Assembly: GCF_945956895.1 (NCBI RefSeq)
Contig: NZ_CAMFJF010000003.1
Location: 62,001-126,000, forward strand
Origin: an uncultured Allobosea sp.
Lineage (GTDB): Bacteria > Pseudomonadota > Alphaproteobacteria > Rhizobiales > Beijerinckiaceae
Length of the DNA: 64,000 nucleotides
Direction: 5' to 3'
In this document: positions 1 to 64,000 of the stretch, one piece after another
How positions within the stretch are numbered: position 1 is the stretch's first letter
Layout: every line of letters starts with the position of its first letter
The notes under the pieces: generated by a model
Databases searched by the model: none
What the model was told of the DNA's origin: nothing
Seen by the model: the letters and a program-made list of their open reading frames with translations, nothing else
Position numbers and translations under genes: made by a program

Positions 1-615
1 GACGTGCTCGTCCTGCCGACGCAGGCCGTCTGCAAGTCGAACGAGCACCTGCATTCGCCCGGCACGGTCACCATCGGCTGGGAGAGCGCGATCCGTTCCT
101 GGATCGAGATCGGCGAGAGCGTGAAGCGGGCGGGCCTGCGCAAGCTCGTGCTGATCACCTCGCATGGCGGCAATGTCGACCCGATGAAGATCGTGGCGCG
201 GGAGCTGCGCGTCGATCACGGCATGCTCGCCATCTGCACGGCCTGGATGTCCTTCGGCCTGCCAGAGGGGCTCTTTGGCGAGCTCGATATCCGCCACGGC
301 ATCCATGGCGGTGATGTCGAGACCTCGCTGATGCTGCATTTCCGGCCCGACCTCGTCGACATGGGCAAAGCCGCACTGTTCAAGCCGCATACCGTGACGA
401 TGGCCGAAGAAGGCTACACTCATCTGCGCCCGACCGGCCCGCATGCCTTCGCCTGGATGGCGCAGGATGTTAACCGCGCGGGTGCCGCGGGCAATGCCAG
501 TCTCGCGACCGCCGCGAAGGGCAAGGCGACGGCAGCGTTGCAGGCGCGGGGCTTCGCCAAGTTGATGGCCGACGTCGCGCGGATGCCGCTCGATACGCTC
601 TACAAGGCGGGCTGA
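1..615 (+). CDS. Creatininase-family amidohydrolase, 5' end cut by window
   Basis: The reading frame is open from base 1, so the start lies outside the window; the GTG at base 4 is probably internal. About 204 codons remain. The translation shows the creatininase / MftE-type features SHGGN (metal-site region) and HGGDVETSLML, which corresponds to the family's HAGExETS segment with Asp in place of the usual Glu. These are metal-dependent, usually cytosolic enzymes that cleave cyclic or linear amides. The substrate cannot be told from what remains. It runs toward the soxR gene on the other strand, whose 3' end lies 3 bases away. Family assignment is firm, function is not. Confidence 0.85.
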   Translation, partial: DVLVLPTQAVCKSNEHLHSPGTVTIGWESAIRSWIEIGESVKRAGLRKLVLITSHGGNVDPMKIVARELRVDHGMLAICTAWMSFGLPEGLFGELDIRHGIHGGDVETSLMLHFRPDLVDMGKAALFKPHTVTMAEEGYTHLRPTGPHAFAWMAQDVNRAGAAGNASLATAAKGKATAALQARGFAKLMADVARMPLDTLYKAG

Positions 616-618
616 GCC

Positions 619-1074
619 TCACTCGGGATCGAGGAGGCGCGGCCCCGGCCCCTCCTCGGCCAGGCGATCGAGCGGGTTGTGCAACGGGCAATCCCGTACC
701 GAGAGGCAACCGCAGCCGATGCAGCCGTTCAGATGATCGCGCAATCGCGTCAGCCGGTCGATGCGGCGTTCCAGTTCCTGCTTCCAGGCGGATGAAAGCC
801 GCGTCCAATCCGCGACGGTCGGGGTGCGTTCCTGTGGCAAGGCCTTGAAGGCCTCGCGGATGGTCTTCAGCGGGATGCCGGCGCGCTGCGCCACCTTGAT
901 GATCGCGACCCGGCGCAGCACCTCGCGGGCATAGCGGCGCTGGTTGCCCCGCGTCCGATGGCTGCGGATCAGCCCTTCCGCCTCGTAGAAATGCAATGCC
1001 GAGACCGCGAGCCCGCTGCGGCGGGCGACGTCGCCGACGCTGAGCTCGCCCGGCAAACGCGCCTGCTGGGACAT
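619..1074 (-). CDS. soxR: Redox-sensitive transcriptional activator SoxR
   Basis: 151 aa, normal SoxR length. The N-terminal MerR-type winged helix (about residues 11-80, with [10 protein letters not shown] and [12 protein letters not shown]) is followed by a dimerisation helix. The [2Fe-2S] cluster motif [12 protein letters not shown] lies near residue 120, with the four cysteines spaced as in SoxR. The protein is a cytosolic sensor that responds to redox-cycling compounds by oxidation of its cluster. It is divergent from a flavin reductase gene, and the 76-base gap holds a near-consensus SoxR box. In non-enteric bacteria SoxR commonly controls adjacent redox genes directly, without SoxS. 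Confidence 0.96.
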
Positions 1075-1086
1075 TGGGAACGCCTC

Positions 1087-1117
1087 TTGACCTGAACCTT
1101 ACTTGAGGTTCTATAAG
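1087..1117 (+). promoter_or_regulatory. SoxR-dependent promoter with SoxR box
   Basis: ACCTGAACCTTACTTGAGGT (1090-1109) matches the dyad SoxR consensus ACCTCAAGTTAACTTGAGGT at 16 of 20 positions. It lies between a -35-like TTGACC (1087-1092) and a -10-like TATAAG (1112-1117). The spacer is 19 bp, the overlong spacing that MerR-family activators correct by DNA distortion. The promoter reads toward the FMN-reductase gene that starts at 1151. Confidence 0.85.
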
Positions 1118-1150
1118 CCGCGCTCCCGTGATGCAAACCGGAGCGTTTCC

Positions 1151-1744
1151 ATGCACCAGAAGGTCGATACACGGATCAGGCTCGCCCTGATCTACGGCAG
1201 CAACCGCGAAGGCCGCTTCTGCGACAAGGTCGCTGGCTGGGCGATCTCGCAGATCGCGGGCGACGGCCCGTTCGACCTTGCGATCGTCGATCCCGGCGAG
1301 ATCGACCTGCCGCCGCGCCATGTCAGCGGCAAGCACCCTGCCCTCGAAGAACTGCGGCAGGTCATCGGCTGGGCCGACGGCTTCGTCGTGGTGACGCCGG
1401 AATACAATCGCGGCTATCCGGCGATCCTGAAGTTCCTGATCGACGCGGTCGGGCCGGAATGGCGCGGCAAGCCGGTCGGCTTCGTCTCCTATGGCGGCAT
1501 CTCGGGCGGCCTGCGTGCCGTCGAGCAATTGCGCCTCGTCTTCGGGGAGCTGCATGCCGCGCCGATCCGTGATGGCGTCGCCTTCGCCGATATCTGGAGC
1601 CGCTTCGACGCGGAAGGCGCCCTGCTCAATGCCGACCGCGCCGAGCAGGCGATGGCAACGATGCTGGCGCAATTGCACTGGTGGGCGAGCGCGCTGCGCA
1701 AGGCGCGCGAGGAGGTGCCTTACGGCCAGTTCGCGGCAGCCTGA
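1151..1744 (+). CDS. NADPH-dependent FMN reductase family protein (flavodoxin-like)
   Basis: 197 aa from the ATG at 1151; the ORF track starts earlier at a GTG inside the promoter, which is unlikely. The N-terminal YGSNREGRFCDKVAGW is the FMN phosphate-binding loop of the NADPH-dependent FMN reductase family. TPEYNRGYP and the later YGGISGG segment complete the flavodoxin-like fold. The enzyme is expected to reduce FMN or quinone-like compounds with NAD(P)H in the cytosol. Its promoter carries a SoxR box, so it is probably the direct SoxR target, induced by redox-active compounds. The exact electron acceptor is unknown. Confidence 0.88.
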   Translation: MHQKVDTRIRLALIYGSNREGRFCDKVAGWAISQIAGDGPFDLAIVDPGEIDLPPRHVSGKHPALEELRQVIGWADGFVVVTPEYNRGYPAILKFLIDAVGPEWRGKPVGFVSYGGISGGLRAVEQLRLVFGELHAAPIRDGVAFADIWSRFDAEGALLNADRAEQAMATMLAQLHWWASALRKAREEVPYGQFAAA

Positions 1745-1828
1745 TACGTCACGCGAACGTGGAAAGAGCTTCACAAATCCGAACTGGTCTCCTGGTGGCG
1801 GGATGCGGAACAATGTCCGTCCCGAGAC

Positions 1829-1928
1829 TAGATCGTCGTGCGTCCTGGCGGATGCAAAGCGACGATCTAGCTCTTTGTCATCGCATCGGATTCTTCCGAA
1901 AAGTGGTCCCCACTTTTCGGTCCGATGC
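1829..1928. repeat. Composite palindromic repeat, family H copy 1
   Basis: Two adjacent palindromes. CTAGATCGTCG pairs with CGACGATCTAG around a loop of about 20 bases. Then GCATCGGA...CCGAAAAGTGG pairs with CCACTTTTCGG...TCCGATGC (1883-1928). The second half recurs at 43374-43419. The right end abuts the ribosome-binding site of the downstream MBL-fold gene. This accounts for most of the 200-base gap after the FMN-reductase gene. Confidence 0.8.
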
Positions 1929-1945
1929 AGGAGGAGCCGACGGAT

Positions 1946-2710
1946 ATGAAGCTCAAACTTCTCCGCAACGCGACGCTGAAGCTCATATACGGCGGCAGGA
2001 CCTTCCTGATCGATCCGGATTTCGGCCCGCGCCATAGCCGCCGCTCCTTCACCGGGCGCTCGGAGAACCCGATGGTCGAGCTGCCCGAGCCGATCGAGGA
2101 CATCATCGCCGGCGTCGACACCGTCATCGTCTCGCATCTCCATGCCGATCATTTCGACGAGGTCGCCAAGGAGCGCGTGCCGAAGGGCCTGCCGATCATC
2201 TGCCGACCGGGCGACGAGGCTGCGATTGCGCAGGCGGGCTTCTCCTCGATCACGGCGATCGACTGCTATGTCCGACTGGGGCCAATCATCCTGAAGCGGC
2301 ACCCGGCGCAGCACGGCACCGGTGCCGTCGTCGACAAGATGGGGCCGGTAATGGGCCTGAGCTTCGAGGCGCCGGGCGAACCGACGCTCTACTGGTGCGG
2401 CGACAGCGTGCTCTATCCGCCCCTGCGCGACGCCGCGACAGCAACAGGGCCGGACGTCATCGTCACGCATTCCTGCGGGGCGAAATGGGACGACACGCTG
2501 ATCGTGATGGACGACACGCAGACGCTCGATCTCGCCGAAGCCTTCCCGCGCGCGACGGTGATCGCCACGCATATGGAAGCGCTTGATCACGCCACCGTCA
2601 GCCGCGCGGCTTTGCGCAAAGCGGCCAAGGAGCGCGGCGTCGACATGCAGCGCCTGCGCATCCCCGCCGATGGCGAGACGATCGAGCTCGGCGTGCCCGC
2701 GCTGGTTTAG
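1946..2710 (+). CDS. MBL-fold metallo-hydrolase
   Basis: 254 aa. The signature HLHADHFDE is the HxHxDH metal-binding motif of the metallo-beta-lactamase fold. Further likely ligands lie in THSCGAKWDD and ATHMEALDH. The ORF could start at 1925, but GGAGGAG about 10 bases before the ATG at 1946 favours the later start (MKLKLLRN). There is no signal peptide, so a cytosolic hydrolase of the UlaG-like / Zn-dependent hydrolase type is likely; the substrate is unknown. The gene stands alone between a palindromic repeat and a strong hairpin region. Confidence 0.85.
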   Translation: MKLKLLRNATLKLIYGGRTFLIDPDFGPRHSRRSFTGRSENPMVELPEPIEDIIAGVDTVIVSHLHADHFDEVAKERVPKGLPIICRPGDEAAIAQAGFSSITAIDCYVRLGPIILKRHPAQHGTGAVVDKMGPVMGLSFEAPGEPTLYWCGDSVLYPPLRDAATATGPDVIVTHSCGAKWDDTLIVMDDTQTLDLAEAFPRATVIATHMEALDHATVSRAALRKAAKERGVDMQRLRIPADGETIELGVPALV

Positions 2711-2730
2711 GCGCTCAGTGACAAGATCAA

Positions 2731-2817
2731 ACGCGGGATCCCCTCTCCTTACAGGAGAGGATTCCCCGCGCCTTTGTCGTCAGGGTCTGATCAGGCGAGG
2801 CACCTGCCTCGCCTGAT
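2731..2817. terminator. Paired hairpins between convergent genes
   Basis: CGCGGGATCCCCTCTCC can pair with GGAGAGGATTCCCCGCG. It is followed by a perfect 13-bp stem, ATCAGGCGAGGCA / TGCCTCGCCTGAT, with a two-base loop (2790-2817). They lie between the convergent MBL-fold gene and matB, the right place for a bidirectional terminator. There is no long T run. Confidence 0.5.
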
Positions 2818-2834
2818 AATGACGCGCGGAGCCG

Positions 2835-4364
2835 TTATTCCCCTGCCTTCAGCTGCTTGGCGTAGATGTCCTTGTACTGCTCGCGCAGCAGGTTCTTCTG
2901 CACCTTGCCCATGGTGTTGCGCGGCAATTCGGCGACGACGAAGACCTGCTTGGGCTGCTTGAACTTGGCAAGCCGCTGCTCCAGCGCCGTGGCGATGCCC
3001 TTCGCGGTGATCTCGGCGCCGGGCTTGCAGACCACGACGGCGGTGACGCCCTCGCCGAAATCCGGATGCGGCAGGCCGATGACGGCGCTCTCGATCACGC
3101 CGGGCATCTCGTCGATCTCGGTTTCGACTTCCTTCGGATAGACATTGTAGCCGCCGGTGATGATCAGATCCTTGCCGCGCCCGACGATATGGACGTAGCC
3201 GGCGGGATCGATCTTGCCGAGATCGCCGGTGATGAAGAAGCCGTCGGCCCTGAACTCGGCCTTGGTCTTCTCGGGATTGCGCCAGTAACCCTTGAAGACG
3301 TTCGGGCCCTTGACCTCGATCATGCCAATCTCGTCGCGGGCGATCTCCTTGCCGGTCTCGGGGTCGACGACACGCGCCGAGACGCCCGGCAGCGGGAAGC
3401 CGACCGTGCCGGCCACCCGATCCCCCTCATAGGGATTCGAAGTGTTCATGTTGGTCTCGGTCATGCCGTAGCGCTCGAGGATGGCGTGGCCGGTGCGGGC
3501 GCTCCACTCGCGATGCGTCTCGGCCAGCAGCGGCGCCGAGCCGGAAACGAAGAGGCGCATATGCTTCGTCGCCTCCTTGGTCAGGTGGGCATCCTGCAAA
3601 AGCCGCACGTAGAAGGTCGGCACGCCCATCATGCTCGTCACTTGGGGCAGATATTTGAAGACCTGCTCGGGATCGAACTTAGGCAGCAGGATCATCGAGG
3701 CGCCGGACAGCAGGATCACGTTGGTCGCGACGAAGAGACCGTGGGTATGGAAGATCGGCAGGGCGTGCAGCAGCACATCGCCCTTCGTGAAGCGCCAGTA
3801 GTCGACCAGCGCCAGCGCGTTGGACGACAGGTTGTCGTGGCTCAGCATCGCGCCCTTGGAGCGGCCGGTCGTGCCGGAGGTGTAGAGGATGGCAGCAAGA
3901 TCGTCCGGCCCGCGCGCGACATCGGTGAAATCGCTCGAGGCGGCATTCGCCTTGTCGAGCAGGCTGCCGGCTCCGATGCCGAGCGTCTCCAGCTTGGCGC
4001 CGGCCTTCTCGGCATAGGGACGCAGCGCTTCGGCCCTGGCGGGATCGCAGACGAAGATGGCGGGCTCGGCATCGCCCAGGAAATACTCGATCTCGGCCGG
4101 AGTGTAGGCGGTGTTGAGCGGCAGGAAGATCGCGCCGGCCCGGACGGTGCCGAGATAGAGCATCAGCGCCTCGAAGCTCTTCTCGACCTGGACGGCGACG
4201 CGGTCGCCCGGCTTGACGCCAAGCCCGACGAGAGCGTCCGCGAAGCGCGCGGAAACCGCGACCATGTCGCCATAGGAGAAACGCCGGCCGTCATCGAGCA
4301 GCGCGAAGGGCGCATCCGGCGCCGGCATGCGCGAGCGGATCAGGTCGAAGAGATGATTGCCCAT
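2835..4364 (-). CDS. matB: Malonyl-CoA synthetase
   Basis: 509 aa, an acyl-CoA synthetase of the ANL superfamily. The P-loop-like ILYTSGTTGRSKGAM lies near residue 160, then the adenylate motif YGMTETNM, the hinge region GRGKDLIITGGYNVYPKE, and the catalytic lysine in RNTMGKVQKN near the C terminus. Paired with the malonyl-CoA decarboxylase gene just upstream, it is best read as MatB, which ligates malonate to CoA using ATP in the cytosol. The two genes are co-directional with a 175-base gap filled by a palindromic repeat. No MatC-type carrier or GntR regulator is seen next to them. Confidence 0.93.
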   Translation of the reverse strand: MGNHLFDLIRSRMPAPDAPFALLDDGRRFSYGDMVAVSARFADALVGLGVKPGDRVAVQVEKSFEALMLYLGTVRAGAIFLPLNTAYTPAEIEYFLGDAEPAIFVCDPARAEALRPYAEKAGAKLETLGIGAGSLLDKANAASSDFTDVARGPDDLAAILYTSGTTGRSKGAMLSHDNLSSNALALVDYWRFTKGDVLLHALPIFHTHGLFVATNVILLSGASMILLPKFDPEQVFKYLPQVTSMMGVPTFYVRLLQDAHLTKEATKHMRLFVSGSAPLLAETHREWSARTGHAILERYGMTETNMNTSNPYEGDRVAGTVGFPLPGVSARVVDPETGKEIARDEIGMIEVKGPNVFKGYWRNPEKTKAEFRADGFFITGDLGKIDPAGYVHIVGRGKDLIITGGYNVYPKEVETEIDEMPGVIESAVIGLPHPDFGEGVTAVVVCKPGAEITAKGIATALEQRLAKFKQPKQVFVVAELPRNTMGKVQKNLLREQYKDIYAKQLKAGE

Positions 4365-4405
4365 GATTTCGGGTCCTTTCAGGCGTTTCCGTCTCGGTAA
4401 ACTAC

Positions 4406-4523
4406 AGCCCTCATCCTGAGGAGGCCCGCAGGGCCGTCTCGAAGGATGCTCCAGATTACTCCGGAGCCTCCTGAAACATCCTTCGAGACGCCGCTGACGC
4501 GGCTCCTCAGGATGAGGGCTGAG
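4406..4523. repeat. Palindromic pair, family A copy 1 (short loop)
   Basis: Two inverted arms of about 45-50 bases: AGCCCTCATCCTGAGGAG... on the left, and its inverse ending in GGATGAGGGCT on the right. Each arm carries its own small hairpin. The central bases between the arms match copy A3 at 33823-33941 when read on the minus strand. It lies between matA and matB. Confidence 0.9.
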
Positions 4524-4539
4524 GGGATTTGCATCGCAC

Positions 4540-5874
4540 TCAACTCGTAGCAGGGCGCAGCAGCTTGCGCACGCCCGACGAGGCCACCACCGTGTTGCGG
4601 GTGGCGAAGGCCTCGTGGTTTGTCTCGATGTCGTCGAGGTCGTAGCGGTAATTCACCATCACGCCATGCGACTCGCGCAGGCCCCGTGCCGAGAGATTGC
4701 CACCGACATTGATCCGCTCCAACCGCGCGCCATTGCCGAGATGGAAGCGCGCGACCGGGTCGATGACCCGGCCCGACGCGGTGCGTGCCCGCAGCATGTA
4801 TTGCGCCATCATCTGGCCGAGCAGCTTGTCGCGGCGCGCCTTCGTCACATCGTCGAGCGAGATCGTCTCGCCGGCCGGGCGGGCAAGCTCGGAGCGCTCC
4901 TCGTTGGTGAGGACGAGATCGCCGGATTCTTCCGCGATGCCGACCAGCCAGCGGGCGAAACCCGGCACCGGCGAGAGCGTGACGAAGGTATCGAGCCCCG
5001 GCAATTCGCGCTTCAGGTCCTCGGCCACCTGCTTGATCAGGAAATTGCCGAAAGAAATGCCGCGCAGCCCCTCCTGGCAATTCGAGATCGAATAGAACAC
5101 CGCCGTCGTCGCAGCCTGAGCCGGCAGGATCGCCCGCTCGGGCTCCAGCACCTCTCCGATGCTGCGCGGGGTATCGCCGGTCAACGCGACCTCGACGAAG
5201 ATCAGGGGGTCGTCGACAAGCTGGGGATGGAAGAAGGCGAAGCAGCGCCGGTCAGCCGGCTCCAGCCGGCGCCTCAGATCGTCCCAGCCCTGGATCTCGT
5301 GCACCGCCTCGTAGCGGATGATCTTCTCCAGCACGTTGGCCGGCGTGCGCCAGTCGATGCGACGCAGGACGAGGAAGCCGCGGTTGAACCAGGAGCCGAA
5401 GAGATGGCGGAAATCGTCGTCGATGCCCTTCAGCTCGGGCTCCGCCGCCATCGCCTCGAACAGGGCCTCGCGCATCCGCACCAGCACATGCGTGCCCTCG
5501 GGCGCAAGGTTCAGGCGACGAAACAGTTCCTGCCGGCGCGGCTCGGACGCCTGATGCAGGGCCGCGACGGTCGCCGGGGCTGGCTTGGCGCGATAGGCCT
5601 CGATCGCCTGATCGAGTCGGTCGTGATCGGGGCCGAAGCGCTCCTGCAGCATATTGAAGAAGGCGAGCCGGCCGGGCTTGTCGAGCCCCTGCCAGGCCTC
5701 CAGCACGGCCTGCGCCAGCGCCATGCCCGAAGCCTCGCCGCGGCCGGAGAGCAGGTCCTCGCAGAGCTTGTCGATCGGGCGCGAGCGGTTCCCCAGGAAA
5801 CGCTCGAAGCCGATCAGCGCGCGGCCGCGATCCGCCACGTTGGTCAGAAGTTCGCCGAGAAATGCCATGTCCAT
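4540..5874 (-). CDS. matA: Malonyl-CoA decarboxylase
   Basis: 444 aa, the usual length of rhizobial MatA. An N-terminal helical domain (to about residue 150) is followed by the GNAT-like catalytic domain. SPVPGFARW and FHLGNGARLERIN match the regions that hold the catalytic Ser and His in human malonyl-CoA decarboxylase, and NCQEGLRGISFGNFLIKQV is a family hallmark. It converts malonyl-CoA to acetyl-CoA and CO2. Followed by matB, it forms a malonate-use pair. GGGAG six bases before the ATG at 5874 supports the start. Confidence 0.94.
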   Translation of the reverse strand: MDMAFLGELLTNVADRGRALIGFERFLGNRSRPIDKLCEDLLSGRGEASGMALAQAVLEAWQGLDKPGRLAFFNMLQERFGPDHDRLDQAIEAYRAKPAPATVAALHQASEPRRQELFRRLNLAPEGTHVLVRMREALFEAMAAEPELKGIDDDFRHLFGSWFNRGFLVLRRIDWRTPANVLEKIIRYEAVHEIQGWDDLRRRLEPADRRCFAFFHPQLVDDPLIFVEVALTGDTPRSIGEVLEPERAILPAQAATTAVFYSISNCQEGLRGISFGNFLIKQVAEDLKRELPGLDTFVTLSPVPGFARWLVGIAEESGDLVLTNEERSELARPAGETISLDDVTKARRDKLLGQMMAQYMLRARTASGRVIDPVARFHLGNGARLERINVGGNLSARGLRESHGVMVNYRYDLDDIETNHEAFATRNTVVASSGVRKLLRPATS

Positions 5875-5932
5875 GCCGGCTCCCAGTTCGCAGGCTGATC
5901 CTATACGAGATTCAGCGCAGGCAAATCGGGCA

Positions 5933-7198
5933 TCAGCGCAGCAGGTTCCAGGCTTTCAGGAAGAAATCCGGCGCGCCGAAATTGCCGGATTTCAGCGCGA
6001 CGACCATCTCCGGCCCGTCAACGACGCGCGTCCAGGGCACGCCGGGGTCGATTTCAGGGCCGATTTCCAGCGTGCGGATGCCAAGACCGAGCACGGTCGC
6101 ACCGGAGGTTTCGCCACCAGCGACCAGAAGCCGCGTCACGCCACCTTCGGACAACCGGCGCGCCAGCTCGGCGAAGGCGTGCTCCACGATGCTGCCGGCC
6201 TTCTCGCGACCAAGCTTGTCCTGCACCAACGCGACCTCGGACGGGTCGTCGCTGGAATAGACGAGGAACGGCTTGTCGGCCGGCTGCGCCAGCGCCCAGG
6301 CGGCGAGGCCGGCGGCATCCTGCCGGCCATCGGCCAGCGCGAAGGGATCGACCTTCAACGCGGGGTAGCCCGCCTCCAACGCCGCCTTGATCTGGCCGCG
6401 CGTCGCAGTCGAGCAGCTGCCGGAGATGATGCCGGCGCGTCCGGCGGGCGCCTTCAGGTCCTGCGGGCCAGGTCGCTCCGGCAGCAGGCCGGCGCGGCGG
6501 AAATTCTGTGGCAGGCCCATGGCAATGCCCGAGCCGCCGGTCAGCAGGACATGCTCGGACACGGCATGGCCGAGCGTCATCAAATCCTCGTTGGTCAGCG
6601 CGTCGGTGACGGCATAGCGGATGCCATCGGCCTCAAGCTTCGCGAGGCGCGCCTTCACGGCGGTGGGACCGGCGAGCACGGTGGCGTAGTCGACGAGGCC
6701 GGTTTCGGTCTTTGCCTGCGCGGACATCAATCGCATCAGGTTCGAATCCCGCATCGGCGTCAGCGGGTGGTCCTTCATCGAACTTTCGTGCAGCGGCACC
6801 GCGCCGACGAAGAGATAGCCCTGATAGATCGAGCGGCCATTGGCCGGGAAAGCCGGGCAGACGATGGCGAGCCCGGCACCAAGGCGCTCGGCCAGCGCAT
6901 TCGCCACCGGCCCGATATTGCCCTCCGCCGTCGAATCGAAGGTCGAGCAGTATTTGAACAGGATCTGGCGCGCGCCGGCCGCGAGCAGCGCCTCGCAGGC
7001 AGCAAGCGAATCCGCCACGGCCTCGACAACCGGATTGGTCCGCGACTTCAGCGCGACGACAATCGCATCGGCCTCCGGCAGGGCGGAGCCGGCCGGGGGC
7101 ACGCCGATGACCTGGACGGTGCGCATGCCCGCGCGGTTCAGCATCAACGCGACATCGGTCGCGCCCGTCATGTCGTCGGCGATCACGCCCAGCAGCAT
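5933..7198 (-). CDS. Four-carbon acid sugar kinase (DUF1537, OtnK-like)
   Basis: 421 aa from the ATG at 7198, which is preceded by GGGAG; the upstream TTG in the ORF track is less likely. It starts with the family hallmark VIADDMTGATD, the sugar-acid binding end of the N-terminal domain. The nucleotide-binding C-terminal domain contains GGETSGATV. OtnK-type enzymes phosphorylate 3-oxo-tetronates made from erythronate or threonate. The usual partners (OtnC aldolase, OtnI isomerase, LtnD dehydrogenase) are absent here, so the pathway is incomplete in the window and the substrate is unproven. Confidence 0.85.
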   Translation of the reverse strand: MLLGVIADDMTGATDVALMLNRAGMRTVQVIGVPPAGSALPEADAIVVALKSRTNPVVEAVADSLAACEALLAAGARQILFKYCSTFDSTAEGNIGPVANALAERLGAGLAIVCPAFPANGRSIYQGYLFVGAVPLHESSMKDHPLTPMRDSNLMRLMSAQAKTETGLVDYATVLAGPTAVKARLAKLEADGIRYAVTDALTNEDLMTLGHAVSEHVLLTGGSGIAMGLPQNFRRAGLLPERPGPQDLKAPAGRAGIISGSCSTATRGQIKAALEAGYPALKVDPFALADGRQDAAGLAAWALAQPADKPFLVYSSDDPSEVALVQDKLGREKAGSIVEHAFAELARRLSEGGVTRLLVAGGETSGATVLGLGIRTLEIGPEIDPGVPWTRVVDGPEMVVALKSGNFGAPDFFLKAWNLLR

Positions 7199-7505
7199 AC
7201 CCAATCTCCCTCAAGCCCAGTCGGGTTTCCTGAACGTCCTTTAATCACACTAATCACAGCCGCCCAACGAGGCGACCGCCATGGCCGCATCGTGCACGCC
7301 CGCCACGGACATGGAACCCCGGCTTCCCGCAACGTTGCCTCTGCCCACGCGGCGGGCAGGACTGCCTCAGAATTGATGCGGCGCGTCATCGACGGCGCAC
7401 GCGATCTGAGTCAGTTTAGTGCCACAAGGAACGAATTGAGCAGGACGACCCTCGTGCCAAGCGGCGGGAACGTTCGCCGACACCGTCCGGAACGAGGGGA
7501 CCATC
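7199..7505. other. Intergenic region between divergent kinase and ABC operon
   Basis: About 300 bases with no credible gene. It should hold the promoters of both divergent units. I could not pick out a convincing -35/-10 pair or operator. Just before the + strand gene, GAGGGGACCATC contains its ribosome-binding site. Confidence 0.5.
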
Positions 7506-9011
7506 ATGAAGCTGTTGAAGGTTGCGATTTCGGCTGCCGCGCTCGCGCTTGCGACGATACCGGCACTGGCCCAGGCCCCGTCGACCCTGCGGATCGGCGT
7601 GCAGGAAGACCCCGACATGCTCGACCCGCACAAGGCACGCACCTTCGTCGGCCGCATCGTCTTCATGGGCCTGTGCGACCGGCTGCTCGACATCACGCCG
7701 GAGCTGAAGCTGGTGCCGCGGCTGGCGACGGAGTGGGGTTTCTCCACCGACGGACTGACGCTGACGATGAAGCTGCGCAGCGACGCCAAGTTCCATGACG
7801 GTGAGAGCTTCAACGCCGAAGCCGCCAAAGCCAATCTCGAGCGCGCGATGACCCTGCCGGATTCGCTGCGCAAATCGGAGCTCGCCTCGGTCGACAAGGT
7901 CGAGGCCCCGGATGCGACGACGCTGGTACTGAAACTGAAGCGGCCCGATGCGACGCTGCTCGCCCAGCTCACCGACCGCGCCGGCATGATGCTCTCGCCC
8001 AAGAGCCTCTCCGGCGATGTCACGGCGAAGCCGATCTGCTCGGGCCCCTACAAATTCGTCGAGCGCGTCCAGAACGACCGGATCGTGCTGGATAAATTCA
8101 AGGAGCACTGGGAAGCAGACAAATACAGCTTCGACCGCATCATCTACCGGTCGATCCCCGATACGACGGTGCGCCTCGCCAATCTGCGTTCGGGCGAACT
8201 CGACATCCTGGAGCGGATGGCGCCGACCGATGTGAAATCGGCTCAGGGAGACAAGTCGCTCAAGGTCATGAGCGTCGCCAATCTCGGCTACCAGGGCATC
8301 ACCGTGAACACCAATAATGGCGAGGCGGCGAAGCAGCCGATCGGCCTGGACAAGCGCATCCGCCAGGCACTCTCGCTCTCGATCGACCGCAAGGTGCTGA
8401 ACGACGCCGTGTTCGACGGGCTCTATGAGCCGATGCTCCAGCCGTTCAACCCCGGCAATCCCTATCTCAGCGCCGATTTCCCGGTGCCGCCCCGCGACGT
8501 CGCCAAGGCGAAGGCGCTGATGAAGGCCGCTGGCACCGAAAAAATCTCGGTCGAGCTTTTCGTTACCAACAATCCGGTCCAGGCGCAGGTCGGCCAGGTG
8601 ATCCAGGCGATGGCGCAGGAGGCCGGCATCGACGTCCAGATCCGCTCGACCGAATTCGCCAGCCAGTTGCGCGACCAGCAGCAGGGCAAGTTCCAGCTCA
8701 GCTTGATCGGCTGGTCCGGCCGGATCGACCCGGACGGTAACATCCACGCCTTCGTCACCACCAAGGGCAACCAGAACGACGGCAAATATTCCAATCCGCA
8801 AGTCGACAAGGAGCTCGACGAAGCACGCACGATCTACGAGCCGGCCGCGCGCAAGAAGCACTACGATGCCGCGCAGAAGATCCTGCAGGACGAGTTGCCG
8901 ATCATTTATCTCTACAACGACAAGCGCTATTTCGCGCTGCGGGCGAACATGCAGGGCTTCGTGATCAACCCGGACGGAATGATCCGGCTCGCAGGGTTGA
9001 AGCGTTCGTGA
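7506..9011 (+). CDS. Peptide-type ABC transporter substrate-binding protein (SBP family 5)
   Basis: 501 aa with a Sec signal peptide (MKLLKVAISAAALALATIPALAQA, cleaved after about residue 23) and the family-5 start of the mature chain, LRIGVQEDPDMLDPHKA. The length and the C-terminal FVINPDGMIRLAGL region fit periplasmic DppA/OppA-like proteins for di- and oligopeptides or related solutes. GAGGGGA before the ATG is a good ribosome-binding site. Two permease genes follow, after a palindromic repeat that separates this gene from them. The ligand is unknown; the gamma-glutamyltransferase gene downstream hints at glutamyl peptides. Confidence 0.92.
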   Translation: MKLLKVAISAAALALATIPALAQAPSTLRIGVQEDPDMLDPHKARTFVGRIVFMGLCDRLLDITPELKLVPRLATEWGFSTDGLTLTMKLRSDAKFHDGESFNAEAAKANLERAMTLPDSLRKSELASVDKVEAPDATTLVLKLKRPDATLLAQLTDRAGMMLSPKSLSGDVTAKPICSGPYKFVERVQNDRIVLDKFKEHWEADKYSFDRIIYRSIPDTTVRLANLRSGELDILERMAPTDVKSAQGDKSLKVMSVANLGYQGITVNTNNGEAAKQPIGLDKRIRQALSLSIDRKVLNDAVFDGLYEPMLQPFNPGNPYLSADFPVPPRDVAKAKALMKAAGTEKISVELFVTNNPVQAQVGQVIQAMAQEAGIDVQIRSTEFASQLRDQQQGKFQLSLIGWSGRIDPDGNIHAFVTTKGNQNDGKYSNPQVDKELDEARTIYEPAARKKHYDAAQKILQDELPIIYLYNDKRYFALRANMQGFVINPDGMIRLAGLKRS

Positions 9012-9051
9012 GGATCCGCGAGTTGGCAGGCCATGGCGATTCCGCCATGGC

Positions 9052-9141
9052 CGTCATTGCGAGGAGCGTAGCGACGAAGCAATCCAGGGGGACACAGAGC
9101 TCTGCCGCCCCTGGATTGCTTCGCTGCGCTCGCAATGACGG
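9052..9141. repeat. Palindromic pair, family G, inside ABC operon
   Basis: GTCATTGCGAGGAGCGTAGC opens the left arm and the inverse arm ends GCTCGCAATGACGG; CCCCTGGATTGCTTCG and its partner form the inner stem. A separate 8-bp hairpin, CCATGGCG-ATTC-CGCCATGG, precedes it at 9031-9050. The element lies in the gap between the binding-protein and first permease genes, ending 12 bases before the permease start. Confidence 0.88.
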
Positions 9142-9153
9142 TGGGAGCAGCCG

Positions 9154-10098
9154 ATGGCCACGCTGATCCTCCGCCGCATCCTGATCGCGATACCGACGCT
9201 GTTCCTGGTATCGCTCTTCGTCTTCGCCCTGCAGCGCGCGCTGCCGGGCGACCCCTTCCTCGTCATCGCCGGCGAGGAACGCGACCCCGAGGTGATCGCG
9301 CGGCTGCGCGAGATCTACCGCATGGACGATCCGATCTTCGTCCAGTTCTTCGCCTGGCTCGGACAGGTCGTGCAGGGCGATTTCGGCCGCTCGCTGCGCA
9401 CGGGTGAACCGGTGCTGGGGCTGATCCTGCAGAAGTTGCCGGTGACGATCCAGCTCGCCACGGCTTCAATCCTGATCGCGATCTCGATCGGCATCCCGAT
9501 CGGCATCCTCGCGGCGCGGCGCAAGGGTACGCTCGTCGACTATTCGGCCAGCGCAGTCGCGCTGTCAGGGCTCTCGATCCCGAATTTCTGGTTCGGGATC
9601 ATGCTGATCCTCCTGGTCTCGGTGCACCTGAAATGGCTGCCGGCCTCGGGCTACGAATCGATCTTCGTCCACCCCTGGGAAGCGATCAAACGCCTGATCA
9701 TGCCGGCCTTCGTGCTCGGCAACGGGCTCGCCGCCTTCCTGATGCGCCATACCCGCTCGGCGATGCTGGAGGTGCTGCGCTCCGACTATGTCCGCACCGC
9801 CCGCGCCAAGGGGCTCGACGAGGACACGGTCGTGCATCGCCATGCGCTGCGCAACGCGCTGGTGCCGATCATCACGCTGACGACGCTGCTCTTCGGCGAG
9901 TTGCTGGCCGGCGCGGTGCTGACCGAGCAGGTCTTCACCATCCCCGGTTTCGGCAAACTCATCGTCGATGCCGTGTTCAACCGCGATTACGGCGTGGTGC
10001 AGGGCGTGGTGCTGTGCACGGCCATCGGCTTCATCCTGATGAACCTGATCGCCGACATTCTCTATGTTCTCGTCAATCCGCGCTTGAGGACCGGCTGA
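9154..10098 (+). CDS. ABC transporter permease, DppB type
   Basis: 314 aa with six predicted membrane segments. The start LILRRILIAIPTLFLVSLFVFAL and the length match DppB/OppB inner-membrane subunits. The cytoplasmic coupling loop contains the EAA-type stretch DYVRTARAKGLDEDTV near residue 215, which docks onto the ATPase. Its stop overlaps the start of the next permease gene in TGATG, indicating translational coupling. It pairs with the following permease as a heterodimer. Confidence 0.93.
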   Translation: MATLILRRILIAIPTLFLVSLFVFALQRALPGDPFLVIAGEERDPEVIARLREIYRMDDPIFVQFFAWLGQVVQGDFGRSLRTGEPVLGLILQKLPVTIQLATASILIAISIGIPIGILAARRKGTLVDYSASAVALSGLSIPNFWFGIMLILLVSVHLKWLPASGYESIFVHPWEAIKRLIMPAFVLGNGLAAFLMRHTRSAMLEVLRSDYVRTARAKGLDEDTVVHRHALRNALVPIITLTTLLFGELLAGAVLTEQVFTIPGFGKLIVDAVFNRDYGVVQGVVLCTAIGFILMNLIADILYVLVNPRLRTG

Positions 10099-10979
10099 TG
10101 GCATCGCTCGATTCCATCTCCTCGACTGGTTCCGCCAACGGTGTGAAGGCCCGCCCGGGCGTGCTTTCCCGCCTCGTCCGCAACAAATCGGCGCTGATCG
10201 GCGGCAGCATCGTGCTGATCTTCGTTCTGATGGCGGTGCTGGCGCCGGTCCTGCTGCTGGCGGATCCGTTCAAGTCGAACTTCCTGGCCATCCGCAAGCC
10301 GCCATCCGAGCTCTACTGGTTCGGCACGGACGAACTCGGGCGCGATCAGGTCACGCGGCTGTTCTTCGGGGCGCGGGCCTCGCTGCTCGCCGGCATCGTC
10401 TCGGTGCTGATCGCGGTGGCGATCGGCCTGCCCTTCGGCCTCCTCGCGGGCTGGTATGGCGGCTGGGTCGACATCGCGATCTCGCGCGTCACCGAAGCCT
10501 TGCTGGCCTGTCCGTTCCTGATCCTCGCCATCGCGTTTGCCGCCGTGCTCGGCCCGTCGCTGACCAATGCGATGATCGCGATCGGCCTCTCGGCCGTGCC
10601 GATCTTCATCCGGCTGATCCGCGGCCAGGTGATGAACGTGAAGGCGGAGGATTTCGTCGAGGGCGCGCGGGCTGTCGGCGCGCGCGATCTCAGGCTGATG
10701 TTCCGCCATGTCCTGCCCAACACCCTGTCCCCCATCGTGGTGCAGTCGACATTATTCATGGCGCAGGCGATCATTCTCGAAGCCGCCCTCTCCTTCCTTG
10801 GCCTCGGCCAGCAGCCGCCGGCGCCCTCCTGGGGACAGATGCTCAACGTCGCCAAGAACTTCATGGAGCAGGCGCCGTGGATGTCGGTGGCGCCGGGCGT
10901 CTGCATCTTCCTCGCCGTGCTCGGCTTCAACCTGCTCGGCGACGGCCTGCGCGACGCGCTCGACCCGAAAGAAAACTAG
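10098..10979 (+). CDS. ABC transporter permease, DppC type
   Basis: 293 aa from the ATG at 10098, which overlaps the previous stop codon; the longer ORF in the track is open frame read through dppB. A cytoplasmic N terminus leads into the first helix (LIGGSIVLIFVLMAVLAPVLL), then the DppC hallmark YWFGTDELGRD and the coupling loop with EGARAVGARDLRL. No ATPase genes (DppD/DppF type) follow: the next features are a repeat-borne nuclease gene and a GGT-like gene. The ATPases must be encoded elsewhere or be shared. Confidence 0.93.
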   Translation: MASLDSISSTGSANGVKARPGVLSRLVRNKSALIGGSIVLIFVLMAVLAPVLLLADPFKSNFLAIRKPPSELYWFGTDELGRDQVTRLFFGARASLLAGIVSVLIAVAIGLPFGLLAGWYGGWVDIAISRVTEALLACPFLILAIAFAAVLGPSLTNAMIAIGLSAVPIFIRLIRGQVMNVKAEDFVEGARAVGARDLRLMFRHVLPNTLSPIVVQSTLFMAQAIILEAALSFLGLGQQPPAPSWGQMLNVAKNFMEQAPWMSVAPGVCIFLAVLGFNLLGDGLRDALDPKEN

Positions 10980-11000
10980 AAGATGCCCCCTGCCACCCTC

Positions 11001-11054
11001 AGCCCTCATCCTGAGGAGCCGCGAAGCGGCGTCTCGAAGGATGCTTCAGGAGGC
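11001..11054 (+). repeat. Family A copy 2, left arm
   Basis: AGCCCTCATCCTGAGGAG... followed by the small hairpin GCCGC-GAA-GCGGC, then GTCTCGAAGGATGC and TTCAGGAGGC. It is the same arm as in short copies A1 and A3. Its matching inverted arm lies 336 bases further right, beyond the GIY-YIG gene. The AGGAGG at its inner end serves as that gene's ribosome-binding site. Confidence 0.9.
11048..11053 (+). promoter_or_regulatory. Ribosome-binding site supplied by repeat arm
   Basis: AGGAGG is six bases upstream of the GTG at 11060. These six bases belong to the conserved inner end of the family A arm and occur at the same place in copy A3, which has no gene. This decides the GTG start of the GIY-YIG gene. 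Confidence 0.75.
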
Positions 11055-11059
11055 GCCTT

Positions 11060-11359
11060 GTGCGAGACCATGATGGATGCTGGCTCTACATCGTAAAATG
11101 CAGCGACGGCAGTTTCTACACCGGCACCACGCGTGCGGACGTGGCAACCCGCGTCGGCCAGCACAATGCAGGACTTCATTCCGACAGCTACACTTTCACC
11201 CGAAGGCCAGTTAGCCTCGTGTTCGCTGAGCATTTTCCCAACATCCTCGACGCAATCACCATGGAGCGACGCGTCAAAGGTTGGTCCCGACGAAAGAAAC
11301 AAGCCATGATCGACGGTCGCTGGGACGAATTACTCGAACTTGCGAAGCGCCAGCAGTGA
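11060..11359 (+). CDS. GIY-YIG nuclease-family protein carried between repeat arms
   Basis: 99 aa, a single minimal GIY-YIG domain of the YhbQ/UPF0213 type. LYIVKCSDGSFYTGTT is the GIY...YIG strand pair (as LYI and YTG). The following helix, ADVATRVGQHNAG, carries the conserved Arg; MERRVKGWSRRKKQAMI holds the metal-binding Glu and the basic stretch typical of single-domain members. Such proteins are DNA-binding or DNA-cutting nucleases of largely unknown function. The gene fills exactly the space between two inverted family A arms, starts at a GTG served by AGGAGG in the left arm, and ends 30 bases before the right arm. That layout suggests a mobile unit. Confidence 0.88.
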   Translation: MRDHDGCWLYIVKCSDGSFYTGTTRADVATRVGQHNAGLHSDSYTFTRRPVSLVFAEHFPNILDAITMERRVKGWSRRKKQAMIDGRWDELLELAKRQQ

Positions 11360-11389
11360 GCTTTCCTTTGCCGCGTGATTTCGAGCCTT

Positions 11390-11441
11390 CTGGAGCATCC
11401 TTCGAGACGCCGCTGCGCGGCTCCTCAGGATGAGGGCTGAG
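11390..11441 (-). repeat. Family A copy 2, right arm
   Basis: CTGGAGCATCCTTCGAGACG, a small hairpin, then CTCCTCAGGATGAGGGCTGAG. It is the inverse of the left arm at 11001-11054. In short copies A1 and A3 the same two arms are separated by only about 10 bases. Confidence 0.9.
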
Positions 11442-11483
11442 CTGAGATCTAATTCCCTTCTTCCTGTTTGACTGGATCCACCC

Positions 11484-13283
11484 ATGTTCACCACCCGCCC
11501 CGAAATCCTCGGTACCTTCGGTGTCGTGACCTCGACGCACTGGCTCGCCACCGCGTCGGGCATGGCGATGCTGGAAAAGGGCGGCAACGCCTTCGACGCC
11601 TGCGCCGCCGCCGCCTTCGTGCTGCAGGTGGTGGAGCCGCATCTCGTCGGCCCGGCCGGTGACATGCCCGCCGTGTTCTATTCGGCCGAGACCGGGAAGG
11701 TCGAGACGCTCTGCGCGCAGGGACCGGCCCCGCAGGCGGCCACCATCGCCGCCTACAAGGCGCTCGGCCTCGACCTGATCCCCGGCTCCGGCCTGCTCGC
11801 CACCGTCATCCCCGGCGCCTTCGGCGGCTGGATGAGGCTGTTGCGCGACCATGGCCGGCTCAAGCTGCGCGACGTTCTCGAACCCGCGATCGGCTATTTC
11901 GAGAACGGCCACCCGATGCTGCCGCGCGTCTCCGATTCGATCCGGGAGCTGACCGATCTCTTCAGCAACGAGTGGGCGAGCTCGGGCGCGGTCTACCTGC
12001 CCGGCGGCAATGTGCCGGAGGCGCGCAAGCTCTTCGCCAACAAGGCCGCGGCCGAAACCTACAAGCGCATCCTCGCCGAAGCGGAAGCCAAGGGCAGCGA
12101 TCGCCAGGAGCAGATCCAGGGCGCCTATGACGCCTGGTACAAGGGCTTCGTCGCCGAGGCGATGGACCGCTTCTGCCGCACGCAGGAGGTGATGGATTCC
12201 TCCGGCCGCCGCAACAAGGGCCTGCTGACCGCGCAGGACATGGCGAATTACCAGCCGACCTACGAGACGCCGACCTCGGTGACCTATCACGATTGGGAGG
12301 TCTTCAAGATCGGGCCCTGGGGTCAGGGTCCGGCCTTCCTGCAGACGCTGAAGATCCTGGAGGGCGTCGACCTCGCCGGGATGGGGCCGGCGAGCCCTGA
12401 GTTCGTGCATCATGTCGTCGAGGCGATGAAGCTCGCCTTCGCCGATCGCGAGGCCTATTACGGCGACCCGGATTTCGTGAAAGTGCCGCTCAATACCCTG
12501 CTCTCGGCGGACTATGCCGCCGGGCGGCGCGGGCTGATCGGCGAGCGCGCCTCGCTGGAACTGCGCCCCGGTATCGTCTCGGGCTACGAGGCTCAGGTCG
12601 CGCATGCGATGAAGGCGCTCGGCGCCATCGCCCAGCCGACCCAGGGAAGCGCCAGCGTCGGCGAGCCGACCATGGCCTCGATGGTCGCGGCCGGCCGCAA
12701 GGGCGACACCGTCCATATCGACGTCATCGACAAATGGGGCAACATGATCGCGGCAACGCCGTCCGGCGGCTGGCTGCAATCCTCGCCGGTGATCCCGGAA
12801 CTCGGCTTCCCGCTCAATTCGCGCGCCCAGATGTTCTGGCTGGAAGAGGGCCTGCCCTCCTCGCTTGCGCCCGGCAAGCGGCCGCGCACGACGCTGACGC
12901 CCTCGATCGCCTTCGAGAACGGCAAGCCCCGCCTCGCCTTCGGCACGCCGGGCGGCGACCAGCAGGAGCAGTGGCAGCTCGGCCTGTTCCTGCGCCGGGT
13001 CCATCACGGCCTCAACCTGCAGGAGGCGATCGACCTACCGTTGTTCCACACGCAGCATTTCCCCTCCTCGTTCTACCCGCGCTCGTCGCGGCCGGGCCAC
13101 ATGATGATCGAGGAGAGCATCGGTGCAGCCGCCCTTGCCGAGCTGGAACGCCGCGGCCATGCCGTCGAGAAGGCCCCTGCCTGGACAGTCGGGCGCCTGA
13201 CGGCGGCAGAACGCGGCGATGACGGCCTCTTGCGCGCCGCCGCGACGCCGCGTCTGATGCAGGCCTATGCTGCGGGGCGCTGA
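11484..13283 (+). CDS. Gamma-glutamyltransferase-family Ntn-hydrolase
   Basis: 599 aa, a full-length GGT precursor. GNAFDACAAAAF and the GPAGDMPAVFY region match the large subunit. The self-cleavage site should be at GDT-VHIDVIDKWGN: the Thr aligned with the catalytic nucleophile and the following His are kept, but the common TTHxS is TVHID here. The small subunit ends with RLTAAERGDDGLLRAAATPR. No signal peptide is seen, so a cytosolic location is likely, unlike enteric GGT. It sits between a peptide-type ABC system and a DUF1028 gene, suggesting hydrolysis of imported gamma-glutamyl or similar amides. Substrate unproven. Confidence 0.88.
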   Translation: MFTTRPEILGTFGVVTSTHWLATASGMAMLEKGGNAFDACAAAAFVLQVVEPHLVGPAGDMPAVFYSAETGKVETLCAQGPAPQAATIAAYKALGLDLIPGSGLLATVIPGAFGGWMRLLRDHGRLKLRDVLEPAIGYFENGHPMLPRVSDSIRELTDLFSNEWASSGAVYLPGGNVPEARKLFANKAAAETYKRILAEAEAKGSDRQEQIQGAYDAWYKGFVAEAMDRFCRTQEVMDSSGRRNKGLLTAQDMANYQPTYETPTSVTYHDWEVFKIGPWGQGPAFLQTLKILEGVDLAGMGPASPEFVHHVVEAMKLAFADREAYYGDPDFVKVPLNTLLSADYAAGRRGLIGERASLELRPGIVSGYEAQVAHAMKALGAIAQPTQGSASVGEPTMASMVAAGRKGDTVHIDVIDKWGNMIAATPSGGWLQSSPVIPELGFPLNSRAQMFWLEEGLPSSLAPGKRPRTTLTPSIAFENGKPRLAFGTPGGDQQEQWQLGLFLRRVHHGLNLQEAIDLPLFHTQHFPSSFYPRSSRPGHMMIEESIGAAALAELERRGHAVEKAPAWTVGRLTAAERGDDGLLRAAATPRLMQAYAAGR

Positions 13284-13311
13284 GCTCTGTTCCACTGTTC
13301 TCCCTCCGCGG

Positions 13312-13412
13312 TCATCCCGGGCGGAGCGAAGCGAAGACCCGGGATCCATGCCTGAACCGTTCGGGCATGGATCCCGGATCAGCGCCGCTCACGCGGCTTG
13401 TCCGGGATGACA
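13312..13412. repeat. Palindromic pair, family D copy 1
   Basis: GTCATCCCGGGCGGAGCGAA... with CCGGGATCCATG, then the inverse arm ending CTTGTCCGGGATGAC. It fills the gap between the GGT-like and DUF1028 genes. Confidence 0.88.
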
Positions 13413-13459
13413 GCGTTCAATTTTCATTGGCCCGAGACCGTCTTTCAGGAGCTGACTAC

Positions 13460-14188
13460 ATGACCTGGTCCATCGTCGCCCGCGACGCCGCGACCGGCGC
13501 CTATGGCGTCGCCGTCTCGACCTGCGCCTTCGCCGTCGGCGCCCGCGTGCCCTATGGCGGCGGGCGGATCGGCGCCATCGCGACGCAGGCTTTCGTCAAC
13601 CCGCTCTACGGGATCGATGGGCTGAGGCTGCTGCAGGAGGGCCGCTCGGCGGTCGAGATCATCGCGACGCTGACAGCCGCCGACGAGGGCCGCGCCCATC
13701 GCCAGCTTCATGTCATCGACCGCGACGGCAAGATCGCTTCGCACACCGGCGCGGCCTGCATCGACTGGTGCGGCGCCGTCGACGGGCCGCAGGTCTCGGT
13801 CGCCGGCAACATGCTCTCCGGACCGGAGGTCGTGCAACAGACGCTGAAGGCCTATATCGCCGCGTCCGCGCTCGATTTCGACGAGCGCTTGCTGGTCGCG
13901 CTGGAAGCCGGCGAGAAGGCCGGCGGCGACAAGCGCGGCAAGCAATCCGCCGCCATCCGCATCTGGAGCGGCGAGCCGGTGCCGAGCATCGACATCCGCG
14001 TCGACGATCATGCCGATCCGCTCAGGGAGTTGCGGCGGCTTTGGCGTGTCGCCCATCAACGCTCAGTGCCGTTCCAGCAGGCCTCCCCCTCGCGCGGGCG
14101 CCCGGCCGGGGTCACCGACCGGACCGAGCTCGACCGCCTCTGCACGGAATATGCCGCCGCCTGGAATGCCCGGCACCCGGAGACCTGA
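13460..14188 (+). CDS. DUF1028 domain-containing protein
   Basis: 242 aa from the ATG at 13460, with AGGAG upstream; the ORF track begins earlier inside the repeat. The start MTWSIVARDAATGAYGVAVS and the glycine-rich GARVPYGGGRIGAIATQ stretch are typical of DUF1028, an Ntn-hydrolase-like fold of unproven activity. A C-terminal tail after about residue 210 (TDRTELDRLCTEYAAAW) is helical. It follows a GGT-like gene co-directionally, so a joint role in amide or peptide breakdown is likely, though the reaction is unknown. Confidence 0.88.
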   Translation: MTWSIVARDAATGAYGVAVSTCAFAVGARVPYGGGRIGAIATQAFVNPLYGIDGLRLLQEGRSAVEIIATLTAADEGRAHRQLHVIDRDGKIASHTGAACIDWCGAVDGPQVSVAGNMLSGPEVVQQTLKAYIAASALDFDERLLVALEAGEKAGGDKRGKQSAAIRIWSGEPVPSIDIRVDDHADPLRELRRLWRVAHQRSVPFQQASPSRGRPAGVTDRTELDRLCTEYAAAWNARHPET

Positions 14189-14271
14189 CCAGCCAGGCGC
14201 ATTCTCGCGACGCCCGTCGCGTGATAGGCTGACGCTTCGTCATCCTGTCATTCCGGCGAGTGGAGAATGTG

Positions 14272-14862
14272 ATGGCCGACCCGGATCACGAAGCTCTCCA
14301 GAGGCGCGTTGCCTCGCTGGAAGCACAGGTCGCAGCCTTGCTGCAGGCGATTTCGGCGGATCGCGGCGGCAATGTCGTCATCAACGCGCCGGGCTCGCTG
14401 ACCGTCAATTGCGGGATGGGCATTGCGCTGACGGCCGGCAGCGTGATGTCGCTGACCGCAGGCGGCATTCTTGCCGTGGCCGCAGGCGCCAATGCCAATG
14501 TGGTCGTCGGCAGCCGGCTGCGCGTCAGCAGCGGCCATGAAGCTTCGTTCGAAACACGGAATTTCAACGTCACCGCGGCTGTGGGCTGCGAGATCGATAG
14601 CGGGCAGAATTTCGCGATCAGGGCCGGCAAGGACATGGCGATGAGCGTCGGGAAGGACATGGCCGTCCATGTCGGCAAGACGCTTTCAATCGACAGCGCC
14701 GACGCGGCAGCGCTGAAGAGCGGCGATGCCAGGTTGAGCCTGAAGAAGGACGGCAATGTCGAGCTGCAGGGCCGCGACATCACGCTCAAGGCGACCGGAC
14801 GCATTGAGGCCAAGGCGTCCGGCAATGTCACGATCAAAGGATCAAAGATCCTGCAGAATTGA
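14272..14862 (+). CDS. Orphan protein resembling a VgrG/gp5-type spike-tip beta-helix
   Basis: 196 aa. The ATG at 14272 has GGAG six bases upstream; GTG starts at 14260 and 14269 are alternatives. Residues 1-35 look like a short coiled coil (LQRRVASLEAQVAALLQAI). The rest is a run of short, Gly/Ala-rich beta repeats such as SLTVNCG, MSLTAGG and MAMSVGKDMAVHVGK, ending with ITLKATGRIEAKASGNVTIKG and GSKILQN. This resembles the C-terminal needle of VgrG (DUF2345) and phage spikes. No OB-fold domain, signal peptide or injection-system gene is present nearby. Function unknown; the spike resemblance is by pattern only. Confidence 0.7.
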   Translation: MADPDHEALQRRVASLEAQVAALLQAISADRGGNVVINAPGSLTVNCGMGIALTAGSVMSLTAGGILAVAAGANANVVVGSRLRVSSGHEASFETRNFNVTAAVGCEIDSGQNFAIRAGKDMAMSVGKDMAVHVGKTLSIDSADAAALKSGDARLSLKKDGNVELQGRDITLKATGRIEAKASGNVTIKGSKILQN

Positions 14863-14870
14863 AACGCGTC

Positions 14871-14964
14871 CGTCATGCTCGCCCTTGTGGCGAGCATCCA
14901 CGTCTTGGACACCGCGCGGCATCAACGAAGACGTGGATGGTCGGGACAAGCCCGACCATGACGG
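14871..14964. repeat. Palindromic pair, family F copy 1
   Basis: CGTCATGCTCGCCCTTGTGG, then GCGAGCATCCACGTCTT, and the inverse AAGACGTGGATGGTCGGGAC ending CCCGACCATGACGG. It separates the convergent spike-like and PLP-enzyme genes and recurs at 43493 (inverted) and 61835. Confidence 0.9.
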
Positions 14965-14983
14965 CGGAGGCCGTTCTGGCGGC

Positions 14984-16105
14984 TCAGGTCAGACGCCCAC
15001 GCGCCGCGACCGGCAGTTCCCCGATCAGCTTGTCGCCGCGCACGGTGATCAGGCGATCGACCATGTTGACGACGACGCAGACATGGTTCGGCACGATGCG
15101 CACGACCTCGCCGACGAGCGGGCGCTTGTTCGAGGCCGACAGGTCGAGGAAGCCGTGCTCCTCGGCGAATTGCGCGATCCGCGCCGCCGGGTACTCGAGG
15201 ATGTAGCCGTGGCCGTCGAGGTTGCCCTTGTCGCTGGTCAGCGTCTTCGAGCCTGAATCGAGGATGCCGCGCTCGGGCCCCGCCCGGCTCACCACGGTCG
15301 CATAGACCATGAGCGCGCAATCCTCCAGCGTCGCGACGCCGGCCGCGATCTGCATGCGGTCGTTGAAGATCGAGGTGCCCGAACGATGCTCGGTCGAGCC
15401 CTTCAGCTTGCCGATATGGGGCAGATTGGGCGAACCGCCGGTCGAGACGATGTCGGCCTTGAGGCCGGCATCGCGCAGGCCGGCATTGGCGGTGTCAAGG
15501 AAGACCTGCGTCCGCTCCCAGCCATCCTCCGGCGGGTACATCAGGAAGCCGGCGAAGCGCAGGCCGGGCGAGGCCGCGACCATCTTCGCCAGTTCGACCG
15601 CCTCGCCTGGCGTCTCGACGCCGGCGCGCTTGCGGCCGGTATCGCATTCGATGACCACCTCAAGATCACGGCCTGCGATCTCGCCGGCCCGCGGCAGGCC
15701 GGAGATCGTCACCGGGTTGTCGGCCGCGACGATCATCCGGACGCGGCGCTGGAGCGCGCCGAGGCGGCCCAGCTTCTCCTCGCCGAGGATGTTGTAGCTG
15801 ATCAGGATGTCGTCGATGCCGCCATCGGCCATGACCTCGGCCTCGCCGAGCTTCTGGCAGGTAATGCCGCGCGCGCCGGCCTCGATCTGGAGCCGCGCCA
15901 GTTCGGGCGACTTGTGCGTCTTGATATGCGGGCGGTTGGCGAGGCCGGCCGCATCGCAGGTGGCCTGGAGACGGGCGATATTGGCCTCGACCTTGTCGAG
16001 ATCGATCACCACGGCCGGCGTGCCGTAGCCGCGGGCGATCTCGGCCGCGAGCGGGGTGGCGGCCGGCTGGTCGACGGCTCTGGAGGTGGTCGCGGTCACG
16101 CTCAT
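14984..16105 (-). CDS. Fold-type III PLP enzyme, D-serine dehydratase / D-threonine aldolase family
   Basis: 373 aa. An alanine-racemase-like TIM barrel starts at YGTPAVVIDLDKVEANI; the PLP lysine lies in RPHIKTHKSPELA near residue 60. The C-terminal NHVC near residue 345 fits the metal-binding pair of this family, and TGGSPNLPH is the phosphate-binding region. Members split D-threonine or D-serine-type substrates with PLP and a divalent metal in the cytosol. Its start overlaps the RidA stop by four bases (ATGA). That pairing favours an eliminating enzyme that releases a reactive enamine, but aldolase and dehydratase cannot be separated here. Confidence 0.87.
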   Translation of the reverse strand: MSVTATTSRAVDQPAATPLAAEIARGYGTPAVVIDLDKVEANIARLQATCDAAGLANRPHIKTHKSPELARLQIEAGARGITCQKLGEAEVMADGGIDDILISYNILGEEKLGRLGALQRRVRMIVAADNPVTISGLPRAGEIAGRDLEVVIECDTGRKRAGVETPGEAVELAKMVAASPGLRFAGFLMYPPEDGWERTQVFLDTANAGLRDAGLKADIVSTGGSPNLPHIGKLKGSTEHRSGTSIFNDRMQIAAGVATLEDCALMVYATVVSRAGPERGILDSGSKTLTSDKGNLDGHGYILEYPAARIAQFAEEHGFLDLSASNKRPLVGEVVRIVPNHVCVVVNMVDRLITVRGDKLIGELPVAARGRLT

Positions 16106-16560
16106 GGATGCACCTTGACGATAACTTCGATCTCGACGGTCATGCGGTTCGGCAGCGAGCCCATGCCGACAGCCGAGCGGGCATGGCGGCCACGGTCGCC
16201 GAGCACGGCGACGAAGAGGTCCGAGCAGCCGTTGATGACCTTGGGGTGATCCGAGAAGTCCGGTGCGGCATTGACCATGCCGAGCAGCTTGACGACCTCG
16301 ACCTTGTCGAGCGAGCCGACCGCCTTCTTCATTGCCGCGAGCAGACCGAGGCCGGTCTGCCTGGCGTGCTCATAGGCCTGCTCGACCGTGACATCGGTGC
16401 CCACCTTGCCGGTCGGGTAAGTGCCGTCTGCCCGCTTCGGTCCCTGGCCGGAGAGATAGACCATGTCGCCGACCTGCTTGAAGCTGACATAGGTCGCGAC
16501 CGGCGTCGGCACGTCCGGCAGGGTCAGCCCCAACTCCTTCAGCCTGTCTTCGGCGCTCAT
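16102..16560 (-). CDS. RidA/YjgF family enamine/imine deaminase-like protein
   Basis: 152 aa of the YjgF/YER057c/UK114 fold, with the family features VYLSGQGP and HARSAVGMGSLPNRMTVEIE. RidA proteins speed the hydrolysis of 2-aminoacrylate and related enamines made by PLP enzymes. This is a slightly long member of the YjgF_like subgroup, and its Arg-containing active-site region is GRHARSAVG. It is translationally coupled to the downstream PLP D-amino-acid enzyme. GAGGAGAG before the ATG is a strong ribosome-binding site. Confidence 0.9.
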   Translation of the reverse strand: MSAEDRLKELGLTLPDVPTPVATYVSFKQVGDMVYLSGQGPKRADGTYPTGKVGTDVTVEQAYEHARQTGLGLLAAMKKAVGSLDKVEVVKLLGMVNAAPDFSDHPKVINGCSDLFVAVLGDRGRHARSAVGMGSLPNRMTVEIEVIVKVHP

Positions 16561-16611
16561 GACGTTTCTCTCCTCAAATCCTGCCGGCGCTTGCCCTGCC
16601 GGCTTGTCCTG

Positions 16612-17121
16612 TCAGTCGTTCAGATCGCGGCGCATATAGCGGGCCGCATCGTCATAGCTCGCGAGCTTGCGATCAAGCGCGGGGTCATGCACCTCGCGAA
16701 AGCCCTGCCGCCGCCAGAAGCCGGTCGAATCGTTGACCGCGACCAGCGCCAGGCTCGTATAGCCGCGTTCAGCCGCATGGCGTGCGATCTCGGCAACGAT
16801 CGCACCGGCCGCACCGCTGCCGCGCCCGGAAGGGAGCAGGGCGAGGTCGTGAACATACCAGTTCGCGACGCCGCGCGGGATCTCCCCGAGCAGGGAGTTC
16901 AGGGCGGGAATGGCGCCCGCCGGCCAAGGATGGCTGACGAGATAGCCTTGCAGCGCGCCGTCTTCGCCGGCCAGCACATGGCAGCCCTCGGGCGCCAAGC
17001 ACAAACGCTCGGCAAAGACCGCCTGGTCCTCGGGATAGTCCGGGTGCAGCACGGCCGCGATCGCCATCACGGCCGGCAGGTCGGCCGGCGCCATGCGGCG
17101 CCAGCCTGTTTCATGAGACAT
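16612..17121 (-). CDS. GNAT family N-acetyltransferase
   Basis: 169 aa with the GNAT core. LPSGRGSGAAGAIVAEIARHA is the acetyl-CoA pyrophosphate-binding motif A (R/Q-x-x-G-x-G/A type), followed by LALVAVNDSTGFWRRQGFRE for motif B. The substrate is unknown. It sits inside the amidohydrolase-RidA-PLP enzyme cluster, six bases after the amidohydrolase stop, so it is probably co-expressed. It may acetylate an amino compound handled by the pathway. Confidence 0.87.
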   Translation of the reverse strand: MSHETGWRRMAPADLPAVMAIAAVLHPDYPEDQAVFAERLCLAPEGCHVLAGEDGALQGYLVSHPWPAGAIPALNSLLGEIPRGVANWYVHDLALLPSGRGSGAAGAIVAEIARHAAERGYTSLALVAVNDSTGFWRRQGFREVHDPALDRKLASYDDAARYMRRDLND

Positions 17122-17127
17122 GGACGC

Positions 17128-18291
17128 TTACGCCACGACCTTCGGGAACTTGCTGGTCCGCTTCGGATGCCACCACTTGCCCTTGAGCACGACGCCCTCG
17201 GAGGCGATCTTGCGGTCACCGATCAGGTGCTCGCCGACGACGTCGACATAGTCGAACTTGCCTTCCTTGACGGTCAGGATCGTCGCATCGCCGAGCGAGC
17301 CGACCTTGAGCGAGCCGTATTCCGGCCGCTTCAGCGCCATGGCGGCATTCACGGTCGAGGCGGCGATGACGTTGTTCAGGCTCATGCCCATGCAGAGGAA
17401 CTTCGACATGGTGGTGACCTGATCATAGGCCGGGCCGTCGATGCAGAGCTTGTGCACGTCGGACGAGATCACGTCCGGCTCGAAGCCGTTGGCGAGCATG
17501 GCGCGCGTGGTCTTGAAGGAGAACGAGCCTTTGCCGTGGCCGATGTCGAAGATGACGCCGCGCTTGCGGGCGGCCAGCACTTCCGGCTTCACCGTGCCCT
17601 GCGCCGTCGCGGGCGCATTCGGGAAGGGGCGGAAGGCATGGGTCAGCACGTCGCCCGGACGGAGCATGCCGATGACCTCCTCGTAGGACGGTGGCGGATG
17701 ATCGATATGGCACATCAAGGGCATGCCGACCTCATTGGCGACCTGCAGCGCGATGTTGAGCGGCACGGTACCAGAGGTACCCGAAGCATGCAGGCCGACG
17801 CGAACCTTGATGCCGACGATGTAGTCGCGGTTCTTGTCGGCGACCTCGACGCAGTCGATCGGGTTCATCAGGCGCAGATCGCCGCTTTCGCCGACCATGA
17901 CGCGATGGTCGAAGCCGTAGATGCCGGCATGCGAGACATGGAGATAGGCAAGGATGCGTGCCTGGCTCTGCTCGATGACGTGCTTGCGGAAGCCCGCCCA
18001 ATTGCCGGGGCCGGCCGAGCCAGTATCGACCGAGGTGGTGACCCCGGAAACGCGGCAGAACTCGTCGGCGTCGATGCCGAGCGAGGTGCCGCCCCAATAG
18101 ACATGGGTGTGCAGGTCGATCAGGCCGGGCGAGACGATATAGCCGGAGACATCCCGGATCTCCTTGGCGCCCTTCAGGTCCTTGCCGAAGCCCGACACCT
18201 TGCCGTCCGTGAAGGCGACATCGAGGATGCCGTCATGCTTCTGGGAGGGGTCGATGACGCGGCCACCCTTCAGGATGAGATCGTGGGTCAC
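17128..18291 (-). CDS. Amidohydrolase/deacetylase-family metallohydrolase
   Basis: 387 aa of the amidohydrolase superfamily. GLIDLHTHVYWG gives the HxH metal site, CHIDHPP and FDIGHGKGSF further His ligands, and SSDVH the catalytic Asp. GIKVRVG offers the bridging Lys. A split beta-sandwich is formed by the N- and C-terminal segments, as in dihydroorotase-like and D-aminoacylase-like enzymes. The start is a GTG at 18291 with AGAGGAC upstream. It hydrolyses an amide or N-acyl bond; the neighbouring carbamoylase and D-amino-acid enzyme suggest N-acyl or cyclic D-amino-acid substrates. Confidence 0.87.
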   Translation of the reverse strand: MTHDLILKGGRVIDPSQKHDGILDVAFTDGKVSGFGKDLKGAKEIRDVSGYIVSPGLIDLHTHVYWGGTSLGIDADEFCRVSGVTTSVDTGSAGPGNWAGFRKHVIEQSQARILAYLHVSHAGIYGFDHRVMVGESGDLRLMNPIDCVEVADKNRDYIVGIKVRVGLHASGTSGTVPLNIALQVANEVGMPLMCHIDHPPPSYEEVIGMLRPGDVLTHAFRPFPNAPATAQGTVKPEVLAARKRGVIFDIGHGKGSFSFKTTRAMLANGFEPDVISSDVHKLCIDGPAYDQVTTMSKFLCMGMSLNNVIAASTVNAAMALKRPEYGSLKVGSLGDATILTVKEGKFDYVDVVGEHLIGDRKIASEGVVLKGKWWHPKRTSKFPKVVA

Positions 18292-18312
18292 TTTTTTGTC
18301 CTCTGGGAGTGA

Positions 18313-19248
18313 TCAAACCGGGGAAACCGCGCCCTTGCGCTCGACGATCAGGCCGTAGGCCTGCGGCTCGCGATGCCTGGCGAAATTGAAGGTGGAAGCC
18401 TTGTAGCTCTTGCCGAGATCCATATCGCAGCGGGCGACGACGAGTTCGTCGCCCTCGGTCACGGCCTGCGCCACGACCTCGCCGGTCGGTGCGATGATGC
18501 AGGAGCCGCCGATCTGGTCGACGCCGGCCTCCAGCCCCGCCTTGGCGACGCCGACGACCCAGGTGGCGTTCTGGTAGGCCCCGGCCTGCATCACGAGCTG
18601 GTTATGGAAATTGCCGAGCCGGTCATGGTCCGGCGCCGGCGGGTTGTGCTTGGGCGTATTGTAGCCGAGCACGATCAGTTCGACGTCCTGCAGGCCCATC
18701 GAGCGATAGCTCTCCGGCCAGCGACGATCGTTGCAGATCATCATGCCGATATTGGCGTCCATCGTCCGCCAGACCGGCCAGCCGAGCTCGCCCGTCTCGA
18801 AATAGCGTTTCTCCAGGTTCTGGAAGGGCGCCGCCGGCCGGTGCTCGGGATGACCCGGCAGATGGATCTTGCGGTACTTGCCGACGATCGCCCCGCGCTT
18901 GTCGACGAGGATCGCGGTGTTGAAGCGACGCTTGCGGCCCTGCTCGAAGGCGAGCTCGCAATAGCCCAGATGAAAGCCGACGCCGAGGCGCTTGCTCTCC
19001 TCGAAGAGCGGCGCGGTCTCGTTCGAAGGCATCGCGCTTTCGAAATAGCTGTCGATCTCGGCTTCGTCGTCGATCCACCAATGCGGGAAGAAGGCGGTGA
19101 GCGCCGCTTCCGGATAGACGACGAGATCGGCGCCATGACTCTTGGCCTGCCGCATCAATTCGACCATGCGGGCGACGGCCGAGGCCCGGCTTTCATCGCG
19201 CTGGATGGGACCGAGCTGGGCGGCGGCGACGGTGAGGATGCGGGTCAC
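18313..19248 (-). CDS. Carbon-nitrogen hydrolase, N-carbamoyl-D-amino-acid hydrolase-like
   Basis: 311 aa from the GTG at 19248, which has GGAGCC upstream; the ORF track's GTG at 19296 adds 16 unlikely residues. The nitrilase triad is visible: Glu in VYPEAALTAF, Lys in GKYRKIHLPG, and Cys in MMICNDRRWPESYR. The last segment is characteristic of D-carbamoylases. Such enzymes remove the carbamoyl group from N-carbamoyl-D-amino acids, giving the D-amino acid, ammonia and CO2. It is followed by the amidohydrolase and preceded by the ABC permeases in the same direction. Confidence 0.88.
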   Translation of the reverse strand: MTRILTVAAAQLGPIQRDESRASAVARMVELMRQAKSHGADLVVYPEAALTAFFPHWWIDDEAEIDSYFESAMPSNETAPLFEESKRLGVGFHLGYCELAFEQGRKRRFNTAILVDKRGAIVGKYRKIHLPGHPEHRPAAPFQNLEKRYFETGELGWPVWRTMDANIGMMICNDRRWPESYRSMGLQDVELIVLGYNTPKHNPPAPDHDRLGNFHNQLVMQAGAYQNATWVVGVAKAGLEAGVDQIGGSCIIAPTGEVVAQAVTEGDELVVARCDMDLGKSYKASTFNFARHREPQAYGLIVERKGAVSPV

Positions 19249-19359
19249 GTCATGGCTCCGGATGAAGATCACCCTGCGGACAAGGCTTTCAGGCACTGAG
19301 CCGGCGCGTCAAGCGCCGGCAATGCGGGGCGTGGGTTGCCCCAGCTGCGGGGCAACCCC

Positions 19360-20265
19360 TCAGAGGGTCTTGGCAAGCCTTGGATCGAGCGAGTCTCTGA
19401 GTCCGTCGCCGAGCAGGTTGACCGCAAGCACGGTGATCGAGAGGAACACGGCCGGGAACAGGATGATATGCGGCCGGACCTGCCAGAGCGCCCTGCCCTC
19501 GGCCATGATGTTGCCCCAGGATGGCGTCGCCGGCGGCACGCCGGCGCCGATGAAGGACAGGATCGCCTCGACGATCATCGCGCTGGCGCAGATATAGGTC
19601 GCCTGCACGCTCATCGGCGCGAAGGTGTTGGGCAGGATGTGGCGGAAGATGATGCGCGGCACCCGCGCACCATTGGCCACCGCCGCCTCGACATAGGGCT
19701 GCTCGCGCAGAGACAGCACGACGCCGCGCACGAGACGGGCGACGCGCGGGATTTCGGCGATGGTGATGGCGATGATGACGTTCTGGATCGAGCCGCGCGT
19801 CAGCGCCATCAGGGCGATGGCGAGCAGGATCGGCGGGATCGACATCATGCCGTCGATGACGCGCATGATGATGCCGTCGGCCCAGCGGATAAAGCCGGCG
19901 AAGAGGCCGATCGCCAAGCCGATGGCCGAGGACAGGACCGCCACGCTGAAGCCGACGAGCAGCGAGACGCGAGCACCGTAGATCACGCGCGAATAGACAT
20001 CGCGGCCGAGCATGTCGGTGCCGAACCAGTAAAGTTCGGACGGTACGCGCGTGCGCCTTGCCGGCGAGATCGCCGTCGGGTCGGTGGTCCAGAGCAGCGG
20101 CGCGAAGATGCCGATCAGCGCCATCAGAATGAGGAGTCCGCCACCGATCGCGACGGAGGGGTGCCGGCGCAGATAGCGGCGGAAGCGGGCGGCGCGGCCG
20201 AGTTCGGCCTTCACCGGTTCAGCGGCAGGAGCCGCGGAGGTCGCAAGGGTCGATGGCGCGGTCAA
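19360..20265 (-). CDS. ABC transporter permease, DppC type (second system)
   Basis: 301 aa. A proline/alanine-rich cytoplasmic N terminus precedes six membrane segments. The DppC hallmark LYWFGTDMLGRDVYSR is present, and the coupling loop contains EAAVANGARVPRIIF. Its start overlaps the previous permease's stop by four bases. It forms the inner-membrane channel with the DppB-type subunit. No ATPase gene follows; the next gene is the D-carbamoylase-like hydrolase. Confidence 0.93.
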   Translation of the reverse strand: MTAPSTLATSAAPAAEPVKAELGRAARFRRYLRRHPSVAIGGGLLILMALIGIFAPLLWTTDPTAISPARRTRVPSELYWFGTDMLGRDVYSRVIYGARVSLLVGFSVAVLSSAIGLAIGLFAGFIRWADGIIMRVIDGMMSIPPILLAIALMALTRGSIQNVIIAITIAEIPRVARLVRGVVLSLREQPYVEAAVANGARVPRIIFRHILPNTFAPMSVQATYICASAMIVEAILSFIGAGVPPATPSWGNIMAEGRALWQVRPHIILFPAVFLSITVLAVNLLGDGLRDSLDPRLAKTL

Positions 20266-21203
20266 TAGCGGATCCTCGGGTCGACGAGGGTATAGGTCAG
20301 GTCGATCAGCAGGTTCACCAGCACGTAGACCAGGCTGAACATGAGCACGACGCCCTGGATGACGGGATAGTCACGACGCAGGATCGCATCGACGGTGAGC
20401 CGGCCGAGGCCGGGAATGGCGAAGACGCTCTCGGTGACGACGGCACCGCCGATCAGCAGCGCGATGCCGATGCCGATGATGGTGACAATCGGCACCGCCG
20501 CGTTCTTCAGCGAGTGCAGGAAGAGCACGTCCTTCTGCGCCACGCCCTTGGCCTGGGCCGTGCGGACATAGTCCTGCTGCAGCACTTCGAGCATGGTGGC
20601 ACGGGTAATGCGGGCGATCAGCGCGATATAGACGAGGCCCAGCGTGACGGCCGGCAAGATCAGGTTCCTGAGCCAGGGCCAGAAGCCCTGCGAGATCGGC
20701 GTGTAGCCCTGCACCGGCAGCCAGTCGAGCTTGAGCGCGAAGAAATAGGCGAGCAGGTAGCCGACGACGAAGACCGGGACGGAGAAGCCGAGCACGGCGA
20801 ATCCCATCGCCGCCTTGTCGACCCAGCTGCCGGCCTTCCAGGCCGCGACCACGCCCATCGGCACGGCGACCACGACGGCGAAGATCAGCGTCAGCACCAT
20901 CAGGGAGAGCGTCGGCTCGATGCGCTGCGCGATGAGTTGCGTCACGGGCAGGTTGGTGAAGATCGAGGTGCCGAGATCGCCCTGGATCACGCGGAACGAC
21001 CATTCGGCGAAACGGACCAGATAGGGCCGGTCCAGGCCGAGGCTGGCGCGGATGCGCTCGACATCGGCCGGAGACGCCTGGTCGCCGGCGATGATGGCGG
21101 CGGGATCGCCCGGCGCGACATAGAGCAACGAAAAGACGAACAACGCCACGAAGGCCATCACGGGGATGGTCGTGACGATGCGTCTGACGACGAAAGCGAG
21201 CAT
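20262..21203 (-). CDS. ABC transporter permease, DppB type (second system)
   Basis: 313 aa with six membrane segments, starting MLAFVVRRIVTTIPVMAFVA. The DppB features GDLGTSIFTNLPV and the coupling loop DYVRTAQAKGVAQKDV are present. It is coupled to the DppC-type gene by a four-base overlap and follows the binding-protein gene after about 130 bases. Confidence 0.93.
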   Translation of the reverse strand: MLAFVVRRIVTTIPVMAFVALFVFSLLYVAPGDPAAIIAGDQASPADVERIRASLGLDRPYLVRFAEWSFRVIQGDLGTSIFTNLPVTQLIAQRIEPTLSLMVLTLIFAVVVAVPMGVVAAWKAGSWVDKAAMGFAVLGFSVPVFVVGYLLAYFFALKLDWLPVQGYTPISQGFWPWLRNLILPAVTLGLVYIALIARITRATMLEVLQQDYVRTAQAKGVAQKDVLFLHSLKNAAVPIVTIIGIGIALLIGGAVVTESVFAIPGLGRLTVDAILRRDYPVIQGVVLMFSLVYVLVNLLIDLTYTLVDPRIRY

Positions 21204-21337
21204 GGGGCCGTCGGACCTCGTTCAAAGCGGTACCAGGAATCGCGGCCCGGACTTCTTCCGGGTCGCGACGAAGCGAGGCAGCGGAGCCTGAGCAGCTCCG
21301 GAAACGCGGAGCGCCTTGCTGCTCCGCGAGAGAGTGA

Positions 21338-22933
21338 TCAGCCCTTCTTGACGTCCCAGAAGAAGGGCAGCGGGCCGCTGACCACGCCGGTGACGTTCTT
21401 CCGCCAAGCCTGGTAGCTGAGATAGAAGCCTGTCGGCGCGAAGACGACGTTCTCGACGGCGGCCTTGTTGAGGCGGCCCATCGCCGCCTTCTCCTCGGCG
21501 AGGTCCTTAGCGTTGAACCAGTTGGTGACCTCGGCCTCGACCGACGGCACGTCCGGCCAGCCGAACCAGGCCTTGTCGCCATTGGCACGGATCGCGGTGT
21601 AGGCGGCCGGATTGATGCAGTCGGCGCCGGCATGCCAGGTGTGGAACATGCTCCAGCCGCCCTGGCCCGGAGGCGTCTTCTGGGCGCGACGGGAGCCGAC
21701 CGTGCCCCAGTCCGTGGCGACGAAATCGACGTTCATGCCGATGCTCTTGAGCAGCGAGGCGGTCACGTCGCCCATCGACTTGGTCGCCGCCATGTCCTGC
21801 GCGACGACGCAGACCACCGGCTCGCCCTTGTAGCCGGACTCCGCCAGGAGCTTCTTGGCCTCGGCGACATTGCGCTTCTTGAGGATGTCGCCGCCCTCCT
21901 CTGTGTAGAGCGGCGTGCCCGGCGTGAAGAAGCCCGGCAGCGGCTTCCAGAGCTTGTCGTCGTCGCCGACGACGGCGCGCATGTAGTCTTCCTGGTTCAA
22001 CGCCGTCAGCACGGCCTGACGCACCTTCAGGTTGTTGAAGGGCGGGAACAGGTGATTCATGCGGAAGGCGCCGACATTGCCCAAGGGATCGCCGATGTCG
22101 ACATTGATGTCCTTGTGGCCCTTCAGCACCGGCACGAGGTCGGCGAGCGGGGTCTCCCACCAGTCGACCTCGCCGTTCTGGAGCGCGGCGGCGGCGGTCG
22201 CCGGATCGGGCATGATCACCCATTCGACGCGGTCGACGAGGATGTTCTTGCCGCCGGCCAGCCAGTCCGCCTTCTCGGAGCGCGGCTTGTAGTCGGCGAA
22301 TTTCTCGAACACCGCCTTGGCGCCCGGCACCCAGTCGCTGCGCAGGAACTTCATCGGGCCGGAGCCGATATATTCGGTGATCTGCGTGAACGGGTCGGTC
22401 TTGGCGATGCGCTCGGGCATCACGAAGGAGCAGGGCGCGTTGTTCTTGGCCAGCGCCAGCAGCATCTTCGGGAAGGGCTGCTTGAGCGACCATTTCCAGG
22501 TCAGCTCGTCGACGGGTGCGAGCTCGACCTGGATGGCGCGGAGCATCAGGCCCATCGGATCGCGCGCCGACCAGCGCACGAGGCTCGCCACCACGTCCTT
22601 CGAGGTGACGGGCGTGCCGTCATGGAACTTGAGGCCGGAGCGCAGCTTGAAGGTCCAGGTCAGGCCGTCGGAGGAAACCTCCTCGGCCTCGACCATCTGG
22701 CGCTGCGGCTGGAACTTCGAATCGATGCCATAGAGCGTGTCCCAGACCAGCGCTGCGGCGTTGCGGACGACGTATTGCGTCCCCCAGATCGGGTCGAAAT
22801 TCGCGAGATTGGCCTGCGGTACGAAGCGTAGCGTCTTGGCTGGGCTTTGCGCGAGGGCCGGCATCGCCAGCCCTCCCGTCGCGGCGGCCACACTGGCGCC
22901 CGTCGCGGATTTCAGAAACGTCCTGCGATCCAT
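21338..22933 (-). CDS. ABC transporter substrate-binding protein (SBP family 5) with Tat-type signal
   Basis: 531 aa from the ATG at 22933; the ORF track runs 43 residues further upstream with no support. MDRRTFLKSATGASVAAA is a twin-arginine export signal, with cleavage likely after ALAQ. The mature part has the family-5 features FDPIWGTQYVVRNAA and LRSGLKFHDGTPVTSKDV. It is a periplasmic binding protein for peptides or similar solutes, serving the two permeases downstream. The surrounding hydrolases suggest N-acyl or carbamoyl amino acids or short peptides as ligands. Confidence 0.92.
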   Translation of the reverse strand: MDRRTFLKSATGASVAAATGGLAMPALAQSPAKTLRFVPQANLANFDPIWGTQYVVRNAAALVWDTLYGIDSKFQPQRQMVEAEEVSSDGLTWTFKLRSGLKFHDGTPVTSKDVVASLVRWSARDPMGLMLRAIQVELAPVDELTWKWSLKQPFPKMLLALAKNNAPCSFVMPERIAKTDPFTQITEYIGSGPMKFLRSDWVPGAKAVFEKFADYKPRSEKADWLAGGKNILVDRVEWVIMPDPATAAAALQNGEVDWWETPLADLVPVLKGHKDINVDIGDPLGNVGAFRMNHLFPPFNNLKVRQAVLTALNQEDYMRAVVGDDDKLWKPLPGFFTPGTPLYTEEGGDILKKRNVAEAKKLLAESGYKGEPVVCVVAQDMAATKSMGDVTASLLKSIGMNVDFVATDWGTVGSRRAQKTPPGQGGWSMFHTWHAGADCINPAAYTAIRANGDKAWFGWPDVPSVEAEVTNWFNAKDLAEEKAAMGRLNKAAVENVVFAPTGFYLSYQAWRKNVTGVVSGPLPFFWDVKKG

Positions 22934-23148
22934 CCTGCTCTCCCCTGAAGCGGCGCCTCTGTGCGGGCTGCCTTGGCGCGAGTTTGGGCAGAAAAATTCC
23001 ACCTGACAACACGCAGACATCCCCAATCGAGGCCCTCTCGCCGCCTGCACGGTTCGTGCCAAACGGAACTTCTGTGGGTGATCACGATGTTTCAGCTTCC
23101 AGACGTTCGATTTCGATCCGGTTCTGGAGGAAATGAAAAAATCGCGGA

Positions 23149-24561
23149 CTAAATCGGTTTGACCGGTTCATCCACACGCGCGAAGGGACGCGCCTGCTCG
23201 AAGGCCGCTGCAGCCCGCAAAACGAGCGCATCCTTGCCGAAGGCGCCGACGATCTGGAGCCCGGCGGGCAGGCCCGCCCTGGTCAGGCCGCAAGGCACCG
23301 AGACAGCCGGCTGCTCGGTGATGTTGAAGGGGTAGGTGAAGGGCGTCCAGCGCGTCCAGTCCTCGCCATAGGCGCCATCCTCGGGCGTGTCGCGTCCGAC
23401 CGCGAAAGCCGGCAGCGGCAAAGTCGGCGTCAGCAGCAGGTCGTATTGCTGGCGGAACTGCGCCATCCGATAGGCCAGCGCATTGCGCCGGTTCAGCAAC
23501 GCATCGACATAGGCCGAGGCCGGGATGCGCTCGCCCTGTTCAGCCACCGCGACGAGGCCGGGGTCCATCTGCTTGCGGCCTGCCGCATCGATGCTCTTCA
23601 ACGCCAGTGCCGCGCCGGAGGACCAGAGCGTCATCAGGATCTCGATCGGATCGTCGAATCCCGGATCGACCTCCTCCACCGTCGCGCCAAGCTCGGCGAA
23701 GACCTGCGCGGCGGCAGCCGTCAACGCCGCAATCTCCGGATCGACGGTGACGTTCTGGCCGAGGCGCGGCGACCAGGCGACGCGCAAGCCCCTCAACCCA
23801 CCCTTGAGCCCGTCGACATAATCCGGCGGACGATCCGTGAGCGCCGTCATGTCGCGCGCGTCGGGCTGGCCGATCACCTTCATGGCGAGCGCCGTATCGG
23901 TGACGGTGCGGGTCAGCGGCCCGAGATGGGCGAGGAAGCCCATCACCGAGATCGGCCAGGCGGGGACCCGGCCATAGCTCGGTTTCAGGCCGACGACCCC
24001 GGTGAAGGCCGCGGGAATGCGGATGGAGCCGGCTCCGTCCGTGCCCATATGGAGACAGCCGAGATTGAGCGCGGCGCAGACCGCGGCGCCCGAGGAGGAA
24101 CCGCCCGGCCCGGTGCCGGTGTTCCAGGGATTGCGGGTAATGCCAGTGAGCGGCGAGTCGCCGACGCCCTTCCAGCCATATTCCGGCATGGTGGTCTTGC
24201 CGAGAAAGACCGTGCCGGCCTCGCGCAGCCGCGCCGTGATCGGGGAATCCTCGGCGAGGGGCGCGTCCGAGGCGATGGCCGAGCCACGCTGCATCGACCA
24301 GCCGGCGACGCCGAGGTTATCCTTGATGGTGACGGGCACGCCGTCGAGCGGGCCGATCGCCTCGCCTCTCAGCCAGCGCGCCTGCGAGGCCTCGGCCATG
24401 GCGAGCGTCACGGCCTCGTCGCGGACGGCGAAGGCGTTGACCTCAGGCTCGAAGCGCTCGATGCGGGCGAGCGTATCCTTCGCGACCTCGACGGGAGAGA
24501 GCTGCTTGCTCGCATAGAGCGGGCCGAGCTCGGCGGCGGAAAGCGAGGCGATCGTCGTCAT
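23149..24561 (-). CDS. Amidase signature family enzyme
   Basis: 470 aa. The Ser-cisSer-Lys triad regions are clear: the Lys in VPVTIKDNLGVAG near residue 75, and GPGGSSSGAAVCAALNLG with DGAGSIRIPAAFTG carrying the two serines. The family includes GatA, AtzE-type and aryl/aliphatic amidases. No GatB or GatC neighbour exists, so a catabolic amidase is likely. It starts 11 bases after the stop of the M20-type hydrolase gene and lies upstream of the ABC system in the same direction. Confidence 0.9.
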   Translation of the reverse strand: MTTIASLSAAELGPLYASKQLSPVEVAKDTLARIERFEPEVNAFAVRDEAVTLAMAEASQARWLRGEAIGPLDGVPVTIKDNLGVAGWSMQRGSAIASDAPLAEDSPITARLREAGTVFLGKTTMPEYGWKGVGDSPLTGITRNPWNTGTGPGGSSSGAAVCAALNLGCLHMGTDGAGSIRIPAAFTGVVGLKPSYGRVPAWPISVMGFLAHLGPLTRTVTDTALAMKVIGQPDARDMTALTDRPPDYVDGLKGGLRGLRVAWSPRLGQNVTVDPEIAALTAAAAQVFAELGATVEEVDPGFDDPIEILMTLWSSGAALALKSIDAAGRKQMDPGLVAVAEQGERIPASAYVDALLNRRNALAYRMAQFRQQYDLLLTPTLPLPAFAVGRDTPEDGAYGEDWTRWTPFTYPFNITEQPAVSVPCGLTRAGLPAGLQIVGAFGKDALVLRAAAAFEQARPFARVDEPVKPI

Positions 24562-24572
24562 GCGGAAACCTC

Positions 24573-25802
24573 TCAGGCGTTGGCGACGCGCCAGGCGGTG
24601 GTGAGCAGGATATTGGCACCGGCGACCATATCGTCATCGGTGCTGAACTCGGCCGGGTTGTGCGAGAGCCCGCCGATCGAGGGGATGAAGACCATCGCCG
24701 TCGGGCAAAGCCGCGCCATCATCTGAGCATCATGACCGGCGCCGGAGATCATGCGGCGGATCGGCAATCCGAACTCGCCGGCGCTGCGCTCGACCTCGGC
24801 GATCAGTTCCTCGGCAAAAGGCGTCGCCGGGAAGCGCGCGAGATCGCGGAAGGAGATCTCGATGCCGTCGCGCGCGGCGAGTTCGGCACAGAAGGCACGC
24901 ACCGCTTCCTCGGCCTGGGCTAGCGGCGCGTCGAGCGGATTGCGCAGGTCGAGCGTCATCACCACGGTCTCGGGCACGACATTGACGTTACCGGGCTGGA
25001 CGCGGATGACACCGCTATTGGCGAGCTGATTGGGGATGGTCTTGGTCAATTCGTTGGCGAAGATGTTGATGCGCGCGGCGGCGAGGCCGGGGTCCTTGCG
25101 ATAGGCCATCGGCGTCGTGCCGGCATGGCTCGGGCGGCCCTTGAGGGTGAGCTCGAGCCAGCAGATGCCCTGGATGCCGGTGACGGCGCCGAGCCCGCCA
25201 CCCTCGTTCTCCAGCACCGGCCCCTGCTCGATATGCATCTCGAGATAGGCATGAGCCGGCAGGAAGCCCGGCTTCTCCGCGCCCTCGTAGCCGATCCGCT
25301 TCAGTTCGGCGCCCAGCCCGATGCCGTCGGAATCGACCTCCCTGTGCGCCGCTTCGACGCTCATGCCGCCGGCCCAGACATAGGAGCCGAGCATGTCGGG
25401 ATGGAAGCGCGCGCCCTCCTCGTTGGTGAAGGCGATCACCGCCATATCGCGCTTCGGGGTCAGGCCGGCATCGCGCAAGGCTGCGAGAACCTCGACGCCG
25501 GCGATGACGCCAAGCGCGCCGTCGAAGCGCCCGCCGGTGCCGACCGTATCGATATGCGAGCCCATGATGACGGCCGGGCCGTCCTCAAGCCCCTTCAGGA
25601 CGCCGACGATGTTGCCGATCGCATCGACCCGGGTATCGAGGCCGAGCGCCTGCATCTGGCCGACCAGCCAGTCGCGGCCCTGCCTGTCCTCATCGGTCAG
25701 GGCGAGACGGCGACAACCGCCTTCGGGCGTCGCACCGATCTTCGAGAGTTCTGCCAGGCGCGAGGTCAGCCTCGCTCCATCGATCCTCAGATTGGTGCTC
25801 AT
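24573..25802 (-). CDS. M20-family Zn-dependent hydrolase, N-carbamoyl-L-amino-acid hydrolase / allantoate amidohydrolase type
   Basis: 409 aa from the ATG at 25802, with GGAGGG upstream; the 602-aa ORF in the track is over-extended. Metal-binding motifs GSHIDTVGTGGRFDG, NEEGARFHPDMLGS and EMHIEQGP are those of the HyuC/AllC/ureidopropionase group. The lid-domain residues in GRPSHAGTTPM are present. It removes a carbamoyl group from an N-carbamoyl amino acid or ureido compound using two metal ions. It is the first gene of the long minus-strand cluster and diverges from the MATE gene. Confidence 0.9.
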   Translation of the reverse strand: MSTNLRIDGARLTSRLAELSKIGATPEGGCRRLALTDEDRQGRDWLVGQMQALGLDTRVDAIGNIVGVLKGLEDGPAVIMGSHIDTVGTGGRFDGALGVIAGVEVLAALRDAGLTPKRDMAVIAFTNEEGARFHPDMLGSYVWAGGMSVEAAHREVDSDGIGLGAELKRIGYEGAEKPGFLPAHAYLEMHIEQGPVLENEGGGLGAVTGIQGICWLELTLKGRPSHAGTTPMAYRKDPGLAAARINIFANELTKTIPNQLANSGVIRVQPGNVNVVPETVVMTLDLRNPLDAPLAQAEEAVRAFCAELAARDGIEISFRDLARFPATPFAEELIAEVERSAGEFGLPIRRMISGAGHDAQMMARLCPTAMVFIPSIGGLSHNPAEFSTDDDMVAGANILLTTAWRVANA

Positions 25803-25946
25803 CGGTTCAGGCCCTCCGTCGTCGGCAAGGCAAGATGCAGACCACGGCCGGACTTGTCGACCCGCGTCCAACGCATCGGCTCCGGACAGCGGCGCGCGTG
25901 ACACCGGCTGTTTCGGCTCTCCGATCGGCGGTAGAAGCGGCGCCCC

Positions 25947-27353
25947 ATGTCTGCAATCGCCGAATCCCGCACGCATCATTCCTGGCTCGCGGAGGCCCGC
26001 GCCATGCTGGCCCTGAGCTGGCCGATGGTGCTGACCAATGTCGCGCAGAACGCGATGACGGCGACCGACGTCATCATGATGGGCCATCTGAGCCCTGATT
26101 CGCTGGCCGCCGGCGCGCTTGGCACCAATCTCTACAATGCCGCGCTGATCTTTGGCATCGGTGCGATGGGCGCGGTCTCGCCGATGATCGCGATCGAGCT
26201 CGGCCGCAACAAGCACGCGGTGCGCGACCTGCGCCGCACGGTCCGACAGGGCTTCTGGGCCGCTGCGACCATGGTCGGGCCGATGTGGCTCTTCCTCTGG
26301 CAGGCCGAGTTCATCCTCAGGGCGATGGGACAGGACCCAGCCCTGTCGAGGGCAGCGGCGTCCTATATCCACACGCTGCAATGGGGCCTGCTGCCCTTCT
26401 TCCTCTATCTGTGCCTGCGCGGCTTCGTCGCCGCGCTGCAGCGGCCGCGCTGGGCCTTCATCGTCGTGCTCTTCGCCGTGGCGTTCAACGCCTTCGCCAA
26501 CTGGTGCCTGATGTTCGGGCGGCTCGGTTTCCCGGCACTCGGCCTGCCCGGCTCCGGCATGGCGACCGCGCTATCGTCGACCCTGATGTTCCTCGGCCTG
26601 GCGCTCGTCGTCATGCTGGACCGGCGCTTCCGGCGCTATCAGGTGTTCGGCCGCTTCTGGGTGCCGGACTGGCCGCGCTACCGCGCCTTCTGGCGCATGG
26701 GCCTGCCGATCTCGCTGACGCTCTCCTTCGAATCGCTGATCTTCTACGGCGCCGCCTTCATGATGGGCCTGATCGGCTCGACCGCTCTCGCAGCCCATGC
26801 CATCGCGATCCAGATCGCCTCGCTCGCCTTCATGGTGCCGCTCGGCATCGGCCAGGCCGGGACCGTGCGCGTCGGGCGCGCCTTCGGCTCGGGCGACAAG
26901 GAGGGCATCCGGCGCGCCGGCATGATGGCGCTGATCCTGGCGCTGAGCTTCATGAGCTTCACGGCGCTGCTGATGGCGACGGTGCCGCACTCGCTGATCG
27001 CGCCCTTCCTCGACCGCTCGAAGCCCGGCGCGGAGGCGGTCGCTCAGATCGCCACGATCTTCCTGTTCTATGCCGCCGTCTTCCAGATCGCGGACGGGGC
27101 GCAGGTCATCGGCTCGTCGATCCTGCGCGGCCTCGGCGACACGCGCCTGCCGATGATCCTCGCCGGCATCGGCTACTGGGGCATCGGCCTGCCGCTCTCG
27201 GCCGCGCTCGGCTTCCTGACGCCGCTCGCCGGCAGCGGCATCTGGATCGGGCTGGTGACCGGGCTCTCGGTCGTCGCCGTGATGATGCTCTGGCGCTGGT
27301 GGGCCCGAGAAAGCCTGGGATTGCTGAAATGGGGGCTGCACGAGGCGGCCTGA
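25947..27353 (+). CDS. MATE family efflux transporter
   Basis: 468 aa with 12 membrane segments in two six-helix halves. The first helix region has LSWPMVLTNVAQNAMTATDVIMMG and the second half repeats the pattern near SLTLSFESLIFYGAAFMMG. NorM-type pumps expel drugs or metabolites in exchange for Na+ or H+. The gene stands alone, divergent from the hydrolase cluster, and is followed by a strong hairpin. Substrates cannot be inferred. Confidence 0.92.
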   Translation: MSAIAESRTHHSWLAEARAMLALSWPMVLTNVAQNAMTATDVIMMGHLSPDSLAAGALGTNLYNAALIFGIGAMGAVSPMIAIELGRNKHAVRDLRRTVRQGFWAAATMVGPMWLFLWQAEFILRAMGQDPALSRAAASYIHTLQWGLLPFFLYLCLRGFVAALQRPRWAFIVVLFAVAFNAFANWCLMFGRLGFPALGLPGSGMATALSSTLMFLGLALVVMLDRRFRRYQVFGRFWVPDWPRYRAFWRMGLPISLTLSFESLIFYGAAFMMGLIGSTALAAHAIAIQIASLAFMVPLGIGQAGTVRVGRAFGSGDKEGIRRAGMMALILALSFMSFTALLMATVPHSLIAPFLDRSKPGAEAVAQIATIFLFYAAVFQIADGAQVIGSSILRGLGDTRLPMILAGIGYWGIGLPLSAALGFLTPLAGSGIWIGLVTGLSVVAVMMLWRWWARESLGLLKWGLHEAA

Positions 27354-27370
27354 CCTGACGAGGCAGCGCT

Positions 27371-27400
27371 CAACGCTGTTGCCGAATGGCAACAGCGTTG
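27371..27400 (+). terminator. 13-bp hairpin after MATE gene
   Basis: CAACGCTGTTGCC pairs perfectly with GGCAACAGCGTTG around a GAAT loop, 17 bases after the MATE stop codon. There is no T run, so its termination efficiency is uncertain. Confidence 0.55.
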
Positions 27401-27535
27401 CACAGACACAATTTGGCCATCTCCTGTTCACCCCACGGCCATCTCGGCAACCTTGAACGGGGGTCGTCAACGGCGCATGGAACCACGGCGCCGTTCCGCC
27501 GTTCATTCCTGCCTGTAACGCCGAGTTGTCCGTCG

Positions 27536-28297
27536 ATGTCCCCCGTCCGTCCGTCCGCCTCTCCCCTCGCCCGGCCGACCCGCCGCGTCTTCGCGGCCCT
27601 GAGTCCGCTCTTCCTCGCCGCCTGCGTCGCGACCAGGCGCCAGGAGCCGTTCGAGGTGCCGAATCGGGGGCCGCAGATCAGCGCCGAATATCTGTCGATG
27701 TATGGCGAGCGGCCGGATGAGCAGCACCCGCTACCAGCGACGGATCTCACCGAGGTCGATCCGCAGTTCCTGCGCCGCATCGTCACCTACCCGACCCCCG
27801 AACGGCCCGGCACCATCGTCGTCGATACCGACAACCGCTTCCTCTATCTCGTCCAGGAGGGCGGCAAGGCGATCCGCTACGGCATCGGCGTCGGCAAACA
27901 GGGCATGTCCTGGCGCGGCCGCGCGACGGTCGCGCGCAAGGCCCAGTGGCCGCGCTGGACCCCGACGGCGGCGATGATCGCCCGCGAGCCGGAGCGCAAC
28001 CGCCCCTGGGCCGGCGGCATGGCCGGCGGCCTCGAGAACCCGCTCGGCGCCCGCGCGCTCTATCTCTATCAGGGCAACCGCGACACGCTGTACCGCATCC
28101 ACGGCACCTCGGAGCCGTGGTCGATCGGCAAGTCGGTATCGTCGGGCTGCATCCGCCTGTTCAACCAGGACATCATCGACCTCTACAGCCGCGTTCCGTC
28201 GGGCACGACGGTCGTGGTTCTGAACCGCGGCACGCTGCAGGCGCCGTCCGATGTCGACGAGATGCCGCCGCCGGACGACGATTTCGGCAACATCTGA
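27536..28297 (+). CDS. L,D-transpeptidase (YkuD domain) lipoprotein
   Basis: 253 aa from the ATG at 27536; the longer ORF adds 50 unsupported residues. [15 protein letters not shown] is a lipoprotein signal with the lipidated Cys at about residue 30. The YkuD catalytic core is [22 protein letters not shown], with His and the nucleophilic Cys. L,D-transpeptidases cross-link peptidoglycan 3-3 or attach proteins to it in the periplasm. A paralogue lies at 29303-30118 on the other strand, sharing [11 protein letters not shown] and the catalytic motif spacing. The acidic tail ([11 protein letters not shown]) is unusual. Confidence 0.92.
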
Positions 28298-28393
28298 CGC
28301 AAGCTGCGTCACGCCGACGCCTTGATACCGTCACAGGGCGATCCCACCTCTTGAGCGCGGCGCAACCGTGCCGCCCAACGAGAGGAGATGACG

Positions 28394-29206
28394 ATGACGC
28401 CGCAGGAACGCGACGTGATCGCCGGGATTTTCGACCGCCTGAAACAGGCGGCCAATCAGCCCCGCGACCCCGAGGCTGAGAGCTTCATCGCAGAGCGCCT
28501 GCGCGAGCAGCCCTATGCGCCCTATGCCATGGCCCAGGCGGTCTATGTGCAGGAGCAGGCGGTGACCAATCTGCATCAGCAGGTCGAGAGCCTGCAGGCG
28601 CAGCTGCGCGAGGCCCAAAGCCGCGCCAGCGAGGCCGCGCAACCGCAGGCCGGTGGCTTCCTGTCCGGCATCTTCGGCGGTGCGTCCGTACCCCGCACCG
28701 GCTCGGTCCCGCCCGTGCCGCTGCGCACCGACGCCGCCGCTCCCTCTGCCGCCTGGAACACGCAGCCGCAGGCCGCCGCCCCGGCGCAGGCCATGCCGAT
28801 GCAGCCGCAAGCACCGCAACCCGGCCCGTGGAGCAACCAGCCGCAGCAGCCGTCCCGCGGCGGCGGCTTCATGGCGAGCGCGCTGACCACCGCGGCCGGC
28901 GTTGCCGGCGGCATGATGCTCGGCAACGTGCTGAGCAATGCCTTCGGCGGCGGCAGCAAGCCCGCGGCCCAGGCGGCGAGCGACACGAGCTCAGGCAGCA
29001 CGTCGGGGGCCACCTCCCAGCAGGCCGCTTATGATCAGGGCGCCAGCGATCAGGCGGCCTATGACAGAGGCTCGTCCGATCAGGCGCAGCAGGACCGTGG
29101 CTACGGCCAGGGCTATGACGGCGAGGCCAACTACCAGAACGCGAGCCAGGACGACAGCGACCCCGGTTTCGACGATGGCGGCGGGGACGACGACAGCTGG
29201 GTCTGA
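28394..29206 (+). CDS. DUF2076 domain-containing protein
   Basis: 270 aa. The N terminus MTPQERDVIAGIFDRLKQAA is the DUF2076 signature. A coiled coil around residues 55-85 (AVTNLHQQVESLQAQLREA) is followed by a Pro/Ala/Gln-rich linker, a short hydrophobic glycine-rich segment (AGVAGGMMLGNVLSNAFGGG), and an acidic, Ser/Gln/Tyr-rich tail. Two ATGs six bases apart exist; the second has the better spacing to AGGAG. The function of the family is unknown, and it is thought to be periplasmic or envelope-linked. It lies between two L,D-transpeptidase genes, consistent with an envelope role. Confidence 0.87.
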   Translation: MTPQERDVIAGIFDRLKQAANQPRDPEAESFIAERLREQPYAPYAMAQAVYVQEQAVTNLHQQVESLQAQLREAQSRASEAAQPQAGGFLSGIFGGASVPRTGSVPPVPLRTDAAAPSAAWNTQPQAAAPAQAMPMQPQAPQPGPWSNQPQQPSRGGGFMASALTTAAGVAGGMMLGNVLSNAFGGGSKPAAQAASDTSSGSTSGATSQQAAYDQGASDQAAYDRGSSDQAQQDRGYGQGYDGEANYQNASQDDSDPGFDDGGGDDDSWV

Positions 29207-29242
29207 GGACGGACTGCCCGTCCCGCCTCACCGATAGAATGC

Positions 29243-29273
29243 AAACGGCGGCCGCGATGCGCGACCGCCGTTT
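29243..29273. terminator. Bidirectional hairpin between convergent genes
   Basis: AAACGGCGG pairs with CCGCCGTTT, with an inner CGCG-ATG-CGCG stem. The A run on one side and T run on the other suit termination of both the DUF2076 gene and the convergent L,D-transpeptidase gene. Confidence 0.7.
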
Positions 29274-29302
29274 GTCATTCCAGGATCAGGCAGCACCCGA
29301 CC

Positions 29303-30118
29303 TCAGATCACCAGTACCTTCGCGCCGACACGCACGCGCTCGTAAAGGTCCGTCACGTCGTCATTGGTCATGCGGATGCAGCCCGAGGAGACCGCCTGCC
29401 CGATCGTGTTGGGCTCGTTCGTGCCGTGGATGCGGTAGAGCGTCGAACCCAGATACATGGCGCGCGCGCCCATCGGGTTCTCGGGGCCGCCGGCCATGAA
29501 GCGCGGCAGGTCGGGCCGGCGCTTCAGCATCTCGCCGGGCGGCGTCCAGCTCGGCCATTCCGCCTTGCGGGTGATCGTCTTCATGCCGGCCCAGGAGAAG
29601 CCCGGCCGACCGACACCGATGCCGTAGCGCATGGCCCGGCCGCCCGGTTGCACCAGGAAGAGGAAACGCTGCGGCGTATCGATGATGATCGTGCCGGGCT
29701 TGTGCGGGCCGTCATAGGCGACTTCCTGCTTGCGGAAGCGCGGGTCGACGATCTGCTGGATGCCCTGCTGCGGCTCGACCGGCTGGCCGAGCGCGGCCAT
29801 GCGGCGGCTGACCTGCGGCTGGCGAGCCGCCTCGAAGGGATCGACCTCGTAGCCGCCCTGCGGCTGCATGCGCTGGCCATAGGCATAGCCGCCCGGTCGG
29901 TTATAAACAGCGCCGCTCCGTCCCGCCGGTGTCGGATCGCGGCCCGTCATCAGCATCTCGATGAAGCCGCCGCCATAATTGCCGCGCCCTCCGGAAGCCA
30001 TCGGGTCGTTCGGCGCGGCATAACCGTAATTCTGGCGATAGCCCTGCGCGGAAGCCGGCCCGGCCATAGCCAGAGCCCCGGCGGCGGTCAGGAGCGGGAG
30101 AAGGATCTTTCGACGCAT
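29303..30118 (-). CDS. L,D-transpeptidase (YkuD domain), secreted
   Basis: 271 aa from the ATG at 30118; MRRKILLPLLTAAGALAMAGPASAQ is a Sec signal peptide cleaved after ASA. A Gly/Tyr/Pro-rich linker precedes the YkuD domain, whose catalytic motif is RIHGTNEPNTIGQAVSSGCIRM. Periplasmic peptidoglycan cross-linking is the expected role. It is a paralogue of the lipoprotein enzyme at 27536 but is soluble rather than lipidated. Confidence 0.92.
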   Translation of the reverse strand: MRRKILLPLLTAAGALAMAGPASAQGYRQNYGYAAPNDPMASGGRGNYGGGFIEMLMTGRDPTPAGRSGAVYNRPGGYAYGQRMQPQGGYEVDPFEAARQPQVSRRMAALGQPVEPQQGIQQIVDPRFRKQEVAYDGPHKPGTIIIDTPQRFLFLVQPGGRAMRYGIGVGRPGFSWAGMKTITRKAEWPSWTPPGEMLKRRPDLPRFMAGGPENPMGARAMYLGSTLYRIHGTNEPNTIGQAVSSGCIRMTNDDVTDLYERVRVGAKVLVI

Positions 30119-30282
30119 GACGCAGGTACTCTCGACATCGATCGCCGGAAGCCTGCGACGCGCCCTCAAAGGAATGGTGAATCGTTGACTCTCAAAGGCG
30201 GAAACCGGCCTTAAACCGCTCAATTCTCGGAATTAACCTTAGCGAGCCGTCAAGCGACAGGGTGAAGGAAAGCTTGTCGGCC

Positions 30283-31713
30283 TCACCGCCGGGCCGCGCG
30301 CCGGGCGAGCCAGCGCAGCGTCAGGCCGGTGCGCCAGCGGCCGACATCGCAGGCCAGAATCACCGCCGCATAGACCACCCCACCCAGGCCGATCTGAAGC
30401 GGCAGTTCGAGCCCGGCCGGAAGCGCACCGCGCAGCGGCCAGAGCGCGAGCCCCATGGCGGCACCGGCAGCGAGAATGCAACCGATCTCGCGCAGCGGCG
30501 GCAGGATCGACAGCGCACGCAAAGCGATCACGGCCATGACCAGCAGCGCGGTCAGATAGGCGGCGCTCTGTGCGATCGAAACCGTCATCGGCGCCAGCGC
30601 TCCCGGCGAGGCGAAGATGATGGCGAGGTTGACGGCGAGCCCGATGAGCGCGGCGAGGATGGCGACGAGCGTGCGTTTCGCCAGCAGGAATACGGGGGCC
30701 AGCGCCGCCTGGAACAGCGCGATCGCCGCAAAACCCGGCAGGAGCGACGCCATATGACCGGCGAAATGGCCGCGGAAGCTTGCGGGTACGAAGAGCCGTT
30801 CGAAGGCCGGCAGGACCAGCCAGAAGCCGAGTGCCACCGGGAGCACGCAGGCAAGTACAGGAACCATATTCCGGGCGATGCGCTTCTGCGCGGCGACACG
30901 CCCGCGCGTCTCATCGAGGCGGATGACCTCGCGCAGCAGCACGATCTCGAGCATCGAGGCCAGCACCGGGAAGAGCCTGAGGCCGATATCGGAGGCCAGC
31001 GAGAAATAGCCGGCCTCGGCGAAACCGTGGCTCTCGGCCAGGATGGCGCGGTTGATAAGCGGAATCGCGGCATAGACGGCGTTGCCCGCGACCAGCGGCA
31101 GGGCATAGCGCGCAAAACCGCGCATCAGGTCCGTCCGAAGCGCGCCCGGTGCCGGCTTCGCATCGGCCAGGCGCCGGCGAACGGCCAGAGCGGCAGCAAC
31201 TGCGCTGAGCACGCCGCCGAGGAGCACGACAGCCGGATCACGGGCCAGCCAGGCACCACCGACCATCAGCAACAAGGCCGCCACGCTCCTGACGAGCACG
31301 AGCCGGGCATAGGCCGCATCGAGGAAGCGGGCGCGGGCGATGGCTGCGTGATAGTCGAACCAGCCGGCGGCGATACCGCCCGCGACCGAGATCATCAGCA
31401 GCGCGGCAGGGAGTCCGGCATCGACGCCCGCCAGCAACGCAGCGGCCAGCAGCGCACAGAGCGACAGGCTCACACCGGCGAAGAGCAGATCGAGCGTCGC
31501 CCGGATACCGGGGTCGCTCTCCCGGCTTTGCAGCGAATAGAAGCGGACGACGGAGAGCTTCAGCCAGTCGAGCAGCGCCGTGTTGACCAGCACGACGGTG
31601 GCGGCGCCGATGGCATAGAGCCCGAAGGCCTCCGGGCCGAGGAACAGGGCGACGAGCAGCCCGAGGACGAAATTCAGCCCGGCATTGATGATGAAGGGCA
31701 GAAGAACAGTCAT
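30283..31713 (-). CDS. Polysaccharide flippase-like membrane protein (MOP/Wzx type)
   Basis: 476 aa with 12-14 hydrophobic segments, from TVLLPFIINAGLNFVLGLLVALFLG onward. The pattern fits the oligosaccharide flippase branch of the MOP superfamily, which moves lipid-linked sugars across the inner membrane. A GTG at 31761 could add 16 residues. No glycosyltransferase genes are adjacent, so the substrate is unknown. The C-terminal end is Arg-rich (LRWLARRAARR). Confidence 0.8.
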   Translation of the reverse strand: MTVLLPFIINAGLNFVLGLLVALFLGPEAFGLYAIGAATVVLVNTALLDWLKLSVVRFYSLQSRESDPGIRATLDLLFAGVSLSLCALLAAALLAGVDAGLPAALLMISVAGGIAAGWFDYHAAIARARFLDAAYARLVLVRSVAALLLMVGGAWLARDPAVVLLGGVLSAVAAALAVRRRLADAKPAPGALRTDLMRGFARYALPLVAGNAVYAAIPLINRAILAESHGFAEAGYFSLASDIGLRLFPVLASMLEIVLLREVIRLDETRGRVAAQKRIARNMVPVLACVLPVALGFWLVLPAFERLFVPASFRGHFAGHMASLLPGFAAIALFQAALAPVFLLAKRTLVAILAALIGLAVNLAIIFASPGALAPMTVSIAQSAAYLTALLVMAVIALRALSILPPLREIGCILAAGAAMGLALWPLRGALPAGLELPLQIGLGGVVYAAVILACDVGRWRTGLTLRWLARRAARR

Positions 31714-31924
31714 CGTGCCCCAGAGGCTGTTAGGGACTGTGGGATGGAAGGCCCGACTCACCGACGGTGTGCCTCCCAGAATCGGGGGTAACCGGACGGA
31801 CCGGGTTTTCCAAGGGGGCGTTGCGAAGCCCGACGAGCCGCCTGCCCACGCCCTGTCGCCACGGCATTGGGCGATCCCGTTCCCGCATCTTCACGACGGC
31901 AGGATTTGCCCCTAAGGCAGGCAA

Positions 31925-32416
31925 ATGACCCCGCCTATCCGGCTTGCCCGCGACGACGATTCCGGCCCGCTCTCCGCCCTCATCGCGGCGAGCTTCGCGG
32001 AATATCCGGGCTGCGTCTTCGTCGAGGAAGAGCTTCCCGAACTGCGCCGGCCTGCGTCCTATTTCGCGGCCAAGGGCGGCGTCCTCTGGATCGCGGACGG
32101 GCCGGACGGACGTGTCGCCGGCTCGCTCGGCGTCGTACCTGTGCCGGAGCAGAACGCCGTCGAGCTGGCCAAGGTCTATGTCGACCCCACTTTCCGGGGC
32201 GCCGGGCTGGCACAGACCCTCTTCGCCAGGGCGGTCGACTTCGCGGAACAGGGCGGCTTCGCCGAGATGACGCTGTGGTCCGACACGCGTTTCACCCGCG
32301 GCCATCGCTTCTACGAGAAGCTCGGCTTCGTGCGCTGGCCAGGCGAACGCTATCTCGGCGACCTCTCGGAAAGCTGGGAATATCACTTCCGCAAGCCGCT
32401 GCGCCGCGCGTCGTGA
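31925..32416 (+). CDS. GNAT family N-acetyltransferase
   Basis: 163 aa. VELAKVYVDPTFRGAGLAQTL is the core strand plus the acetyl-CoA-binding loop (RGAGLA); TLWSDTRFTRGHRFYEKLGFVR is motif B with the common F-Y-E-K-L-G-F. AGGCAGG precedes the ATG. Its stop overlaps the GTG start of the following transporter gene (GTGA), so the two are probably translated together. Substrate unknown. Confidence 0.9.
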   Translation: MTPPIRLARDDDSGPLSALIAASFAEYPGCVFVEEELPELRRPASYFAAKGGVLWIADGPDGRVAGSLGVVPVPEQNAVELAKVYVDPTFRGAGLAQTLFARAVDFAEQGGFAEMTLWSDTRFTRGHRFYEKLGFVRWPGERYLGDLSESWEYHFRKPLRRAS

Positions 32417-33255
32417 CTGCGGCCGTCGCCTTCCGGGCCGCACTCGGCATCGCCCTGCTCACCGCCATGGACGGTGTGATCAAGGGCCAGATGCAGCAGC
32501 ATCCGTTCATCGTGGCGCTGTTCATGCGCTTCCTGATGGGCGGCATCTGCGCGCTCATCGTGCTCGCCATCGCCCGTCCCAACCGGCCGACCCGCGCCAG
32601 CCTCATCGGCAATGTCGCGCGCGTACCGCTCGTCGTGCTGACGGCCGGCAGCTTCTTCTATTCGGTCTCGGTTCTGCCGCTGGCGGAGGCGCTGACGCTG
32701 TCCTTCCTGGCGCCGGTCTTCGTCGCGCTGCTCGGCGGGCTCCTGCTCAAGGAGAAGATCGACAGGCGCATCCTGCAGGCGCTCGGCTTCGGACTCGCCG
32801 GCATGCTGGTGATGGTCTGGCCACGCCTGCAGGGCCATGTCAGCGGCGCCAGCCTCGGCGTCGCCGCCGCGCTGTTCTCGGCGGTGAGTTACGCCTTCAA
32901 CCTGATCCTGCTCAGGCGCATCGCGGTCCGCGAGCACCCGACCGTCATCGTCGCCTTCCAGAATGTCGGGCCGGCGGTGTGCCTCGCCATTCCGGCGGCT
33001 CTCGCCTTCGTGCCGATGACGCTGACGGACCTCGCGGCCTATCTGTTCGCGGGCGCGCTCGGTGTTGCCGGGCATCTCACGCTGACCTCGGCCTATGCGC
33101 GCGCCGCCGCCTCGCAGCTGGCTCCCATCGAGTACACGGCGCTGATCTGGGCGAGCCTGCTCGGCTTCTTCGTCTTCGGCGAAGTGCCGCTCTATACGAC
33201 CTATCTCGGCGCGCTGCTGATCGTCGCGGGCGCTGTCGCAGTCAGCCGGCGTTAG
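32413..33255 (+). CDS. DMT (EamA) family transporter
   Basis: 280 aa with ten membrane segments in two EamA repeats. The first begins FRAALGIALLTAMDGVIKG, the second near SLGVAAALFSAVSYAFNLILL. The start is a GTG overlapping the GNAT stop; the ORF track's longer form reads through the GNAT gene in another frame. EamA proteins export or import small metabolites. Coupling with an acetyltransferase suggests modification and export of one compound, which is inference. Confidence 0.88.
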   Translation: MTAAVAFRAALGIALLTAMDGVIKGQMQQHPFIVALFMRFLMGGICALIVLAIARPNRPTRASLIGNVARVPLVVLTAGSFFYSVSVLPLAEALTLSFLAPVFVALLGGLLLKEKIDRRILQALGFGLAGMLVMVWPRLQGHVSGASLGVAAALFSAVSYAFNLILLRRIAVREHPTVIVAFQNVGPAVCLAIPAALAFVPMTLTDLAAYLFAGALGVAGHLTLTSAYARAAASQLAPIEYTALIWASLLGFFVFGEVPLYTTYLGALLIVAGAVAVSRR

Positions 33256-33724
33256 ATTTCGCCGGGAAGACCATGCAGGTCTCGGTGCCGTGCGCGAGCA
33301 ATTTGCCGCGCGCATCGACCAGCTTGCCTTCCGTCGTGATCACCGAGCTGCCGCGATGGATCAGCTTGCCCTCGCAGCGCACCGGGCCGTTGTCCGGCAT
33401 GACCGGACGGACATAGTTCAGCTTCATCTCCAGCGTGGTGTAGCCCTCGCCCGGCTTCAGCGTGGCGTGGGCGGCGCAAGCCATGGCGGAATCGAGGATC
33501 GTCGCGGTCCAGCCGCCATGGATCGTGCCGAGCGGATTGAAGAAGCGGGCGGAAGGCTGGCCGACGAAGACCACCCTGCCCTCATCGGCCTCGACCAGCT
33601 CGAAATCCATCGCATCGGCGAAGGGCGGCGCCGGATTGGTGCCGGCGATGATCCCGCGCAGGAAGCTCAAGCCATCGCCCGCGACCAGCTCCTCGCGAGA
33701 CACCACCCCAACCGCGCGCTTCAT
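33242..33724 (-). CDS. PaaI-family hotdog thioesterase
   Basis: 160 aa from the ATG at 33724, which has GGAG eight bases upstream. The earlier start in the track would translate a palindromic repeat. NPLGTIHGGWTATILDSAMACAA is the hotdog helix with the HGG...D motif of the PaaI/YdiI group, which hydrolyses acyl-CoA thioesters in the cytosol. It overlaps the 3' end of the DMT gene tail to tail by 14 bases. Confidence 0.9.
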   Translation of the reverse strand: MKRAVGVVSREELVAGDGLSFLRGIIAGTNPAPPFADAMDFELVEADEGRVVFVGQPSARFFNPLGTIHGGWTATILDSAMACAAHATLKPGEGYTTLEMKLNYVRPVMPDNGPVRCEGKLIHRGSSVITTEGKLVDARGKLLAHGTETCMVFPAKSNAG

Positions 33725-33822
33725 GCCGATCTCCATTCGTGTAACTGCACGATATGGATGAGACAGTGAAGGCGTCAACGGGTAGAATGGCAATAGATGC
33801 TTCAGGGCCCTTGAAGCATGCG

Positions 33823-33941
33823 AGCCCTCATCCTGAGGAGCAGCCGAAGGCTGCGTCTCGAAGGATGCTTCAGGAGGCTCGGGAGCGATCTGGAGCATCC
33901 TTCGAGACGCCGCTTCGCGGCTCCTCAGGATGAGGGCTGAG
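33823..33941. repeat. Palindromic pair, family A copy 3 (short loop)
   Basis: Left arm AGCCCTCATCCTGAGGAG with inner hairpin GCAGCC-GAA-GGCTGC; right arm with GCCGC-TTC-GCGGC, ending GGATGAGGGCTGAG. The arms are separated by about 10 bases after TTCAGGAGGC. It lies between the thioesterase and MarR genes. Confidence 0.92.
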
Positions 33942-33952
33942 TTTCGAATCCG

Positions 33953-34408
33953 TCAGCGCTCGCCGCGCGCGGCCCGGCGCAAAGCCCTGAGGTCGTCGCG
34001 GGTTTCGCGCCAGCGCTCCTCGCCGAAACCACCCTCGATCTTGTCCTGCGCCGCGCGCCAGTAGGGGATCGCGGCCTCGATCGCGGCCCTGCCCTTCTCG
34101 GTCACCGCATAGACCGAGGCGCGGCCACGGCACTCGACCGGCTCCACCAATCCTTCAGCCGCCAGAAGCTGGAGATTGCGCGTCAGCGAGGTCCGCTCCA
34201 GCGCAAAGCGTTCGGCCAGTTCCGTGACCGATTTCCACTGGCCGGTGCTGAGCGCAGAGAGCAGCACGAACTGCGTGATCTTGAGGCCGCTCGGGCGCAT
34301 CGCCTCGTCATAGGCCCGCGTCACCGCCCGCGCCGTCATGCGCACATGCAGCGCGACGCAGGAGCGGGCGATGGCGTCGAGGCACGGGTCGGGAGCGGGC
34401 GTCGTCAT
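33953..34408 (-). CDS. MarR family transcriptional regulator
   Basis: 151 aa with a winged helix: LSALSTGQWKSVTELAERFALERTSLTRNLQLL is the recognition region, followed by the wing VECRGRASVYAVTEKGRAAIE. It is a probable dimeric repressor responding to small ligands. Its target is unclear: the neighbouring thioesterase gene is co-directional downstream, separated by family A copy 3, and groES is divergent. Confidence 0.9.
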   Translation of the reverse strand: MTTPAPDPCLDAIARSCVALHVRMTARAVTRAYDEAMRPSGLKITQFVLLSALSTGQWKSVTELAERFALERTSLTRNLQLLAAEGLVEPVECRGRASVYAVTEKGRAAIEAAIPYWRAAQDKIEGGFGEERWRETRDDLRALRRAARGER

Positions 34409-34504
34409 TCCGCCATGTTAGCGTGTTCAAGCGCTGCTGCCAGCAGGCTTGAAGCGGCCTGCGACACCGCATCCGCCGACGTTCACTTTATCGCGGGGTG
34501 CTTC

Positions 34505-34535
34505 CTTGACTCTCCGTACCCCCACGCCTATCTCC
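34505..34535 (+). promoter_or_regulatory. groESL promoter, RpoH-type
   Basis: CTTGACT (from 34505) and CCTATCT (to 34533) are spaced so that TTGACT and TATCTC lie 17 bp apart. The CTTG...CCTAT pattern is that of alphaproteobacterial heat-shock sigma promoters. The CIRCE operator lies 12 bases downstream. Confidence 0.7.
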
Positions 34536-34546
34536 GCTGGCATCTG

Positions 34547-34573
34547 TTAGCACTCTCACTTGGTGACTGCTAA
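34547..34573 (+). promoter_or_regulatory. CIRCE operator (HrcA site)
   Basis: TTAGCACTC, nine bases, then GACTGCTAA. This matches the CIRCE consensus TTAGCACTC-N9-GAGTGCTAA with one mismatch. It marks HrcA repression of groESL. Confidence 0.93.
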
Positions 34574-34637
34574 CAGCCTCCCCCGGGAGCCCATCAGCGG
34601 CGCCCGAACCGAATAAGACCGAGAGGAAGACAGAACC

Positions 34638-34925
34638 ATGAAGTTCCGTCCGTTGCATGACCGCGTCGTGGTCCGCCGCCTTGACAGCGAAGAGAAGACC
34701 AAGGGCGGCATCATCATCCCCGAGACCGCCAAGGAAAAGCCCCAGGAGGGCGAGGTCATCGCCGTCGGCTCCGGCGCGCGTGACGAGGCCGGCAAGCTCG
34801 TCGCCCTCGACGTCAAGAAGGGCGACCGCGTCCTGTTCGGCAAGTGGTCGGGCACCGAGGTCAAGATCGATGGTCAGGACCTCCTGATCATGAAGGAATC
34901 CGACATCATGGGCGTCGTCGGCTGA
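34638..34925 (+). CDS. groES: Co-chaperonin GroES
   Basis: 95 aa, the standard length. [20 protein letters not shown] is the family start; the mobile loop that binds GroEL is [18 protein letters not shown]. It caps the GroEL ring during ATP-driven folding in the cytosol. It is the first gene of groESL, controlled by a CIRCE site and probably by RpoH. Many rhizobia have several groESL copies; this may or may not be the only one. Confidence 0.98.
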
Positions 34926-34928
34926 TAG

Positions 34929-36692
<1,764 letters not shown>

Positions 36693-36718
36693 TCCAGCCT
36701 CTCAGGCAATTTCCAGAG

Positions 36719-36746
36719 AAGGCCCGGCGCAAGCCGGGCCTTTTTC
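36719..36746 (+). terminator. Rho-independent terminator of groESL
   Basis: AGGCCCGGC-GCAA-GCCGGGCCT followed by TTTTT: a GC-rich perfect stem and a T run, the strongest terminator in the window. Confidence 0.93.
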
Positions 36747-36908
36747 GTTTCGACGGCGGCGCAATGCATTGGATGGCATGGTCGCGCCATGCGCTCGCGG
36801 CACCCCGCTGGGCTGCCATTGCCATGCCACCGCCATGTCTTCTCGCCTATAAAAGTGGCAAGCGCGCCGACTTCTGACGCGCCCAATGGCAATCATCGGG
36901 AGAGGCCC

Positions 36909-38018
36909 ATGACAACCTCCAAATTCCTCACCGGCGTCGCTTTCGCGGCCACGCTGCTCGCCTCACAGATCGCTCGCGCCGATATCACCATCGGCCTTGT
37001 CGCGCCGCTGACCGGCCCCGTCGCCGCCTATGGCGACCAGGTCAAGAACGGCGCTCAGACCGCCGTCGACGTGATCAACAAGAATGGCGGCGTGCTCGGC
37101 GAGAAGCTCGTGCTGAAGCTCGCCGACGATGCCGGCGACCCGAAGCAAGGCGTCTCCTCCGCCAATCTCCTGGTCGGAGAGAAGGTCAAGTTCGTGGTCG
37201 GGCCGGTGACCTCCGGCGTCGCCATGGCGGTCTCCGACGTGTTCGCCGAGAGCGGCGTGCTGATGGTGACGCCGACCGCGACCTCGCCGGCGCTGACGAC
37301 GCGCGGCCTCACCAATGTCTTCCGCACCTGCGGCCGCGACGACCAGCAGGCGGACATCGCCGCTGCTTATGTCCTGAAGAACCTGAAGGACAAGAAGATC
37401 GCGATCGTCCATGACAAGGGCACCTACGGCAAGGGCCTCGCCGACGCCTTCCAGAAGGGCATCAATGCCGGCGGGCTGAAAGAAGTGACGGCGCTGACCG
37501 TCAATCCCGGCGACAAGGACCTCTCGGCCGTGGTGACACGGCTCAAGGCCGCCAATGTCGAAGTGATCTATTTCGGCGGCTATCACCCCGAGGGCGGCCT
37601 GCTCGCGCGCCAACTCGCGGATGCCGGCGTCAAGGCGACGATCATCGGCGGCGAGGGCCTGTCCAACACCGAGTTCGCGGCGATCGGCGGCGACCATGCC
37701 ACCGGCACGCTGTTCACCAACGCGACCGACGCGCTGAAGAACCCCGACTCGGCCCAGGCCGTCGCGGCGCTGAAGGAGAAGGGCATTCCGCCGGAAGCCT
37801 TCACGCTCAACGCCTATGCCGCCGTCGAGGTGCTCAAGGCCGCGATCGAGAAGGCCGGCAAGCCGGGCGATGCCAATGGCGCCGGCAAGGCCCTGCAGTC
37901 CGGCATGCCGGTCAAGACCGCGATCGGCACGCTGACCTATGGCAAGACCGGCGACCTGAGCTCGCCGAGCTTCTCAATGTACAAATGGGACGCCGGCAAG
38001 ATCGTCGCCGCCCAGTGA
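36909..38018 (+). CDS. Branched-chain amino acid-type ABC substrate-binding protein (LivK-like)
   Basis: 369 aa from the ATG at 36909; the ORF track adds 40 unlikely residues. The signal peptide [24 protein letters not shown] is followed by [20 protein letters not shown], the LivK/LivJ start. It is a periplasmic type-1 binding protein for Leu/Ile/Val or similar solutes. No permease or ATPase genes are adjacent and it is closed by a strong terminator, so it acts with a transporter encoded elsewhere. Confidence 0.93.
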
Positions 38019-38046
38019 TCGGCTAAAGCCGACCCTTCCAGCTTTG

Positions 38047-38082
38047 CGCCCCGGACGAGCCCCGCTCGTCCGGGGCGTTTCG
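38047..38082 (+). terminator. Rho-independent terminator after livK-like gene
   Basis: CGCCCCGGACGAGC pairs perfectly with GCTCGTCCGGGGCG around a CCC loop, followed by TTTCGTTT. It starts 29 bases after the stop codon. Confidence 0.9.
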
Positions 38083-38121
38083 TTTCCGATGTGCCCTTTT
38101 GATCTTTCACGGAACCACGCC

Positions 38122-38214
38122 GTCATCCCGGGCTTGACCCGGGATCCATCGTAGAACGCACCGCCCTATGATGGATTCCGGATCGGCGCCGCTTCGCGGC
38201 TTGTCCGGAATGAC
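38122..38214. repeat. Palindromic pair, family D copy 2
   Basis: GTCATCCCGGGCTTGACCCG with GGGATCCATCGTAG, and the inverse ATGATGGATTCCGGATC with GCCGCTTCGCGGC, ending TTGTCCGGAATGAC. It sits between the livK-like gene and the ABC exporter gene. The remaining 150 bases up to 38364 show nothing clear. Confidence 0.88.
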
Positions 38215-38363
38215 ACGCGATTTCCGAGAGGGCGGAGCGTTTTCCAAGGCCTCTCCGCCGGATGACAATTTGCTCATCCTGGCGCGGCGCCATTGAAAGG
38301 CCACTCCCGCTGCGACATGGTCCGAATCGTGGCTTTCATCGTCTCCCGCCAGGATTCCCGTCT

Positions 38364-40457
38364 ATGCGCCTGTTGAGCATTCTCGTCGCCGTGCTGGCGG
38401 CTGCCACGCTGGTCTTTGGCCAGCAGGCCGGATCGGCCAATTTGATCGGCATGGGCGTCGTCGGCCTGCTGCTGGCGGCGGTCACCTTCCGCTCGCCGAG
38501 CCTGCCCTTCTTCCTGCGGATCTTCTCCGGCGTCTTCGCGATCGAATACCTGCTGTTCGGCGCGTCTGCGATCGCGGCGCAGCTCGGCTGGTGGCCTGAG
38601 ACGCTCGGCATCCCGCCAATCCCGACGAGCCTGCCGACCACGGTCGGCGTCTTCGCGATCCTGATCTACGCGATCTCCTTCGTGCCGGTGATCGCGCGCA
38701 TCGCGCGGCTGGCCTCGCCCTATTTCGAATCCGACGAGGTCACGACAGCTAATCTCTGGCCGATCGGTCCGTTCAAGATCCGGCTCGGCGTCCTGGCGGT
38801 TGCACTCTTCGTCTTCCTGATCGTCATCAACCAGCTTCAGGTCGGCATCTCGCTCAGGATCTCGTTCTTCAGCCGCGACATGTTCGATTCGCTGCAGAAC
38901 AAGGATGCGCCGACCTTCTGGTACCAGATCTTCTGGGTGTTCGTGCCCTGGGCGACGATCTGGGTCGTCTCGAACCTGATCGAGCTGTTTGCCAACTACA
39001 CGATCCTGATCCGCTGGCGGCAGTTCATGGCGAACGCCTACACGAAGACGTGGCTCGACCATGCGACGCATTACCGGATCGCGCTCGCCGGCAGTGTCGA
39101 CAACCCCGACCAGCGTATCGCCGAAGACACCCGCTCCTTCGTCAACCAGACCTATAACTTCGCGCTGCCCCTGCTCTCGCAGATCTCCACGCTGGTCTCG
39201 TTCTCGATCATCCTCTGGAACATCCCGGTCGCCTTCACCCTGCCGGGCACCTCCTTCGCCGTGCCCGGCTACATCTTCTGGGTGGCGTTCTTCTATGCGG
39301 CGGCGGCCACCTGGCTGACCCACCTGATCGGCCGGCCCCTGATCCGCCTCGAGTTCGAGCAGGAGAAGCGGGAGGCGAATTTCCGCTTTGCCCTGGCGCG
39401 CCTGCGCGAATATTCCGAGCAGATCGCGCTGATGGTCGGCGAACCGACGGAGCGCGCCCATCTCGCCCGGCGCTTCGGCGACATCGTCGAGAACTTCTAC
39501 CGCCTGGTCTGGCGCCGGCTGAAGCTCACGGCCTTCACCTTTTCCTACAACCAGGCCAGCGTGGTCGTCCCGACCATCATCCTGGCACCGTATTTCTTCG
39601 CCGGCACGATCACGCTCGGCGTCCTGCAGCAGGTATCGGGCGCCTTCGACCGGGTGCAGACGGCCCTGTCCTTCATCATCAACAGCTACTCCTCGATCGC
39701 CTCCTATCTCGCCTCGATCAACCGCCTGACCTCCTTCGAAGCCGCGATCGCCGATGCGCAGCACGGCGCGATCAGCGAGGAGGCCCTCGGCCGCGAGACC
39801 TCGCGCGACGAGAGCCTGCATATCCGCGACGCCACGCTCCTCCTGCCCAACGGCAAGCCGATCGTGAAGCTCGGCGCGCTCGATCTCGGCAGGACGCGCT
39901 CGACGCTGCTGATCGGCCCTTCCGGTTCGGGCAAGTCGACACTGTTCCGCGCCATCGCCGGCATCTGGCCCTTCGGCGATGGCAGGGTCGGGATTCCGGC
40001 CGGCGCCGAGATCATGCTGCTGCCGCAGCGCCCCTATCTGCCACAGGGCACGCTCAGGGCGGCGCTGGCCTACCCGGCCGAGGAAGGCGCCTATGACGAC
40101 GCCGAGACCCGCGCCGCGATGGACAAGGTCAAGCTCGGCCATCTCGCCGACAGGCTCGACGAGGTCGACCTGTGGGGGCAGCGGCTCTCGGGCGGCGAGC
40201 AGCAGCGGCTCGCCGTCGCACGCGCCCTCCTGAGCAAGCCGGACTGGCTCTTCCTGGACGAGGCGACCGCCTCGCTCGACGAGAAGCTGGAGGGCGAACT
40301 CTACGCGACGATCGATCGCGAGCTGCCGCAGGCCCACATCGTCTCGATCGGCCATCGCGCGACGTTGCGCACGATGCACGACGCCATCGTCACCATGGAG
40401 CCGAATGCCGACGGTACCTTCACGCCGACGCCGACGGCGAAAGTGCGGGCCGCCTGA
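38364..40457 (+). CDS. ABC transporter, fused permease-ATPase of SbmA/BacA-like (YddA) type
   Basis: 697 aa from the ATG at 38364. After extra N-terminal hydrophobic segments (to about residue 130), the SbmA/BacA-like membrane domain includes ISFFSRDMFDSLQNKD and VDNPDQRIAEDTRSFV. The C-terminal ATPase has Walker A IGPSGSGKSTL, signature LSGGEQQRLAVARAL and Walker B WLFLDEATASLDE. Homodimeric transporters of this kind move peptides or lipid-like molecules; BacA relatives matter in host-associated rhizobia. It is a single-gene unit followed by several hairpins. Substrate unknown. Confidence 0.9.
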   Translation: MRLLSILVAVLAAATLVFGQQAGSANLIGMGVVGLLLAAVTFRSPSLPFFLRIFSGVFAIEYLLFGASAIAAQLGWWPETLGIPPIPTSLPTTVGVFAILIYAISFVPVIARIARLASPYFESDEVTTANLWPIGPFKIRLGVLAVALFVFLIVINQLQVGISLRISFFSRDMFDSLQNKDAPTFWYQIFWVFVPWATIWVVSNLIELFANYTILIRWRQFMANAYTKTWLDHATHYRIALAGSVDNPDQRIAEDTRSFVNQTYNFALPLLSQISTLVSFSIILWNIPVAFTLPGTSFAVPGYIFWVAFFYAAAATWLTHLIGRPLIRLEFEQEKREANFRFALARLREYSEQIALMVGEPTERAHLARRFGDIVENFYRLVWRRLKLTAFTFSYNQASVVVPTIILAPYFFAGTITLGVLQQVSGAFDRVQTALSFIINSYSSIASYLASINRLTSFEAAIADAQHGAISEEALGRETSRDESLHIRDATLLLPNGKPIVKLGALDLGRTRSTLLIGPSGSGKSTLFRAIAGIWPFGDGRVGIPAGAEIMLLPQRPYLPQGTLRAALAYPAEEGAYDDAETRAAMDKVKLGHLADRLDEVDLWGQRLSGGEQQRLAVARALLSKPDWLFLDEATASLDEKLEGELYATIDRELPQAHIVSIGHRATLRTMHDAIVTMEPNADGTFTPTPTAKVRAA

Positions 40458-40466
40458 GACGGCCCG

Positions 40467-40498
40467 CACCAGCTTCTCCGTTCGGGGGAGCTGGTGCA
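40467..40498 (+). terminator. Hairpin after ABC exporter gene
   Basis: GCACCAGCTTCTCC can pair with GGGGGAGCTGGTGC (two G-U pairs) around GTTC, ten bases after the stop codon. Confidence 0.6.
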
Positions 40499-40537
40499 TC
40501 AGGCATCGCGGATACGAAGGACATCGCCGCCAAAATG

Positions 40538-40563
40538 AAAAGGGTCGCTCGCGCGACCCTTTT
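40538..40563. terminator. Bidirectional terminator between convergent genes
   Basis: AAAAGGGTCGC-TCGC-GCGACCCTTTT, with A and T runs on either side. It suits termination of the ABC gene and of the convergent META-domain gene. Confidence 0.8.
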
Positions 40564-40616
40564 CTCATTCGTCTCTTGCATGACATCCTCCCCTCGAAGG
40601 GAAGGACTGGCGTCCG

Positions 40617-41105
40617 TCAGAGCGAGCGGCTGAGCGTCACTTCGCCAGCCCCGCCCTTCAGGACGAGACGGCCGCTGACGAGATCCCATTTGCTCGTCGC
40701 GCGCAGCGCCAACAGGAATGCCTTCTCGAACTCGAGCATGCCCTTGTCGCAGCTGCGCTTGGTCAGCGCGATCGGGCCGACCGCGAAGCCCTGCTGGCGC
40801 AGCGGATAGGCCGCGGCCGAAAACGTATTGCAGCCGCCGAAGCCTGTGCCGCGCAGATTCATATCGACCATGAGGGTCGCGCGACGATCCTGGACGGGCT
40901 TGCCGTTCAGCGCCACGACGCTCCAGCTCGCACCGAGCGGGAAAGTTTTTTCCTGCTGCGAGATCGGCGTGCCCATCGCCTGATACTGCTCGCGCGTCGG
41001 CTGGCCTTCCTTGCCGCCGCGGCGCTGGGCAACGGCTTCGCTCGAAGCCAGCATCGGCACGGCCAGGCTCGCAAGAACGGCCGCAAGGCCAAGGCGTCGG
41101 ATCAT
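40617..41105 (-). CDS. META (HslJ-like) domain protein, exported
   Basis: 162 aa from the ATG at 41105. MIRRLGLAAVLASLAVPMLASSEAVAQ is a signal peptide. The META domain covers about residues 55-160, with GASWSVVALNGKPV, GTGFGGCNTFSAAA and AVGPIALTKRSCDKGMLEFE. The GGCN...F and T-K-x-x-C pattern is the family hallmark. META proteins are envelope or periplasmic proteins linked to stress or antibiotic tolerance, with no enzymatic role known. It lies downstream of hisG on the same strand but is separated by about 130 bases. Confidence 0.87.
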   Translation of the reverse strand: MIRRLGLAAVLASLAVPMLASSEAVAQRRGGKEGQPTREQYQAMGTPISQQEKTFPLGASWSVVALNGKPVQDRRATLMVDMNLRGTGFGGCNTFSAAAYPLRQQGFAVGPIALTKRSCDKGMLEFEKAFLLALRATSKWDLVSGRLVLKGGAGEVTLSRSL

Positions 41106-41237
41106 GATCGTCTTACCTGCATTCACTCGCACGGCAGCGCGCCGGGCTGCCAAACCGGTTAACGCCTAGAATCCAATTCGTTCAGGATCAAGGCTGAACC
41201 GCAACTGGTCCCGTCATTCCGATGCTGCCATGCAACA

Positions 41238-42224
41238 TCAGATGCGTGCGTTCAAGCGCTCCAGCAAGCGGTTCGCGCGGCGGAAGACATAAGCCGGGGC
41301 GCTGACGGTGACATCATCGGCGCCGAGCCCGTCGAGATGCTCGACCAGCGCGAAGACGGCCTTGTCCGGGCAATGCAGCGTCAATGGCGCGCCAGCAGCC
41401 GGCAGGCCGAACGGCATGCGCGCGCCGAAGCGCTTTTCCAGCACCGCCAGCGCGTCCGCCGCGAGATCGAGCCGGGCCCGGACCTCACGGATCGTGCGCC
41501 CTTCTTCCTCCGCCGCGATGCGCGACAGGATGGTCTTGGCCGCCGCCTTCGCCCGCTCGCCCCAGGGCGCCCGCATCGAGGCAACGAGATTGGCCTCGGA
41601 GGCCAGCATCACGCCGTCGTCGAGCACCTTCAGCGCGTTGGCGGATAGCGTCGCGCCGGTCGTGGTAATGTCGACCACGATCTCGGCCGTGCCGGCGGCA
41701 GGAGCCCCCTCGGTCGCGCCGAGGCTTTCGACGATGCGGTAATCGGCAAGGCCGTGCTGCGCGAAGAAGCGGCGGGTCAGGTTTACGTATTTGGTGGCGA
41801 CGCGCAGCTTCTTGCCGTGGCGCGCCCGCATCGCCGAGGCGACGTCGTCGAGATCGGCCATGCTACGCACGTCGATCCAGGCCTGCGGCACGGCGACGAC
41901 GACATTGGCGTGGCCGAAGCCAAGCGGGGTCAGCATCTCGACCGCCGCATCGGCATCCGAGAGCTGCTCACGAACCAGGTCCTCGCCGGTGATGCCGATA
42001 TGGGCGGCGCCGGACGAAAGCTGCGCCACGATCTCGGAGGCCGAGAGGAAGGCGACTTCCGCCCCGTCGACGCCGGCGATGGCGCCGCGATAGTCGCGCT
42101 CGCCGCGCGACTTGACGAATTTCAGGCCCGCCCGACCGAAGAAGGCGGTGGCGTTCTCCTGGAGGCGGCCCTTGGAGGGGACGGCGAGGACGAGCGGAGC
42201 GTCGTTATCCGGCATCTGGCTCAT
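41238..42224 (-). CDS. hisG: ATP phosphoribosyltransferase catalytic subunit
   Basis: 328 aa, the somewhat long form seen in rhizobia. [14 protein letters not shown] is the conserved start, and [21 protein letters not shown] is the PRPP-binding region. It condenses ATP with PRPP in the first step of histidine synthesis. It needs HisZ, whose gene overlaps its start by four bases (ATGA). The C-terminal 100 residues (from about 225) are an added domain in this lineage. Confidence 0.95.
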
Positions 42225-43333
42225 GCGGCGTCTCCCGTCAGGCGGTCGAGCCAGAGCGAGGCGCCGACAGCAGGGATCGGCCGGCTCGCGCCGAGACGTC
42301 CGAGCACGTTGTCGTAGCGCCCGCCGCCGGCAACGGGCTTGCCGTCGCCGCGGGCCTTGTCGTGAAGCTCGAAGATGAAGCCGGTATAGTAGTCGAGATT
42401 GCGGGCGAAGCCGGCCGCGAAGCGGATGGCGCCGATATCGACGCCGCGCGCCGCGAGGAAGCCGGTGCGCTCGTCGAAGGCGTCGAGCTGGCGGCCGATA
42501 TCGAGCGAAGCCTGGTCGGCAAGCGCGCGCAGCGAGGCCGAAGCCGCATCGGGATCGCCGGAGACGGCGAGCACCTGCGCCAGCAGCGCCTTGACGTCGC
42601 TATTGACCGGGTTCTCGCGTTCGGCGGCGCGCGCCAGGAAGCGCTCGGCGATATCGGCGGCGGAGCGCCCGCCGACGGTCGAGATGCCGGCGATCGAGAG
42701 CACGTCCTCGACGAAAGCCCGGGCGGCCTTGGGGTCCTGCCCCTCGAGCGCCTTGAGCAAGCCGGCATGAGCGGCTTCGCCATCGGCAGCTGGGGGATCG
42801 AGCGCGTCGACAGCGTCTGTCCCCTTGCCTTGCACCACGGCGCGGACCAGGCGGCGGCGCGCGCCCTGCGGCACGGCAAGCCCATCAAGCAGCGCGCCGA
42901 GAACGGCGACATCGCCCATAACGATGCGCGGCTCGGCCAGGCCGAGCATGGCCGCGGCCTCGATGGTCAGCGCCATGACCTCGGCATCGGCGGCGGTGAA
43001 ATCGTCGCGACCGAAGGATTCAATACCCGCTTGCAGGAACTCGCCGGGCTCACTGGCCCGCATGCGGAAGACCGGGCCGGCATAGGCATAGGCCGCCGGT
43101 TCGGTCGAGCCTGAGGCGATGTGATCGAGCGCGACGGGGATGGTGTATTCGGGGCGCAGGCACCAGTCGCGGCCATCGGCATCCTGCGTCATGAAGATGC
43201 GGCGGCGGATATCCTCGCCGGAAAGATCGAGAAAGACATCGGCCGGCTGCAGGATCGCCGGCTCGGCATGGGCATACCCCTCGCCGGCGAAGAGCGCGAT
43301 CACGGTCTCGATGCTGGCACGGCTTGCGGGCAC
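42221..43333 (-). CDS. hisZ: ATP phosphoribosyltransferase regulatory subunit
   Basis: 370 aa, a HisS-like protein without the anticodon-binding domain. [27 protein letters not shown] and [13 protein letters not shown] are the paralogous motifs. It allosterically activates the HisG enzyme. It overlaps hisG by four bases and lies downstream of hisS, but about 260 bases of repeats separate hisS and hisZ. Confidence 0.95.
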
Positions 43334-43373
43334 GGCTCGTCCTGTCCTGTTGCGAGCGCCGCGCCGGATATCA

Positions 43374-43419
43374 GCATCGGATTGCTCCGAAAAGGGAACG
43401 CCACTTTTCGGTCCGATGC
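43374..43419. repeat. Palindromic repeat, family H copy 2
   Basis: GCATCGGATTGCTCCGAAAA and CCACTTTTCGGTCCGATGC, the same element as at 1883-1928 but with a mutated centre (GGGAACG). It lies just upstream of hisZ. Confidence 0.85.
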
Positions 43420-43492
43420 TCTAGCAGCGACGCCGCGAATTTTCGAGGGATTTGAGGGAAATGGGTGAACGGGAATCGAAGGGCGCCGCTAT

Positions 43493-43586
43493 CGTCATGG
43501 TCGAGCCTGTCTCGACCATCCACGTCTTCACCGGGCAGAGGCCACACTCAAGACGTGGATGCTCGCCACAGGGGCGAGCATGACGG
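43493..43586. repeat. Palindromic pair, family F copy 2 (inverted)
   Basis: CGTCATGGTCGAGCCTGTCT, ACCATCCACGTCTT, then AAGACGTGGATGCTCGCC ending GCGAGCATGACGG. It is the reverse orientation of copies at 14871 and 61835. It ends 10 bases before the hisS 3' end. Confidence 0.9.
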
Positions 43587-43595
43587 AAGCGCCCT

Positions 43596-45170
43596 TTACG
43601 AATGTCGCGCCAGCACCCGCTTCACGCCCTCAACCAGGTCCGCGACCGGCACGGCGAACTGGGCCTCGGCCTGCTTGGCCTTGTGCTCGGCGGAATCCTT
43701 GACGTCGCGGCTGGCGGCGGCGAGCTCGGCGCCGAGGATCAGGTCCTTGATCACGACCGTGCCGGCTTCGCGCTCGGACGAGCCCTGAATGATCGCGCAG
43801 ATCGCACCGCGTCGGTCGGCATATTTCATCTGGGCGTTGAAGCCGGAGGCGCCGAGATAGAGGTCCGCCCGCAGCAGCGGCTTGCCGTCCACATCCTTGG
43901 CCTGACGCAGCGCCGAGACCATTGCCTGATAGCCCGGCATGAACTCAGGCGACTTGTTATCCATCGCGGTGACGACGACGAGGGGCAATTCGTTCCGGCT
44001 GTCGACGATCGGCGATTTCACTGCCTTCAGCGCCGAAAAGAGCCGCGAGACACCGATGGAGAAGCCAGTCGCCGGCACCGGCTCGGGCCGGAAGCGACCG
44101 ACGAGGCCGTCATAGCGCCCGCCGCCCGCGACCGAGCCGAAGCGCACGACCTGCCCATCATCATTGGTGACCGGGAAGGTCAATTCCACCTCGTAGACCG
44201 GGCCGGTATAGTATTCGAGGCCGCGGACGATCGAGGGGTCGATGATGATGCGACCGAGATAGCCGGCCGCCGTGATCAGCTCGCGGATCTGCTCCAGTTC
44301 CGCGATGCCGGCCTGACCATTCTCGGCGCCTTCGACAAGGCCGCGCAGATCGGCAAGTGCCACGGCCGAGAGCCTGGCGGAACCTTCGCTGTCCTGAGCA
44401 TTCGTCTTGCCCAGCTCTGCGAGCTTCTGGCCGAGTTCGAGATAGCGCAGGATGCGGTCGGATTGAGCATCGGACAACCCAGCGCCCTTGGTGAAATCGC
44501 CGCTCTCGTCCTTGCGGCCTTCACCGAGGAGCTTGCGGACTTCCTCCAGCGGGAACTTGTCGGCCTTGTCGATCGCCCTGAGCACGGTGAGGCGCGCGGC
44601 GGGGTCGATCCCGGCCGCATCCATCACGCCGTCGAGCACCTTGCGGTTGTTGACCTTCACGACGTAGTCGCCGCGCTTGATGCCGAGCTTCTCCATCGTG
44701 TCAGCGGCGAGCATGCAGATCTCGGCATCGCCCGCGACGGTGCCGCTGCCGACGATATCGGCATCGAACTGCATGAACTGGCGGAAGCGCCCTGGCCCCG
44801 GCTTCTCGTTGCGGAAGACGTAGCCGACGCGATAGCTGCGATAGGGCTTCGGCAGCGCATCGAAATTCTCGGCGACATAGCGGGCGAGCGGCGCCGTCAG
44901 GTCATAGCGCAGCGAGAGCCACTGCTCGTCATCGTCCTGGAAGGAAAAGACGCCCTCGTTCGGCCGGTCCTGATCCGGCAGGAACTTGCCGAGCGCGTCG
45001 GTGTACTCGACGAAGGGCGTCTCGACGGGATCGAAGCCATAGACCGAGAAGCTCTCGCGGATGACGGAGAGCATGCGCTCGGTCGCGGCGACATCGGCCG
45101 GGCCGCGATCGACGAAGCCGCGCGGCTGGCGGGCCTTCAGCTTAGCAGGGGCGGTCTTGTCGGCGGACAT
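43596..45170 (-). CDS. hisS: Histidyl-tRNA synthetase
   Basis: 524 aa from the ATG at 45170. Class II motifs are clear: motif 2 in [21 protein letters not shown], the HisA motif [12 protein letters not shown], and the HisB/motif 3 region [12 protein letters not shown]. The C-terminal anticodon-binding domain starts near residue 405. It charges tRNA-His in the cytosol. Placement before hisZ-hisG is common in this order of bacteria. Confidence 0.96.
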
Positions 45171-45256
45171 GGCGTGCGGAACTCGAATTGGGGGCGTGCG
45201 GTACAAAACGTACGAGGCGGGTTAGACCGCCGCGACGCAGGGGGCAAGTCACGGGG

Positions 45257-45456
45257 CGTCATTCTCGGGCGAAGCGAAGCGCAGACCCGAGAATCTCATG
45301 ACGAGAAAGCTCGTCATTCCGGACAAACCGCGAAGCGGTGCCGATCCGGAATCCATCGGAGGCCTCGGTGCTCTATGATGGATTCCGGGTCTCCCTTCGG
45401 TCGCCCGGAATGACGAAACGGGTCATGAGATGCTCGGGTCAAGCCCGAGCATGACG
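45257..45456. repeat. Family E palindromic pair interrupted by a family D element
   Basis: The left arm (CGTCATTCTCGGGCGAAGCG, ending GAGAATCTCATGAC, 45257-45303) and the right arm (GTCATGAGATGCTCGGGTC, ending CCCGAGCATGACG, 45422-45456) match family E copies at 51001 and 52131. A complete family D element lies between them. Confidence 0.88.
45313..45414. repeat. Palindromic pair, family D copy 3, nested in family E
   Basis: GTCATTCCGGACAAACCGCG with CGGAATCCATC, then ATGATGGATTCCGGGTCTCC ending GCCCGGAATGAC. Its arms match family D copies 2 and 6. It occupies the loop of the surrounding family E pair. Confidence 0.88.
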
Positions 45457-45466
45457 CGCGTCTGAG

Positions 45467-46837
45467 CTACTCCGCCGCCAGCCTCGCCTCCCGCAACGGC
45501 CGATCCGCGATCCCCGCCCGCGCCAGCTTCTCCGGCAGCGGCCCGCCGGTCGCCCAGTCCAGCAGCTCGGCGGTATGGACCACCGGCGTCGTCGCTCCCT
45601 TGTCGGCAAAGCCTTTCGCGAGCTGGGTCATGCAGCCGATATTGCCGGTCGCGACCAGCATCGGTCTGGTGCGCTCGATATTGCCGATCTTGCGCTCGCG
45701 CAATTGCCCCGCGATCTCGGGCTGGAGGATGTTGTAGACGCCGGCCGAGCCGCAGCAGATATGGCCCTCCGGCACCTCCTTCACCTTGAAGCCAGCTCCC
45801 GACAACAGACGCTTCGGTCCGTCCTTGAGCTGCTGGCCATGCTGCATGGAGCAGGCCGAGTGATAGGCGATCGGCATCGCGACATCGCGGACGTGAGCAA
45901 GCTCCAGCGTCTCCAGGAACTCGGTGACGTCCTTGGCCAGTGCGGAGACCTTCGCCGCCTTTTCGGCATAGGCGGGCTCGTTGCGGAACATGAAGCCGTA
46001 ATCCTTGATCGTCGTGCCGCAGCCGGAGGCCGTGATCAGGATCGCGTCGAGCCCGTCGCCGTCGATCTCCGCCATCCAGGCATCGATATTGGCGCGGGCG
46101 AAGGTAAGCGCATCGTGCTCCTGCCCCATATGGTGGACGAGCGCGCCGCAGCAGCCCTCCCCTTTCGGCAGCACCACCTCGACGCCGTGGCGGTTGAGCA
46201 GGCGGATCGTCGCCTCGTTGATGGCGGGGTCGAGCACCGGCTGGGCACAGCCCGACAGCAACGCGACGCGACGCTTCCGTTCGACCGGCGGCGGGAAGCT
46301 TTGCGGGCCTTCCATAGCGGAACGCGTGGGCAGGCGGGCAGGCGCCAGCGCCAGCATCGCCTTCAGGCGCGAGCCGACGACCGGGATGATGCCGAGGACA
46401 GGCGCCAGGGGCTTGCCGACAAGGGCCACCAGCATCGCCGCGCGGAAGCGGCCGGGATAGGGCAGGATCGCCGCCAGCACCTTGCGCAGCAGACGGTCAT
46501 GCCAGGAACGCGTGTAGGTCTCCTCGATATGGGCGCGGGCGTGGTCGACGAGGTGCATGTAATGCACGCCCGAAGGGCAGGTCGACATGCAGGAGAGGCA
46601 GGAGAGGCAGCGGTCGATATGGGTCACGACCTCCGGTGTGGCGGGCTTGCCGTTCTCCAGCATGTCCTTGATCAGGTAGATGCGTCCGCGCGGGGAATCG
46701 AGCTCGTCGCCCAGCAGCAGATAGGTCGGGCAGGTCGCGGTGCAGAAGCCGCAATGCACGCAGGTGCGCAGGATCTTCTCCGAGGCCGGCATGCGCGGAT
46801 CGGAAGCGAGGCGTTCGGGGGTGAAGTTCGTCTGCAT
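45467..46837 (-). CDS. glcF: Glycolate oxidase iron-sulfur subunit
   Basis: 456 aa from the ATG at 46837; the ORF track over-extends into glcE. Two [4Fe-4S] ferredoxin motifs are present, CVHCGFCTATCPTY and CLSCLSCMSTCPSG, in the first 110 residues. Two CCG domains follow (GCCGALVHHMG, HICCGSAGVYN). It passes electrons from the FAD subunits to the quinone pool at the membrane. It overlaps the glcE stop in TGATG. Confidence 0.95.
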   Translation of the reverse strand: MQTNFTPERLASDPRMPASEKILRTCVHCGFCTATCPTYLLLGDELDSPRGRIYLIKDMLENGKPATPEVVTHIDRCLSCLSCMSTCPSGVHYMHLVDHARAHIEETYTRSWHDRLLRKVLAAILPYPGRFRAAMLVALVGKPLAPVLGIIPVVGSRLKAMLALAPARLPTRSAMEGPQSFPPPVERKRRVALLSGCAQPVLDPAINEATIRLLNRHGVEVVLPKGEGCCGALVHHMGQEHDALTFARANIDAWMAEIDGDGLDAILITASGCGTTIKDYGFMFRNEPAYAEKAAKVSALAKDVTEFLETLELAHVRDVAMPIAYHSACSMQHGQQLKDGPKRLLSGAGFKVKEVPEGHICCGSAGVYNILQPEIAGQLRERKIGNIERTRPMLVATGNIGCMTQLAKGFADKGATTPVVHTAELLDWATGGPLPEKLARAGIADRPLREARLAAE

Positions 46838-48024
46838 CAGATCCCCGCATAGATCCGGCCGGGCTCGAAGATGCCGGCGGGATCGAAGCTTTTCTTGATG
46901 CCGGCCGTCACCCGCATCAGTGGTTCGGCCAGGGGCTGGAACACGTCCACGGCGGCACGGATCGCATCGGGCGCCCGCACCAGCGTCGCATGGCCGCCGA
47001 GCGGCTTCAGCGCGGCGCGGATCGCAGCGGCGCCGGCATCGCCATCGGCTGGAACCGCGAGCCAGACCAGCCCGCCGCCCCAATCGTAGAACCAGCGGGC
47101 GCCCGGGACCATGCGGGCGATCGCGGCGGTGGCCTTAGGGCCGTTGGTCGGGGCGAGCGAAAGCCGCCAGACCGCCTCATTGGTTCCGGCGAAGAATGTC
47201 GCGTCGCGGATATCGGTCCAGAGTTCAGTCGGCGCCGTTCCTTCAAGACGCTCGGGAACGCCATATTCGCCGAGCAGCAAGGCGAGCTCACCGGAACGGT
47301 ATTCGATCGAATCCGAAAAATGCTCCAGCCGCAGCAGGGTCCGCGCCTGATCGCCGGCAAGCCCGGCGGGAAGATGCGCGGCCGCCATCGGTTCGAAGGG
47401 CGAACCCAGCGCTTTCGACAAGAGCGCGACGCCGTCGCTGTCCGACAGGCCGCTCCATTGCAGCGTGACGATACGTTCCGGCTGCGGCAGCACGCGGAAG
47501 GCGACCTCTGTGAGGAAGCCGAGCGTGCCGTGGCTGCCGCTGAGGAGCTTCACGAGATCGAGGCCTGTGACGTTCTTCATCACGCGCCCGCCGGACTTGA
47601 TCATCTCGCCCCGGCCATTGACCAGCCTGACGCCGATCAGGGAATCTCGGGCGGCGCCGGCATTGATCCGGCGTGGGCCGGAAATGTTGCAGGCGGCGAT
47701 GGCGCCAATCGTCGGCTCGCCTTCGCTGCCGTAGAGGGCGCGGTGGTCCATCGGTTCGAAGGGCAGCATCTGGCCGCGCTCGGCGAGGGTTTCCCGCACC
47801 AGCGCGAGCGGAGTGCCGGCGCGGGCTGCGATGACCATCTCGGCCGGCTCGTAGAGCGTGACGCCGGTCAGGCCGGCGCTGGAGAGCGTGCTCGCGGCCT
47901 GGGCGGGGCGGCCGAGCCCGGCGCGCGTGCCGCCGCCGCGCAAAATGAGCGGCACGCCATTGTCGACGACCGATTTCACGACGGCGCAGGCTTGCGCCTC
48001 GGTGGTGGGCGTGTGGACGATCAT
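46837..48024 (-). CDS. glcE: Glycolate oxidase FAD-binding subunit
   Basis: 395 aa with a FAD-binding type 4 (PCMH) domain. GVPLILRGGGTRAGLG near residue 28 and GGRVMKNVTGLDLVKLLSGSHG near residue 145 are the hallmarks. It is shorter than GlcD and is an accessory flavin subunit of the GlcDEF complex that oxidises glycolate to glyoxylate. It is coupled to glcF. The gene upstream is not glcD but a GIY-YIG gene inserted between them. Confidence 0.94.
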   Translation of the reverse strand: MIVHTPTTEAQACAVVKSVVDNGVPLILRGGGTRAGLGRPAQAASTLSSAGLTGVTLYEPAEMVIAARAGTPLALVRETLAERGQMLPFEPMDHRALYGSEGEPTIGAIAACNISGPRRINAGAARDSLIGVRLVNGRGEMIKSGGRVMKNVTGLDLVKLLSGSHGTLGFLTEVAFRVLPQPERIVTLQWSGLSDSDGVALLSKALGSPFEPMAAAHLPAGLAGDQARTLLRLEHFSDSIEYRSGELALLLGEYGVPERLEGTAPTELWTDIRDATFFAGTNEAVWRLSLAPTNGPKATAAIARMVPGARWFYDWGGGLVWLAVPADGDAGAAAIRAALKPLGGHATLVRAPDAIRAAVDVFQPLAEPLMRVTAGIKKSFDPAGIFEPGRIYAGI

Positions 48025-48037
48025 GCTCTGCCGCCTG

Positions 48038-48331
48038 TCATTGCGCCAAAAGCGGATAGAGGTCGTTCCAAAGTGGATTGCCCTCCTCGATCAATCGGAT
48101 TTTCCAGTCCCGCCGCCACTTCTTGATGTCTTTCTCGCGGTCGATCGCTTCCTGCGCAGTCTGATGCGCCTCGTACCAGACCAGCCGATCCACCCCGTAT
48201 CTCCGGGAAAACCCAGGCGTTACTTTGCTTTTGTGCTCGTAGACGCGTCGGGCAAGGTCTCGTGTCACCCCTAGATACAGGGTTCCATGCTGACCACTTG
48301 CCAGCAGATAAACGTGGAACGGCAACAACAT
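48038..48331 (-). CDS. GIY-YIG nuclease-family protein inside glc operon, abutting repeat
   Basis: 97 aa, single GIY-YIG domain. HVYLLASGQHGTLYLGVTRDL holds the GIY (VYL) and YIG (YLG) strands, and LARRVYEHKSKVTPGF the conserved Arg. AIDREKDIKKWRRDWKIRLIE carries the Glu and basic residues, and it ends with NPLWNDLYPLL as many stand-alone members do. The first possible ATG (48331) directly follows GGAGG at the edge of a family D element; TTG codons at 48328 or 48325 have better spacing. It lies between glcD and glcE in the same direction. Role unknown; a repeat-associated nuclease is my inference. Confidence 0.88.
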   Translation of the reverse strand: MLLPFHVYLLASGQHGTLYLGVTRDLARRVYEHKSKVTPGFSRRYGVDRLVWYEAHQTAQEAIDREKDIKKWRRDWKIRLIEEGNPLWNDLYPLLAQ

Positions 48332-48339
48332 CCTCCGCC

Positions 48340-48485
48340 GTCATTCCGGGGCGCCGCAAAGCGGCGAGCCCGGAACCCAGAACCGATGCCGCCCGCAAAT
48401 GAAGCGCATCGATCTGATCAAGACAACGATATCCCGCATCGGTTCTGGGTTCCGGGCTCTTCGCTACGCGAAGCCCCGGAATGAC
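48340..48485. repeat. Palindromic pair, family D copy 4
   Basis: GTCATTCCGGGGCGCCGCAA with CCGGAACCCAGAACCGATGC, then GCATCGGTTCTGGGTTCCGG with CTTCGCTACGCGAAG, ending CCCCGGAATGAC. It belongs to the same subtype as copy 7 at 63061. It lies between glcD and the GIY-YIG gene. Confidence 0.9.
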
Positions 48486-48496
48486 GGAGAGGTTCA

Positions 48497-49933
48497 TTAC
48501 GCCGCCACCCTGCCTTCCAGCGGGAAGACCTTCGCCGGGTTGAGCAGCCAGCGCTCGTCGAACACCGCCCTCACCCGCATCTGCTGGGCGAGGTCTTCCG
48601 GGTTGAACTGGAAGGTCATCAGGTCGCGCTTCTCGATGCCGACGCCGTGCTCGCCGGTGAGGCAACCGCCAACCTCGACGCAGAGCTTGAGGATGTCCAT
48701 GCCGGCATCCTCCGCCTTCTGCGCCTCGACAGGATCGTTGCAGTTGTAGAGGATCAGCGGATGGAGATTGCCGTCGCCGGCATGGAAGACATTGGCGACG
48801 CGCAGGCCATGGCCCTTCACGATCTCATCCATGCGCCGGAGCACATAGGGCAATTGCCCGGTCGGGATGGTGCCGTCCATGCAGATATAGTCGGCGATGC
48901 GGCCGGTGGCGCCGAAGGCGGACTTGCGGCCCTTCCAGATCGCAGCCGCCTCCATCGCCGATTTCGATTCCTTGACCGTGCTGACGCCGTGCCCCCTGGC
49001 GATCGCCACGATGCGGGCGAGCTGGGCGTCCATCTCCTCGTCCGAGCCCTCGACCTCGATGATCAGCAGCGCCTCGACATCCATGGGATAGCCGGCCTTG
49101 GCGAAAGCCTCGCAGATCTCGATGGCCGGCTTGTCCATGAACTCCATCGCGACCGGGATGATGCCGGCGCCGATGATGGCGGCGACCGCCGCGCCCGCCT
49201 GCTCGCTGGTCGGGAAGCCGAACAGCACCGGCCGCGCGCCCTCGGCCGAGCGCAGGATGCGCACCGTCGCCTCGGTGACGATGCCGAGTTGGCCTTCCGA
49301 GCCGTTGATCAGGCCGAGAAGGTCGTAGCCGGGTGAGTCGAGGTGGGCGCCGCCGATCTCAACAATGCTGCCGTCGAGCATGACCATCGTGACGCCGAGC
49401 ACGTTGTTGGTGGTGACGCCATATTTCAGGCAGTGCGCCCCGCCCGAGTTCATGCCGATATTGCCGCCGATCGAGCAGGCGAGCTGCGATGAGGGGTCGG
49501 GCGCATAGAAGAAGCCCTCGGCCGAGACCGCGCCGGTGACCGCGAGATTGGTCACGCCGGCCTCGACCCGCGCGACGCGGTTGGCATAGTCGATCTCGAG
49601 GATGCGGTTCATCTTGGAGACGCCGATCACGACCGCGTCCTCCTGCGGGATCGCACCGCCGGCGAGCGAGGTGCCCGCGCCGCGCGGCACCACCGGCACG
49701 CCCTGCTCCCGGCAATAGCGCAGGACGGCCGCGACCTCCTGCGTCGTCGAGGGCAGCACGACGGCGAGCGGCATGCGGCGATAGGCCGTCAGCGCATCGG
49801 TCTCGTAGGGGCGGCGCTCGTCGTCGCTGGTGATCAGCGCCTGCGACGGGACGAGGCGCGCGAGGCCGGCGATGATCGATTCGCGGCGGGCGAGGATGCC
49901 GGCATCCGGCACCGGAAAAGCTATCGCACTCAT
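48497..49933 (-). CDS. glcD: Glycolate oxidase FAD-linked subunit
   Basis: 478 aa, FAD-binding type 4 oxidase. VPRGAGTSLAGGAIPQ is the FAD pyrophosphate loop; NIGMNSGGAHCLKYG, HAGDGNLHP and EHGVGIEKRDLM are substrate and flavin hallmarks of GlcD/D-lactate dehydrogenase-like enzymes. It is the catalytic subunit that oxidises glycolate. GGAGGGGAG before the ATG is a strong ribosome-binding site. A LysR gene diverges upstream, a likely regulator. Confidence 0.95.
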   Translation of the reverse strand: MSAIAFPVPDAGILARRESIIAGLARLVPSQALITSDDERRPYETDALTAYRRMPLAVVLPSTTQEVAAVLRYCREQGVPVVPRGAGTSLAGGAIPQEDAVVIGVSKMNRILEIDYANRVARVEAGVTNLAVTGAVSAEGFFYAPDPSSQLACSIGGNIGMNSGGAHCLKYGVTTNNVLGVTMVMLDGSIVEIGGAHLDSPGYDLLGLINGSEGQLGIVTEATVRILRSAEGARPVLFGFPTSEQAGAAVAAIIGAGIIPVAMEFMDKPAIEICEAFAKAGYPMDVEALLIIEVEGSDEEMDAQLARIVAIARGHGVSTVKESKSAMEAAAIWKGRKSAFGATGRIADYICMDGTIPTGQLPYVLRRMDEIVKGHGLRVANVFHAGDGNLHPLILYNCNDPVEAQKAEDAGMDILKLCVEVGGCLTGEHGVGIEKRDLMTFQFNPEDLAQQMRVRAVFDERWLLNPAKVFPLEGRVAA

Positions 49934-50040
49934 CTCTCCCCTCCGATCTCCACGACTCGCGGCACGCCACGCACGGCATTCTCTGCGCGGCAGATTAGAT
50001 CAATTCAATGGCACTTGCAGCGCGGCCAAAGCCAGCCATT

Positions 50041-50057
50041 ATTTCCAGATTGGAAAA
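50041..50057. promoter_or_regulatory. Candidate LysR operator in glcD-lysR gap
   Basis: TTTCC-AGATT-GGAAA is a perfect 5+5 dyad (50042-50056), 13 bases before the lysR start. It sits in the divergent gap where LysR-type regulators usually bind. It contains the T-N11-A spacing. Confidence 0.5.
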
Positions 50058-50069
50058 GGTGGCGTGGCG

Positions 50070-50975
50070 ATGGACCGGTTCGGCGATCTCGACGTGTTCG
50101 CACATGTGGTGACGACCAAGAGCATGTCGGCGGCCGGGCGGCAGCTCAATCTGTCGCCGGCGGTCATCTCGAAGCGCATCCGCCGGCTGGAGGAGCGGCT
50201 CGGCGTGCGCCTGCTCCAGCGCACGACGCGGCAGCTTGCCCTCACAGAGGCCGGACAGGGCTTCTACGAGCGCGTCGTCTCGATCCTGTCCTCGATCGAG
50301 GAAGCCGAGTCCTGGGTGTCGAGCGGCGCGGGCCAAGTGCGCGGCACGCTCAGGGTCTCGGCGCCGACCTCCTTCGGCCGGATGCATGTCGCGCCGCATC
50401 TCAAGCGCTTTCTCGACGCCAACCCGCTGGTGACGGTCGAGCTCGTGCTGAGCGACGCCTTCGTCGATGTCGTCGGCGAGGGTTTCGATCTGGCGATCCG
50501 AATCGCCGACCTGCAGGATTCGAGCCTCGTGGCCAAGCGCCTGGCCCGCAATCACCGGGTGCTCTGCGCGACGCCGGGCTATCTCGCCGAACACGGCACG
50601 CCGGCCGATATCGCCGAGCTGTCGCGCCATACCCTGATCGCGCATAACGCCGACCATTGGCGGCTGGACGGACCGGAAGGCCCGGTCTCGGTGCGGGTCA
50701 ACGGCCCGCTCCGGACCAATTCCAGCGAGGTCGTTCGCGAGGCGCTGCTGGGCGGCGTCGGTATCGCCCTGCGCTCGACCTGGGATGTCGGGCCGGAGCT
50801 GAAATCCGGGGCGCTGCAGCGGGTCCTGCCGGCCTACGCAGTCGGCTCGCGCGTCGCGATCTATGCGGTCTATCCGAGCCGCCGGCATATGGAGCAGAAG
50901 GTGCGCGCCTTCGTCGACTATCTCGGCGAGCTCTACGGCGCCACGCCCTATTGGGATGCGGGGCTTGCGCTCTAG
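50070..50975 (+). CDS. LysR family transcriptional regulator
   Basis: 301 aa from the ATG at 50070; the ORF track begins inside glcD. The N-terminal winged helix has SMSAAGRQLNLSPAVISKRIRRLEERLGVRLLQRTTR. The effector domain starts near residue 92 (GTLRVSAPTSFGRMHVAPHL). It resembles the DsdC/AaeR-like CrgA subgroup. Divergence from glcD suggests control of glycolate oxidation. Confidence 0.92.
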   Translation: MDRFGDLDVFAHVVTTKSMSAAGRQLNLSPAVISKRIRRLEERLGVRLLQRTTRQLALTEAGQGFYERVVSILSSIEEAESWVSSGAGQVRGTLRVSAPTSFGRMHVAPHLKRFLDANPLVTVELVLSDAFVDVVGEGFDLAIRIADLQDSSLVAKRLARNHRVLCATPGYLAEHGTPADIAELSRHTLIAHNADHWRLDGPEGPVSVRVNGPLRTNSSEVVREALLGGVGIALRSTWDVGPELKSGALQRVLPAYAVGSRVAIYAVYPSRRHMEQKVRAFVDYLGELYGATPYWDAGLAL

Positions 50976-51000
50976 GCCATTGCCGAGCGCCGCGTCGCGC

Positions 51001-51098
51001 CGTCATGCTCGGGCTTGACCCGAGCATCTCAAGACAAGAAGGCTCCTCCTTCTGCCTGAGTTTCTCGGGTCTACGCTGCGCTTCGCCCGAGAATGACG
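51001..51098. repeat. Palindromic pair, family E copy 2
   Basis: CGTCATGCTCGGGCTTGACC with CGAGCATCTCAAGACAAGAA, then TCTCGGGTCTACGCTGCGCT ending CCCGAGAATGACG. It is the reverse orientation of copy E3 at 52131. It separates lysR from the SMP-30 gene. Confidence 0.9.
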
Positions 51099-51122
51099 AT
51101 CGGGCATTCAGGGAGAACTGGC

Positions 51123-52055
51123 ATGTTCGGCGTGCTCGAAGGCACTGGGGTTACGGTTCACGATCCGCGGTTCCATCGCGTCATTCCGGGCTCGGCCCGC
51201 GTCGAGCGGCTCTGGACCGGCGCGCGCTGGTCGGAAGGACCGGCCTGGTTCCCGGCCCATAACACGCTGGTCTGGTCGGATATCCCGAACGACCGCATGC
51301 TGCGCTACGACGCGCTGACCGGCCAGGTCGGGACTTTCCGCCAACCGGCGCGCAACGCCAACGGCAACACGGTCGATGCGCAGGGCCGGCTCGTCACCTG
51401 CGAGCATGGCGGGCGGCAAGTGACTCGCACCGAGCATGACGGCTCGGTCACCGTGCTGGCGAGCCATTTCGGCGGAAAACGCCTGAATTCGCCCAACGAT
51501 GTGGTGGTGAAGTCGGACGGCTCGATCTGGTTCACCGACCCCGATTACGGCATCCTCAGCGACTATGAGGGCGACAAGTCCCCAAGTGAGATCGGCGCCT
51601 GCAACGTTTACCGGATCGATGGGCAGAGCGGCGAGATCGCGATCGTCGCCGACGATTTCGTCAAGCCCAACGGCCTCGCCTTCTCGCCTGACGAAAGCAT
51701 CCTCTACATCGCCGATACCGGCGCCAGCCACGATCCCGAAAACGGGCCGCGGCATATCCGCAGCTTCCAGATGGGCGCGGACGGCATCACGCTCGGCGCG
51801 TCGGAAGTGTTCGCCACCTGCACCGCAGGGCTGTTCGACGGCTTCCGCCTCGATGTCGAGGGCCGGATATGGACCAGCGCAGCCGACGGCGTCCATATCT
51901 ACCACCCGGACGGCACGCTGATCGGCAGGGTCGCGATCCCCGAAATCGTCGCCAATGTCTGCTGGGGCGGCCCGAAGCTCAACCGCCTGTTCATCTGCGG
52001 CACGACCTCGCTCTATGCGGTGATGACGCACACGAACGGGGCGCGGCGACCGTAA
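51123..52055 (+). CDS. SMP-30/gluconolactonase-family lactonase
   Basis: 310 aa from the ATG at 51123, GGGAGAA upstream. Six-bladed propeller. Likely metal ligands are Glu in SEGPAWF, Asn in LNSPNDVVVKSDGS, Asn in KPNGLAFSPDES and Asp in FDGFRLDVEGRIW, as in SMP-30 lactonases. It hydrolyses a sugar lactone in the cytosol. It stands between family E elements with no sugar dehydrogenase gene nearby, so the substrate is open. Confidence 0.9.
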   Translation: MFGVLEGTGVTVHDPRFHRVIPGSARVERLWTGARWSEGPAWFPAHNTLVWSDIPNDRMLRYDALTGQVGTFRQPARNANGNTVDAQGRLVTCEHGGRQVTRTEHDGSVTVLASHFGGKRLNSPNDVVVKSDGSIWFTDPDYGILSDYEGDKSPSEIGACNVYRIDGQSGEIAIVADDFVKPNGLAFSPDESILYIADTGASHDPENGPRHIRSFQMGADGITLGASEVFATCTAGLFDGFRLDVEGRIWTSAADGVHIYHPDGTLIGRVAIPEIVANVCWGGPKLNRLFICGTTSLYAVMTHTNGARRP

Positions 52056-52130
52056 GGGCTTTTTTCGGCGCCTCACCGTCATCCCGAGGTGGGCGGCAGG
52101 TCCGAGCCCGGAACCGATGAACACGAGGGA

Positions 52131-52224
52131 CGTCATTCTCGGGCGAAGCGAAGCGCAGACCCGAGAATCTCAGGACAAGAAGGCACTGGTTTAAGAGATG
52201 CCCGGGTCAAGCCCGGGCATGACG
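52131..52224. repeat. Palindromic pair, family E copy 3, with a degenerate family D arm before it
   Basis: CGTCATTCTCGGGCGAAGCG, GACCCGAGAATCTCAGGACAAG, then GAGATGCCCGGGTCAAGC ending CCCGGGCATGACG. Just upstream (about 52077-52120) CGTCATCCCGAGGTGGGC... with GAGCCCGGAACCGATG is a single decayed arm of the family D copy 4 type. Confidence 0.85.
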
Positions 52225-52265
52225 AAGGGCTCCATCAAAGCCGAGCAGATCAGGATCGGCCCCGG

Positions 52266-53330
52266 TCAGGAGCCCGGCGGCACGTTCTTCACGCGGGCCA
52301 GGACGAGCGGCATGGCGAGCCCGATCACGACGAAGCGCACGAGGTGGTGCGCGCCGACATAGAGCGTGTCGAGCCCCATGGCGAAGGCGAGCATCGCCAT
52401 CGCCTCCAGGCCTCCCGGCACGAAGGCCGCCATGCCGCTGGCATAGGAGACATTGGCGAGCCAGGCTGCCGGCCAGGCGAAGACGAAAGCCACGACGATC
52501 GAGACGGCAAAGCCGCCGATGGCGAGCGGGAACAGCCCCTTCAGCTCGCCCCGCGGAATATGCGCAATGCGCCCGCCCATGGTGGTACCCAGCAGGATCT
52601 GCACGGCGATCTGGATCGGCATGGGCAGCGCGCCCTCGATGAGACCGCTGCCGTGGAGCGCGGCGCTCGCGAAGGTGGCGCCGAACATCAACGGCGCGGA
52701 GAGGCCCAGCCGCTCGAAGACGAGCCCGAGCGCCAGCCCCGCCATCGTCAGGCCGAACATCGTGTCGGCCCCGACCGATTGGGCGACGGGCACCGGCATG
52801 CCGGCGGAGGCGCCGCTCAGTTGCATGACGCTCGGCAGAAGCGCGACCAGGACGAGCAGGCGAAACAGCTGGACGACGGAGATCCGGCCGATATTGGCGC
52901 CCTTCGCCTGCGCCACCGCGAGCACGGTCGACAAGGCGCCGGGGGCGGCGGCGAGCAAGGCGTCGATCCAGGGCCAGCGCGCGACATGGCGCAGATAGGC
53001 GCCCGTCGCGAGCATGATCGCGGTGACGCCGACGAGAAGGATGACGAGGGAAGCGGGATAGCGGGCCGCTGCTGCCAGTGCTTCGGGCGTCGCCGCCGAA
53101 CCGAGGATCGTGCCCGACAGAACCATGGTGGAATCGAACCAGGGCCGGCGCAGCGTCGGCAGCGGGCGGATGAGCGCAACGATCGTGCTGATCAGCATCG
53201 AGCCGGAAAGCCAGGCCGCGGGCATGCCGAGCAGCGCAAAGGCGCCGCCCCCGACAGCCGCCAGCGCGATGACCAGAATCTCCCGCCAGAGGATCGTCAG
53301 CCGGGTCTTGGGGTAGCCGAACGCCTTCAT
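52266..53330 (-). CDS. AbrB-family membrane protein (putative ammonia monooxygenase-like transporter)
   Basis: 354 aa with about ten membrane segments in two homologous halves (AbrB duplication). Hallmarks are AWLSGSMLISTIVAL and, in the second half, AAWLANVSYASGMAAFVPGGLEAM, with GALSTVLAVAQ between. The family is annotated as AbrB or putative ammonia monooxygenase, but the proteins are integral membrane proteins of unproven transport function. GGGAAGG precedes the ATG. It is a single gene between repeats and the aminotransferase. Confidence 0.85.
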   Translation of the reverse strand: MKAFGYPKTRLTILWREILVIALAAVGGGAFALLGMPAAWLSGSMLISTIVALIRPLPTLRRPWFDSTMVLSGTILGSAATPEALAAAARYPASLVILLVGVTAIMLATGAYLRHVARWPWIDALLAAAPGALSTVLAVAQAKGANIGRISVVQLFRLLVLVALLPSVMQLSGASAGMPVPVAQSVGADTMFGLTMAGLALGLVFERLGLSAPLMFGATFASAALHGSGLIEGALPMPIQIAVQILLGTTMGGRIAHIPRGELKGLFPLAIGGFAVSIVVAFVFAWPAAWLANVSYASGMAAFVPGGLEAMAMLAFAMGLDTLYVGAHHLVRFVVIGLAMPLVLARVKNVPPGS

Positions 53331-53449
53331 CGCCTTCCCGTCGCGCCGGGGACAGGCGGCGCCGGGCGTTCATGGCGACGGGCCGGCGACGGGTCAACCG
53401 GCCGGTTCCCTGCTGGATGCAGGGCGGCGTTGCGCCGCCCGCTCTAGGA

Positions 53450-54643
53450 TCAGAGGATGGCCAGGGCCTTCTGCAGGCGCGCCACGGCCTCGACCAGATC
53501 GGAGGATTTGCGGGCGAAGCAGAGGCGAAGGCCGGTCTCGCCGCCGGGGCCGAAAGCCGTGCCGGGGGCGAGGCCGACATTGGCGCTGTCGACCAGATCG
53601 AGCGCGAGCTTGCGTGAATCCTCGCGGCCATCGACCGAGAAGAACTGGTAGAACGCCCCGACCGGCGCCGAGAGCGTGACGCGGTTCGTCGCCTTCAGCC
53701 CCTCGAACACGATGCGGCGTCCCTCGGCCGCGCGCGCGATCTGCTCGGCGACGAAGCCTTCGCCCTCGTCGAGGGCGGCGATGGCGCCGCGCTGGACGAA
53801 GACCGGCGAACCGGAAGTCGAGTACTGGATGAGGTTCTCGACGATCTGCCCGAAGGCGACGGGCACCTCGATCCAGCCGATACGCCAGCCGGTCATCGCC
53901 CAGTTCTTCGAGAAGGTCTGGACGAAGATGACGCGGTCCTCGGCCTCCATGATGTCGTGGAAGGAGGGCGCGCGCTCCGAGCCGTCATAGACGAAGCGGC
54001 CATAAATCTCGTCGGCGATGAGCCAGATGCCGTGCTTGCGCGAGAGTGCGAGCAGCGCCTCCTGCTCGGCCCTGGTCGCAGTCCAGCCGGTAGGGTTCGA
54101 CGGCGAGTTCACGAGGATGCCGCGTGTGCGCGGCGTGATCGCGGCGGCGAGCCTGTCGAGATCGAGGGTGAAGCGGCCCTGCGCGTAATCCATCGGGACG
54201 CAGACGGTCGCCGCACCGCTGACGCCGACGGCGGCGCCGAAATTCGGCCAGGCCGGGGTCGGGATGAGGATCTCGTCGCCGGGGCCGGCGATCATCCGCA
54301 CGGCGATCTGGACCGACTGCATGCCCGAGCCGGTGACGAAGAAGCTCTCGGGCGAGAATTTGCGGCCATAGACGCGCTGGTGATAGCGGGCGAGCGCCTC
54401 GCGCAATTCCGGAATGCCGCGCTGCCAGGTGTAGAAGGTCTCGCCCGCCGCGAGCGAGCGCGCCGCGGCATCGGCGATGAAGGCCGGAGTCGAGAGATCG
54501 CCCTCCCCGACCCAGAGCGGGATCAGGCCGGGCTTGAGCCGGCCGTGATTGACCACTTCGACGATCCCGCTCTCCGGCGCGTTCCGGGCTTCGGGGCGAA
54601 GCTCGGCGATCAGGGTGCTGCCCGGCAGGATGGCGGTGTTCAT
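53450..54643 (-). CDS. PLP-dependent aminotransferase class I/II
   Basis: 397 aa from the ATG at 54643. Fold-type I features: NSPSNPTGW, the aspartate in LIADEIYGRFVYDG, and the PLP lysine in FSKNWAMTGWRIGW near residue 240. The C-terminal Arg that binds the substrate carboxylate is in GLRLCFARKS. It transfers amino groups between amino and keto acids in the cytosol. The amino acid is unknown; no pathway neighbours help. Confidence 0.9.
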   Translation of the reverse strand: MNTAILPGSTLIAELRPEARNAPESGIVEVVNHGRLKPGLIPLWVGEGDLSTPAFIADAAARSLAAGETFYTWQRGIPELREALARYHQRVYGRKFSPESFFVTGSGMQSVQIAVRMIAGPGDEILIPTPAWPNFGAAVGVSGAATVCVPMDYAQGRFTLDLDRLAAAITPRTRGILVNSPSNPTGWTATRAEQEALLALSRKHGIWLIADEIYGRFVYDGSERAPSFHDIMEAEDRVIFVQTFSKNWAMTGWRIGWIEVPVAFGQIVENLIQYSTSGSPVFVQRGAIAALDEGEGFVAEQIARAAEGRRIVFEGLKATNRVTLSAPVGAFYQFFSVDGREDSRKLALDLVDSANVGLAPGTAFGPGGETGLRLCFARKSSDLVEAVARLQKALAIL

Positions 54644-54729
54644 CGGGATCGGCCTCACGAAAATACGATGCCTCACCTTTAGCCGATTGCAGCAAGGCGA
54701 GGCATGAAATCGCGAGATCGGGTCGATCG

Positions 54730-54753
54730 GCGGCCGTGATGAATCACGGCCGC
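54730..54753. terminator. 11-bp hairpin downstream of mscL
   Basis: GCGGCCGTGAT-GA-ATCACGGCCGC, a perfect stem 14 bases after the mscL stop on the minus strand. No T run follows. Confidence 0.5.
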
Positions 54754-54766
54754 GCGACGGTTGGGG

Positions 54767-55186
54767 TCAGGCCTGCTTCTGCTTGAGCAGGTCGCGGATC
54801 TCACCGAGCAGAACGACATCGTCGGGCTTCGCGGCGGGAGCCTCTGCCTTCGGCGGCTCCTTCTTCTGCAGCTGGTTGATGCCCTTGACCACGAGGAACA
54901 AGACGAAGGCGATGATCAGGAAATTGATCGCAACGGTGACGAAGTTGCCATAGGCTAGCACCGCGCCCTGCTTCCTGGCTTCCGAGAGGATCGGCGAGGT
55001 CACCGCCTTGTTGAGACCGATGAAATAGTTCGAGTAGTCGACGCCGCCGAGCGCGCCGATGAAGGGCATGATGATATCGGAGACGAGCGAGTCGACGATC
55101 CGGCTGAACGCGGCGCCGATGATGACGCCGATGGCGAGGTCGACGACATTGCCCTTGAGGGCGAATTTCTTGAATTCTTCCAACAT
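54767..55186 (-). CDS. mscL: Large-conductance mechanosensitive channel MscL
   Basis: 139 aa from the ATG at 55186. [29 protein letters not shown] is the cytoplasmic N helix plus pore-lining TM1; TM2 is [21 protein letters not shown]; the C-terminal helix bundle ([13 protein letters not shown]) is intact. It opens under membrane tension during osmotic downshock. AGGGG is upstream of the ATG. Confidence 0.97.
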
Positions 55187-55697
55187 GGTGCACCCCTTGA
55201 GAATCGACAAGGCTACCCCAACAGCCTGATCCCGACGCTAGACCAGCCTCGCAGAGCAGGGAAAGCCCGAAAACGCGCCGATGCCGGCCCTATTCCACGG
55301 AGAATGCAAAGAGTTGGGGATGAATCCGGCTCGGAAACGCAACCCTTACCCTGAGAGGGCAGCCGCCAAAGGCGCTCCCGTCCTCGAGAAGCTGACCTTG
55401 CCCCCCCAAATGCGCGGGTCATCCCGGCCGGAGCGAAGCGGAGATCCGGGATCCATTCCGAAGCCTTTCAGATCAGGGTTCCGGCATGGATCCCGGGTCT
55501 CCCTGCGGTCGCCCGGGATGACCTGTGCAGTTTCGAGCAGACACTGATCAAAGTCATTGCGTGCCTGGGCGGCCAGGCTCTCGGGATGAGGGCTGCATTT
55601 TTCGAACGGGCTATTGTACCCTGCCGCAAACCCGGAAACGGAACACGATGGCGCCTGCAACCCGGCCTCGCTCGCACACGATATCCACGAGGGCGGC
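55187..55697. other. Intergenic region of about 500 bases
   Basis: No credible gene. It holds the mscL upstream region, family D copy 5 (55418-55522), and near 55579 a stump, CTCGGGATGAGGGCTG, resembling the outer end of a family A arm. The ribosome-binding site of the kinase gene (GAGGGCGG) is at its right end. Confidence 0.6.
55418..55522. repeat. Palindromic pair, family D copy 5
   Basis: GTCATCCCGGCCGGAGCGAA with GATCCGGGATCCATTCC, then GGCATGGATCCCGGGTCTCC ending GCCCGGGATGAC. Confidence 0.88.
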
Positions 55698-58600
55698 ATG
55701 ATCCCCGCCTGGTCCGTGGTGCTGGTCGCGCTCGCTTATCTCTGTGGGCTCTTTGCCGTCGCCCATGTCGCCGATACCTCCGGGCGCAAGCTGATGACCG
55801 GCCGGGCGCGAACCACGGTCTATGCGCTGGCGCTCGGCGTCTACTGCACCTCCTGGACGTTCTACGGCTCGGTCGGCTTCGCCAATCGCGCCGGCTTCGA
55901 CTTCCTCGGCATCTATGTCGGACCGATCCTCGTGATCGGGCTGGGCCACCGCTTCGTCGCCCGCATCGTCGGGATCGCGAAGTCTCAGAACATCACCTCG
56001 ATCGCCGATTTCGTCGGGGCGCGCTACGGCAAGAGCGAGCGCGTCGCCGCGCTGGTCTGCATCGTCGCGGTGATCGGGGCGCTGCCCTATATCTCGCTGC
56101 AACTGAAGGCCGTCGCCAACTCGCTCTCGGTCTTCCTGGCCGCGGCCGGCGGCCATGCGCCTCCGTCGGACGTGCCGGTGCTGAGTGACCTGCCCTTCCT
56201 GGTCGCCGTCGTGCTCGCCGGCTTCGCCTGCGCCTTCGGCACCCGCCACATCGACGCCACCGAGCACCAGGACGGCCTGGTGCTGGCGATCGCTGTCGAA
56301 TCCCTGATCAAGCTCGTCGCCTTCCTCGTGCTCGGCTTCTTCATCGTCTACGGGCTGTTCGGCGGCCCCGGCGACCTGCTGGCACAAGCTGCAAAACCGG
56401 TCGACGGCGCCCTGCCGATCTGGGAGCGCACCTCGAGCTGGCCGAACTTCCTGACGCTGACGCTGCTATCGAGCTGCGCCGCATTGCTGCTGGCGCGGCA
56501 GTTCCACATGACCATCGTCGAGAACCGCGACGTGCGCGACGTGCGCCGCGCGGCCTGGATGTTTCCGCTCTATCTCGTGCTGATCAACCTGTTCGTGCTG
56601 CCGCTCGCGGCCGCCGGCGAGATCCTGATCCCCGGCAGCGGCGTCGACCGCGACATGACCGTGCTGCTGCTGCCCTTGCAGCGCGAGGCCGGGGTGATCG
56701 CCCTCCTCGTCTTCGTTGGCGGACTCTCCGCCGCGACCGCGATGGTGATCGTCGCCTCGGTCGCGCTGGCGATCATGATCTCCAACCATCTCGTCATGCC
56801 GCTGCTGCTGCGCGGCCGCCGCAGCCTGAGCGACCCCGGCCGCGCCTTCAGACGGTTCGGCGGGCGCGATGACGGCGACAGCAATCTCGGCGGCGATCTC
56901 GGCTCGCAGGTGGTGATCATCCGGCGATTGAGCATCTTCCTCGTGATCCTGCTCGGTTATCTCTATTACCGCGCCTCGGGCGAGGCGGCGCTGGTCTCGA
57001 TCGGCCTGCTCTCCTTCGCCGCGACGGCGCAGATCGCGCCGGCCTTTTTCGGCGGGCTGATCTGGCGGCGCGGCACCTCGCTGGGCGCCGCGGCGGGACT
57101 GACGATCGGCACGCTAGTCTGGGCCTATACGCTCTTGATGCCGAGCCTCGCGCTGCCCGGTGGCTGGTGGAGCAGCATCGTCACCGAAGGCCCGTTCGGA
57201 GCCGGCATCTTCAGGCCTGAAGCGATGTTCGGGCTGGAATGGCCGGCGCTGCCGCATGGCGTGTTCTGGAGCCTCGGCCTCAACATCCTCGCCTATATCG
57301 GCTTCTCGCTGCTCCGCCCGGCCAATGCGATGGAACGCTTGCAGGCCAATGCCTTCGTCGCTTCCCAGCCGGCGACGATGGCGCAGTCCTTCTCGCTCTG
57401 GCGCACCACGATCACCGAGGGCGAGCTGCAATCGACGATCGCGCGCTATCTCGGGGCGGAGCGCACGCAGCGCGCCTTCGAGGGCTTCAACAGCGGCCGC
57501 GGCGAGGCCTCGGAAAGCGGGCGCCAGGCCGATATCCATCTGCTGCGCTTCGGCGAGCACCTGCTCTCCTCGGCGATCGGCGCGGCCTCCTCGCGCCTCG
57601 TCCTGTCGTTGCTGCTGAAGCGACGCAACCTCTCGACCGAGGCCGCCTTCAAGCTGCTCGACGATGCCTCGGCCGCGCTCCAGTACAATCGCGACATCCT
57701 CCAGCACGGGCTCGACCATGCCGGCCAGGGCATCACCGTGCTCGACCGGGACCTGCGCCTGCTCGCCTGGAACCAGGCCTTCATCCAGCTCTACGACCTG
57801 CCGGCCTCGCTGGTCCGGTTCGGCACCGGGCTCGACGAGATCGTGCGCTTCAACGCCGGGCGCGGCGCCTATGGCACCGGTGCGCGCGACGAGTTGATGG
57901 CGGCGCGGCTGGAAAGCTTCATCAACGACCGCGAGCCGGTCCGTCTCAAGCTCTACCCCTCGAAGAAGGTCATCGAGGTCCGTACCAACGCCCTTCCCGA
58001 TGGCGGCTTCGTCACGACCTATACCGACATCACCGACACCGTCGCCGGCGAAGAGGAGCTCGAACGCGCCAACGAAAGCCTTGAGCGTCGCGTCGCCGAG
58101 CGCACCGAGGAACTCCTCCACGTCAATGCCGAGCTGCAACGAGCCAAGGCCGAGGCCGAGGCCGCCAACGCCTCGAAGACGCGCTTCCTCGCCGCCGCCA
58201 GCCACGACATCCTGCAACCACTCAATGCCGCGCGGCTCTACGCGACCTCGCTGGTCGAGCGCGACCGCAGCGGCGGCCAGCCCGAGCTCGCCGAGAATAT
58301 CGATGCGTCGCTCGACGCGGTCGAGGAAATCCTGACGGCGCTTCTGGAGATCTCGCGGCTCGACGGCGGGGCGCTCAAGCCGGAGCTCTCCTCCTTCCGG
58401 CTGGACGAACTGATGCGCCAGCTCCAGCGCGAATTCGAGCCCAGCGCCCAGGAGAAGGGCTTGAAGCTCGTCTTCATGCCGACCAGCCTGACCTTGCGCT
58501 CGGACCGGCGCCTGCTGCGCCGTCTGCTGCAGAACCTGATCTCCAACGCGATCAAGTACACGCCGAACGGCAAGGTGCTGATCGGCTGCCGGCGTCGCGG

Positions 58601-59270
58601 CAATCAGGTCGCGGTCGAGGTCATCGATACCGGGCTCGGCATCCCCCAGAGCAAGCAGAAGACCGTGTTCCGCGAATTCCAGCGGCTCGACCAGGGCGCG
58701 AAGGTGGCGCGTGGCCTCGGCCTCGGTCTCTCGATCGTGCAGCGCATCGCGCGTGCGCTCGACCATGGGCTGACGCTCGACTCGGCGCCGGGACGCGGCA
58801 CGCGCTTCTCGATTCGAGTCCCGCGCGCCGCGCCGCTCCCGGCCATGACGACCGCGGCCGCGCCACGCAATGCGCCGGCCGGGCAGCTCGCGGGCATGCG
58901 GCTCCTTGTCGTCGACAACGAGCCCGCCATCCTCGACGGCATGAAGCGCCTGCTTGAAGGCTGGGGCTGCCGGGTCACGATCGCCGCCAGCCTCGAAGAG
59001 GCGCTCCCACATGTCGGCAGCAAGGGCGAGGCGGATGTGCTGATCGCCGACTACCATCTCGACCACGGGAACGGGCTGACTGCGATCAGCACGCTCCGTG
59101 CCCGCGCCCGCACGCCGATGCCGGCGATCCTGCTCACCGCCGACCGGACGCCGCATGTGCGCGAGGCCGCGAACGCGCTCGACGTGCACCTGCTCAACAA
59201 GCCGCTCAAGCCGGCCGCCTTACGGGCGCTGCTGGCGCAGTGGCGCGCGACGCGGCTGGCGGCGGAGTAA
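55698..59270 (+). CDS. Hybrid sensor histidine kinase with PutP-like membrane sensor and receiver domain
   Basis: 1190 aa from the ATG at 55698. Residues 1 to about 520 form a 12-13 helix sodium:solute symporter-like domain (VYCTSWTFYGSVGFANRAGFDF). Then come a linker, a PAS-like domain (about 680-790, ITVLDRDLRLLAWNQAF), a coiled coil, and the HisKA site AAASHDILQPLNAARLY (phospho-His near 835). The ATPase domain has NAIKYTPNGK, DTGLGIP and GLGLGLSI, and the C-terminal receiver runs from LLVVDNEPAILDG with Asp in LIADYHLD near 1116. NahK/ErcS'-type kinases have this plan. No partner response regulator is adjacent. Confidence 0.93.
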   Translation: MIPAWSVVLVALAYLCGLFAVAHVADTSGRKLMTGRARTTVYALALGVYCTSWTFYGSVGFANRAGFDFLGIYVGPILVIGLGHRFVARIVGIAKSQNITSIADFVGARYGKSERVAALVCIVAVIGALPYISLQLKAVANSLSVFLAAAGGHAPPSDVPVLSDLPFLVAVVLAGFACAFGTRHIDATEHQDGLVLAIAVESLIKLVAFLVLGFFIVYGLFGGPGDLLAQAAKPVDGALPIWERTSSWPNFLTLTLLSSCAALLLARQFHMTIVENRDVRDVRRAAWMFPLYLVLINLFVLPLAAAGEILIPGSGVDRDMTVLLLPLQREAGVIALLVFVGGLSAATAMVIVASVALAIMISNHLVMPLLLRGRRSLSDPGRAFRRFGGRDDGDSNLGGDLGSQVVIIRRLSIFLVILLGYLYYRASGEAALVSIGLLSFAATAQIAPAFFGGLIWRRGTSLGAAAGLTIGTLVWAYTLLMPSLALPGGWWSSIVTEGPFGAGIFRPEAMFGLEWPALPHGVFWSLGLNILAYIGFSLLRPANAMERLQANAFVASQPATMAQSFSLWRTTITEGELQSTIARYLGAERTQRAFEGFNSGRGEASESGRQADIHLLRFGEHLLSSAIGAASSRLVLSLLLKRRNLSTEAAFKLLDDASAALQYNRDILQHGLDHAGQGITVLDRDLRLLAWNQAFIQLYDLPASLVRFGTGLDEIVRFNAGRGAYGTGARDELMAARLESFINDREPVRLKLYPSKKVIEVRTNALPDGGFVTTYTDITDTVAGEEELERANESLERRVAERTEELLHVNAELQRAKAEAEAANASKTRFLAAASHDILQPLNAARLYATSLVERDRSGGQPELAENIDASLDAVEEILTALLEISRLDGGALKPELSSFRLDELMRQLQREFEPSAQEKGLKLVFMPTSLTLRSDRRLLRRLLQNLISNAIKYTPNGKVLIGCRRRGNQVAVEVIDTGLGIPQSKQKTVFREFQRLDQGAKVARGLGLGLSIVQRIARALDHGLTLDSAPGRGTRFSIRVPRAAPLPAMTTAAAPRNAPAGQLAGMRLLVVDNEPAILDGMKRLLEGWGCRVTIAASLEEALPHVGSKGEADVLIADYHLDHGNGLTAISTLRARARTPMPAILLTADRTPHVREAANALDVHLLNKPLKPAALRALLAQWRATRLAAE

Positions 59271-59300
59271 GCACCGCTCTACGTGCTCGGAACCACGACC

Positions 59301-59388
59301 GTCATCCCGGGCTTGCCCCGGGATCCATCGTAAAGCGCAGAGCCCTACGATGGATTCCGGAGTTCCGCTTCGCTCCATCCGGGATGAC
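59301..59388. repeat. Palindromic pair, family D copy 6
   Basis: GTCATCCCGGGCTTGCCCCG with GGGATCCATCGTA, then TACGATGGATTCCGGAGTTCC ending ATCCGGGATGAC. It lies between the convergent kinase and thioesterase genes. Confidence 0.88.
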
Positions 59389-59409
59389 GGTAGAGGTTCG
59401 AGCGCTCTC

Positions 59410-59970
59410 TCAGGCAGCGGTCGAGGCGGCGCTGCGCATGGCGTCCTCGGAGGCGAGGAAGGCCGCGACCTCCGGGCTCGGCTCCGGGCTCTGCGCGATA
59501 ACGCCGATCTCGCCGAGCAGACGCGCGACCGGGACATAGGCGCGAACCTTCTTGTCGTAGAGCGCGGCCCGGACCAGCGCGACCGCAGCGACGATCTCGG
59601 TGCCGTCCCGGCCCTGCATCAGCATGCGATGCTGCATCACCAACCAGTTCTCGCTCCAGCACAGGATGGTCGTCTCGACCCGGAACGGGCGAAACAGACG
59701 CATCTCGCGGCGGAAGCGGATCGTGCCGGCATTGACCACCGGCAGCCAGCGATGGCGCAGCACCGCCCGCCACAAGCCGCTGCGCAGCATCAGGTCGAGC
59801 CGGCCGAGATCCATCAGCGTCCAGTAGCGGCCATTGTTCATGTGCAGGCTGGTGTCGAGATCGTGGAACCAGACCCGGAAAGGCAGGACGGACGCATCTG
59901 CCGGCAAGTCGAGCCGCGGGCGGAAGCGCGTCGTCAGCAGAAGCCAGATCAGGCGGAACCAGAGATTCAT
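59410..59970 (-). CDS. Thioesterase-like hotdog protein (4HBT_2 type)
   Basis: 186 aa from the ATG at 59970; the ORF track over-extends through the divergent phosphatase gene. HDLDTSLHMNNGRYWTLMDLGR is the hotdog active-site region (Asp and His, with MNNGRY) of the 4-hydroxybenzoyl-CoA thioesterase-like group. A hydrophobic N terminus (MNLWFRLIWLLLTTRF) may attach it to the membrane. Substrate unknown. Confidence 0.87.
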   Translation of the reverse strand: MNLWFRLIWLLLTTRFRPRLDLPADASVLPFRVWFHDLDTSLHMNNGRYWTLMDLGRLDLMLRSGLWRAVLRHRWLPVVNAGTIRFRREMRLFRPFRVETTILCWSENWLVMQHRMLMQGRDGTEIVAAVALVRAALYDKKVRAYVPVARLLGEIGVIAQSPEPSPEVAAFLASEDAMRSAASTAA

Positions 59971-60075
59971 GGGGAGCTTTTCCGCACCGGATCGATCGCG
60001 TGCGCGCCTCCATGTCATGGAGATGCCGGCACTGTCGATCATGCTATCGTCTGCCCATCGCTTCGGAGCCAGCCC

Positions 60076-60588
60076 TTGCCCACCCTTCACGTTTCCCCGC
60101 TGTCGCGGCTGGACGAGACCGTCGCGGCGGTCCGCGCCCGGCATCTGGTGACGCTGATCAATCTCGGCACGCCGGTCGCGCGGCCTGCGGGGATCGCGCC
60201 CGAGCGGCATCTCTTCCTCGGCATGTCCGACATCAACCAGGCGCTCGACGGCCATGTTCTCGCCGGGCAGGAGCATATGGCGCGCCTGCTCGCCTTCCTG
60301 CGCGACTGGGACCGGGCAGAGCCGATGGTGATCCATTGCTGGGCCGGGATCAGCCGCTCGACGGCCGCTGCCTATATCGCTGCCTGCACCCTCGGACCTG
60401 AGCAAGACGAGGACGAGGTCGCGGACGCGCTGCGTGCCGCTGCCCCTTCCGCGACGCCGAATGCCCGGCTCGTGGCGCTGGCCGATACGGCGCTCGGACG
60501 ACGCGGCCGGATGATCCGCGCGATCGAGCGAATCGGGCGCGGCGCCGATGCCTTCGAGGGTACGCCCTTCGCCATGCCGCTCGCCTGA
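60076..60588 (+). CDS. Tyrosine phosphatase-superfamily protein
   Basis: 170 aa. VIHCWAGISRSTAAAY carries the HCx5R phosphatase signature with the nucleophilic Cys near residue 80. The in-frame start is most likely the TTG at 60076: GGAG lies six bases upstream and the product begins MPTLHVSPLSRL; no nearby ATG fits. The ORF track extends it through the kinase gene. It resembles small dual-specificity-like phosphatases of proteobacteria, cytosolic, target unknown. Confidence 0.85.
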   Translation: MPTLHVSPLSRLDETVAAVRARHLVTLINLGTPVARPAGIAPERHLFLGMSDINQALDGHVLAGQEHMARLLAFLRDWDRAEPMVIHCWAGISRSTAAAYIAACTLGPEQDEDEVADALRAAAPSATPNARLVALADTALGRRGRMIRAIERIGRGADAFEGTPFAMPLA

Positions 60589-60727
60589 ATTCCCGCTTCC
60601 GGCGACGCAGCTTCCTGCGCGCATTCTCCGCCAGCGCTGCCAATGCTACGGCACTCGCGCCGGATCGCTGCAGAAGATTGCTTGCATCGGGCGAAATTTG
60701 CGACGATGCATCGCGCGGGAGGCCTGA

Positions 60728-60990
60728 GAGCCTCTAATAAAATCCGGAGGGATCTCGATGGGCTTTGGAGGAGCCGCATGCCAGGAGGAGCGCGCAGCCG
60801 ATATCTGTCGATATCGGCAAGTCGGTCCGACGCCGCAGGCGGCCCTCCAAAGCCCACCTCCGGCGCCGGGAATTCGACCGCCCGCGGCGTCGCGGCGCTT
60901 GCCGATGCCAAGGGTATCGGCTTCACCTCGCTCCTGGCGGAGCGGACGAATTGCCGGCGTCGAGACCCCACCGGATTTTGTTAGAGGCTC
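60728..60990. mobile_element. 263-bp MITE-like element with 20-bp terminal inverted repeats
   Basis: GAGCCTCTAATAAAATCCGG at the left and CCGGATTTTGTTAGAGGCTC at the right are inverted repeats matching at 19 of 20 positions. Inside, GGGCTTTGGAG pairs with CTCCAAAGCCC (60760-60770 and 60845-60855) around the hairpin GCCGATATC-TGTC-GATATCGGC (60797-60818). No transposase is encoded and no target duplication is clear. The right end stops six bases before the lrp-family start codon. Confidence 0.78.
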
Positions 60991-60996
60991 TTCACC

Positions 60997-61467
60997 GTGA
61001 CCACGACGATCGAGCTCGATTCGCGCGACCGCTCCATCCTGCGGATTCTCCAGCAGGACGGGCGCATCACCAATTCGGACCTTGCCGAGAAGGTGCATCT
61101 CTCGCCTTCGGCCTGCCTGCGCCGCGTCCGACAGCTCGAGGACAGCGGCCTGATCCGCGGCTATGCGATGATGCTCGACGACAAGACCGCGGGCTTTCCC
61201 GGCACGGCCTTCGTCTTCGTCACGCTGGACCAGCAGGGCCGCGCCTCGCTGGAGAGCTTCGAGCAGGCGGTGCAGAGCCTGCCCGAGATCCTCGAATGCC
61301 ATCTGCTGGCTGGCGCGCATGACTATCTGATGCGGGTGATCTATCGCGACAGCGCCGATTTCGAGCGCATCCATACCGACATCATCACGCAACTGCCTGG
61401 CGTCACCCGCGTGCAGTCGACGCTGACGCTGCGCACGATCAAGAAGACCTCGGCCCTGCCGGTCTGA
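60997..61467 (+). CDS. Lrp/AsnC family transcriptional regulator
   Basis: 156 aa. The N-terminal helix-turn-helix ([38 protein letters not shown]) is followed by a RAM/AsnC effector domain ([34 protein letters not shown]). It is a cytosolic octamer-forming regulator responding to amino acids. The start is a GTG at 60997. Its only candidate Shine-Dalgarno, AGAGG (60983-60987), lies inside the right terminal repeat of the element just upstream, so that element may have replaced the native leader. Confidence 0.92.
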
Positions 61468-61543
61468 ATCAGCAGCGGCGCGAAGCGGGTTGCGGCCGGG
61501 CGCACTCCGGCGGATAAGCTCACCCGCAAAGAGGAATCAGGCC

Positions 61544-61801
61544 GTGAGCGAAGAGAAGACCAACGCCGATGTCGCCGCCCTGCCCTTCGAGGCAGCGATG
61601 AAGGAACTCGAAGCCATCGTCGCGCGGCTGGAACGCGGCGACGTGCCGCTCGAGGAATCGATTGCGATCTACACGCGCGGCGAGGCGCTGAAGGCCCGCT
61701 GCGACGCGCTGTTGAAGCAGGCGGAAGCTCGCATCGAGCGCATCACACTCGGTGCCGACGGCAAGCCGACGGGCGCAACCCCGCTCGACGTCGAGAACTG
61801 A
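61544..61801 (+). CDS. xseB: Exodeoxyribonuclease VII small subunit
   Basis: 85 aa from the GTG at 61544 with AGAGGAA upstream. [37 protein letters not shown] is the XseB helical hairpin; QAEARIERI completes the family pattern. It binds XseA in the single-strand-specific nuclease. xseA is not in the window. The ATG-like start at 61490 in the track is too long for this family. Confidence 0.95.
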
Positions 61802-61834
61802 GCCGGCCCCCACGCGCCCGACGCCGCTCCAGCT

Positions 61835-61928
61835 CGTCATGCTCACCCTTGTGGCGAGCATCCACGTCTTGGGCACCAGCCTCGATGAAGGAAGACGTGG
61901 ATGGTCGGGACAAGCCCGACCATGACGG
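61835..61928. repeat. Palindromic pair, family F copy 3
   Basis: CGTCATGCTCACCCTTGTGG with CGAGCATCCACGTCTT, then AAGACGTGGATGGTCGGGAC ending CCCGACCATGACGG. It is nearly identical to copy 1 at 14871. The remaining 170 bases to the pirin start show no gene. Confidence 0.9.
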
Positions 61929-62098
61929 AAAAGGCCTGTTCCTGCATTCAGGCCTGGCGATACGCGCCCATTGGCACCGCGCTCGCATGCGCATGATCGA
62001 TCGGCGGATCTTGCGCTCATGCAATCGGGCGATGGCGGCTGGAATCTTGCCGGCCAGTGCAATCGGGTTCACGTTCCGACCCGACCAAGGAGGCCCTC

Positions 62099-63019
62099 AT
62101 GTCGCAACTCCCCGCCGACGATCCGATCCTGGGCGATGCCCGCTCCTGCGAGGCGATCGAGAAGGTGATCGTGCCCCGCTCCCATGATCTCGGCGGCTTT
62201 CAGGTCCGCCGGGCGCTGCCGGCCATCGGCCAGCGCATGGTCGGCCCCTTCATCTTCTTCGACCAGATGGGCCCGGCCGAATTCCATCTCGGCGAAGGTC
62301 TCGATGTGCGTCCGCACCCGCATATCGGGCTCTCGACCGTGACCTATCTCTTCGACGGCGAGATCATGCATCGCGACTCGCTCGGCACGGCGCTCGCGAT
62401 CAAGCCGGGCGCGGTGAACCTGATGACGGCCGGGCGCGGCATCGTCCATTCCGAACGCACCGGCCTAGAAGCGCGCGCCACCGGCCCGAAGCTCTACGGC
62501 ATCCAGGCCTGGCTCGCGCTGCCGAAGACGCATGAAGAGGTCGCGCCCGAGTTCAAGCATCACGGCGCCCAGGACCTGCCGCGCATCGTCGAGGGCGGCA
62601 AGCGCATCAGCCTGATCATGGGCTCGGCCTATGGCCAGACCTCGCCGGTGCAATTCCCCTGGGACGCGCTCTATGCCGAAGCCGTGCTCTCGCCCGGTTC
62701 GATCCTGCCGCTCGATCCCGATTATGACGAGCGCGCGATCTATATCGTCTCGGGCAAGGTCGACATCGCCGGGGAGGAGTTCGGCGCGGGCCAGCTCCTC
62801 GTCTTCAAGCCGGGCGACCGCATCTCGATCCTCGCCATCGACCAGAGCCGGGTCATGATCGTCGGCGGCGAGCCGATGGACGGCCCGCGCAACATCTGGT
62901 GGAACTTCGTCTCCTCCTCGAAGGAGCGCATCGAGCAGGCCAAGCACGAGTGGAAGACCGGTCGCTTCGACACCGTGCCCGGCGACGAGAGCGAGTTCAT
63001 CCCGCTGCCCGAAGGCTGA
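62099..63019 (+). CDS. Pirin family protein
   Basis: 306 aa from the ATG at 62099 with AAGGAGG upstream. The N-terminal cupin has the metal site RPHPHIGLSTVTYLFDGEIMH and GRGIVHSE (His, His, His, Glu). A C-terminal pirin domain follows (about 180-290). Bacterial pirins act as quercetin dioxygenase-like enzymes or regulators of metabolism; the exact role here is unknown. Single gene. Confidence 0.94.
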   Translation: MSQLPADDPILGDARSCEAIEKVIVPRSHDLGGFQVRRALPAIGQRMVGPFIFFDQMGPAEFHLGEGLDVRPHPHIGLSTVTYLFDGEIMHRDSLGTALAIKPGAVNLMTAGRGIVHSERTGLEARATGPKLYGIQAWLALPKTHEEVAPEFKHHGAQDLPRIVEGGKRISLIMGSAYGQTSPVQFPWDALYAEAVLSPGSILPLDPDYDERAIYIVSGKVDIAGEEFGAGQLLVFKPGDRISILAIDQSRVMIVGGEPMDGPRNIWWNFVSSSKERIEQAKHEWKTGRFDTVPGDESEFIPLPEG

Positions 63020-63060
63020 GGCGAGGGTTTCAACTATTCATTCGCGGCTCGCGTTTCGCC

Positions 63061-63206
63061 GTCTTTCCGGGGCGATCCGAAGGATCGAGCCCGGAACCCA
63101 GAACCGATGCCGTTTCCGGGACGGACGCTGTCGGGCCATCGCTCGAACGCATAGTCGCATCGGTTCTGGATTCCGGGCTCAGGCCTGCGGCCTGCCCCGG
63201 AAAGAC
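63061..63206. repeat. Palindromic pair, family D copy 7
   Basis: GTCTTTCCGGGGCGATCCGA with CCGGAACCCAGAACCGATGC, then GCATCGGTTCTGGATTCCGG with AGGCCTGCGGCCT, ending CCCCGGAAAGAC. Both outer ends carry the paired change GTCTTT/AAAGAC in place of GTCATT/AATGAC. It separates the convergent pirin and MFS genes. Confidence 0.88.
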
Positions 63207-63215
63207 GGTAGAGGC

Positions 63216-64000
63216 TCAGGCGGCTTCAGAAATATCCCGCAGCCGTGGCACCCGCGAGAAGCCGATCAGCAGCAGCTGGATCAGGAAGCCCGCGGTCGCC
63301 AGCGCCAGGCAGGCGGCGATGCCGAGATGCGCCGCGACGGAGGCGCCGATCGCGGCGCCGATCGGCCGCGCCCCGAAGGTCGCGGTCATGATCAGGGCGG
63401 AAACACGGCCAAGCATGGCGTTCGGCGTCACCGCCTGTCGCAGTGTCATGGTCGAGATCGTCCAGATGATCGGGCCGACGCCGAACAGGAAGAAGCTCGC
63501 GGCAACCAGATAGACCGAGGGCAGCCAGAGCGTCGCGAACATCACGCCGGCCGCGCAAAGCCCTGCGAAGGGTCCGAGCAGGATCAGCGTCCCGAAGGTG
63601 ACCTGCTTCGCGATGGCCGGCGCGAGGATGGCGCCGACGATCATGCCGGCGCCGTAGATGCCCAAGGTGATGCCGACCTGCGTGGCGCTCAAGCCCAGGT
63701 TCTGGACGGCATAGGCGACATAGACGGCCTGGAAGATGAACCAGGAGACGTTGAAGAACACCGCCGTCATCAGGATCGGCCGGAGCAGGTCGTGGCCGGC
63801 GACGAAGCGCGCGCCTTCCTTGAGATCGTCAAGCAGATCGCGGCGCGGGCCTGACGGTGCCTCGTCCTTCGGCAGGCCAGCCAGCAGCATCGCCGCGAGG
63901 ATGGAAAGCCCGGCCGCCAGCCCATAGGCCGTCGAGACGCCGATCCAGCCGACGAGCGCACCGCCCAACGCCGGGCCGCCGGCATAGGCGAAGCTGCGGG
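63216..64000 (-). CDS. MFS transporter, 5' end cut by window
   Basis: About 261 codons remain, open to the window end. They cover the second half of a 12-helix MFS protein. LLDDLKEGARFVAGHDLLRPIL is the central cytoplasmic loop, followed by six helices, with MLGRVSALIMTATFGARPIGAAIGA near the end. The pattern fits the EntS/MFS_3 type exporters. Substrate unknown. The M at 63968 in the ORF track is an internal TTG. Confidence 0.88.
   Translation of the reverse strand, partial: RSFAYAGGPALGGALVGWIGVSTAYGLAAGLSILAAMLLAGLPKDEAPSGPRRDLLDDLKEGARFVAGHDLLRPILMTAVFFNVSWFIFQAVYVAYAVQNLGLSATQVGITLGIYGAGMIVGAILAPAIAKQVTFGTLILLGPFAGLCAAGVMFATLWLPSVYLVAASFFLFGVGPIIWTISTMTLRQAVTPNAMLGRVSALIMTATFGARPIGAAIGASVAAHLGIAACLALATAGFLIQLLLIGFSRVPRLRDISEAA

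What the first reader, a model, noticed from the sequence alone, without database searches (positions are those of the whole stretch)
11001..11441. GIY-YIG nuclease gene sits exactly in the loop of a palindromic repeat pair and borrows its ribosome-binding site from the repeat
Seen: short family A copies at 4406-4523 and 33823-33941 consist of two inverted arms with about 10 bases between TTCAGGAGGC and CTGGAGCATCC. At 11001-11441 the same two arms, broken at those same points, enclose a complete GIY-YIG gene. AGGAGG at the inner end of the left arm lies six bases before the GTG start. Known: REPIN/RAYT systems pair palindromes with an HUH transposase, and GIY-YIG domains occur in mobile nucleases. 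Inference: the long form is an autonomous unit and the short forms are its gene-less derivatives, giving a repeat system run by a GIY-YIG protein instead of a RAYT. No RAYT-like HUH gene is present in the window.
Basis: partly seen in the sequence, partly recalled or inferred. Interest (0 to 1): 0.87.

Follow-up and report, generated by a model that had tools for sequence, protein, structure and literature searches.

The report
REP palindromes paired with GIY-YIG nuclease
A tiny nuclease gene lies between the two halves of a palindromic repeat that is scattered through this Bosea genome, and across hundreds of bacterial genomes each branch of this nuclease family keeps company with its own palindrome family, so it is probably the long-missing enzyme of a large class of bacterial repeats.

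Summary
In the window (a Bosea genome), a 99-aa GIY-YIG gene sits in the loop of an inverted pair of REP-like hairpins. The genome has 160 exact arms, mostly in gene-less pairs. All six small GIY-YIG genes of this genome lie at or between palindromes, of different families. Over 93 loci from Bosea and its order, 38 have a tagged REP within 200 nt on both sides, against 2 of 196 neighbouring genes. REP family tracks protein clade. The window's clade (44 loci, Alphaproteobacteria to an Elusimicrobia MAG) has CTGAG…TCGAAG palindromes at 37; other small GIY-YIG genes at 3 of 163 (p=3e-30). Repeat number is higher in genomes with the clade. Empty sites show that the unit and gene-less pairs come and go. 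These are CGTC-tagged REPs, reported in 2013 to lack a dedicated transposase. Not shown: binding, cutting, mobilisation. The 'borrowed' ribosome-binding site is particular to this copy; arms persist in genomes without the gene; most loci are inherited in place. Best model: a REP system like REPIN/RAYT but with an unrelated nuclease. Not a RAYT system, since no HUH enzyme is at the locus.

The parts
10998..11054 (+). left arm: CCTC-tagged REP-like hairpin (CCTCATCCTGAGGAGC-tip-CGTCTCGAAGGATG) plus left half of the normal loop
11385..11441 (-). right arm: same hairpin inverted, plus right half of the normal loop
11060..11359 (+). A-type small GIY-YIG nuclease gene, GTG start, 99 aa; conserved Y10, Y20, R31, E69 in alignment A3
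   Evidence: PF01541 E=5e-14; alignment A3; model pLDDT 89, nearest solved folds UPF0213 1ZG2/1YWL and Slx1
11048..11053 (+). AGGAGG ribosome-binding site inside the arm's loop half; particular to this copy
   Evidence: not conserved in L148/L149
4405..4524 (.). gene-less inverted pair (REPIN) of the same family
   Evidence: full-length fold
33822..33942 (.). gene-less inverted pair (REPIN) of the same family; absent from five relatives whose flanks are 89-92% identical
48038..48331 (-). second small GIY-YIG gene of the window (97 aa), another clade, next to an inverted pair of another REP family
48338..48487 (.). inverted pair CGTCATTCCGGGG...GAGCCCGGAA (arms 48338-48389 and 48436-48487), upstream of the gene that starts at 48331

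Best explanation
The small GIY-YIG gene and its arms form one genetic unit: a REP element with its own nuclease. Each clade of these 90-100 aa, Slx1-like nucleases is dedicated to one family of CGTC/CCTC-tagged palindromes. Proposed working: when a REP or an inverted REP pair is single-stranded (lagging strand) or extruded as a cruciform, the nuclease recognises the hairpin and nicks at its base beside the tag. The freed 3' ends let the pair, with or without the gene in its loop, be copied elsewhere by host repair or replication; gene-less pairs are moved in trans. Shown: layout, recurrence, clade-to-family matching, excess of repeats in genomes with the clade, presence/absence of units and pairs at orthologous sites, homology of some unlinked copies starting 5-7 nt outside the REP tag. 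Inferred: binding, nicking, copying, and the host's part in integration.
For: Recurrence: tagged REPs within 200 nt on both sides of 38 of 93 GIY-YIG genes versus 2 of 196 neighbour genes, p=2e-19; A-type genes with A palindromes on both sides 20 of 41 versus 0 of 28; 0 of 20 UvrC genes, which carry the same domain. Matching: A-type genes 37/44 with the A palindrome and 4/44 with other CGTC REPs; other small GIY-YIG genes 3/163 and 78/163 (p=3e-30 and 1e-6); protein distance versus REP distance Mantel r=0.39/0.26/0.24 at <90/<70/<60% identity, p=2e-4/0.001/0.01. Copy number: 241 alphaproteobacteria, median excess 17.1 per Mb with the A-type gene versus 4.5 without (p=5e-12), higher in 12 of 14 families holding both. 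Other phylum: an Elusimicrobia MAG has 177 palindromes (control 27), mostly pairs 46 nt apart, one pair opened by the gene. Movement: the site is 504 nt here but 15-23 nt in most relatives; inverted gene in G005; REPIN 33822 absent from five relatives; two 89% identical genes in G017 at different places.
Against: No biochemistry. GIY-YIG enzymes hydrolyse DNA and are not known to join strands, so integration needs another agent. No clean target duplication was found. Arms persist in genomes without the gene, most loci are shared between species, and about half of all small GIY-YIG genes have no recognised REP. Phylogeny was only partly controlled in the genome-level test.
Confidence: 0.6

Rival explanations
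1. Maintenance nuclease: the GIY-YIG protein is a host or domesticated enzyme that processes hairpins and cruciforms made by a REP family; another enzyme (for example an HUH transposase elsewhere) spreads the repeats.
For: Slx1-like fold fits structure-specific cleavage; loci are mostly inherited in place; REPs persist without the gene.
Against: A host repair enzyme need not lie inside its own substrate; the gene comes and goes with the unit, has in-frame stops in several genomes, and comes as several clades per genome, each beside its own family. Di Nocera 2013 found no transposase gene flanked by CGTC REPs (PMC3733652).
Confidence: 0.16
2. Hitch-hiking or hotspot: REPs collect around any recently gained small gene, or small genes land in REP clusters, with no functional link.
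For: The window is rich in REPs: 24 of 57 ORFs have one within 200 nt on some side; the permease-GGT gap received several unrelated REPINs.
Against: Does not explain both-sided flanking (38/93 versus 2/196), nor the match of clade with family within and across genomes and phyla.
Confidence: 0.1
3. Homing: the gene is a homing-type selfish gene whose target is the intact REPIN; insertion into the 28-nt loop destroys the target and recombination on the arms copies the gene from REPIN to REPIN.
For: The gene breaks the loop at its middle and keeps both halves; arms give homology; the inverted copy in G005 fits recombination between inverted arms.
Against: About 75 intact REPINs per genome would all be targets; many genes are flanked by a whole REPIN on each side rather than sitting in a loop; does not explain how gene-less REPINs multiply.
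Confidence: 0.08
4. Regulation: arms act only as terminators, RNA stabilisers or translation elements for the gene.
For: AGGAGG in the loop half serves the gene here; the fold of the pair is strong.
Against: The site is not conserved in the nearest relatives; does not explain 160 copies or clade-family matching.
Confidence: 0.04

Closest known systems
REP/REPIN with RAYT (TnpA-REP, HUH/Y1 enzyme), GTAG-tagged REPs
   Same: short tagged hairpins, inverted pairs, high intergenic copy number, dedicated nuclease gene flanked by its own REP family, enzyme-REP matching, many gene-less copies, mostly vertical inheritance of the gene
   Different: enzyme is GIY-YIG (PF01541), not HUH; tag CGTC/CCTC rather than GTAG; hydrolytic chemistry expected
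CGTC-tagged REPs (Di Nocera et al. 2013, PMC3733652)
   Same: tag, AT at the stem base, CCA tail, head-to-head dimers, mainly alphaproteobacterial
   Different: that paper found no associated transposase; here a GIY-YIG partner is proposed, and the CTGAG...TCGAAG superfamily is added
UPF0213 / YhbQ-like, prokaryotic 'Slx1-like' standalone GIY-YIG proteins (1ZG2, 1YWL; Dunin-Horkawicz 2006, PMC1564403)
   Same: fold, size, catalytic motif; the gene belongs to this family
   Different: no link to repeats found in the papers searched; about half of the small GIY-YIG genes examined show no REP
GIY-YIG homing endonucleases and Penelope-like elements
   Same: GIY-YIG domain in a selfish element
   Different: no intron, no NUMOD domain, no reverse transcriptase; unit is a palindrome pair
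MITEs
   Same: short non-autonomous relatives of an autonomous unit with shared ends
   Different: no transposase of a known class at the locus, no clean target duplication seen

Membership tests
REPIN/RAYT system | short palindromic repeats with an unpaired 4-nt tag, many copies | tested here: met
REPIN/RAYT system | inverted pairs at short fixed spacing | tested here: met
   (28 or 18 nt loops; 46 nt start-to-start in Elusimicrobia)
REPIN/RAYT system | enzyme gene flanked by its own repeat family | tested here: met
REPIN/RAYT system | enzyme is an HUH/Y1 transposase (RAYT) | tested here: not met
   the gene between the arms is PF01541; genome-wide HUH search not run
CGTC-tagged REPs | CGTC (or TGTC/CCTC) tag followed by a stem beginning with AT, CCA-like tail | tested here: met
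   PMC3733652; family A has the CCTC form with a longer, interrupted stem
GIY-YIG superfamily (PF01541) | GIY...YIG tyrosines, conserved Arg and Glu | tested here: met
GIY-YIG homing endonuclease | inside an intron or intein, with a DNA-binding module such as NUMOD | tested here: not met
   99 aa, GIY-YIG domain alone; between palindromes in an intergenic gap
DNA transposon/IS | known transposase and target-site duplication | tested here: not met
   no transposase between the arms, no clean duplication at two empty sites
any mobile element | movement observed | not testable with these tools
   only presence/absence at orthologous sites

The most novel reading that the evidence does not exclude
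A class of mobile palindromes found in more than one phylum, including the very common CTTCGACAAGCTCAG type, that spreads by a hydrolytic GIY-YIG nuclease acting on hairpins, with no transposase chemistry, and whose gene-less copies make up most CGTC REPs.
Probability: 0.45. Interest if true: 0.95.

Novelty: new variant of a known kind. Interest (0 to 1): 0.87.

Why it matters
CGTC REPs and the CTGAG…TCGAAG palindromes are among the commonest short repeats seen in these genomes, and the 2013 survey stated that no dedicated enzyme was known for the CGTC type. A named candidate gene for each family makes their origin directly testable. If the enzyme moves them, REP-type elements have arisen around two unrelated nucleases, and one of these does it without strand-joining chemistry. 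It would also give a role to a large part of the small 'GIY-YIG nuclease family proteins' that annotation leaves unexplained.

Tried and rejected
Borrowed ribosome-binding site as a general feature: rejected, only this copy. Strict link between gene and arm number within Bosea: rejected; arms persist without the gene. 'All small GIY-YIG genes have REPs': rejected; large parts of the tree and 26 or so Elusimicrobiota loci outside the A-type show no REPs or flanking inverted repeats above chance. 'Either side' flanking as evidence by itself: weak in this window because 24 of 57 ORFs qualify, so both-sided counts and neighbour controls were used. The search for related loci with a mixed alignment failed for lack of conserved stretches. 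A first tip-stem count used the wrong register and was redone. Literature: no held paper has 'GIY-YIG' with 'repetitive extragenic palindromic', none contains TTCGACAAGCTCAG, and 'GIY-YIG' with 'REPIN' gave only unrelated restriction-enzyme papers; preprints were not searchable. Plasmids and phages: only three A-type genes on large plasmids and only distant homologues in phages, so no obvious vehicle.

Full report
OBSERVATION. The layout is as described. Arms 10998-11054 and 11385-11441 are 95% complementary and enclose a complete PF01541 gene, 11060-11359. Gene-less pairs of the same family lie near 4406-4523 and 33823-33941. The whole genome has 76 forward and 84 reverse exact arms against none for the reversed pattern, mostly as inverted pairs. 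Among 24 distinct pair loops, 18 are 28 nt and 5 are 18 nt. The gene unit keeps the two halves of such a loop, so the gene does sit in the loop. The tip of each arm varies widely but stays self-complementary: 27 of 31 distinct tips form at least 4 perfect terminal pairs, against 13% for shuffled halves, so the hairpin itself has been kept.

THE REPEATS. They are tagged hairpins of the CGTC type described by Di Nocera et al. 2013 (PMC3733652): a CGTC, TGTC or CCTC tag, a stem starting with AT, often a CCA tail, head-to-head dimers, mainly in alphaproteobacteria. That paper states that these repeats seem to lack a dedicated transposase. A simple scan of the window for this pattern gives 19 hits, against 0.6 on average in shuffled sequence, of several families.

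THE GENES. The genome has seven PF01541 matches: UvrC and six small genes. All six small ones lie between or beside palindromes of different families. Three (L001, L005, L006) are nested between inverted arms, L002 lies between two composite repeats, and L003 and L004 are next to one pair.

RECURRENCE. I took 94 distinct small GIY-YIG loci from 61 genomes of the genus and order. Tagged REPs are found at 5.5-6.0 per kb within 100 nt of the gene on either side, and at 0.02-0.26 per kb beyond 500 nt; 20 UvrC loci had none within 200 nt. Because intergenic DNA near any gene is richer in REPs than coding DNA, the fair control is neighbouring genes in the same loci: both-sided REPs at 38 of 93 GIY-YIG genes and 2 of 196 neighbours (p=2e-19); in an independent class-wide set 7 of 84 and 0 of 48 (p=0.05; either side 20 of 84 versus 1 of 48, p=9e-4). 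The usual orientation is outward tags: upstream + and downstream -, as in a REP dimer. Some genes sit in one loop; others have a whole pair on each side.

CLADE MATCHES FAMILY. On a tree of 182 proteins, clades carry their own REP type, such as TTCCGGGG…CCCGGAA, TTGCGAG…GCAAT, GGTCG…CGACC, GCTCGGG…AGCATCTC and CATCCTGAGG…GAAGGATG. Protein distance and REP distance correlate among representatives below 90, 70 and 60% identity (Mantel r=0.39, 0.26, 0.24; p=2e-4, 0.001, 0.01). Since one genome holds several clades, each beside its own family, host descent alone does not explain this.

THE WINDOW'S CLADE. Named relatives identify the genus as Bosea (G001 matches Bosea psychrotolerans) and extend the clade to Methylobacterium, Rhodospirillales, Robiginitomaculum, Pelagibius, Sphingobium, a Burkholderiales MAG and an Elusimicrobia MAG. 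Nearly all of their flanks carry the same kind of palindrome, CTGAG…TCGAAG, including the short form CTGAGCTTGTCGAAG. In the Elusimicrobia MAG and in Sphingobium the gene lies between arms 97% and 94% complementary. Over all loci, 37 of 44 A-type genes have this palindrome within 200 nt and 4 have other CGTC REPs; of 163 other small GIY-YIG genes 3 and 78 do (Fisher p=3e-30 and 1e-6). Against their own neighbour genes: both sides 20 of 41 versus 0 of 28, either side 33 of 41 versus 2 of 28. The Elusimicrobia MAG holds 177 palindromes (reversed control 27), mainly pairs 46 nt apart, one of which is opened by the gene; two genomes with only distant homologues show no excess (7/5 and 4/4).

COPY NUMBER. 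In 241 alphaproteobacterial genomes the excess of the palindrome over its reversed control has median 17.1 per Mb in the 27 genomes with an A-type gene and 4.5 in the rest (p=5e-12; p=2e-8 in genomes of at least 2.5 Mb); the gene-bearing members exceed the others in 12 of 14 families that hold both. The seven genomes with the greatest excess all have the gene. Inside Bosea the link is loose: three species with the A-type gene have 164, 182 and 52 arms, but others without it have up to 149, and four species where only UvrC was found have 11-34. Old copies evidently outlast the gene, or are served in trans.

MOVEMENT. The permease-GGT gap is 504 nt here, 15-23 nt in most of 29 relatives, including ones 95-96% identical upstream; two further species carry the unit there, one with the gene inverted; three others have a pair of another family there. 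The pair at 33822-33942 is absent from five relatives with 89-92% identical flanks. Most Bosea GIY-YIG loci are shared between species, but the GGTCG clade has 85-91% identical genes at different places, and G017 has two such copies. In three comparisons of unlinked copies homology starts 5-7 nt outside the REP tag of the upstream pair (L043/L078, L043/L077, L077/L092). In others it does not: in L054/L092 it runs farther upstream. Several genes have in-frame stops, as expected of decaying selfish genes. In some A-type genes the reading frame ends inside the downstream arm.

MECHANISM. The model of the window protein is confident (pLDDT 89) and its nearest solved folds are UPF0213 proteins 1ZG2 and 1YWL, then Slx1, a structure-specific endonuclease (general knowledge). 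From this I infer hairpin or cruciform nicking at the REP. GIY-YIG enzymes are hydrolytic (general knowledge), so, unlike HUH enzymes, they would not join the cut strand to a target; integration would rest on host repair or replication. This is the weakest step.

STANDING. It works like REPIN/RAYT but is not a member, because the enzyme at the locus is not HUH. The protein belongs to the known small GIY-YIG family. I found no report of the link among the open papers searched; subscription papers and preprints were not searchable, so priority is not settled.

Noticed in passing
window 48038-48331 and 48338-48487: A second small GIY-YIG gene in the same window, of another clade, starts right beside an inverted pair of another REP family.
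   Followed up: yes
window 10980-11483 and L178-L206: The permease-GGT gap is an insertion hotspot: different species carry nothing, the A-type unit, its inverted form, or pairs of other REP families.
   Followed up: partly
L300, L301, L306, L307: The nuclease reading frame runs into the downstream arm, which supplies the C-terminal tail and stop codon.
   Followed up: no
A-family hairpins in all loci: The core keeps TGAG opposite CGAA, which would form two adjacent G.A mismatches inside the stem; a possible recognition mark.
   Followed up: no
L307 genome (G311): CTGAGCTTGTCGAAG palindromes in an Elusimicrobia MAG are paired 46 nt apart, as inverted pairs like those in alphaproteobacteria.
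   Followed up: partly
window 14871-14963, 38121-38215, 43493-43585, 61835-61927: Gene-less CGTC-tagged pairs of at least two further families lie in the window.
   Followed up: partly
Caulobacter crescentus (PMC1839093): The paper reports three COG2827 genes, one (CC3518) with an SOS box, hinting that some of these nucleases answer to DNA damage.
   Followed up: no
L361: An Elusimicrobiota gene outside the A-type has 62-nt inverted flanks with GTCATGTTGAGCGAAG...TCGAAACA, so the association may extend beyond the clades defined here.
   Followed up: no
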